Both the position numbers and the translations under genes were made by a program. Shown piece after piece: positions 1 to 32,993 of a stretch of DNA of 32,993 nucleotides; within the stretch, counting starts at the first letter, position 1, and every line of letters starts with the position of its first letter. Location: contig JAKSLE010000028.1 of NCBI GenBank assembly GCA_024401365.1, positions 1-32,993 on the forward strand. The letters are read 5' to 3'. The notes beneath the pieces were generated by a model. The model was not told the origin of the DNA. It searched no databases and was given only the letters and a program-made list of their open reading frames with translations. This stretch comes from Bacteroidales bacterium. Its GTDB lineage: Bacteria; Bacteroidota; Bacteroidia; Bacteroidales; Marinilabiliaceae.

Positions 1-586
1 CGAATTTCTTCAATTTATTGTATAAGGTTTGGCGAGATATATCCAGTCGCTCAGCCGCCTTTACGAGATTGCCATTCTCCTGATTGACAACCTCCAGTAT
101 ATGCTTCCTCTCCATATCCTCGAGAGACAACTGCTGGTCGGCCTCTATTTTATTATGCAATTCAGCAGCTTGGGCGGCAAGAGACGCAGTGCGCTGTTTA
201 GCTCTATGCTTTTCAATGGCACTCTCCAGTTTCTGGATTAAGACCTGATTATCCCAAGGTTTCGTGATAAAATCCTCTGCACCCTGCTGTACGCACTTTA
301 CAGCCAGGTCGATATCTCCGAAAGCCGTAATCAGCACTACGGCAGGAGCGTTGGGAGACTCATTGATGCGGTTGAGCCAGTACAGACCCTCCTCGCCATC
401 GAGTTTACGGGCGTCGAAATTCATATCAAGCAATATGACATCAATATCGTCCGCTTGTAGATGAATAGGTATGACTTTAGGGTTAGGGGTAGTGACAACC
501 GTTTTGAACACACCATTAAGAACAAGTTTCAACGTGCGGAGTACAGACTGGTTGTCATCTATTATCAATATCTTGTATGGGTTCAT
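1..586 (-). CDS. Response regulator: receiver domain joined directly to a Fis-type HTH (partial, 3' end outside window)
   Basis: Read on the minus strand from an ATG at 586, the frame stays open for 195 codons to the window edge. Residues 1-120 form a receiver domain: acidic pair D10/D11, phosphoacceptor D54 in LLDMN, T87 and K109 in TKPW. The insert after D54 ending in GEEGLYWL resembles receivers of Bacteroidota NtrC-type regulators. A short Ala/Gln-rich helical linker (about 125-150) leads straight into a Fis-type helix-turn-helix (about 155-195, LVKAAERLDISRQTLYNKL). The roughly 240-residue sigma-54 AAA+ domain that sits between these parts in NtrC is absent. The layout is like ActR/RegA/PrrA, so it probably binds DNA without activating sigma-54 polymerase directly. 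The cognate kinase is not in view; it may lie beyond the left edge. The fold call is firm; targets are unknown. Confidence 0.88.
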   Translation of the reverse strand, partial: MNPYKILIIDDNQSVLRTLKLVLNGVFKTVVTTPNPKVIPIHLQADDIDVILLDMNFDARKLDGEEGLYWLNRINESPNAPAVVLITAFGDIDLAVKCVQQGAEDFITKPWDNQVLIQKLESAIEKHRAKQRTASLAAQAAELHNKIEADQQLSLEDMERKHILEVVNQENGNLVKAAERLDISRQTLYNKLKKF

Positions 587-614
587 GGAGAAACTAATAA
601 GTCTTAACCTAAAG

Positions 615-622
615 CAAAGGTA
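615..622 (-). promoter_or_regulatory. Candidate -7 box for the receiver-Fis gene
   Basis: On the minus strand this reads TACCTTTG, a match to the Bacteroidota -7 consensus TAnnTTTG, 28 bp upstream of the ATG. The -33 element is poor (a TTGC about 21 bp upstream). The box lies inside the hairpin of repeat copy A. Confidence 0.45.
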
Positions 623-655
623 TAAACAAATACCTTGTTGGTCGCAATTTTTTTG
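617..655 (+). repeat. Intergenic repeat, copy A (hairpin plus conserved tail)
   Basis: A 7-bp inverted repeat (AAGGTAT at 617-623, ATACCTT at 630-636) is followed by the tail GTTGGTCGCAATTTTTTTG (637-655). The tail recurs, nearly unchanged and in the same orientation, at 14085, 32101 and 32191. The rest of the 587-798 spacer is AT-rich and shows no gene. Confidence 0.6.
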
Positions 656-748
656 TATTGACATAAACTTTAGTTGGTATTTGCAGGGCACAAAACAGTT
701 GGCGGAAAAAGTTGATATGTAAAAAAATCAAAAAAATCATCATCAGCT

Positions 749-779
749 ATTGTACATTAAAATATTAGTAGTACTTTTG
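749..779 (+). promoter_or_regulatory. Promoter of the tRNA-Arg gene
   Basis: ATTG (749-752), a 19-bp gap, then TACTTTTG (772-779) fits the Bacteroidota -33/-7 pattern and ends 19 bp before the tRNA. Confidence 0.6.
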
Positions 780-798
780 CATCGTCAACGACAAAGAT

Positions 799-871
799 GA
801 TACCGTAGCACAATGGATAATGCCTCTGGTTACGGCCCAGAAGATTGGGAGTTCGACCCTCTCCGGTATCA
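799..871 (+). tRNA. tRNA-Arg (anticodon ACG)
   Basis: A 73-nt cloverleaf. The acceptor arms GATACCG (799-805) and CGGTATC (864-870) pair over 7 bp, with discriminator A871. The D stem is GCA/TGC. The anticodon stem TCTGG/CCAGA carries loop TTACGGC with anticodon ACG, which becomes ICG and reads CGU, CGC and CGA. The T stem GGGAG/CTCTC closes a TTCGACC loop. CCA is not encoded. Confidence 0.96.
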
Positions 872-876
872 CGAAG

Positions 877-913
877 AATCCTGATAAGAAAAATTCTTAT
901 CAGGATTTTTTTG
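877..913 (+). terminator. Rho-independent terminator after tRNA-Arg
   Basis: A perfect 14-bp stem (877-890 with 894-907), AAA loop and a T run. Its T tract overlaps the -33 box of the next promoter. Confidence 0.92.
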
Positions 914-941
914 TTTTTGGTGTGTTTTTTGTATATGTTTG
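910..941 (+). promoter_or_regulatory. Promoter of the NlpC/P60 lipoprotein gene
   Basis: TTTG (910-913), a 20-bp gap, then TATGTTTG (934-941): a full match to the Bacteroidota consensus, 40 bp upstream of the start codon. Confidence 0.6.
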
Positions 942-981
942 TGAACCTAATTATATAACTATATACTATTGACGAGTAGCT

Positions 982-1620
982 ATGAAGCAAATTATCAAGA
1001 TAGTTTCGTTGTTGTTGCTAGCTGTGGTGTTGGTTTCGTGTGGATCGAAGAAGAAAGTAGCATCATCGGGAACTGTAACGCTAGAGCAGCTTAAGGAATA
1101 CAAAGAGACCGGCAAGTTGACTGTGAACAAAGGCAAGAGTAGTTCGACGAGCAACACTAAGACAACAGCAAACAGCAAGCCAGTATCTACAGCAGAGGCG
1201 CAAGCTGCGTCGAGGAAGTTGGGTGTGACCATTGTTACATCTGACAATAAGAAATTGTACACTGAAGTCGCATCGTGGTTGGGAACTCCATACAGATCGG
1301 GAGGAACATCGAAGAGCGGTGCGGACTGTTCGGGTTTTGTTTATATGGTATATCAAGCCGTATATGGCATGACGTTGTCTAGGCAAAGTAGTGCGATGCT
1401 GACCAATAACTGCAGGAAGGTATCGAAATCGGAGCTTAAGGAAGGGGATTTGGTATTTTTCAGGACAGATGGCAAGCAGACATCGACGCCAAATCATGTA
1501 GGGTTATACTTAAAAGACGGCAAATTTGCGCATGCTTCGACTTCCAAGGGGGTAGTTGTCTCGGAGCTATCGCAAAGCTATTATGTTAAATCCTTCCTTA
1601 CTGGAGGCAGGGTGCGGTAA
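982..1620 (+). CDS. NlpC/P60 cysteine peptidase lipoprotein (cell-wall hydrolase)
   Basis: This 212-residue protein has a lipoprotein signal: Lys-rich start, hydrophobic run, then a VSCG lipobox with lipidation at C20. A charged low-complexity Ser/Thr linker follows (about 25-80). The C-terminal half is an NlpC/P60 domain with nucleophile C116 in ADCSGF, H172 in NHVGLY and H184 as the third catalytic position. This family cleaves peptide bonds in the peptidoglycan stem, commonly between D-Glu and meso-diaminopimelate, so the protein probably acts at the wall from the periplasmic face of a membrane. The gene has its own promoter and is followed by its own terminator, so it is likely monocistronic. 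It resembles Spr/MepS of Enterobacteria, but the exact bond cut is inferred only. Confidence 0.93.
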   Translation: MKQIIKIVSLLLLAVVLVSCGSKKKVASSGTVTLEQLKEYKETGKLTVNKGKSSSTSNTKTTANSKPVSTAEAQAASRKLGVTIVTSDNKKLYTEVASWLGTPYRSGGTSKSGADCSGFVYMVYQAVYGMTLSRQSSAMLTNNCRKVSKSELKEGDLVFFRTDGKQTSTPNHVGLYLKDGKFAHASTSKGVVVSELSQSYYVKSFLTGGRVR

Positions 1621-1647
1621 TGACATTTTGACATAACAAAATATATG

Positions 1648-1684
1648 AAACGTGCTATTTTATGACAAAATGGCACGTTTTTCG
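1648..1684 (+). terminator. Rho-independent terminator after the NlpC/P60 gene
   Basis: AACGTGC extended by TATTTT pairs with AAAATGGCACGTT over 13 bp with one G-T pair. The loop is ATGAC and a T run follows. Confidence 0.8.
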
Positions 1685-1730
1685 TTTTGGTACGCATATT
1701 GAAGAGGTGGTAGGCAGAAAAATAAACAAT

Positions 1731-1735
1731 GGAGG
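1731..1735 (+). promoter_or_regulatory. Strong Shine-Dalgarno that fixes the clpB start
   Basis: GGAGG lies 8 bp before the ATG at 1744. Such sites are uncommon in this phylum. An earlier ATG at 1729 meets a stop two codons later, so 1744 is the real start and the missing N-domain is not a start-calling error. Confidence 0.65.
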
Positions 1736-1743
1736 ACTAGAAG

Positions 1744-3882
1744 ATGGAAAACAACAACGGTTCATTCATTTCGAGATTTGCCATAAATCTCAATGAGCGT
1801 GCGAAGTCGGGAAAGCTTGATCCTGTAATTGGTCGTGACGAAGAGATACGAAGAGTGCTCCAAATACTCAGTCGTAGGACTAAGAATAATCCGATACTTA
1901 TAGGCGAGCCTGGAGTTGGCAAGACGGCCATAGCCGAAGGGCTTGCACACAGAATAATACGGGGCGATGTTCCTGAGAACCTCAAAGACAAGCAGATATA
2001 CTCGCTAGATATGGGTGCTCTGATAGCTGGAGCCAAGTATCAAGGAGAATTTGAAGAGAGGCTCAAGGGGGTAGTGAAAGAAGTAGTCTCGGCAGATGGG
2101 AGGATTGTGCTCTTTATAGACGAGATACACACGCTAGTAGGTGCTGGTCAGACCTCGGGTGCTATGGATGCGGCCAATATCTTGAAGCCAGCCCTAGCCA
2201 GAGGTGAGTTGAGAGCCATTGGTGCGACTACGCTTGACGAGTATCAGAAATACTTTGAGAAAGACAAGGCGTTAGAGAGGCGATTTCAGACAGTCATGGT
2301 AGATGAGCCATCGGTAGACGATGCCATATCTATATTGAGAGGTATCAAGGAAAAATATGAGACTCACCACAAAGTAAGGATTAAAGACGAAGCCATAATA
2401 GCAGCTGTAACGCTCTCGCACAGATATATTTCGCAAAGATTCCTGCCAGACAAGGCCATAGACCTAGTAGATGAAGCTGCGGCGCACCTGCGTATGGAGA
2501 TGAACTCCGTGCCAGAAGAGATAGACGACTTAGACCGTAAGCTCAAGCAATTAGAGATAGAGAGAGAAGCTATACGCAGAGAAGGCGACAAGGCTAAGAT
2601 TGCCGAACTTGATAAAGAGATCAATGCTGTCAAGGAGGAAAACAAGGCGTTGCGTGCAAAGTGGAATGTACAAAAGAATATTGTAGACGGTATACAGCAA
2701 GAGAAGGCCAATATAGAAAAGCTTAAGTTTGAAGCAGATACGGCAGAGCGAGAAGGCAACTACCAGAGAGTAGCTGAGATACGTTACGGCAGGCTAGTAG
2801 AGGCACAAAAGCATATTGAGACGCTCAATCAGCAGTTGAAAGATGCTCAGGCAAATGGTGCTATTATCAAGGAAGAGATTGATTCAGACGACATTGCAGA
2901 AGTTGTAAGTCGTTGGACCGGCATTCCTGTAAACAAGATGATGGAAAGTGAGAGAAGTAAGCTTCTCCATCTAGAAGAAGAGTTGCACAAGAGGGTAGTA
3001 GGGCAAGACGAAGCCATAAGAGCCGTTTCGGACGCGGTAAGACGATCGCGAGCAGGCTTACAAGATGCGCGTAGGCCTATTGGGTCATTTATCTTTATAG
3101 GTACTACTGGTGTAGGCAAGACAGAGTTGGCCAAGGCGTTAGCTGAGTTTCTCTTTGACGATGAGCAGCAGATGACGCGTATAGACATGAGTGAGTATCA
3201 AGAAAAGCACAGTGTATCGAGACTCATTGGAGCGCCTCCCGGTTATGTTGGCTATGACGAAGGTGGTCAGTTGACAGAAGCTGTACGTCGCAAGCCATAC
3301 TCCGTAGTGTTGCTAGACGAGATAGAGAAAGCCCATCCAGACGTTTTCAATATACTTCTGCAAGTACTTGACGACGGCAGGTTGACAGACAATAAAGGCA
3401 GGACGGTAGACTTCAAGAATACCATTATTATCATGACCTCAAATCTCGGTTCGCACCTTATACAAGAAGAATTTGAGAAGACGGGCAATGAGATAACGCC
3501 AGAATTGATAGAAAACTGCAGGAACAACGTCATGGCACTGTTGAGGCAGACTATCAGGCCAGAATTGCTCAACAGGTTGGACGAAGTAGTAACCTTCACG
3601 CCGCTTGGCAAGGAGAGGATTAAAGAGATTGTGGCGTTGCAATTTGCGTCAGTTCAAGCCATGCTAAAGGGCAATGGGGTAGAGATAGCCATTACGCAAG
3701 CAGCTATAGATTGGTTGGCCGATGCCGGATTTGATGCCATGTATGGAGCGCGACCAGTCAAGAGAGCGTTGCAGTCGTATGTCCTCAATGATCTCTCCAA
3801 GCATATTCTGTCGGGAGACATTGACAAAGACAAGCTCATGACTGTTGATGTAGACGGCGGAAGGTTAGTCTTCAGGAATTAG
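1744..3882 (+). CDS. clpB: ClpB-type disaggregase without the N-terminal domain
   Basis: A Hsp100 AAA+ ATPase that threads aggregated protein through a hexameric pore, normally together with DnaK. The first ATPase module has Walker A GEPGVGKT (54-61) and a FIDEIH Walker B. Then comes a full-length ClpB-type coiled-coil middle domain (about 265-390, rich in Glu, Lys and Arg heptads), which separates it from ClpC and ClpA. The second module has GTTGVGKT (453-460), pore loop GYVGYDEGG and a C-terminal D2-small domain. No IGL/IGF-type ClpP loop was seen. It has 712 residues against about 860 for usual ClpB. The roughly 145-residue Clp_N repeat domain is missing, and the upstream DNA holds a terminator and another gene, so it is not merely cut off. 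It resembles the short ClpB isoform that E. coli makes from an internal start, here as the only product of this locus. A heat-shock element was not found. Confidence 0.93.
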   Translation: MENNNGSFISRFAINLNERAKSGKLDPVIGRDEEIRRVLQILSRRTKNNPILIGEPGVGKTAIAEGLAHRIIRGDVPENLKDKQIYSLDMGALIAGAKYQGEFEERLKGVVKEVVSADGRIVLFIDEIHTLVGAGQTSGAMDAANILKPALARGELRAIGATTLDEYQKYFEKDKALERRFQTVMVDEPSVDDAISILRGIKEKYETHHKVRIKDEAIIAAVTLSHRYISQRFLPDKAIDLVDEAAAHLRMEMNSVPEEIDDLDRKLKQLEIEREAIRREGDKAKIAELDKEINAVKEENKALRAKWNVQKNIVDGIQQEKANIEKLKFEADTAEREGNYQRVAEIRYGRLVEAQKHIETLNQQLKDAQANGAIIKEEIDSDDIAEVVSRWTGIPVNKMMESERSKLLHLEEELHKRVVGQDEAIRAVSDAVRRSRAGLQDARRPIGSFIFIGTTGVGKTELAKALAEFLFDDEQQMTRIDMSEYQEKHSVSRLIGAPPGYVGYDEGGQLTEAVRRKPYSVVLLDEIEKAHPDVFNILLQVLDDGRLTDNKGRTVDFKNTIIIMTSNLGSHLIQEEFEKTGNEITPELIENCRNNVMALLRQTIRPELLNRLDEVVTFTPLGKERIKEIVALQFASVQAMLKGNGVEIAITQAAIDWLADAGFDAMYGARPVKRALQSYVLNDLSKHILSGDIDKDKLMTVDVDGGRLVFRN

Positions 3883-3888
3883 GCTAGT

Positions 3889-3919
3889 TTTGCCAATTCA
3901 ACTAATCTTTGTAATTTTG
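3889..3919 (+). promoter_or_regulatory. Promoter of the DUF445 gene
   Basis: TTTG (3889-3892), a 19-bp gap, then TAATTTTG (3912-3919); 22 bp before the start codon. Confidence 0.6.
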
Positions 3920-3941
3920 CCGCAAATATAGAAACAACAGT

Positions 3942-4838
3942 ATGTCTGCAATTAGCATTATAGTAGCGGTTCTTGTAGGAGCATTTATTGGGTGGATAAC
4001 CAATCACGTTGCTATCAAGATGCTTTTCCGTCCATTGACGGCGAAGCGTATATTTGGCTGGCGAATTCCAGGAACTCCAGGTGTTATACCTCGCAATAGG
4101 GTAGAGTTGGCCCAAGGCATGGCCAATATAGTAGCGCACAAGCTATTGACGCCAGAGACACTTGGCAAGCGTCTTCTCAGTGAGGAGATGATTACGAAGA
4201 TGGAAGGCTTTGTCAACACGCACGTCAAGAAGTTGTACCAGAAGAATCCTACATTAGGGGAATTCATCAACAGCATATTTGGCGAGCAGACGCTGACGGA
4301 AGTTGGAGCTTACTTAAAATCGGACCTTACGGGTGTAGTAGGCACTAGGCTTTCTGATCCTGAGTTGGCGCAGTCGTTGACTGACAAGATTATAGAACAA
4401 GTAACGGTAAAGGTTGACAATCCGCTTATTAAGATGGCCATACCTATGTTTAAGGACACATTAGTAAGCAGTGTAAGTCACTTTTTATCGGAGCAAGGCA
4501 CGCCTATGGTAATGAGTCTAGCTACGGAACAAGGGAAGAACTTCCTTGACATGAAGATGTCGGACGTAATAGACAAGTACAAGTCGCAGGTAGAGAATCT
4601 CATAGAAGGCATGGTAGAGCTCTACAGGAAGATAGTAAAGGAGCAATTGCCAAGGATGCTCAACAATCTAGACATCAGTATGCTAGTCAAGAATGAGGTA
4701 GAGAATATGGACGTCATGAGGCTTGAGGAGATAGTCCTTGAGGTCATGAGGAAGCATTTGAACTTCATTGAATACATAGGAGCTGCATTAGGAGCTATAC
4801 TTGGTCTGATCAACGTATTGGTAGGTCAATTTCTATAG
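3942..4838 (+). CDS. DUF445 family membrane protein
   Basis: This 298-residue protein matches the DUF445 family (YheB-like): an N-terminal hydrophobic segment (about 3-22) containing the conserved GAFIGWITNHVAIKMLF signature, then the conserved RIPGTPGVIPRNR stretch. A long helical, charged central region (about 60-270) follows, and a C-terminal hydrophobic segment (about 277-297) closes it. Both ends therefore sit in the membrane with the middle on one side. The biochemical role of the family is unknown. It has its own promoter just after clpB and is followed by a terminator, so it is likely transcribed alone. The ATG is the first in frame after the promoter. Confidence 0.88.
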   Translation: MSAISIIVAVLVGAFIGWITNHVAIKMLFRPLTAKRIFGWRIPGTPGVIPRNRVELAQGMANIVAHKLLTPETLGKRLLSEEMITKMEGFVNTHVKKLYQKNPTLGEFINSIFGEQTLTEVGAYLKSDLTGVVGTRLSDPELAQSLTDKIIEQVTVKVDNPLIKMAIPMFKDTLVSSVSHFLSEQGTPMVMSLATEQGKNFLDMKMSDVIDKYKSQVENLIEGMVELYRKIVKEQLPRMLNNLDISMLVKNEVENMDVMRLEEIVLEVMRKHLNFIEYIGAALGAILGLINVLVGQFL

Positions 4839-4868
4839 TAATTAGAGCGAATCAATAAAAATTAACAT

Positions 4869-4905
4869 GCCTGGCGTAATAAAATAATACGTCAGGCTTT
4901 GTTGT
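4869..4905 (+). terminator. Rho-independent terminator after the DUF445 gene
   Basis: GCCTGGCGTA (4869-4878) pairs with TACGTCAGGC (4888-4897) with one G-T pair. The T-rich tail also supplies the -33 box of the rplS promoter. Confidence 0.75.
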
Positions 4906-4928
4906 TTTAGATGAAAGTTGTACTTTTG
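4898..4928 (+). promoter_or_regulatory. Promoter of rplS
   Basis: TTTG (4898-4901), a 19-bp gap, then TACTTTTG (4921-4928). Transcription would start near 4935, giving a leader of about 78 nt. Confidence 0.65.
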
Positions 4929-4939
4929 CACCCGAATTG

Positions 4940-4979
4940 CGCAGTCTCTGGCCGAACGTAGGGGTCGGTGAATACTGCG
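4940..4979 (+). promoter_or_regulatory. Structured 5' leader of rplS (candidate L19 autoregulatory RNA)
   Basis: Outer stem CGCAGT (4940-4945) with ACTGCG (4974-4979), an internal bulge, then inner stem GCCGA (4951-4955) with TCGGT (4965-4969) around a 9-nt purine-rich loop. It lies between the promoter and the L19 start codon. L19 leader RNAs are described in other phyla and in Flavobacteria; whether this belongs to one of those families needs a covariance-model search. Confidence 0.5.
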
Positions 4980-5012
4980 TGATAAGTTAAACCATTAAAT
5001 ATTGAATCTAAA

Positions 5013-5360
5013 ATGGATTTGATTAAAGTAGCTGAGGCAGCCTTCAAGACAGGCGTTGAGCTTCCAGCATTTAAGTCAGGCGACACAGTAAGTGTATCTT
5101 ACAAGATTGTCGAGGGTAACAAGGAGCGTATCCAGGTTTTCAAGGGCGTAGTTATCCAAATTAAGGGTGAGGGTGCAAACAAGCGCTTCACAGTTCGCAA
5201 GATGTCTGGTAACGTTGGTGTAGAGCGTATCTTCCCAATGAACTCTCCATTCATCGAGAAGGTAGAGTTGAACCGTCAAGGTAAGGTTCGTCGTTCACGT
5301 CTATTCTACCTCCGTGCTCTTACAGGTAAGAAGGCACGTATCAAGGAGAAGAGAGGTTAA
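5013..5360 (+). CDS. rplS: 50S ribosomal protein L19
   Basis: A 115-residue protein matching bL19 over its whole length: the beta-barrel core with [11 protein letters not shown] and [11 protein letters not shown], the conserved [17 protein letters not shown] region, and the basic end [22 protein letters not shown]19 sits at the 30S-50S interface near bridge B6. The gene is single here, between its own promoter/leader and a strong terminator, and not in the trmD operon found in many other bacteria. Codon use is noticeably more biased (GTT, CGT, AAG) than in its neighbours, as expected for a highly expressed gene. Confidence 0.98.
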
Positions 5361-5388
5361 TTCGACTGACTTATCCGTCACAAAACAG

Positions 5389-5427
5389 TGCTCTGAGTAC
5401 TTTTTTAGTACTCAGAGCATTTTTTTT
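5389..5427 (+). terminator. Rho-independent terminator after rplS
   Basis: A perfect 13-bp stem (5389-5401 with 5407-5419) followed by eight T residues. Confidence 0.95.
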
Positions 5428-5436
5428 GCTAAAAAG

Positions 5437-5467
5437 TTTGGTAGAATAAAAAATGTACTTACCTTTG
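5437..5467 (+). promoter_or_regulatory. Promoter of the ABC transporter operon
   Basis: TTTG (5437-5440), a 19-bp gap, then TACCTTTG (5460-5467). The predicted start overlaps the palindrome at 5470-5491. Confidence 0.65.
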
Positions 5468-5469
5468 CA

Positions 5470-5491
5470 GTGTACTACTTAGCTAATACAC
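5470..5491 (+). promoter_or_regulatory. Candidate operator for the YtrA-type GntR regulator
   Basis: A 22-bp imperfect palindrome: half-sites GTGTACTA (5470-5477) and TAATACAC (5484-5491), mirrored except at one position per half. It begins 3 bp after the -7 box, where a bound repressor would block initiation. It resembles the AGTGTA / AACACT inverted repeat I recall for B. subtilis YtrA, with nearly the same spacing. The only GntR gene in the window is the last gene of this operon, which suggests autorepression. Confidence 0.5.
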
Positions 5492-5543
5492 CACTAAGGG
5501 TATAAGATAAGGTACGAAAATCGTTAACTAAATATGAGATGAT

Positions 5544-6386
5544 ATGTTGACAGTAAACAATTTGACATTCTCTTATGGCAAGAAGCCATTGTTTGAGAAT
5601 CTTTCCCTTGAGATTCCAGAGGGTAGTATATGTGGATTGCTTGGCCTCAATGGTGCGGGTAAGTCGACACTTCTATATTTGATGTCGGGACTTCTTTTTC
5701 CACGAGATGGCGAAGTTCTCTTCAACGACGTAGATGTAGCGAAGCGTTTGCCATCTACACTAGGTAATATGTTCATTGTTCCAGAAGAGTTTGAGTTACC
5801 AAGCATGACATTGGCCAATTATATGAAGATCAATGCGCCATTCTATCCAAAGTTTGACTCAGAGAAGCTTCGCAGGTGTTTGGAAGCCTTTGACATGAAG
5901 ATTATGGATGTGAATCTTCAGACGTTATCTATGGGACAGAAGAAGAAAGCGTTTCTTTCGTTTGCGTTGGCTACCAATGTTGATTTATTGATTATGGATG
6001 AGCCTACAAATGGGTTGGATATTCCTAGCAAGAGTCAGTTCAGAAAAGCTGTAGCGCAGTCGATGACAGACAGTCAGACCATATTGATTTCTACGCACCA
6101 GATACGAGACATAGAGTCGATGCTTGACCATTTGATTATGTTGGATCAGAGTGAGGTGTTGCTAGACTGCAGGGTAGCTGATGTCACAGATAAGTTGACA
6201 TTTGCCAACTATCCTATGTCGCAGACACCTACGGATGCGTTGTTTACTCAGCCATCGGCGTTAGGTTGTCAAGCTGTTACTGTCAGAAATGATGATGAAG
6301 AGTCGGGTGAGATTAACGTAGAGATGCTCTTCAATGCAGCCTTGGCGCACAGAGATAAGATACGTTCTCTTTTTGCTAAGAAATAA
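5544..6386 (+). CDS. ABC transporter ATP-binding protein
   Basis: A 280-residue ABC ATPase that would drive the two membrane proteins that follow. Walker A is GLNGAGKST (34-42), the signature LSMGQKKK (128-135), Walker B LLIMDEPT with catalytic E153, and the switch histidine is H185 in STHQ. The Q-loop position reads VPEEF, so Glu seems to stand where Gln is usual; this occurs in other members of this group of exporters. About 75 residues follow the nucleotide-binding core and carry no motif I recognise. It heads a four-gene operon with a YtrA-type regulator, the layout of envelope-stress ABC operons such as B. subtilis ytr. The substrate is unknown. Confidence 0.93.
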   Translation: MLTVNNLTFSYGKKPLFENLSLEIPEGSICGLLGLNGAGKSTLLYLMSGLLFPRDGEVLFNDVDVAKRLPSTLGNMFIVPEEFELPSMTLANYMKINAPFYPKFDSEKLRRCLEAFDMKIMDVNLQTLSMGQKKKAFLSFALATNVDLLIMDEPTNGLDIPSKSQFRKAVAQSMTDSQTILISTHQIRDIESMLDHLIMLDQSEVLLDCRVADVTDKLTFANYPMSQTPTDALFTQPSALGCQAVTVRNDDEESGEINVEMLFNAALAHRDKIRSLFAKK

Positions 6387-6423
6387 GAGACTGGGTTATT
6401 ATTAACTATAAAACGATTACGTT

Positions 6424-7407
6424 ATGTTTTCCTTAAATCGTTTTTGGCAATATTTAAAATCAGATATAATAGAGAACAAGGTAATGTACGTTGCGGCGTT
6501 ATTTGCTTCGTTTGCTGTTATGATTTTGATTGCCGCGTTATTTGTATGGCTACAGACATTTGCCAGTGGCGCGCTAGAACTTAAGAATCTATTTAATTTT
6601 ATTTCGGCGTTTGTATTGCTTTTGACTGTAAGTCTAGCGTTTTGGGATTTGACCAATAAGGGTAGGTTTCTCAATACGGTCAGGAAACCAGCCTCGATGT
6701 TGGAGAAATATTTAGCCAGGGTACTCTTTTTCGTTATACTTTTCCCATTATTGCAGCGAGTATTCTTTATTATAGTTGAGTATTGCAGAGTATTATTCGT
6801 TCCGATTTTTGAGGGAGACTGGTTTATGAGTATTTATGGAATGGGGATGGATGAGAGTATATTGGAATACTTCTTCAACATTAATCTAGCATGGTTTCCT
6901 GCCATGATACTCAGTCTGATGGTAGTTACGCTTGTTCTATATCAGAGTGCGACATTTGGAGGTATAAAGGCATTTTTGCACTTTTTGGGCTCTTTTCTAT
7001 TTGGTATGATGATGTTTGTGTGTCTCATACTATTGTTAGGAGAAGTATCAGATATAGTTATAAATTCCATGCCACAGACAGTAGTTGAAATTCACAGCAG
7101 CGAAGTGCGGGCATTAGAAGTTAGTCTGATATTATCGATACTCGCCATGTTGATGTCGTCTATAGTTTGCATAAAATCGACAGTAAGCAGAATTGTTGGT
7201 GGGCCATACAAGGTAATATGGGGTTATGTAGCACTAGCGGCAGGTCTTGCGTTGGTAATATATGTATACTACAATGTTGTGGGGCTCCTGGCGATAAGAG
7301 AGATTTTCTGGGCTAAGGTAATCGCCTATACATTTGGTATTGTGGATTTTGTTTGGTTGGCGTGGGGCTCATACAGGAACTTTGCCAAGAGACAGTTGAA
7401 TGACTAA
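6424..7407 (+). CDS. ABC-2-like membrane subunit, first of two
   Basis: A 327-residue polytopic protein with about seven hydrophobic segments (around 20-45, 58-78, 98-120, 158-178, 185-208, 235-250, 270-315). The stretch KPASMLEKYLARVL after the second segment matches a motif common in Bacteroidota ABC-2-like permeases (P-A-S-x-x-E-K-Y/F). It lies 37 bp after the ATPase gene and overlaps the next gene by 8 bp, so the two membrane proteins are probably translationally coupled and form a heterodimeric channel. No substrate-binding or peptidase domain is present. Confidence 0.78.
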   Translation: MFSLNRFWQYLKSDIIENKVMYVAALFASFAVMILIAALFVWLQTFASGALELKNLFNFISAFVLLLTVSLAFWDLTNKGRFLNTVRKPASMLEKYLARVLFFVILFPLLQRVFFIIVEYCRVLFVPIFEGDWFMSIYGMGMDESILEYFFNINLAWFPAMILSLMVVTLVLYQSATFGGIKAFLHFLGSFLFGMMMFVCLILLLGEVSDIVINSMPQTVVEIHSSEVRALEVSLILSILAMLMSSIVCIKSTVSRIVGGPYKVIWGYVALAAGLALVIYVYYNVVGLLAIREIFWAKVIAYTFGIVDFVWLAWGSYRNFAKRQLND

Positions 7408-8269
7408 GAAGTTGGACCTTAACAATTTAGAAGTTATGGATTTTTTGAATTATTTATTATATGATTTGAACTGCTATAGAAAAGAGAAAGTAGTATTTTC
7501 GCTTGTAATATTTGTAGCAGTTATTACGCAGATAATATGTCTTCAGATTGGGGGAGGGGTATCATATTTCATTTTTTTCATGTTGTTATCGCTGCTCTGT
7601 TTGTTTGTTTCATTTGGTGTCATGTATTTAGCAAGTCACTTTGGCTTCCCATTTCGCAAGAAGCAGACATCGATACAATTTATGATGTTACCAGTTTCGC
7701 AAGGAGTTAAATTTTGGGTACGATTTATCAATCAAGCCGTTGTTCCAACTCTACTTGTAATACTTTCGATAGCAGCCGCTATAGGTGTAGCATTTTTGGT
7801 ACATATTTTTGTAGATGTAAAATTCTGCTCGGGAATGCAAGAGTTTTTATCTGCGGTTTGGGGCAAGGTACATGGAGACATTCCAGTGGAGATAATGGCA
7901 ATCGCAAATGCGGTCAAGAGGTTTTTTGTTTATCTCATTGTAAGTCTGGTATTCAGTGTTTGTTTGATGGTATTAGGCAGTCTTGTTTTTGGCAGGTTTG
8001 CGATATTGAAGACTTACGTCTGCTCGTCAATTATATCATGGGTAACGACACCATTGTTGTACAGCAATTTTGATGAGATAATGGCAATTAGTCGTAATCG
8101 TTCAACGAATTATGTTGCACCAGAGGATGCATTTCGTCAAATGACAGATGTGTTTAATACTGTGTTTAGTACAAGGATTATCATTATTTATATAGTATCT
8201 GCAGTTGCTATGTTGGTTATCTCATACATTTTATTCAAGCGAAAGACAATACTTCGTACAGGCATATAA
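7400..8269 (+). CDS. ABC-2-like membrane subunit, second of two
   Basis: A 289-residue membrane protein with about six hydrophobic segments (around 35-55, 58-80, 110-135, 172-198, 205-222, 262-282). It carries LPVSQGVKFWVRFI, the counterpart of the P-A-S-x-x-E-K-Y motif in the preceding protein, suggesting distant paralogues. Its ATG lies within the last codons of the upstream gene (8-bp overlap). It probably pairs with the preceding subunit under the ATPase encoded at 5544. Confidence 0.76.
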   Translation: MTKKLDLNNLEVMDFLNYLLYDLNCYRKEKVVFSLVIFVAVITQIICLQIGGGVSYFIFFMLLSLLCLFVSFGVMYLASHFGFPFRKKQTSIQFMMLPVSQGVKFWVRFINQAVVPTLLVILSIAAAIGVAFLVHIFVDVKFCSGMQEFLSAVWGKVHGDIPVEIMAIANAVKRFFVYLIVSLVFSVCLMVLGSLVFGRFAILKTYVCSSIISWVTTPLLYSNFDEIMAISRNRSTNYVAPEDAFRQMTDVFNTVFSTRIIIIYIVSAVAMLVISYILFKRKTILRTGI

Positions 8270-8322
8270 TTTCCTATGAACCACTAATATCTCTTTTGTC
8301 TAACACTATAAAATGAACGAGT

Positions 8323-8673
8323 ATGGAATTTAAGGATAATAAACCGATCTATATGCAGATAGCGTCGCGCATATGTGATGAGATCTTGACCCAGACATAT
8401 AAGGTCGATGAGCGCATACCCAGTGTACGAGAGTATGCCGCCAACCTAGAGGTGAATACTAATACGGTAGTTCGTTCGTTTGATTACTTACAAACTAACG
8501 GTATTATATACAATAAGCGAGGGATGGGCTTCTACGTAGCGGAAGAAGCTTCGAAGATTATTATGGATATCCGCAAGACGGCGTTTGTCAATGATGTCTT
8601 GCCAGAGGTATTTGCAGAAATGAAGATACTTGGCATCAGCATTGACGAGGTAGTTCAATTGTGGAACAAATAA
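8323..8673 (+). CDS. GntR-family regulator, YtrA subfamily
   Basis: A 116-residue protein with an N-terminal winged helix (about 5-75). It starts with KPIYMQIASRI, has the recognition region IPSVREYAANLEVNTNTVVRSFDYL and ends in the wing KRGMGFYV. Only about 40 residues follow, the short helical dimerisation tail of the YtrA subfamily, with no ligand-binding FCD or UTRA domain. It is the last gene of the ABC operon, with no convincing promoter in the 53-bp gap before it. It is the natural candidate to bind the palindrome at 5470-5491. The inducer is unknown; YtrA relatives in Firmicutes respond to cell-wall-active antibiotics. Confidence 0.88.
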   Translation: MEFKDNKPIYMQIASRICDEILTQTYKVDERIPSVREYAANLEVNTNTVVRSFDYLQTNGIIYNKRGMGFYVAEEASKIIMDIRKTAFVNDVLPEVFAEMKILGISIDEVVQLWNK

Positions 8674-8698
8674 GCTAACTCGAACCGGAAAAAACTAC

Positions 8699-8706
8699 TA
8701 TCTTTG
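8699..8706 (+). promoter_or_regulatory. Candidate -7 box for the mnmA operon
   Basis: TATCTTTG fits TAnnTTTG, 26 bp before the mnmA ATG. No clear -33 TTTG is present. Confidence 0.45.
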
Positions 8707-8732
8707 TCGTCGAAACATAACAGTCGTTAGAG

Positions 8733-9932
8733 ATGGCAAAAGTAGTAATAGGAATGTCCGGTGGCGTAGATTCGAGTGTAGCTGCCTATGTGCTAATGCA
8801 GCAAGGTCATGAAGTAGAGGCCTTGTTCATGCGCAATTGGACTGATACTACTGGTGTACTCAAAGGCGACTGCCCCTGGTTGGACGATAAGTTTGACGCA
8901 GAGGCAGTCGCTCGTAAATTAGGCATACCCTTTCACATGGTAGACCTATCGACAGAATACAGGGCCAGGGTAGTAGACTACATGTTTGACGAATATGCTA
9001 AAGGTCGCACTCCGAATCCCGATGTACTCTGCAACAGGGAGATAAAATTTGATGTTTTTCTAAGAGAAGCGCTAAAGTTGGGCGCAGATTTTGTGGCCAC
9101 TGGTCACTACTGCAGGAAAGTTACAGAGGTAGGTCCAGATGGGAAAGAGATACACAAGCTACTAGCTGGGTCGGATCCCAACAAAGACCAAAGTTATTTT
9201 CTCTGTCAGCTTTCGCAAGAACAATTAGCCAAAGCCATGTTTCCTATTGGGGACATGCTCAAGCCAGACGTGCGCAAGATAGCCAATGAGTTAAATTTAG
9301 TGACCGCCCACAAGAAAGACTCCCAAGGAATATGTTTTGTGGGCAAAGTTGACCTGCCTGTATTTTTACAGCAAAAACTCAAGGCCAGGGAAGGTAAAGT
9401 ATTTCTCATAGAGCCAGACTGCAAGATATTTGAGAGAGAGTGGTCGGCCGCAGACAAAGGAGACGTTTCGGAAGCAGAACTAGAGGCACTTGCGCAGCCA
9501 TATCCATTGCATCCTATGTATGGTAGGAAGGTAGGTACACATATTGGGGCTCAGTATTATACTATTGGGCAGCGTAAGGGTTTGAATATTGGAGGTTTTC
9601 CAGAGCCATTATTTGTTATAGGTACGAATATTGAGTACAATCAGATATTTCTTGGTATGAGAGATTCGCATCCTGGGTTGCATCGCAAGGTGTTGAAGAT
9701 TTCGGCTGATGAGATGCATTGGGTAATACCTACAGAAGAGTTGGCAGTGGACGATGAGAAGAGGTTTCAGATAAGGATACGTTACCGTCAGCCATTGCAA
9801 GGAGGCAAGCTTCTTCGCAAGGCAGGTGCATATTATGTAGTATTTGACGATATGCAGAGAGGCATTACTGCGGGGCAATTCTGTGCCATGTATGATGGAG
9901 ACGTATTGGTGGCATCTGGAGTTATAAGTTAG
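8733..9932 (+). CDS. mnmA: tRNA-uridine 2-sulfurtransferase MnmA
   Basis: This 399-residue enzyme adds the 2-thio group to U34 of tRNA-Lys, -Glu and -Gln, activating the base with ATP and taking sulfur as a persulfide. The PP-loop SGGVDSS is at 9-15. The two catalytic cysteines are C100 in NPDVLCN and C201 in GICFVG. The C-terminal beta domain (about 270-399) has HIGAQYYTIGQRKGLNIGG and ends with the expected GQFCAMYDGD. It is slightly longer than the E. coli enzyme (368), mainly through an insertion around 225-255 (EREWSAADKGDVSEAELEA). It is followed 15 bp later by yihY and then topB, probably one transcript. Confidence 0.96.
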   Translation: MAKVVIGMSGGVDSSVAAYVLMQQGHEVEALFMRNWTDTTGVLKGDCPWLDDKFDAEAVARKLGIPFHMVDLSTEYRARVVDYMFDEYAKGRTPNPDVLCNREIKFDVFLREALKLGADFVATGHYCRKVTEVGPDGKEIHKLLAGSDPNKDQSYFLCQLSQEQLAKAMFPIGDMLKPDVRKIANELNLVTAHKKDSQGICFVGKVDLPVFLQQKLKAREGKVFLIEPDCKIFEREWSAADKGDVSEAELEALAQPYPLHPMYGRKVGTHIGAQYYTIGQRKGLNIGGFPEPLFVIGTNIEYNQIFLGMRDSHPGLHRKVLKISADEMHWVIPTEELAVDDEKRFQIRIRYRQPLQGGKLLRKAGAYYVVFDDMQRGITAGQFCAMYDGDVLVASGVIS

Positions 9933-9947
9933 AAAACTATTTATGCT

Positions 9948-11252
9948 ATGAATAAAATTAAAGCACTTATATCGGCATTCAATGATTTCGTAAAGAAATG
10001 TATGAGTGTAATAAAGACAGGTAAGGGAGAAGATCCGCTATCGGTTACGATAAAGATTATAGTAGAAGCCATTAAGAAATACAATAGGGACAAGTGTGGA
10101 GATAAGGCTTCGGCTTTGACCTATTATACTATATTATCCATTGTGCCATTAGCTGCTATGGCCTTTGGTATAGCCAATGCCTTTGGTTTTTATGACGTAC
10201 TCAGGGAGCTTATTATGGAAGGCTTCAAGGGACATGAGATGGTAGCGGAGTACCTTTTGGAGTTCTCTGACAAATATATAGCCCACATGAAAGGTGGAGT
10301 GATAGCTGGCGTTGGTCTTGGCATGTTGTTTTGGTCGGTAATGAACCTTATAGGACACACTGAGACCACATTTAACCAGATATGGGGTGTGAGTACCTCG
10401 AGATCGTACATTAGAAAATTTTCTGACTATATCTCCATAGTACTCATTGCGATTATTGCGTTAGCTGCGTCATCGAGTTTTCTCGTTAACGTGACCAGTC
10501 AGATAAGTTCCAATGTTGAGTTGGCCAAGGTTTGGACGATAATATTAAGCATTGTGCCAGTGGTGCTACTCACAACAGGACTAGCATTGATATATGTGAT
10601 ACTCACCAACACCAAAGTCAAATGGGGTGCGGCATTTTCGGGAGGCTTTTTTGCGGCGGTAGGCATATTTGCCACGCAGTATGTGTATTTATACTTTCAG
10701 ATAGGGCTCTCGAGCAACAATGCCATCTATGGTAGTTTTGCTGCTATACCACTCTTTCTTATTTGGATGAGAACGATGTGGTTTGTAGTAGTACTAGGGT
10801 GTGAGGTAGCGTATTTGAGGCAAAATGTAAAGAATTTCAGGCATCAGTCAGATGTAGAAAGTTACAGTATAGACTACAGGAGGAAGATTATGGTCTGCAT
10901 AGCCAATTATGTAAGTCTATGTTTCTCAGACAAAGACAAGGCCCCATCGTCGGAAGACATTGCTAGAGAACTTGGGTTGGAGCATCCTATAGTTGTACTA
11001 CTATTGAAAAAGTTAGTTGATGCCAAGATGCTCTCGGAAGTACGCAGTCAAGACAACAAAGAAGTATACTATCAGCCAGCCGTAGACACTAATGTGATGA
11101 CCCTTCAGCGATTCCTGAAAGAGGTAGAGCAGATGGGAGCTACGCAAGACAAATTTGACAAGGAGAAGTACAAGCTCATTGCCAAGAATATGGATACGTA
11201 TGTATTCTCGCCAGAAGATGAGCGAGGAAAAGTATTAATTAAAGACCTATAG
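9948..11252 (+). CDS. YihY/BrkB-family inner membrane protein with C-terminal winged helix
   Basis: A 434-residue protein. Residues 40-300 carry the six-helix YihY/BrkB core, with the conserved ASALTYYTILSIVPL and IYGSFAAIPLFLIWM stretches. The C-terminal 130 residues are soluble and include a winged-helix-like stretch (about 325-370, SSEDIARELGLEHPIVVLLL), typical of Bacteroidota members. The family was once called ribonuclease BN by mistake; its function is not settled. It starts 15 bp after mnmA and ends 2 bp before topB, so it is probably in the same operon. Confidence 0.88.
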   Translation: MNKIKALISAFNDFVKKCMSVIKTGKGEDPLSVTIKIIVEAIKKYNRDKCGDKASALTYYTILSIVPLAAMAFGIANAFGFYDVLRELIMEGFKGHEMVAEYLLEFSDKYIAHMKGGVIAGVGLGMLFWSVMNLIGHTETTFNQIWGVSTSRSYIRKFSDYISIVLIAIIALAASSSFLVNVTSQISSNVELAKVWTIILSIVPVVLLTTGLALIYVILTNTKVKWGAAFSGGFFAAVGIFATQYVYLYFQIGLSSNNAIYGSFAAIPLFLIWMRTMWFVVVLGCEVAYLRQNVKNFRHQSDVESYSIDYRRKIMVCIANYVSLCFSDKDKAPSSEDIARELGLEHPIVVLLLKKLVDAKMLSEVRSQDNKEVYYQPAVDTNVMTLQRFLKEVEQMGATQDKFDKEKYKLIAKNMDTYVFSPEDERGKVLIKDL

Positions 11253-11254
11253 AA

Positions 11255-13708
11255 GTGAAGCTCTGCATTGCCGAGAAACCATCTGTAGCTGCTGAGATAG
11301 CCAATGTGCTGGGGTGTAAACAGCGCAATAACGGCTATTACTCAGGAGGGGACTACTGTGTGACGTGGGTTTTCGGTCATTTATGCGAGTTGAAAGAGCC
11401 ACACGATTATGATCCTGTGCTCAAGCGTTGGGATTTTTCCACGTTACCCATTCTGCCGCAGAGATTTGGCATAAAGATAAAAGATGACCAAGGAGTTAAG
11501 CGACAATTTGAGATTATCAAAAATTTAGTCGCTAATGCAGAAGAGGTAATAAACTGCGGAGATGCCGGGCAAGAAGGAGAGCTGATACAGCGATGGGTAC
11601 TACAGTTGGCCGAAATGAAGTGCCCCATGAAGCGATTGTGGATATCATCCCTTACGGAAGAAGCCATTCGCGAAGGGTTTAATGCCCTAAGGCCAGGGAC
11701 AGACTTCGATAAGCTATATGCTGCAGGAGCTGCAAGAGCTATGGCAGACTGGCTGCTAGGCATGAATGCCACCAGAGCCTACACCATAAAATATGGAGGG
11801 CAAGGAGTGGTACTATCCATAGGCAGGGTACAGACCCCCACTTTAGCCCTTATTGTAAACAGGTACTTAGAGATACAAAATTTCAAGCCAGAGACATATT
11901 GGGAGTTGAAGACCACGTACAGAGACGTAGTATTCAACGCCACAAAAGGTAGGTTCAAGAGCATAGAAGAAGCGCAACAAGCGTTGAGTGCCATAGAAGG
12001 TCAGCCCTTCAAGATTACAGATGTTCAGACAAAGCAAGGAGTAGAAGCGCCCCCCAGGTTGTTTGACCTTACGTCGTTGCAAGTAGAATGCAACAAGAAA
12101 TTCGGTTTCTCGGCAGACGATACATTGAGGTATATACAAAGTCTGTATGAGAAGAAGTTGTCGACCTATCCACGTGTAGACACGACATACCTTTCGGACG
12201 ATATTTATCCCAAGGTACCGACAATACTTCAGGGGTTGACCCCTTATATGAATCTTGTGGCGCCAATTCTACAAGGAGGGCAGATACGCAAGAACAAGAA
12301 AGTCTTTGACAACTCGAAGGTTACCGATCACCATGCAATAATACCTACTGGGGTACCGCCATCGCCAAGTCTCAGCAGAGAAGAAAAATTGGTTTATGAT
12401 CAGATAACCAGGCGCTTTATTGCCAATTTCTATCCAGACAGTAAAGTCTCCACGACGACGGTACTAGGCGAATCCGCCGAAGTAGGATTTAAGGCCACCG
12501 GCAAGCAGATACTATCGCAAGGGTGGAGAGACGTATATAACGGGGTTGCGCCAAGTCAAGTCTCGGAAGACGACAAGAAACAAGAAGGAGAAGCGGTATC
12601 GAATCAAGTAATGCCTGATTTTCAGACAGGAGAAAGCGGTCCTCATGCTCCAGCAATACAAGAAAAGCAGACTACGCCACCAAAGCCATATACAGAAGCC
12701 ACGTTGCTACGAGCTATGGAGACGGCGGGAAAGCAAGTAGAAGATGAAGAGCTAAGAGACCTGATGAAAGACAACGGTATAGGCAGGCCGTCAACTAGAG
12801 CAGCCATTATAGAGACGCTCTTCAAGCGAAAATTCATAGTAAAAGAAAGAAAGAATCTTCAACCCACGCAAACTGGGCTTAGGTTGATATCCACTATAAA
12901 GAACGACCTGCTGAAGAGTGTAGAGATGACCGGTCAGTGGGAGAAGAAGTTGCGAGATATAGAAAAAGGCACGTACGAGGTATCGGTATTTCTCAACGAG
13001 ATGAGGCAGATGGTATCGGAAGTTGTACAAGTTGTATACTACGACCGTACGGCAGAGCGAATAGAGTTGGCCAAGGTATTGAGTGGGAGCGGTGCTAAAG
13101 ACAAGGGAGATAACAGTGAGACTAGCGGTTCATCGCAAAAAAATAAAAAAGAGAAGAAATCGGCAGACGACGCGCAGTTGACCTGTCCACGTTGTTCGCG
13201 ACCAATGCTCAAAGGCAGGACAGCCTGGGGGTGCTCGGGATACAATGAAGGGTGCAATGTGAGGGTACCATTTGAGATATATGGTAAGAGTGTGACCCCT
13301 GCGCAGTTGAAATCGCTGCTCACCAAAGGCAAGACGCCGGTAATAAAGGGGCTACAAGTAGAAGGAGGGAAGGTAGATGCCAGTCTAGCCTTTGACTCAT
13401 CCTTTTCCATTATACTGCAAGCCGCTGAGAGCAAGTCGGTAGACATATCTGAGATAAAATGTCCAGTTTGTGGCAAGCCCCTTATGCAAGGGCGTGCTGC
13501 CTGGGGGTGTTCGGGCTACAATATGGGGTGCAGATTTGTGGTGCCCTTCAGTTTTATGGGTAAACAATTGACTTTGACCCATTTATCCGTTTTGTGCAAG
13601 AAAGGCAAGACAGGCGTTATAAACGGCTTTGTGGACCAGGCAGGGCAAAAGTTGAGTGGAAGGATTGTGATAGATAAGACCAGTGGAGGGCTTACTCTAG
13701 AGCAGTAG
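11255..13708 (+). CDS. topB: DNA topoisomerase III with two C-terminal cysteine repeats
   Basis: A type IA topoisomerase of 817 residues that passes single strands through a transient nick and helps resolve recombination intermediates. It starts at a GTG 2 bp after yihY; MKLCIAEKPSVA is the family's usual beginning, so the start is sound. Toprim residues include E7, D103 and E107 (GDAGQEGE). The active-site tyrosine is Y305 in STYPRVDT. After about residue 600 a charged linker leads to two homologous modules of about 90 residues (from C644 and from C736). Each has a CPxC pair and GCSGYNxGC, then a conserved K-GKT-xI-G end, likely zinc-binding single-strand DNA modules. This class of topB in Bacteroidota often sits on mobile elements, but the housekeeping neighbours here argue for a core copy. 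Confidence 0.95.
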   Translation: MKLCIAEKPSVAAEIANVLGCKQRNNGYYSGGDYCVTWVFGHLCELKEPHDYDPVLKRWDFSTLPILPQRFGIKIKDDQGVKRQFEIIKNLVANAEEVINCGDAGQEGELIQRWVLQLAEMKCPMKRLWISSLTEEAIREGFNALRPGTDFDKLYAAGAARAMADWLLGMNATRAYTIKYGGQGVVLSIGRVQTPTLALIVNRYLEIQNFKPETYWELKTTYRDVVFNATKGRFKSIEEAQQALSAIEGQPFKITDVQTKQGVEAPPRLFDLTSLQVECNKKFGFSADDTLRYIQSLYEKKLSTYPRVDTTYLSDDIYPKVPTILQGLTPYMNLVAPILQGGQIRKNKKVFDNSKVTDHHAIIPTGVPPSPSLSREEKLVYDQITRRFIANFYPDSKVSTTTVLGESAEVGFKATGKQILSQGWRDVYNGVAPSQVSEDDKKQEGEAVSNQVMPDFQTGESGPHAPAIQEKQTTPPKPYTEATLLRAMETAGKQVEDEELRDLMKDNGIGRPSTRAAIIETLFKRKFIVKERKNLQPTQTGLRLISTIKNDLLKSVEMTGQWEKKLRDIEKGTYEVSVFLNEMRQMVSEVVQVVYYDRTAERIELAKVLSGSGAKDKGDNSETSGSSQKNKKEKKSADDAQLTCPRCSRPMLKGRTAWGCSGYNEGCNVRVPFEIYGKSVTPAQLKSLLTKGKTPVIKGLQVEGGKVDASLAFDSSFSIILQAAESKSVDISEIKCPVCGKPLMQGRAAWGCSGYNMGCRFVVPFSFMGKQLTLTHLSVLCKKGKTGVINGFVDQAGQKLSGRIVIDKTSGGLTLEQ

Positions 13709-13746
13709 GGAGAGTTGAAGTAAAACTTTAGATTCTCTGGGTAGTC

Positions 13747-13773
13747 TCTGTGTAGTGTCTGTATTAAGAGAGC
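13747..13773 (+). repeat. Segment similar to 32069-32095
   Basis: The 27 bp here and at 32069-32095 align without gaps at about 20 positions, including the shared strings GTCTG and ATTAAG. In both spacers the segment lies upstream of an AAGGG-hairpin repeat. Confidence 0.45.
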
Positions 13774-13787
13774 GTTATAAGAGCGTT

Positions 13788-13818
13788 AAGGGAATTCGCG
13801 AGCGGATTCCCTTGTTTT
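13788..13818 (+). terminator. Probable terminator after topB
   Basis: AAGGGAAT (13788-13795) pairs with ATTCCCTT (13806-13813), followed by GTTTTATT. It is 80 bp after the topB stop. The T run is weak. Confidence 0.6.
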
Positions 13819-14070
13819 ATTCTTTGATTTTTATGATTATTGTTTCGTTACGGATGTCGTCCGTCAGAATCTCTTATATGTCAGGATTAGAGACGTTTGT
13901 TTGAAGCAGAATCATTAGCGAATATAATTGGTATTATTAGGCACGGCATTGCGGGCGGTGTTGTTATGTTTACGAGAAGGTAATGTTATTTTGGTAATGA
14001 TATCCACTGTTGCTCGTATAGGCGAGGATAGAAGTAGGCAGAAGGGCATATTGTGGGTAGTTTCTGATAT

Positions 14071-14108
14071 AAGGGAGAACCCTTGTTGCTCGTAATTTTT
14101 TATTTTTG
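14071..14108 (+). repeat. Intergenic repeat, copy B
   Basis: Hairpin AAGGG (14071-14075), loop AGAA, CCCTT (14080-14084), then the tail GTTGCTCGTAATTTTTT continuing into TATTTTTGGAG. It is closest to copy C at 32177. Confidence 0.65.
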
Positions 14109-14320
14109 GAGATGCTGTAGGGGAGAGATGCGGGGGAAGAGAAAATATTTTTGATTTTTTTGTAACTTTATAAGAAATGGGGCGTAATAACACAAAGACG
14201 GTTAGGAAGATATTATTATATTAAAGATACTCTTTAGTTGGTTTTTGATTTAATTATTGCGGCGCTGAGACGTACCTGTTAGTTAGTGTAGTCTTGGTGT
14301 CGCTTTTTTTATTTGAAATC

Positions 14321-14351
14321 TTTCATTATTTGCCAATAAGAGTTATTTTTG
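14321..14351 (+). promoter_or_regulatory. Promoter of the GH9 gene
   Basis: TTTC (14321-14324), a 19-bp gap, then TATTTTTG (14344-14351), 25 bp before the ATG at 14377. Confidence 0.5.
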
Positions 14352-14376
14352 CAGAAACTCACATTTGTTTACAATT

Positions 14377-16143
14377 ATGATTCAGAAAAGATTCACTAGT
14401 AAGTTAGTTGGTGCGGCAGCGATTGCTTCTACATTGGCGTTATTTTCATGTACGTCGAAAACGTTGATGCCTGATAATGGGGCGCATGTACTCATGAACC
14501 AGGTAGCCTTTTATCCTGAAGGCGATAAGATATTAGTACTTGACAGTGCTTATACGGGCGAGGTAGAGTTCAGAGACATGAACAATGAGTTGGCCTATGT
14601 CAGTGAAGTAGCAGAAGTCAAGCAATCACCATTTTCTGGTGCACCTCGATACATAGTAGACTTTTCGGGTCTAGATATCGAAGGCAAATATCAGGTAGTA
14701 GCTGGCGATATGAGGCAGACACTTGAGGTAAAGTCGGGAGCATTGAGAGATGTTGCTAAGGCAGCGCTCAAGGCATTCTATTACCAGCGTTCGGGTGTAG
14801 AGATAGAGGCGAAGTATGCTGGCAAATGGGCGCGACCACTTGGACATCCAGATACAAATGTAATGGTTCACCCTACGGCTGCAACGAAAGAGCGTCCTGC
14901 GGGTACGATAATCAGTTCGCCATTTGGCTGGTATGATGCAGGAGACTACAACAAGTACATTGTAAATTCGGCATATTCCATAGGTATCATGCTTCAGATG
15001 TATGAGACTATACCAGAATATTTTGAAAAGTTTGACGTTGATATTCCAGAGACAGGCAATGGAGTTCCTGATCTTTTGGACGAGATATACTTCAATTTGA
15101 AGTGGATGGCGACTATGCAAGATACAGACGGCGGTTTGTATCATAAGTTGACCACACCAAACTTTGAGGCATTTATTATGCCATCGGAGTGCAAGCAGCA
15201 GAGATATGTAGTACAAAAGAGTGTAACGGCCTCTTATGACTATGCAGCATGTATGGCTATGGTTGCCCGTATATATGCAAAGTATGATCTTTATGCAGAA
15301 TTTGCTAAAGAGATGTTAGAGAGTGCAAAGAAGGCATATAAATGGGCTAAGGCCAATCCAACTGCATTATATTTCCAAGGCAAGAACAATGAGAAGTATG
15401 ATCCAGACGTGGTAACAGGCGAGTATGGTGATTTCAACGCATCGGACGAGCAGTTGTGGGCTGCTACCGAGCTTTACATCTCTACTGGAGACGAGTCGTA
15501 CTGGAAAGATACAAAAACGCTCTGGCCAAAGTCATATGGTTTGAGTTCTTGGGGCAATGTGGCATCCATTGCGCAGTGGGAGCTTATTTCGAAAGACAAC
15601 TTTGTGTCTACAGACGAAGCCTTTGAGCATCGTAAGTATTTTAACGACTATATAGAGACATTGGAAGCCAAGTTTGCTCAGTCGGACTTTGCCTGTGCTT
15701 ATGGTGCAGTAGCTACAGACTTCCATTGGGGCTGTTTGTCGGAAGGCTGTTGCAATGCAGGAGCTGAGATTTTGAGGGCATACAAGAAGATAGGTCTTCC
15801 TAAGTACAGGACTATGGCCGTTTCAAATGCCGACTATATACTTGGAAGAAATCCAATGGGCAACTGCTACGTTACAGGTTTTGGGTACAAGAGCACAAAG
15901 AATCCACACCAGAGGCTATCGCATGCGGATGGCGTAGAAGATCCACTTCCAGGATTCCTTGCAGGTGGGCCTAATCCAGGCAAGCAAGATGGGTTGACCT
16001 ATCCATGTGACTATCCAGACATGTGCTACCTTGACGATATGAATTCATACGCTTCGAATGAGATTGCCATAAATTGGAATGCGTCGCTTGTTGCATTCTT
16101 GGCATGTCTAGACGATGTGATGAGTAATTTAGAACAATATTAG
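14377..16143 (+). CDS. GH9 endoglucanase/cellodextrinase lipoprotein
   Basis: An inverting glycoside hydrolase of family 9, expected to cut beta-1,4-glucans such as cellulose fragments or mixed-linkage glucan. I start it at the ATG at 14377 (588 residues); a TTG 12 bp upstream is less likely because the ATG gives a clean lipoprotein signal ending in LFSC with lipidation at C25. Residues about 35-125 form the N-terminal immunoglobulin-like domain seen in CelD-type GH9 enzymes. The (alpha/alpha)6 catalytic domain follows, with D187 and D190 in GWYDAGDYNKY, H511 in NPHQR and the probable acid E562 in YASNEIAINWN. No carbohydrate-binding module or dockerin and no neighbouring SusC/SusD pair are seen, so it is not in a classic polysaccharide-utilisation locus. 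It likely faces outward or the periplasm, handling oligosaccharides. Confidence 0.94.
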   Translation: MIQKRFTSKLVGAAAIASTLALFSCTSKTLMPDNGAHVLMNQVAFYPEGDKILVLDSAYTGEVEFRDMNNELAYVSEVAEVKQSPFSGAPRYIVDFSGLDIEGKYQVVAGDMRQTLEVKSGALRDVAKAALKAFYYQRSGVEIEAKYAGKWARPLGHPDTNVMVHPTAATKERPAGTIISSPFGWYDAGDYNKYIVNSAYSIGIMLQMYETIPEYFEKFDVDIPETGNGVPDLLDEIYFNLKWMATMQDTDGGLYHKLTTPNFEAFIMPSECKQQRYVVQKSVTASYDYAACMAMVARIYAKYDLYAEFAKEMLESAKKAYKWAKANPTALYFQGKNNEKYDPDVVTGEYGDFNASDEQLWAATELYISTGDESYWKDTKTLWPKSYGLSSWGNVASIAQWELISKDNFVSTDEAFEHRKYFNDYIETLEAKFAQSDFACAYGAVATDFHWGCLSEGCCNAGAEILRAYKKIGLPKYRTMAVSNADYILGRNPMGNCYVTGFGYKSTKNPHQRLSHADGVEDPLPGFLAGGPNPGKQDGLTYPCDYPDMCYLDDMNSYASNEIAINWNASLVAFLACLDDVMSNLEQY

Positions 16144-16147
16144 GACT

Positions 16148-17413
16148 TTGATACAGAGAAAAGAACTAGAGCTGATGGCTCCCGTCGGCTCATACGAATC
16201 GCTCCGTGCTGCTATTGCGGCCGGAGCTGATTCGGTATATTTAGGTATAGAACAGCTCAATATGCGTTCACGTTCGGCCAATAATTTCACGCAAGATGAC
16301 CTGCGAGAGATAGCCAAGATAGCGCGTGAAGCAGGAGTTAAGACCTATTTAACTGTAAATACCATAATTTACGACAAGGAATTACCATTGATGCGACAGA
16401 TAGTTGAGGCAGCCAAGGAGGCTCAAGTAACAGCTATCATAGCATCGGATCTATCTGTGATAGAGTATGCTAGGCAGATAGGGGTAGAGGTCCACATCAG
16501 TACACAAGCCAACGTATCGAATACTGAGGCGTTGAGATTTTTCAGTAAGTATGCGGATGTTGTGGTACTTGCGCGAGAACTTGACATGGATCAGGTAGCC
16601 AATATACACAAGAACATTATTGAGCAGAAGATCTGTGGACCGAGGGGAGAGCTAGTTCAGATAGAGATGTTTGCGCACGGGGCGCTCTGCATGGCGGTTT
16701 CGGGTAAATGTTACCTCAGTCTCAATACATTAGGAGGGGCATCGGCCAACAGAGGAGCATGTCTCCAGGTATGTCGCAGAAAATATTTAGTTACAGAAGT
16801 TGAGTCGGGCAATCAGCTTGAGGTTGACGGCAAGTACATCATGTCGCCTAAAGATCTGAAGACCATAGGGTTCCTTGACAAGATGGTAGAATCGGGAGTT
16901 AGGGTTTTCAAGATAGAAGGCAGGGCGCGCTCCGCAGACTATGTAAAGACGGTATGTGAGTGCTATAACGAGGCGTTGACAGAGATATGTGAGGGAAGGT
17001 ACAACGACCAGTCTCGCAAGAGATGGGACGAGCGTTTGTCGACTGTATTCAACCGTGGTTTCTGGGATGGTTACTACCAAGGTCAGACTATGGGTGAATG
17101 GACAGACGGGTCGGGCAATTTGGCTACGGAGAAGAAAGTTTTTGTAGGAACTGTCAGGAATTATTTTGGCAAGATAGGAGTTGCTGAGATACAACTTGAG
17201 AGTGGAGATTTGTCGGTAGGGGAGAAGGCCATTATTATGGGTCCGACTACCGGTTGTATGGATTTGAATATTGGAGAATTGCGAGTTGACCTTAAGGAGA
17301 CGGACAAGGTAGTGAAGGGAGATATCTTTTCGATGCCTACGCCAGACAAGGTTCGCAAGAACGACAAATTGTACAAAATTATTGACGCTAAACTTGTAAA
17401 AGATAATCAATAG
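16148..17413 (+). CDS. U32 family protein, TrhP/RlhA-like RNA hydroxylase candidate
   Basis: A 421-residue U32 protein. It begins at a TTG 4 bp after the GH9 stop; the first in-frame ATG (codon 10) would remove the first beta strand (LELMAPVGS), so TTG is preferred. The N-terminal barrel has GADSVYLGI and the conserved VHISTQANVSN. Four conserved cysteines, C181, C188, C205 and C209 (CMAVSGKC, GACLQVC), fit an iron-sulfur site. A C-terminal beta-barrel domain (about 330-415) follows. The name peptidase U32 is historical: the E. coli members of this type, TrhP and RlhA, hydroxylate tRNA U34 and 23S rRNA using prephenate-linked chemistry. Length and domain make-up match TrhP best. Co-transcription with a GH9 gene is probably incidental. 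Confidence 0.87.
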   Translation: MIQRKELELMAPVGSYESLRAAIAAGADSVYLGIEQLNMRSRSANNFTQDDLREIAKIAREAGVKTYLTVNTIIYDKELPLMRQIVEAAKEAQVTAIIASDLSVIEYARQIGVEVHISTQANVSNTEALRFFSKYADVVVLARELDMDQVANIHKNIIEQKICGPRGELVQIEMFAHGALCMAVSGKCYLSLNTLGGASANRGACLQVCRRKYLVTEVESGNQLEVDGKYIMSPKDLKTIGFLDKMVESGVRVFKIEGRARSADYVKTVCECYNEALTEICEGRYNDQSRKRWDERLSTVFNRGFWDGYYQGQTMGEWTDGSGNLATEKKVFVGTVRNYFGKIGVAEIQLESGDLSVGEKAIIMGPTTGCMDLNIGELRVDLKETDKVVKGDIFSMPTPDKVRKNDKLYKIIDAKLVKDNQ

Positions 17414-17424
17414 AGTTATTTTTG
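17393..17424 (+). promoter_or_regulatory. Promoter of the PAS-receiver gene
   Basis: CTTG (17393-17396), a 20-bp gap, then TATTTTTG (17417-17424), 28 bp before the ATG. Confidence 0.55.
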
Positions 17425-17452
17425 CCTAGAATAAGTAATGTTCTACTAAACA

Positions 17453-18475
17453 ATGGTTGGAGCTACACTAGATAATAGAGCCGACATTTTTTGTCAGAAT
17501 CCGGAATTTATCTATTCGATGATAGATAATTTGCCATTGGGTTTTCTATATCTGAGTTACGTAAGGGACTCGGCGGGGGATGTTGTGGATTTGAAGATAG
17601 ATGCTACGAATAGGGTATTTGAGAAATTTATTGACACCTATGAGATCAAGGGGATGTCGGCCAATGCTGTTTTAGGGCGAGAGACGCGTCACCTGATAAA
17701 AGTTTGTCAAGAGGTAGAGCAGAAGAGAGGCAAGCAAGTTGTAGAGGACTTTATGTTCAGCAACTCGGTCAAAATGAGCGCGGTAGTATATATGCCTACT
17801 GCCGGAGAATTTGTATGTTTTGTCTCTCTTGACCCTAGTGAGTTGCAACAATCTGAGCTAGAAGATGAAAAAAGTTATATTTTCAGCGAACCTCAGAACT
17901 TATTACGCGTAAACGCGGATATACAGCATCTTCTTAGGACCCATCTTAATGCTATTATGGGTTTTGCGGAGTTGGTTAATAGTGAAACAGATCAAAACAA
18001 CAAAGATAGGTATATGGAAATCATTAAAGAGAACGTGCAAGCGCTAATGGATTCCAGTATAGTTAAGGGATCTGATGCTGAACCAGTTGTAGAGACACAG
18101 GGAGTGGTAAAGCAATCGGGTAAGCCTCGTATTCTTGTAGCAGAGGATACGGAGAGCAACTATATGCTTGTATCGTATATTCTCAAGGGAGAGTATGAGC
18201 TTGTATGGGCGCGAGACGGTGTAGAGGCGGTAGAAGCCTTTGAGAATGAAAGGCCGGATTTGGTTTTGATGGATGTACGTATGCCACGAATGAGTGGACT
18301 TGCGGCTACCGAGCGAATCAGGGAGGTTGACAAGGAGATACCTATTATTGCGTTGACAGCATTTGCATTTGAGAGTGACAAGGCGAAGACGATGGAGGCT
18401 GGATGTACGGACTTTATAGCTAAGCCGATAAATGCTATGGCTCTCAGAGATATTATTAGGAGGCATTTACGATAA
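17453..18475 (+). CDS. PAS / DHp-like / receiver protein lacking the kinase ATPase domain
   Basis: A 340-residue signalling protein. Residues 20-130 look like a PAS sensor (IYSMIDNLPLGFLYL start). Residues 150-203 match the dimerisation-phosphotransfer helices of a histidine kinase: HLLRTHLNAIMGFAEL aligns with the usual HEIRTPLNAIxGFAEL, keeping the histidine (H159) but replacing the Glu and Pro of the H-box. Only about 20 residues separate this from a complete receiver (about 222-340) with phosphoacceptor D274 in LVLMDVRMP, an acidic pair in AEDTESNY and K in IAKP. The roughly 150-residue HATPase domain, with N, G1 and G2 boxes, is absent and the frame is intact, so this is not a recent break. 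It cannot phosphorylate itself from ATP and may act as a phosphorelay sink, adaptor or regulated dimer. The next gene starts 25 bp later. Confidence 0.85.
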   Translation: MVGATLDNRADIFCQNPEFIYSMIDNLPLGFLYLSYVRDSAGDVVDLKIDATNRVFEKFIDTYEIKGMSANAVLGRETRHLIKVCQEVEQKRGKQVVEDFMFSNSVKMSAVVYMPTAGEFVCFVSLDPSELQQSELEDEKSYIFSEPQNLLRVNADIQHLLRTHLNAIMGFAELVNSETDQNNKDRYMEIIKENVQALMDSSIVKGSDAEPVVETQGVVKQSGKPRILVAEDTESNYMLVSYILKGEYELVWARDGVEAVEAFENERPDLVLMDVRMPRMSGLAATERIREVDKEIPIIALTAFAFESDKAKTMEAGCTDFIAKPINAMALRDIIRRHLR

Positions 18476-18500
18476 TTATCAATATACAAACCGTTAATTA

Positions 18501-19931
18501 ATGGGACTTTTCAGTTTCCTCTTCGGAGGTAAATATCCATCGACTAAGTCGTATGAGAATAAGTGCCTTCAGCATGAGGCAGAATATAAGCGTTATCAGG
18601 ATTTTGCGAAATCGTCTGATTTGGCTAGGTACAGTGAGTTGAAGACGCTTGTTGAGTCGTCGGATTTCAAGGCGAAGGTAAACAAGTTGAAGAACGAGCG
18701 TTTTGCCGACACTGAAGCTGCGAAGAAGGAGAATGAGTATAAGGCATTGGCCTCTTCGGCTGATATTAAGTCGTATTTGAACATAGAGAAGAAGGTAGAG
18801 CCAAAATTGCAGTCGGCTTTATCGTCACAGAATTACGCTACATACGTTGAGTTGAAGTCGGAAGTTGAGTCTCCAGAATTTATTGCGAAGACCAGGGCGA
18901 AGGACTTCAAGAAGAGTATTGAATTCCAGACATTGAAGCGTTATCAGAAAGCAGCAAAGTCGAGCGAGGTCAAGTTTATCAACAAGACACAGCCAAGTCA
19001 AGCATACAGAAACTACCTTGCGACGAAGAGTGGAAGTCGTTTGGCTAGATATGAAGAACTGGGTCAGTATTTGGCATCTTCAGAGTTCAAATCGTTCAAG
19101 GCTGAGATGACAGACAAGAAGCGTTTTGAGAAGAGTGAGGAGTGCAGACTATTGAAAGAGTTTGAAAAATTGTCGAAGAGCAAAGATTTGGTTTGGTACA
19201 ACAAGTGTACAGCTGCGCATACATTTGCAGACCTAGCCAAGTGGAAGATGACATTCCAGGACGAATTTGATGGAGGCCAGCTTGATAGTTCGAAGTGGAC
19301 ATTTGGTTATTATTGGGGTCAGGCCCTGATGAACGGTGTATACAGTCTAGACAAAGAGAAGCAAGCATTTGAGAAGAACAATGCCAGGGTATATAACTCT
19401 GAGTTGACGCTTTCTACGGTAAAGGGTATGACACGCGGCAAGGCATGGCAGATACCTCAAGGCTTTGTTGACAAGGACTTTGACTATTCGTCGGCATGTA
19501 TCAATACGGGTGCAAGTTTCCGTCAGAAGTACGGTCGTTTTGATTTCAAGGTTAAGTTTGATTTCTCTAAGCCGTTGACACACAATATCTGGCTTGCTGG
19601 AGAAAAGAGTATGCCACAGATCAATATTGCCAACTATGGTACATTGAAGTCGAAGCAGATAGAGACCAGTGTAATTACGAAGGACGGCAATCAGGAGACG
19701 ATACTTGACGGAGCAGATTTCAGTTCGGGCTATTATATTCTTTCATTGTTGTGGACACCTGAGAAGATGGTATGGAGTGTCAACGGTGTAGAGGCGTTCA
19801 CTATCAGGAAGAATGTTCCACAAGAGCCTATGTACATTGTATTGAGTAGCAACCTTACACAAGATGCGCCTAAGTTGACAAATTCGTCGATGGTTTTGGA
19901 TTGGGTAAGGGTATATACATGGCAAGAGTAA
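18501..19931 (+). CDS. Repeat protein with a C-terminal GH16 fold whose catalytic acids are all replaced
   Basis: A 476-residue protein with no signal peptide (MGLFSFLFGGK start). Residues 20-245 are Lys/Glu/Ser-rich, predicted helical, with about three repeats of 55-75 residues; each begins like LARYSELKTLVESSDF (seen near 43, 112 and 180) and ends in a Phe/Tyr-Lys-rich helix. Residues 247-475 are a clear GH16 (beta-glucanase/laminarinase-like) jelly roll: FQDEFDGGQLDSSKW, KYGRFDFKVKF, LLWTPEKMVWSVNG and the closing VLDWVRVYTW. The active-site strand, normally ExDxxE, reads Q373-I-N375-I-A-N378: nucleophile, helper and acid are all amides. Hydrolysis by the family mechanism should be impossible, while sugar binding could survive. 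Likely a cytoplasmic or cell-associated glycan-binding or scaffold protein. It lies 25 bp after the PAS-receiver gene and may share its transcript. Confidence 0.85.
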   Translation: MGLFSFLFGGKYPSTKSYENKCLQHEAEYKRYQDFAKSSDLARYSELKTLVESSDFKAKVNKLKNERFADTEAAKKENEYKALASSADIKSYLNIEKKVEPKLQSALSSQNYATYVELKSEVESPEFIAKTRAKDFKKSIEFQTLKRYQKAAKSSEVKFINKTQPSQAYRNYLATKSGSRLARYEELGQYLASSEFKSFKAEMTDKKRFEKSEECRLLKEFEKLSKSKDLVWYNKCTAAHTFADLAKWKMTFQDEFDGGQLDSSKWTFGYYWGQALMNGVYSLDKEKQAFEKNNARVYNSELTLSTVKGMTRGKAWQIPQGFVDKDFDYSSACINTGASFRQKYGRFDFKVKFDFSKPLTHNIWLAGEKSMPQINIANYGTLKSKQIETSVITKDGNQETILDGADFSSGYYILSLLWTPEKMVWSVNGVEAFTIRKNVPQEPMYIVLSSNLTQDAPKLTNSSMVLDWVRVYTWQE

Positions 19932-19954
19932 TAATAGTCAAATAGTGTTAAGCT

Positions 19955-19986
19955 TTTGCAAATACGACTTTTTGGTTGTATATTTG
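19955..19986 (+). promoter_or_regulatory. Promoter of the acyl carrier protein gene
   Basis: TTTG (19955-19958), a 20-bp gap, then TATATTTG (19979-19986), leaving a leader of about 45 nt. Confidence 0.6.
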
Positions 19987-20037
19987 CGCTGTTAAATTAG
20001 TAATAAATACAAATCACATAATAACAAGTAATTAAAG

Positions 20038-20274
20038 ATGGAAGAACTAGTAAAGCAAATAAATGAGGTTTTGGCTGAGGAGTTTGAGGTAGAGGTAAGC
20101 GATATCACAGCTGATGCTAACATCAAAGAGACACTTGGTCTTGATAGCTTGAGCCTTGTTGATATGGTAGCTTTGATAGAGAGTACTTTTGGTGTTAAGA
20201 TTCAGGGCACAGAGGTAGGTACTATCAAGACATTCCAGAACCTTTACGATTTCATTGCTGCTCGCAAGAAATAA
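20038..20274 (+). CDS. Acyl carrier protein, probably a specialised one
   Basis: A 78-residue acidic four-helix carrier protein with the phosphopantetheine serine S37 in GLDSLSLVDM. It would hold an acyl chain as a thioester for a synthase or transferase. The sequence around S37 (TLGLDSLSLVDMV) differs from the DLGADSLDTVELV of the housekeeping fatty-acid carrier, and no fab genes are adjacent, so I read it as a dedicated carrier. It has a strong promoter. An MMPL/RND exporter follows after 169 bp. That pairing resembles parts of aryl-polyene and flexirubin-type clusters, but no ketosynthase, thioesterase or acyltransferase lies within the window. Confidence 0.9.
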   Translation: MEELVKQINEVLAEEFEVEVSDITADANIKETLGLDSLSLVDMVALIESTFGVKIQGTEVGTIKTFQNLYDFIAARKK

Positions 20275-20341
20275 GATTAAACTTCATGCCGGCTCCGTTC
20301 AAATATTATAGAGCGAGGTATTGAAACAACTTACAAGCGTC

Positions 20342-20366
20342 CACCTATATAGATAATATATAGGTG
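20342..20366 (+). other. Hairpin between the acyl carrier and exporter genes
   Basis: CACCTATAT (20342-20350) pairs with ATATAGGTG (20358-20366) around a 7-nt loop. The region downstream is T-rich but has no immediate run of T. It could be an attenuator, an RNA-processing site or a weak terminator. No convincing TAnnTTTG box was found before the exporter. Confidence 0.4.
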
Positions 20367-20443
20367 TGACGTATTTTAGTTTTATTTTGGTTTTCATTTT
20401 GCATAGAGTGAGGACCCCATCCTTTTGAAAATTATTGACAAGA

Positions 20444-22927
20444 ATGACAAAGCTTGTACTAAATATATACCACTATTTCAGGTCGCATAAATTGGTTATG
20501 TGGTCGTTGTTGTTGCTATCAACGGCTGTTTTAGCGATATTAGGTTCCAGGTTGGAATATGAAGAAGATATAACCAGTTTATTACCAAAGACATCCAATA
20601 CAAATGAGAAGTTGGCCTTTGCCAATTTGAGGGTTAAGGACAAGATATTTGTGTTGATGACATCCAGCTCGTCAGAGATGTTGGATCCTGAGTATCTAGC
20701 AGACCTCAGTGATGAGTTTGTGGACAAGTTGATGGCAAAGGATGGTGCTGAAGATTGTATCAGAGACGTTCTGTATCAGATAGATGAGTCGGTACTCATG
20801 GATGCGATGGGGTACATTGCGGATAATTTTCCATGTTATGTACAGGAAGAGGACTATGAATTGATAGACTCATTGCTCAGTGAGGAGTCGATAGTAGAGC
20901 AGATGGGTAAGAATTACGAGTTGCTCACAAGTTCTGCAGGTGTGGTCATGAAAGACATTGTAAAGATTGACCCTATAGGCATGAAGTCGATCCTTGTTGA
21001 CAGGCTTAAGGATGTAAAAGATGGCCTTGGCAGCAATCAGATAATTCTTTCGAGCCATTTGTTTACGCCAGACTCTACCACGGCGTTATTGTATGTCTCT
21101 CCAAACTTCAAGTCGTTCGATTCGAAGAGCGGAAAGTTTTTAGTAGACATGTTGGAGAGCCACATCAAGGAATTTGAGGCAGAGAATCCAGATGTAAAGG
21201 TATATTTCCATGGTTCCCCTGTTCAGAGTGTATACAACTCGAAGCAAGTTAAGGCAGACCTTTCGCTTACAGTTACAATTTCTCTTGTTATCTGTTTGAT
21301 AATCATAGGATTGTGCTTTAAGAACAAGTCGACATTGACACTCATTATATTGCCAGTACTTTGGGGTACATGTTTTTCTTTGGCGATGATGTATCTGATA
21401 AGAGGTACGATGTCGCTTATGGCATTAGGTATTGGAGCTATTGTATTAGGTGTGGCGTTGAGTTACTGTCTGCACGTTATCACCCATTACAAGTATGTCA
21501 GTACGCCAGAAAGGGTTATACAAGATCAGGCAAAGCCAGTCTTTTTGGGCTGTTTGACAACTATTGGTTCATTCCTTGGTCTATTGTGTACTCAGTCGGC
21601 ACTTTTGAAGGACTTCGGACTATTTGCAAGTTTTGCACTTATAGGTACAACCTTCTTCAGCCTTATATTCCTTCCACATTTCTTCAATCCACAGAGAAAC
21701 AGAAGATCCCAGAAGGCATTTGTGGCTTTAGAGAAATTCAATTCTCATCCATTTGAGAAGTACAAGTGGGTAATTGTTGCGATTGCCATCATCAGTTGTG
21801 TATGTTTCTATACGCAGAGATGGGTAACATTTGATGCAAATCTTGCGAATGTAGGATATAATGCACCAAAAGTTGTAGAGTCGAGGGAGTTGTTGGCATC
21901 GAAGACACAGCCAGGCTATGTTACTACATATTATGCCTCTGCAGCCAATGATTTGGACAGTGCGTTGTTGTTGAGCCGTCAGGTCTGTGCTAGTATGGAC
22001 AAGATGCGAGATGCTGGGTTGGTTAAAGGCTACAGCAAGGCATCTACACTATTCCTGACAGAAGAAGAGCAGCAGGCGAATCTTGATGCGTGGGCAGAAT
22101 ACTGGACAGATGAGAAGATAGAAGATGTTATGAGCAAGGTAATACGTGCTGGTGCCAAGTACGGTTTGAAGCCATCATTCTTCTATCAGTTCCAAGAGAT
22201 GTTGGAAGCAGAATCTATTGAGCCACAGTCGCTTTATGAAGCAGATATTATTCCAGAAGGACTTTTGGCTAATATGATTGAGCATACAGATGGGGTATAT
22301 ATGGTATTTACTCCTGCGCAGATGACTATTGAGAATCAGAAAGCGGTAGGAGAGAATATTGCAGCGATAAAAGACTGTGTGGTGGTAGACCCTATGTTCT
22401 ATGCTACAAATATGATTGAGACGATAAATAACGACTTCCAGATAGCCTTGAATATTTCGATGGCCTTTGTATTTTTGGTATTGTTGGTATCGTTTAGGGA
22501 TATTGTATTAAGTATACTAGCATTTATACCTATGATGTTGAGTTGGTATATTGTACTCGGTGTTATGGGAATAATGGGTGTACAGTTTAACCTGATCAAT
22601 ATTGTCATTTCGACATTTATATTTGGTATAGGAGTAGACTATAGTATATTTGTGATGGATGGACTGTTGAGTAAAGCCAAGAGTAACAGCGACACTATGT
22701 TGCTGGTATATCACAAGACAGCTATTTTCTTCTCGGCAGTTGTACTGATTATCTTTACGGGATCGCTTCTGTTGGCGACCCATCCAGCGATAAAGTCGAT
22801 AGGTTTAGCTACCATTATAGGTATGACCTCGGCCGTTGTTTTAGCTTATACACTCCAGCCATTCCTATTCCGTCAGCTTGTGAATCTTATGGTTCGTAAG
22901 GGATGGAAAGCAAAGTGGTTGAAATAG
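20444..22927 (+). CDS. MMPL/RND-family exporter
   Basis: I start this at the ATG at 20444 (827 residues); a TTG three codons earlier adds nothing. The layout is that of the MMPL/HpnN branch of the RND superfamily: one transmembrane helix (about 20-37), a periplasmic loop of about 230 residues, a bundle of five helices (about 270-420), then a second helix, loop and bundle (from about 440 and 670-820). Conserved features include LGVALSYCLHVITHY in the first bundle and FGIGVDYSIFVMDGL in the second, matching the GxxxDY proton-relay helix. Members export lipids and lipid-linked products across the inner membrane. The nearby acyl carrier protein suggests a lipid or polyene cargo, which is inference. 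A PD-(D/E)XK-like gene begins 15 bp after it. Confidence 0.88.
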   Translation: MTKLVLNIYHYFRSHKLVMWSLLLLSTAVLAILGSRLEYEEDITSLLPKTSNTNEKLAFANLRVKDKIFVLMTSSSSEMLDPEYLADLSDEFVDKLMAKDGAEDCIRDVLYQIDESVLMDAMGYIADNFPCYVQEEDYELIDSLLSEESIVEQMGKNYELLTSSAGVVMKDIVKIDPIGMKSILVDRLKDVKDGLGSNQIILSSHLFTPDSTTALLYVSPNFKSFDSKSGKFLVDMLESHIKEFEAENPDVKVYFHGSPVQSVYNSKQVKADLSLTVTISLVICLIIIGLCFKNKSTLTLIILPVLWGTCFSLAMMYLIRGTMSLMALGIGAIVLGVALSYCLHVITHYKYVSTPERVIQDQAKPVFLGCLTTIGSFLGLLCTQSALLKDFGLFASFALIGTTFFSLIFLPHFFNPQRNRRSQKAFVALEKFNSHPFEKYKWVIVAIAIISCVCFYTQRWVTFDANLANVGYNAPKVVESRELLASKTQPGYVTTYYASAANDLDSALLLSRQVCASMDKMRDAGLVKGYSKASTLFLTEEEQQANLDAWAEYWTDEKIEDVMSKVIRAGAKYGLKPSFFYQFQEMLEAESIEPQSLYEADIIPEGLLANMIEHTDGVYMVFTPAQMTIENQKAVGENIAAIKDCVVVDPMFYATNMIETINNDFQIALNISMAFVFLVLLVSFRDIVLSILAFIPMMLSWYIVLGVMGIMGVQFNLINIVISTFIFGIGVDYSIFVMDGLLSKAKSNSDTMLLVYHKTAIFFSAVVLIIFTGSLLLATHPAIKSIGLATIIGMTSAVVLAYTLQPFLFRQLVNLMVRKGWKAKWLK

Positions 22928-22942
22928 ATATATAAATATTAT

Positions 22943-23809
22943 ATGACCGATGGCAAACAGGTAAATAATGAGTTGTCGCAATCGTCGTGTTCTAAAAATG
23001 TGCAAAAGAAGGACAGGCGAGAGTGGACGATTATGAACCTTTTTGCTCAAGTGTATAGGAATTTTCCATCGAGGGGAGAGATCAGCAAGAGTGAGCGTCC
23101 TGATTTTATTGTAACTACGCCAAAGGGCAGGATTGGTGTTGAATTGACTGAGCTGAAATATGAGAGGTTAGACAGTGAATTCAACATGAGGGCTCACGAA
23201 GATTTTCTCAATCAGATGATGCATACTGCGTATGATAAGTATAAGTCGTTTGATGTAGATATTGAGTGTCCATTGGTTGTTGACGTTCAGTTTTCGGAGA
23301 AGATATCGCCTTTGATTGCTACAAATGATACCAAGGAGGCTGAGAAGGCCAATTTATTGCGAGAAGGTTTAGCTGAAAAGATAGCTCAGATAGTTATTGA
23401 CAATATGCCAATGGCTACCGGCAAGCAATATGTGATAGACAGGACCTCGAAGTATGGGGATTTACATTTGCCGGTGTTAGTAGAGCGTATATTGGTAACA
23501 AATGTTTCGGGGTTATTGAAAGAGCATTTATGGTATGCCAGTATATCAACAAAAGTCAAGCCGTTATCGATAGAGAGTGTATCACAGAGAATAAAGGACA
23601 AAGACAAGAAACTGGAGGGATACGACAAGGATTGTATAGAACAATGGCTATTGATAGTTCAGAACAGTTTTTTGATGTCGGCGCATTATGATCCGGTAGC
23701 AGCAGCCAGGGCTTTGAGGCATAAATATCCCTCAAAGTTTAACAGGGTACTTGTTTTTGAGAGGTCGAATGCTAAAGTTACGGAGTTAAAAATTTTGAGG
23801 GAAGGTTAG
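22943..23809 (+). CDS. Uncharacterised protein with a possible PD-(D/E)XK nuclease core
   Basis: A 288-residue soluble protein that I do not recognise by name. The N-terminal 30 residues are polar. Then RPDFIVTTPKGRIGVELTEL (52-71) looks like the heart of a restriction-endonuclease-like fold: D54 at the end of one strand and E67-L-T69 in the next, with Thr in place of the usual Lys. Helices with WTIMNLFAQVY (28-38) precede it. The rest is mixed alpha/beta with a conserved-looking HLPVLVERILVTN stretch and a Lys-rich loop (about 210-230). No transmembrane segment is present. It starts 15 bp after the exporter gene and probably shares its transcript; the functional link is unclear. The fold call is tentative. 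Confidence 0.6.
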   Translation: MTDGKQVNNELSQSSCSKNVQKKDRREWTIMNLFAQVYRNFPSRGEISKSERPDFIVTTPKGRIGVELTELKYERLDSEFNMRAHEDFLNQMMHTAYDKYKSFDVDIECPLVVDVQFSEKISPLIATNDTKEAEKANLLREGLAEKIAQIVIDNMPMATGKQYVIDRTSKYGDLHLPVLVERILVTNVSGLLKEHLWYASISTKVKPLSIESVSQRIKDKDKKLEGYDKDCIEQWLLIVQNSFLMSAHYDPVAAARALRHKYPSKFNRVLVFERSNAKVTELKILREG

Positions 23810-23828
23810 GTTGTATTGATATTTGATT

Positions 23829-23836
23829 TATATTTG
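23829..23836 (+). promoter_or_regulatory. Candidate -7 box for the HPt-STAS pair
   Basis: TATATTTG, 44 bp before the HPt start codon. No clear -33 TTTG at the right distance. Confidence 0.45.
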
Positions 23837-23880
23837 CAAATGTCTAACAAGGCATATACGTATTTTATAATTCGTAGAAA

Positions 23881-24228
23881 ATGATTGTAGACTTAACTTT
23901 TTTGCAGGAAGCTACAGACGGCAATAAGGAGTTGATTCAGCAATTAGTTGACCTGTTCAGAGAGCAAGTTGACGAGTTCAGGGGAGAAATGGAAGATTCG
24001 CTCGCTGAAAATGATGCAGAGAGGCTCAGGAAAGTTGCACATAAAGCAAAGGGTAGCATTTCTGCGTTAGGGATGATGGACGTAAGGGCATCTCTGCAGG
24101 AGATGGAAGATGTTTGTATAGGGTATAATGGAGGTTCGTTGAAAGAAGAGTTAGGCGAGAAGGTTGAGTCATTTTTGCGAGATATCAGGCAAGCGTTAAG
24201 TGAGCTTGATGAGTATTTGGCGAGTTAG
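23881..24228 (+). CDS. Free-standing HPt (histidine phosphotransfer) protein
   Basis: A 115-residue all-helical protein. H54 lies in KVAHKAKGSISALGM, which matches the HPt motif H-x-(L/A)-K-G-S/A. The family passes phosphate between receiver domains in multi-step relays. Nothing else is fused to it. It lies 36 bp before a STAS gene, with a candidate promoter in front. Possible partners in this window are the receiver at 17453 and the receiver-Fis regulator at the left edge, both of which lack a kinase of their own; this connection is inference. Confidence 0.85.
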   Translation: MIVDLTFLQEATDGNKELIQQLVDLFREQVDEFRGEMEDSLAENDAERLRKVAHKAKGSISALGMMDVRASLQEMEDVCIGYNGGSLKEELGEKVESFLRDIRQALSELDEYLAS

Positions 24229-24264
24229 ACAGATAAAAATAGGATAAAGGTAATATTACTAAGT

Positions 24265-24573
24265 ATGATAGAAGTAAATCGCACACCAGCGGAGACCATT
24301 ATAACGGTTTCGGGTATCAACAGGGTCACTGTAACAAATGCAGGAGAGTTGAAGGCTGCTGTTGTTGATTGTCTGACAAAAGACAAAGAGAATGTAGTTC
24401 TCGATTTGAACGAGATAAAGTATATTGACAGTACAGGTATATCTGTGCTTATCTCGGGTGTTAAGTCGGCACGCGAGAATAATTTACGTTTTGAGCTTCA
24501 GAATGTTCAAGAAGAAGTTATGAAGCTTATGCGTTTGATGAAGATTGACAAGATTATTGACATTCGACATTAA
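24265..24573 (+). CDS. STAS-domain protein, anti-sigma-factor-antagonist type
   Basis: A 102-residue single STAS domain with VVLDLNEIKYIDSTGISVLI. S56 in the conserved D-S-T-G is the residue phosphorylated by a partner anti-sigma kinase in SpoIIAA/RsbV relatives. Such proteins switch partner binding on dephosphorylation. No serine kinase, PP2C phosphatase or sigma factor lies nearby, so its partner is unknown. Its last 20 bp overlap the end of the convergent hydrolase gene at 24554-25909, so the two transcripts overlap tail to tail. Confidence 0.87.
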   Translation: MIEVNRTPAETIITVSGINRVTVTNAGELKAAVVDCLTKDKENVVLDLNEIKYIDSTGISVLISGVKSARENNLRFELQNVQEEVMKLMRLMKIDKIIDIRH

Positions 24574-25909
24574 GCGATATTCGCTTTTGCCAATTTTTGT
24601 CGTTTTCGAGAAGGTCTTTATCGGGCAGATCGATAACTGGGATAATTCTATCCATAATGAGTTTAACCACCGTGGCTAATTCTGGACCGCGGTGGTTTCC
24701 TGTATTCATAAGGACCACGTAATTGACGCCATTGGGGTGGCGGGCTATCATCGCGCAAGTAGCTGCCAATGTGCCACTTCGGTACCATTTTTCGCCGTTG
24801 GTTGCTCTCCATCCAATAGGGTCGAAACCCGGTTGGTGTTCGGTCATAGACTGTATAGATGTAGGGGAGAGGATATCGGGCACGTCATTAAAGCCATCAA
24901 TAGCCAGAGTAAGTTTCAAAAGATCAGTAGCGCTAGCGGTCCAACCACCTGCGGCACCCAAGGTTCGGATATCTGTACCACCATAAGATCGGCGGACGTA
25001 CTCTATAGAATCGTTGTTGGAATAATCCATAGCGCAAGCCGAAGAATCGGCCTCGTAGTAATAAGCCTCATAGGGTAGGGTTTCGTTTTTGAAAGAGTTG
25101 CCAATGTGCATATCATATATACCCAGTGGTGCCAATATTTCTGATTTCACGTAATCTTCGTAGGGCATACCAGAGACTTTAGCAATTATTTCGCCCAAGA
25201 TACCATAGCCGAAATTGCAATATACAGACGACGATCCAGGGTTGAAGTGGACGCGTTTCTTGAGCATGAAACGGATGATATCCTGCATTGATATAGGCAG
25301 TTTTTTGCCAATTTGGCGAGCGATAGAGTGGGGCATGAACATTGGGTCGCCCCAACGGGTAGTCCATCCTCCAGAGTGATTGAGGAGGTGTTTGATGGTT
25401 ATGTTGCCTATACGTTTATCCTTATAAGCCTGATAAATTTCATCGTTTAGGATGCCATTAGGTCCGAATACGTGCTGATTGAGAGATATTTTACCCTCAT
25501 CTATCAAGTGCATAATTGCGACAGCTGTAAGAAGTTTAGATACGCTAGCAATACGCATGGTATTGTATGGCTGCATTTCTATGCTATCCTCCATATTGCT
25601 GAATCCAAAACCTCGGCTATAGACTATTTTGCCATTTTTGCTAATAGCTACCTGTGCGCCACCTCTCAGAAACTCGTGGCGGAATAGGGATTTGAGATTT
25701 TTGTCGATTATTTCGATTATTTCGATTATGGTATCGTTATCCGAATTACTTATATGGAAAGAAGTCGGTTCTGTATAGTCGGAAGTAGTTAATAATTCAG
25801 GAGAAGTTATAGTAGACGTAGAGGACAAGAATAATACCTTGCCCCCTAGCCACAGAGCTATGGTTAGTAATGTTGAAATTAAAGTATATATTATATATTT
25901 ATTCTTCAT
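24554..25909 (-). CDS. Beta-lactamase-family serine hydrolase, membrane-anchored
   Basis: A 451-residue protein. An N-terminal hydrophobic segment (about 5-28) anchors or exports it. The class C beta-lactamase/penicillin-binding-like domain carries S122-V-S-K125 (catalytic SxxK) and Y230-C-N232 (YxN), with NHSGG and GILGEIIAKVSGMPYEDY typical of the family. A HxG-like third motif is not obvious; RSGTLAATC (about 390) may fill that place. Members include D-amino-acid peptidases and esterases as well as true beta-lactamases, so resistance should not be assumed. It is the last gene of a four-gene minus-strand operon, 1 bp after the MATE gene. A 9-bp tandem repeat lies in the linker after the anchor. 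Confidence 0.85.
   Translation of the reverse strand: MKNKYIIYTLISTLLTIALWLGGKVLFLSSTSTITSPELLTTSDYTEPTSFHISNSDNDTIIEIIEIIDKNLKSLFRHEFLRGGAQVAISKNGKIVYSRGFGFSNMEDSIEMQPYNTMRIASVSKLLTAVAIMHLIDEGKISLNQHVFGPNGILNDEIYQAYKDKRIGNITIKHLLNHSGGWTTRWGDPMFMPHSIARQIGKKLPISMQDIIRFMLKKRVHFNPGSSSVYCNFGYGILGEIIAKVSGMPYEDYVKSEILAPLGIYDMHIGNSFKNETLPYEAYYYEADSSACAMDYSNNDSIEYVRRSYGGTDIRTLGAAGGWTASATDLLKLTLAIDGFNDVPDILSPTSIQSMTEHQPGFDPIGWRATNGEKWYRSGTLAATCAMIARHPNGVNYVVLMNTGNHRGPELATVVKLIMDRIIPVIDLPDKDLLENDKNWQKRISLNVECQ
25705..25730 (-). repeat. 9-bp tandem repeat inside the hydrolase gene
   Basis: The plus strand reads CGATTATTT nearly three times in a row, coding for repeated I-I-E in the linker (about 61-68). 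The repeat keeps frame, so slippage would change linker length and not break the gene. Confidence 0.7.
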
Positions 25910-25910
25910 T

Positions 25911-27233
25911 TCACTTTATTTTGAGGGTTCCCTCGCGGAATTTGCGGTTCCATCGATGGAGCATTACCCAGCCTCGGATATTTTCGTCAGCTGAGAATGC
26001 CATCCAGATGCCAGCTAATCCGAGACCGCAATAGATACCCCAAACCCAAGACATGCCAGTAGCTACGCCCCATACGGAGATGGCACCGAAGGCGACAGGG
26101 AAAACGTAATCGCCTGCTGCTCGGAGGGCTCCGATGACTATCATATTCAAGGCGCGTCCGATTTCAAGGATTATATCTATCCATACAGTAGTTACTACTA
26201 TTGATATGATTATAGGATTATCTGTAAATATTTCAATTATCCAAGGGCAAGCACAAGCGATTATGATGCCCATAGTAACGGAAACCTGTATAGCTCTTTT
26301 TGAGCAATATAGGCATAATTTGTGGGCGGCGTTGACACGTTCCTCGCCAACTAGGAATCCGACCATGATGGTACAACTCTGAGATACGGCGAAGGTGAAC
26401 AAATAGCCGACCAACACGATATTTATCAGGTATGTACGAGCGATAAGAGCCTCGTTGCTGATAAGGTTGATAAAATATGTCACGGTAATCTGGGATAAGT
26501 CGTATGAGATCATTTCGCCTGCGCCGGGGAGTCCTATATTCAGAACTTCCTTAAGTTTATCCCATCTGAAAGGCAAGGCATCGCTCAAGTGGAGATCCTT
26601 TACTACGATTTTCTTCAGGCATATAAAAACTATAGTAAGAGAGATAAGGCGTGAGAATACGGTACTGATAGCGGCACCCTCGACACCTAGGGCGGGGAAA
26701 GGACCATGGCCGAAGATGAGCATATAGTTGCCGATGATGTTTACGATATTGACAACAAATATGGCTACCATAGGGAATTTTGGGCGTTGCAAGCTACGAA
26801 GTATAGCTGAAACAGTAAGGGACAAAGCCTGTACCCAAGCAAAGCTACCCACTATGCGCATATATGAGATAGCGTAATCCCTAAGTTCGGGGCGTAATCC
26901 CATCATATCTATCAATTCTGGGGCGTAGAAGAACAACAAGGCACTCATTATGGAAGAGAATACCATATTGAATACTAGGGATACTCCTATGATCTCCTTT
27001 ACATTCTGGTGTTCTTTCATGCCCAGATACCTAGAACATAGGACGCTAGTACCAGTTGTAACGATGCCAAAGAGCAAGAATACCATATTCATGAGCTGGT
27101 TGACAACTCCTACGGCGCCTACGGCGTAGTCGGAATAAGAGCCCAACATAAAGGTATCGCCCATTCCCAGTAACATTACTAGTGTAATTTCAAGGAAGAT
27201 TGGCCATGTCAGGTGTAGTAATCTGTTTTTCAT
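25911..27233 (-). CDS. MATE-family multidrug/lipid efflux transporter
   Basis: A 440-residue protein with about twelve transmembrane helices and two homologous halves. The start LTWPIFLEITLVMLLGMGDTFMLG is the family's usual first helix, and GAAISTVFSRLIS marks the middle. It resembles NorM/DinF-like exporters that use H+ or Na+ gradients. It sits between a lipid-kinase-like gene (30 bp before it) and a serine hydrolase (1 bp after it), in an operon that starts with a wall hydrolase, so an envelope substrate is possible. Drug export cannot be inferred from sequence. Confidence 0.9.
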   Translation of the reverse strand: MKNRLLHLTWPIFLEITLVMLLGMGDTFMLGSYSDYAVGAVGVVNQLMNMVFLLFGIVTTGTSVLCSRYLGMKEHQNVKEIIGVSLVFNMVFSSIMSALLFFYAPELIDMMGLRPELRDYAISYMRIVGSFAWVQALSLTVSAILRSLQRPKFPMVAIFVVNIVNIIGNYMLIFGHGPFPALGVEGAAISTVFSRLISLTIVFICLKKIVVKDLHLSDALPFRWDKLKEVLNIGLPGAGEMISYDLSQITVTYFINLISNEALIARTYLINIVLVGYLFTFAVSQSCTIMVGFLVGEERVNAAHKLCLYCSKRAIQVSVTMGIIIACACPWIIEIFTDNPIIISIVVTTVWIDIILEIGRALNMIVIGALRAAGDYVFPVAFGAISVWGVATGMSWVWGIYCGLGLAGIWMAFSADENIRGWVMLHRWNRKFREGTLKIK

Positions 27234-27263
27234 TGTGTGTTGATTAGACTATTGCGTGACTCT

Positions 27264-28265
27264 TTAAGAATCCAAAAGATGTTGGAATCTGTCACGTATT
27301 GTATCGCGTATATCTGTTAATGTGCCTTTGATTTCTGTTATAGCCTGAGGGATATCGGTGTTGAGTGGGAATCCCTGGTAATAATCTGGGGAAGGGACTA
27401 CGACCCTCAGCGACTGAGGGAGAATACGGACTTTGGCGTGAGGGTCGAAAGTTACAGGCTCACCGTCTATATGTCCGTATAGAGGCTCTGGGTTGTTCAG
27501 CTCCACTGATTGAGCTTTAATAACCTCGTCGTACTTATTTCTCTCGATACTCTGGTTGAATAGTGAGAATAGGAGTGATGGTACGGCATAGTTGGGGAAT
27601 TCGCTTACTACGCAAACATCAATTAGTCCATCATCCAAGGATGCGGTAGGTGCGATTCGGATATTATTACCCCATTGAGCGGAGTTGGCGAACGAGACTA
27701 GGAATGCCTTACGGTTATACTTTTGCTCGTCGATGTTTAGGTAATATTTTTCGGGTATATATTTAGGAAACTCCTTAGCGATGAGCCGCATATATTGCAT
27801 AGGTCCGCGCACCTTTGACTTGGCGAATTTATGGCTGATATATGCATCGAAGCCGATACCTGCAACGTTGAGAGAGTAGTAATCTTGGATTTGCATTACG
27901 TCGATGACGCGAGTATAGCCCTCCTGGATTACCTCGAGAGCGGCAGAAACTCGGCTTGGGATTCCCAGCTCGCGAGACAAGCCGTTGCCAGAACCAGCGG
28001 GAATGATGCCCAAGGCAGTTCTTGAGCCTATGAGTCCACTACCCACTTCGTTGACAGTGCCATCTCCTCCGACTGCTACGATTATATCTACACGGTCGCG
28101 ATACTCCTGGGCAATTTCAAGAGCGTGTCCATGGTGTTGGGTTACGATGATCTGTTGGGTGGTATTGTTACCATCCTTCTGCCAGCTATCTCGTATTGTG
28201 TGTATGATCTGTCGTTTTTTACCCACACCTGAGTGGGGGTTGACTATATACACTATTTTCTGCAT
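27264..28265 (-). CDS. Diacylglycerol kinase-like lipid kinase (YegS/DagK family)
   Basis: A 333-residue soluble kinase with the DAGK catalytic domain: NPHSGVGK (9-16), the nucleotide-binding GGDGT (66-70) and PAGSGNGLSRELG (89-101), followed by the beta-sandwich domain (about 125-300) with GIGFDAYIS and HIDGEP. Members phosphorylate diacylglycerol or related lipids, feeding phosphatidic acid back to phospholipid synthesis. About 35 residues follow the usual end. It starts 13 bp after the glucosaminidase gene and is probably the second gene of the operon. Confidence 0.9.
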   Translation of the reverse strand: MQKIVYIVNPHSGVGKKRQIIHTIRDSWQKDGNNTTQQIIVTQHHGHALEIAQEYRDRVDIIVAVGGDGTVNEVGSGLIGSRTALGIIPAGSGNGLSRELGIPSRVSAALEVIQEGYTRVIDVMQIQDYYSLNVAGIGFDAYISHKFAKSKVRGPMQYMRLIAKEFPKYIPEKYYLNIDEQKYNRKAFLVSFANSAQWGNNIRIAPTASLDDGLIDVCVVSEFPNYAVPSLLFSLFNQSIERNKYDEVIKAQSVELNNPEPLYGHIDGEPVTFDPHAKVRILPQSLRVVVPSPDYYQGFPLNTDIPQAITEIKGTLTDIRDTIRDRFQHLLDS

Positions 28266-28278
28266 TTGTTGCCTAGGT

Positions 28279-29265
28279 TTATCGTAGAGAAATAACTGTA
28301 CCTGCTTTTAGGCTCTCTGTTGCATCGATATTGTTACGGCGAGCCAAGCGGTTGAGTTTAATGCCGTATTTCTGGGAGATTGACCAAAGGGTATCGCCCG
28401 CCTTAACGACATGGGTAGGGCAATCGCGGTGAGCGCGATTACGTTTAGTGCCCAGGTAGAGATACTTCATTGAGCCAAGTTTCTCGTCGCCCGTCATATC
28501 GTTGTACTTCCACAAGTCGCTTACCAAGATATGGAATTCGACTGCGATACGTTCTGCGGTATCGCCCTCGCGCAATTCGATATAACGTACGCCGTTATTG
28601 TAGGCTGTTTTATGTTTACCGAGAGGATCTATTTCGAACTTAAATGAGCTATTCCTTATAGTAGGAGTCTTTCTAGTAGGAGAGATGATATCCTTCTGAG
28701 GTTTTTCCTCCTCCTTGACTGTTACGACAGGAGCGACTGAGTTGTCTTTAGGGGTATCGGAATCGAATTGGTAAAGTTCGAGTCTTTCGATGATATCTAT
28801 GAGGCGTGTGGCATAATTAGGGTCGGTTGCGTAACCGGCAGCCTTAAGGCCCTTGGCCCATGCCTTATAATCGGTAGGTTTCAGGGAAAATAAGCTTTGG
28901 TAGCGACTTTTGGATACGAGGAAGTAAGTATGGTCGCTGAAAGACTCAGAAGCAGACTTATATTTGCGGAAGCACTCCTGGTTTTTGTCGTCGTCGTGGA
29001 ATATTGTTTCGCCGGTCCAGTCGTGGCACTTGATGCCGAAGTGGTTATTGCCATTGACAGCCAGCATGCTATTACCACAATCGCTCTCCAATATACCTTG
29101 AGCCAAAGTGATGCTAGCAGGGATGCCGCTTTTTTTCATTTCGGCAATAGCCCAACCTTTGTATTGAGAGATATACTCCTCTTGAGTAATCCTTTTCTGG
29201 GCAATTGATGTCAGGGTGGAGAAGATTATTGAGAATATAAGAATATATTTTCGCTGTATTGTCAT
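28279..29265 (-). CDS. Peptidoglycan N-acetylglucosaminidase (GH73) with LysM
   Basis: A 328-residue secreted wall hydrolase. A signal peptide (1-22) ends near TSIAQ. The GH73 domain (about 28-170) has the catalytic glutamate E60 in GILESDCGNS and the NNHFGIKC stretch. A disordered linker (175-205) precedes a degenerate LysM-like segment (about 235-270, IELREGDTAERIA) and a good LysM (284-327, HVVKAGDTLWSISQKYG), which binds peptidoglycan. It cuts the glycan backbone next to GlcNAc and may help cell separation or wall remodelling. It has a clear promoter and heads the minus-strand operon that ends at 24554. Confidence 0.93.
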   Translation of the reverse strand: MTIQRKYILIFSIIFSTLTSIAQKRITQEEYISQYKGWAIAEMKKSGIPASITLAQGILESDCGNSMLAVNGNNHFGIKCHDWTGETIFHDDDKNQECFRKYKSASESFSDHTYFLVSKSRYQSLFSLKPTDYKAWAKGLKAAGYATDPNYATRLIDIIERLELYQFDSDTPKDNSVAPVVTVKEEEKPQKDIISPTRKTPTIRNSSFKFEIDPLGKHKTAYNNGVRYIELREGDTAERIAVEFHILVSDLWKYNDMTGDEKLGSMKYLYLGTKRNRAHRDCPTHVVKAGDTLWSISQKYGIKLNRLARRNNIDATESLKAGTVISLR

Positions 29266-29296
29266 ACTACTATCTATTTGGTAATATTTGGCTCTG

Positions 29297-29328
29297 CAAA
29301 GTTAGTATTTTTGAGTGGGTTTGTCAAA
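29297..29328 (-). promoter_or_regulatory. Promoter of the glucosaminidase operon
   Basis: On the minus strand: TTTG (29328-29325), a 20-bp gap, then TAACTTTG (29304-29297), 31 bp before the ATG. A near-perfect Bacteroidota promoter. Confidence 0.65.
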
Positions 29329-29337
29329 TTGGGCAGA

Positions 29338-29373
29338 TAAAAAGAGAGCACCAATCCGATGGATTGATGCTCT
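29338..29373 (-). terminator. Rho-independent terminator after the 208-residue protein gene
   Basis: On the minus strand AGAGCATCAATCC pairs with GGATTGGTGCTCT (13 bp, one mismatch-type wobble), followed by CTTTTTA. It lies 29 bp past the stop codon. Confidence 0.8.
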
Positions 29374-29401
29374 ATGTATTTATGTAAAATGGAGAGTAGG
29401 A

Positions 29402-30028
29402 TTACTCCCAGTTACCTGCGTTGTTGTTAGCCTCCTCGAGGTCACCTACCTTAAGACCTGGGTAACGGCCGAGCTGCTTAGCCTCGTCGTCGAGGTTGAT
29501 ACGATACTGCTCGTCGAGACCCTTAAGGAAAACCTTGTTAGGGACCTTAGCCTCGAATACTGGGATTACGAGGTTAGAGCTTGTCTTGATTGTACCTGCA
29601 CCGAGTTCGAACTTAGCACCATTTGTGAAAGGAACGATCTCGAGTTCTTCAGGAGCGATATTCTTGCAAAGAGAGTCCTTTACAGAAACGTATACTGTAT
29701 CGCGCTTGATGATACCCAACTTGAGGGCCTCTTTCTCTGTCATACCTGCATTAAGCATTGAGTCAGTAAGGCTACCTTCGTTCTTTGTAATCTTGTAGTT
29801 ACCAGTTTTTACGAAGTTGATAAGAGTATCGAAGCCACCTGTGTAACGATCGTTAGTAGCCTTGTAAGCTACCTGAGCATCGCGGATGATCTTAAGTCTC
29901 TCTACAACTGCTGCCTTACGCAAGTCGTAATTCTCTTGGAAAATGATAGGCTCTTGAACGCTTTTGTACACCAACCAGCCGAGGCCTACGATGACGAACA
30001 AGAGGATAATCTGAAGTGCGGTTTTCAT
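29402..30028 (-). CDS. Conserved Bacteroidota protein of unknown function, single N-terminal anchor
   Basis: A 208-residue protein with one N-terminal transmembrane helix (about 4-23, no charge cluster for cleavage). A helical stretch (30-65) contains RDAQVAYKATNDRYTGGFDTL, then a mixed region ends in the polar tail LEEANNNAGNWE. I recall close relatives in many Bacteroidales, always unannotated. The hydrophobic helix running into an amphipathic helix with a conserved Tyr-rich stretch is reminiscent of pilin-like proteins, but there is no prepilin peptidase site. Codon use is strongly biased, suggesting high expression. It is downstream of yidC in the same direction, with its own promoter-like box and terminator. 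No function can be given. Confidence 0.82.
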   Translation of the reverse strand: MKTALQIILLFVIVGLGWLVYKSVQEPIIFQENYDLRKAAVVERLKIIRDAQVAYKATNDRYTGGFDTLINFVKTGNYKITKNEGSLTDSMLNAGMTEKEALKLGIIKRDTVYVSVKDSLCKNIAPEELEIVPFTNGAKFELGAGTIKTSSNLVIPVFEAKVPNKVFLKGLDEQYRINLDDEAKQLGRYPGLKVGDLEEANNNAGNWE

Positions 30029-30062
30029 TTTATCTGTTTTATAGTTTTCTTTGATTTAAGGA

Positions 30063-30099
30063 TTAACCACTTATGCGGTTAATAATTGACGCAAAAATA
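30063..30099 (-). promoter_or_regulatory. Promoter box and leader hairpin of the 208-residue protein gene
   Basis: On the minus strand TATTTTTG (30099-30092) is a -7 box 64 bp before the ATG. Just downstream, ATTAACC and GGTTAAT (30083-30062 region) form a 7-bp stem with an 8-nt loop in the transcribed leader. The -33 box is not clear. Confidence 0.45.
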
Positions 30100-30131
30100 T
30101 AAAAAATATTACATCAACAATAACACTTGTG

Positions 30132-31955
30132 TTATTTTCTCTGCTTTTTTTGTTCGCGAAGTAATTCTTCGTAGCGAGCTTGCCACTTAGACTTCTTGGA
30201 AGGTTTCTTCTTATTCGCCTCAATTTGAGCGAGAATGCTCTTTTCGTCGATGAAGAACCTCTTGATAATTGCTGTTTGAAGGATTGTTATCAGCATTGAC
30301 AAGAAGTAATAATAGTTAAGGGCTGCAGGGAAGTCGTTCAAGAAGAACAACATCATTACAGGCATCATGTACATCATCATACCCATACCTGGCATGGTTT
30401 GGGATTGATTTTGCATTTGAGCCTTGCTATAGATGACCTGTACGGCGCAGAACAAGAGGCAGAATAAGCTGATGTGGGCGCCATAGAAAGGAATCTTGAA
30501 CGGGAGGTCGAGGATGCTATCGTAGGTAGACAAGTCGTCGGCCCAAAGGAAAGACTCTCCGCGGAATTCGATAGCTGCAGGGAAGAATCGGAAAGCGGCG
30601 AATACGATAGGCATCTGGAGGAGCATAGGGAGGCATCCGCCCATAGGGTTTACGCCGGCCTTTTTATAGAGGTTCATTGTCTCCTGCTGGCGCTCCATAG
30701 CTTTTTCTGCTGGTATGCGCTTATTGATTTCGTCGATTTGAGGTTTCAAGACGCGCATCTTAGCCTGGCTCTTGTAAGAAGAGAATGTAAATGGGAAGAT
30801 GATAGTCTTGATGATGATGGTGAGGAGCAAGATGATCAATCCGTAGCTATCGAATGCCATTTCGAGGTATTTGAAGACTGGGATGATGAAATACTCGTTG
30901 ATCCAACCGAATATGCCCCAGCCAAGAGGGAGGAGTTCGGTGAAGTCCAAATCCTTGTAGCTATCGAGAGCGTAGTAGTAATTTGGCAAGAAGAAGAAGC
31001 TGAAATCGGCAGATTCGTGAGGTTTATTCATATCGAATTTTACGCCGAGATTAGAAGCTACATCCTTCATTATGAGGGTATCCTTGTCGATATCGTGGGC
31101 CACAGATGACAGTGTAGCGCCGGCGAAAGGGGTATTAGCCTTAAGGATAGAGCTAAAGAACTGGTCCTTGTAGGCTACCCAATCGATACCGAGGTTTTCC
31201 TCCTTATGCTGTTCGCCTGTAGCGCCGAGGTCCTCGACATCACCATTATTTATACGATAGTAGACACCGCTCCAAGTGCTCTCGGACTTATGACCTTTTT
31301 CGGCATAAGGCATTGCGATCGCCCACTCGAGTTCGATAGCAGGGTTGCGGTTAAATAATTTATCGCCCAGGCTATCGGCGGTAATGGTATAATGAACCTC
31401 GTAAGAGTTATGAGGCAAGAAATAGCTCATTGTCAAGCTTCCGTTACCGATATTAGCGATGTAAGATACGCTAGAGTCGTTCTGCTCCTTAAGTTGGAAG
31501 AACATGTCGCCGGTAAAGAAAGAGCGATTGTTGTGGATGAAGCTAAATCCGAAACGGTTGTTGTCGCCATCGAACAATTTCAAAGCCTTGTTGCCATAAG
31601 CCTTGTACTCCTTAACCTCGGCAGAATAGACTCTTGCGCCCTTGCTAGAAAGTTGGAGCGAGATAAGGTTGTTTTCGAGCTTTGTGAAGTTCTGTTCGCC
31701 CTCCATACAAGGAGCCAATATGCCGTATTTGGCATTAAGTTGGTTGAGGCGAGTTGAGTCGTCGACTGCGATTTCGACAGACTGAGCAGCCTGAAGAGCT
31801 GAGATGCTGTCTTGGCGAGCCTTTTCGGCTGCGGCCTGTTGCTCGTGATATGCGCGCCATTTTTCACGTTCCTCCTCGCTAGGAGAGTTGATCCACTGGA
31901 AGATGACGATAATGGCAAATATCAAGGCAAGTCCGATGTACGATTTCTTGTCCAT
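30132..31955 (-). CDS. yidC: Membrane protein insertase YidC
   Basis: A 607-residue insertase of the YidC/Oxa1/Alb3 family, working with or without SecYEG. One transmembrane helix (about 6-23) is followed by a large periplasmic P1 domain (about 40-345). The five-helix insertase core (about 355-580) contains FPFTFSSYKSQAKM, the coiled cytoplasmic loop LKPQIDEINKRIPAEKAMERQQE, and GVNPMGGCLPMLLQMP. The C-terminal tail is very basic (KKKPSKKSKWQ), as expected for ribosome binding. Length and layout match Bacteroidota YidC. Confidence 0.97.
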   Translation of the reverse strand: MDKKSYIGLALIFAIIVIFQWINSPSEEEREKWRAYHEQQAAAEKARQDSISALQAAQSVEIAVDDSTRLNQLNAKYGILAPCMEGEQNFTKLENNLISLQLSSKGARVYSAEVKEYKAYGNKALKLFDGDNNRFGFSFIHNNRSFFTGDMFFQLKEQNDSSVSYIANIGNGSLTMSYFLPHNSYEVHYTITADSLGDKLFNRNPAIELEWAIAMPYAEKGHKSESTWSGVYYRINNGDVEDLGATGEQHKEENLGIDWVAYKDQFFSSILKANTPFAGATLSSVAHDIDKDTLIMKDVASNLGVKFDMNKPHESADFSFFFLPNYYYALDSYKDLDFTELLPLGWGIFGWINEYFIIPVFKYLEMAFDSYGLIILLLTIIIKTIIFPFTFSSYKSQAKMRVLKPQIDEINKRIPAEKAMERQQETMNLYKKAGVNPMGGCLPMLLQMPIVFAAFRFFPAAIEFRGESFLWADDLSTYDSILDLPFKIPFYGAHISLFCLLFCAVQVIYSKAQMQNQSQTMPGMGMMMYMMPVMMLFFLNDFPAALNYYYFLSMLITILQTAIIKRFFIDEKSILAQIEANKKKPSKKSKWQARYEELLREQKKQRK

Positions 31956-31977
31956 TTAATATTTGAATATTTGGGCG

Positions 31978-31985
31978 CAAAGATA
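31978..31985 (-). promoter_or_regulatory. Candidate -7 box for yidC
   Basis: On the minus strand TATCTTTG, 22 bp before the ATG. No clear -33 element. Confidence 0.45.
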
Positions 31986-32068
31986 GTGATAATTCCGTAT
32001 TCCTAATTCCTATTTCCCAAAATTCTTATGGCTATTATAAATGCTGTCTGAGTTATATGTACACTCAG

Positions 32069-32118
32069 TCTGAGTATGGTCTGCATTAAGGGAGCATAGT
32101 GTTTGCTCGCAATTTTTT
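32069..32118 (+). repeat. Intergenic repeat, copy D, with the shared upstream segment
   Basis: Positions 32069-32095 match 13747-13773. The 3' part has a GAGCA/TGCTC hairpin (32092-32096 with 32104-32108) and the tail GTTTGCTCGCAATTTTTTG, close to the tail of copy A. Confidence 0.5.
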
Positions 32119-32176
32119 GTGATGCGTGCTATAAATTAAAGTAGTAGAAAATAATTGTGTAAGCTCGGGCTAGTAC

Positions 32177-32219
32177 AAGGGAAGACCCTTGTTGGTCGTA
32201 ATTTTTTTATTTATTGGAG
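32177..32219 (+). repeat. Intergenic repeat, copy C
   Basis: AAGGG (32177-32181), loop AAGA, CCCTT (32186-32190), then GTTGGTCGTAATTTTTTT and a TATTTATTGGAG end. It is the closest relative of copy B at 14071. Confidence 0.65.
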
Positions 32220-32287
32220 GAAAGGGGAGTAAGGGAGTTTGATGATGAGTGGAAGAAATTTGTTGTGGGGAAATGGTTGTTATTTAT

Positions 32288-32295
32288 TATATTTG
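32288..32295 (+). promoter_or_regulatory. Candidate -7 box for the Rpn-type gene
   Basis: TATATTTG, 53 bp before the ATG; the nearest TTTG is 25 bp upstream, longer than the usual gap. Confidence 0.4.
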
Positions 32296-32348
32296 TGGCG
32301 AAGAATAAAGACAGACGATATATAATTAATCCCAAAATAATTGAAAAT

Positions 32349-32993
32349 ATGGACAGATACCTAGATCCCAAAGCCGACCTTACCTTCAAGAAGGTCTTTG
32401 GTGAGCATCCAGATTTGCTCATCAGTTTTCTCAATGCCATGCTGCCGCTAGAAGAAGGCGAGAGTGTGGTAGAGGTGGAATATCTGCCTACGGAGCTTGT
32501 TCCAGAGAATCCACTCAAGAAGAACAGCATAGTAGACGTACGCTGCAAGGACCAGAACGGCAGGCAATTCATAGTTGAGATGCAGATGATATGGTCGGAT
32601 GAGTTCAAGCAGAGGGTACTTTTCAATGCATCGAAGGCGTATGTGAAGCAGCTTGATTCGTCGGAGAACTACAAGCTCCTTCAGCCAGTATATTCCATAA
32701 ACCTGGTCAATGAGATATTTGAGACCACGATGCCGCATACGTTCTACCACCACTACAAGTTGGTTCACTCAGAAAGTTCCGACAAGGTGATAGACGGTCT
32801 TCAGCTTATCTTCATAGAGTTGCCCAAGTTTTTCCCCAAGACTATCAGTGAGAAGAAGATGCGCGTGCTGTGGCTCCGTTTTCTCACAGAGATAGACGAG
32901 AAGACCAGGAGAGTCTCTCCAGAGCTGACAGAAGACCAGCATATAAGCAAGGCGTTGACATTGGTGAAGGAGTCGGCCTTTGATGATGCACAG
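32349..32993 (+). CDS. Rpn-family recombination-promoting nuclease / PDDEXK_2 protein (partial, 3' end outside window)
   Basis: The first 215 codons are visible and in frame to the edge. The opening MDRYLDPKADLTFKKVFGEHPDLLISFLNA is typical of the PDDEXK_2/Rpn family (also labelled transposase_31). The nuclease core is visible: D64 in SIVDVRCKD, then E75 in FIVEMQM, with Gln in the usual Lys place as is common in this family. E. coli RpnA relatives are Ca2+-stimulated DNA endonucleases that promote RecA-independent recombination, and large Bacteroidales paralogue sets are common. The gene is flanked by repeat copies C and D. Whether it is intact cannot be judged. Confidence 0.9.
   Translation, partial: MDRYLDPKADLTFKKVFGEHPDLLISFLNAMLPLEEGESVVEVEYLPTELVPENPLKKNSIVDVRCKDQNGRQFIVEMQMIWSDEFKQRVLFNASKAYVKQLDSSENYKLLQPVYSINLVNEIFETTMPHTFYHHYKLVHSESSDKVIDGLQLIFIELPKFFPKTISEKKMRVLWLRFLTEIDEKTRRVSPELTEDQHISKALTLVKESAFDDAQ

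Follow-up and report, generated by a model that had tools for sequence, protein, structure and literature searches.

A 476-residue protein with a GH16-like C-terminal domain is encoded on contig JAKSLE010000028.1 of a Bacteroidales bacterium (Marinilabiliaceae; assembly GCA_024401365.1), in a stretch of 32,993 nt that was analysed as a whole and is referred to below as the window. Neighbouring genes in the window were named from Pfam, those of other loci by reading their sequences. The features that matter for the argument are the following:

14365-16143, forward strand: GH9 cellulase-like protein with a CelD_N domain, three genes upstream of the GH16-like gene (Pfam)
17453-18475, forward strand: receiver-domain protein with a sub-threshold HisKA match, ending 25 bp upstream of the GH16-like gene
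18501-19931, forward strand: GH16-like gene, 476 aa, ATG start; short hydrophobic start, three helical repeats and a putative GH16-fold pseudoenzyme domain
18501-18545, forward strand: N-terminal residues 1-15, MGLFSFLFGGKYPST, in which a crude test finds no clear signal peptide
18621-18782, forward strand: helical repeat 1, residues 41-94 (repeat profile i-E 3.0e-19)
18834-18989, forward strand: helical repeat 2, residues 112-163 (repeat profile i-E 5.5e-15)
19038-19205, forward strand: helical repeat 3, residues 180-235 (repeat profile i-E 6.2e-22)
19236-19922, forward strand: GH16 jelly-roll domain, residues 246-474 (Pfam, laminarinase profile match, Foldseek)
19593-19616, forward strand: eight-residue loop preceding the nucleophile column, residues 365-372, without Trp
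19617-19634, forward strand: degenerate catalytic strand Q373-I-N375-I-A-N378 (profile and homologue alignments)
20435-22927, forward strand: MMPL-family transporter gene, downstream
23881-24228, forward strand: Hpt-domain protein (Pfam)
24554-25909 and 25911-27233, reverse strand: gene of the Pfam Beta-lactamase (serine hydrolase) family and, adjoining it, a MatE transporter gene (Pfam)

The assignment of the C-terminal domain to the GH16 fold is supported by profile and structure comparisons. PF00722 matches residues 291-469 of the window protein (E 1.8e-9; 37.7 bits against a cut-off of 22), and since the cut-off of the GH16 model is passed, surveys of polysaccharide breakdown can list such genes as glucanases. 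Among 15 family members scanned against Pfam at E up to 0.1, PF00722 is matched in all 15 and SKN1_KRE6_Sbg1 also in three, and nothing beyond these two GH16-type families is found. A 15-row family profile compared with laminarinase structures covers the whole domain (4dfs, E 4.8e-18; 3azx, E 9.5e-18) and sets the family P-q-i-d-i-l-k opposite G-E-I-D-I-M-E of both structures, while the P-Q-I-N-I-A-N of the window aligns with E-E-I-D-I-F-E of three repeat-less homologues with Glu, Asp and Glu in the catalytic columns (E/D/E; L037-L039). Q373, N375 and N378 thereby fall in the nucleophile, middle-acid and acid/base columns. The first-pass annotation, which had quoted the reading frame, the residue numbers and the motifs FQDEFDGG, KYGRFDFKVKF and WTPEKMVWSVNG correctly, had put the catalytic strand at the same place. 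Residues 373-377 also lie on a strand in an AlphaFold2 model of the domain, which has a pTM of 0.70 and a mean pLDDT of 65.8, falling to 58 in the block of ten residues where most of the catalytic strand lies; both AlphaFold2 models were built from few aligned rows (5 and 8), and their confidence in the jelly roll is low to medium. With the first of these models as query, Foldseek places GH16 laminarinases on top (3azx best, E 3.6e-9), with TM-scores on the query of only 0.22-0.31 over the best 50 hits, because the query is half helical and its jelly roll is poorly modelled.

To place the three amides in the context of the family, 128 rows were aligned, namely the window, 67 loci of the same taxonomic family, L035 and L036, and 58 of 60 order-level loci chosen from the matches listed. 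Four of these rows (L065, which is partial, L132, L133 and L135) have no repeat above threshold. Left out were L140 and L037-L039 (E/D/E and repeat-less), L141 (repeat undetected, weak score, columns I/D/R), the contig-edge fragment L075, and the duplicates L002, L003, L033, L034 and L079-L085. Column 373 reads Q in 63 rows, H in 40, E in 13, M in six, and six further residues once each; column 375 reads D in 81, N in 34, T in five, S in four, E in two, and L and Q once each; column 378 reads K in 59, R in 33, N and S in eight each, C in six, T and H in three each, D in two, I in one, and E in five divergent rows whose alignment is unsure. No row, that of the window included, has Glu at both 373 and 378 (0/128), so that the catalytic loss in the window goes beyond chance, and a search for homologues of the same architecture with E/D/E in these columns, which had been named as a refuting observation, likewise found none among the 128. 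The usual state across the family is Q/H-D-K/R, and three amides occur together in only 4/128 rows, the window, L004, L005 and L006, which form one small clade. The aligned family is thus, by prediction, catalytically dead, with the three amides a local variant; the idea that acid-to-amide change was itself the selected state does not hold up against columns that vary in this way. Two loci of the same genus, L042 and L050, read E/N/T and lack the residue aligned with P372. It is very unlikely that the protein is still an enzyme working by an altered mechanism through other residues: a Glu does survive in the nucleophile column of 13 rows and the middle Asp in 81, but the acid/base column carries K or R in 92/128, the two glutamates never occur together, and column 373 wanders among Q, H, E and M.

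Regarding the substrate cleft, the stretch that separates W364 from column 373 is a loop of eight residues in 126/128 rows and of seven in the other two, and contains a Trp in none. A Trp is present in this loop in six of ten E/D/E homologues (L148, L149, L150, L152, L140 and L001) and absent in the other four (L037-L039 and L153); L151, which has no motif, and L153, which reads E-M-D-V-F-E, lay outside the loop alignment, and L153 was read separately. The first-pass annotation had described the rest of the jelly roll as well preserved, which is too strong in view of this loss. Judging from its spacing, the missing residue would correspond to Trp-264 of ZgLamA, which, in the portion of the source available, lies five residues ahead of Glu-269 and is part of the -2 subsite (PMC4606783). 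Because the Trp before the nucleophile is gone throughout the family, binding of ordinary beta-glucan appears doubtful. W316 and G321, in turn, are invariant in 128/128 rows, which suggests that they belong to a conserved site or core. Binding without cleavage, as had been proposed, is a presumed role.

The N-terminal half of the window protein is built from three helical repeats of about 69 aa each. The repeat consensus spans about 56 residues with a period of about 69-70, and the repeats are helical in the AlphaFold2 model, where the ten-residue blocks from 31 to 240 have a pLDDT of 88-97. Repeat copies were counted in 133 proteins, i.e., the 128 family rows and the dropped rows L037-L039, L140 and L141: one copy is found in 8, two in 19, three in 72, four in 8, five in 13, seven in 1, eight in 1 and nine in 2, and none is detected in nine (L037-L039, L140, L141, L065, L132, L133 and L135). 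The protein lengths of the family step by about 70 residues, in line with a copy number of 1-9. Among solved structures, none matches the repeat sequences at E up to 1. A search for repeats standing without a GH16 domain yielded, among the matches listed, one short candidate of 231 aa (G158:C112), which is taken as a cut gene because it ends at a contig edge. The same genome carries a repeat-family gene at two contig edges, the C112 end (L154) and the C87 end (L107), and the two pieces are possibly one gene broken in assembly by its own repeats.

Homologues are present in 69 of the 71 genomes of the taxonomic family of the host, its own included; two (G057 and G066) have no homologue match and one (G033) has a fragment only. 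The repeat profile matches 99/393 genomes of the host order, again with its own included, and 2/395 genomes of the phylum, which are the own genome and a weak match, L147 (E 1.2e-4), dismissed as a repetitive protein that looks unrelated. When the proteins of 295 genomes from the class were searched, the repeats were matched, among the matches listed, only in the own genome and in one genome of the same family, and the other matches listed start no earlier than residue 230, within the GH16 part. A phage or mobile origin was considered and set aside, as no relative could be confirmed in scans of viral contigs. Whole-gene dN/dS is 0.048-0.078 in five close pairs with unsaturated dS and 0.080-0.101 in three further pairs whose dS is close to saturation, two of ten pairs being not computable; purifying selection on the gene is strong. 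That the gene is decaying, or resembles GH16 by chance, might be suggested by catalytic residues that are lost and variable, and is given next to no weight: it is rejected on the low dN/dS together with the retention of the gene in 69/71 genomes, and the invariance of W316 and G321 speaks against it too. The earlier view of a pseudoenzyme with an intact fold signal and not of a relic is borne out by the same dN/dS values and by the lack of E/D/E in all 128 rows. The pseudoenzyme family is judged to be real, conserved and specific to the order.

With regard to its origin, a tree of 61 of the 128 family rows and six E/D/E enzymes keeps the two groups apart with a support of 100/100, a value obtained with the bootstrap not settled and with L037-L039 and the longest family rows left out. 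It is from this tree that a single origin is drawn. A larger tree of 131 rows nests the distant E/D/E proteins L037-L039 within the family, on a branch 2.78 long, which is read as a long-branch placement and counts against a clean single origin. Four E/D/E proteins from other genomes of the class (L148, L149, L150 and L152) have no repeat match and start, as judged by eye, with a hydrophobic, signal-peptide-like segment, and the own genome also encodes an ordinary GH16 protein (L001) with the motif EIDIME and a hydrophobic start ahead of a Cys.

The gene neighbourhood was compared across 98 loci (99 minus L135, where the target was not found), many of which end at contig ends. Neighbours vary by lineage and are mostly housekeeping genes, as judged from their sequences, so that the context names no pathway; with no neighbour cluster present in more than 15 of the 98 loci, a polysaccharide-utilisation locus was rejected as an explanation. 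The order GH9, U32, receiver protein, GH16-like gene and MMPL transporter is kept in the window and in L033 and L034, which apparently come from the two genomes that also contribute L004 and L005. A receiver homologue adjoins the gene in L004, L005 and L006, i.e., in 3/31 other loci searched, most of them with about 1.5 kb of flank, and these loci and the window together coincide exactly with the three-amide clade. The receiver protein and the Hpt protein of the window flank the GH16-like gene as if belonging to one phosphorelay. It can be hypothesized that the family acts as a cytoplasmic protein-protein adaptor whose jelly roll binds a protein and, in the clade of the window, partners the receiver-domain protein encoded upstream. 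The adjoining receiver gene, which reads in the same direction in all four members of the clade, the family-wide loss of the Trp ahead of the nucleophile, and a loose cluster near the gene that includes signalling proteins (15/98 loci) would agree with such a role; however, the receiver is a neighbour in so few of the other loci, and the loose cluster mixes such different proteins, that the adaptor is a tentative and rather unlikely alternative.

As regards localisation, a P-x-T-x-x-x-E motif lies within the first 40 residues of 88/128 homologues. The best Kyte-Doolittle window mean over the first 40 residues, with a cut of 2.0, was compared between 127 family rows (L065 left out) and 11 repeat-less GH16 controls. 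A mean of at least 2.0 is reached by 0/127 family rows against 6/11 controls with a 12-residue window, by 8/127 against 8/11 with a 10-residue window, and by 26/127 against 9/11 with an 8-residue window. A loose lipobox is found in none of the 127 family N-termini and in 3/11 controls; a stricter lipobox pattern matched 0/11 controls and is therefore uninformative, and two controls (L038 and L039) have no signal whatever. By this crude test, in which family and controls overlap, signal peptides in the family look unlikely, and because of that overlap a cytoplasmic location can only be inferred. A surface or secreted glycan-binding helper for polysaccharide use, exported weakly or by a non-classical route, would agree with the GH16 ancestry of the domain, with the GH9 cellulase-like gene three genes upstream that is kept in L033 and L034, and with the overlap of N-terminal hydropathy with the controls at short windows. 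The loose lipobox and the 12-residue threshold, each at 0/127, and the mostly housekeeping neighbours nevertheless make it quite improbable.

Taken together, the data are best accounted for by an order-specific, probably cytoplasmic, non-catalytic GH16-fold protein that serves in binding or as a tether or scaffold on a stalk of one to nine repeats, a reading to which a probability of roughly 0.55 is given. The GH16 domain would be the head that binds, its ligand being either a protein partner or a glycan held in a remodelled cleft. The helical repeats would form a spacer or scaffold, longer in some lineages than in others, and the short hydrophobic N-terminus would provide an anchor or a point of assembly. 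The protein would hold a ligand in place instead of cutting it. As to its history, the domain may derive from a secreted GH16 enzyme and have become joined to the repeats, with the acid/base function lost once, at that fusion, as K or R at column 378 in most rows would suggest; columns 373 and 375 would then have drifted, the three amides being the end state in the clade of the window. In a more specific version, which is speculative and on the whole unlikely, the family would consist of order-wide intracellular glycan-binding tethers, in which a GH16 domain was brought inside, disarmed once and set on its stalk, and the remodelled cleft with the invariant W316 and G321 holds a precursor of an envelope or storage glycan at a set distance from the N-terminal anchor. 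If a cytoplasmic glycan or protein tether is indeed at hand, the family would provide a clear example from bacteria of how a degradative enzyme is recruited intracellularly as a binding module on a stalk of variable length.

Among known systems, the GH16 laminarinases share with the family the jelly roll, the register of the catalytic strand and the spacing of the beta-bulge, as reflected in the profile and Foldseek matches; the window family differs in having no Glu pair and no loop Trp, in carrying helical repeats and in showing no clear export signal. The laminarinases 3azx and 4dfs (Thermotoga) and ZgLamA are presumably members of subfamily GH16_3. The N-terminal glucan-recognition domain of insect beta-glucan recognition proteins is CBM39, and a domain of this type is absent here, the N-terminal half consisting of helical repeats with no other Pfam match in the 15 members scanned. 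The first-pass annotation knew of no described family with its combination of features. Searches of the open-licence literature, in the parts available, likewise brought up no bacterial or Bacteroidales family of such architecture, which is apparently undescribed. Known cases are treated in PMC6827312, PMC13352502, PMC6403176 and PMC4606783; the non-catalytic use of the GH16 fold as such is, however, known from insects and from mycobacterial Rv0315. The insect beta-1,3-glucan recognition proteins or GNBPs are non-catalytic GH16 proteins which, in the excerpts of the source, resemble the family in being GH16-derived, in having lost the catalytic glutamates and in possessing an extra N-terminal region (PMC6403176). 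They act as immune receptors in animals and have gained an N-terminal or carbohydrate-recognition region, whereas the window family is bacterial, carries helical repeats and is probably cytoplasmic. Rv0315, an inactive beta-1,3-glucanase (PDB 4wzf), is likewise a bacterial GH16 fold devoid of activity and appears among the Foldseek matches at rank 48; unlike the window family, it keeps both glutamates (Glu-171 and Glu-176), and the available part of its description makes no mention of repeats (PMC4606783). It has a signal peptide, of which none is evident in the window family by a hydropathy test that overlaps with its controls. Loss of one or both catalytic residues has been reported, in the section of the survey at hand, for about 9% of GH16_4, 0.7% of GH16_3 and 1% of the others, the GH16_4 losses being metazoan and fungal and not resolved as monophyletic groups, whereas in the window family the loss marks a whole bacterial lineage (PMC6827312).
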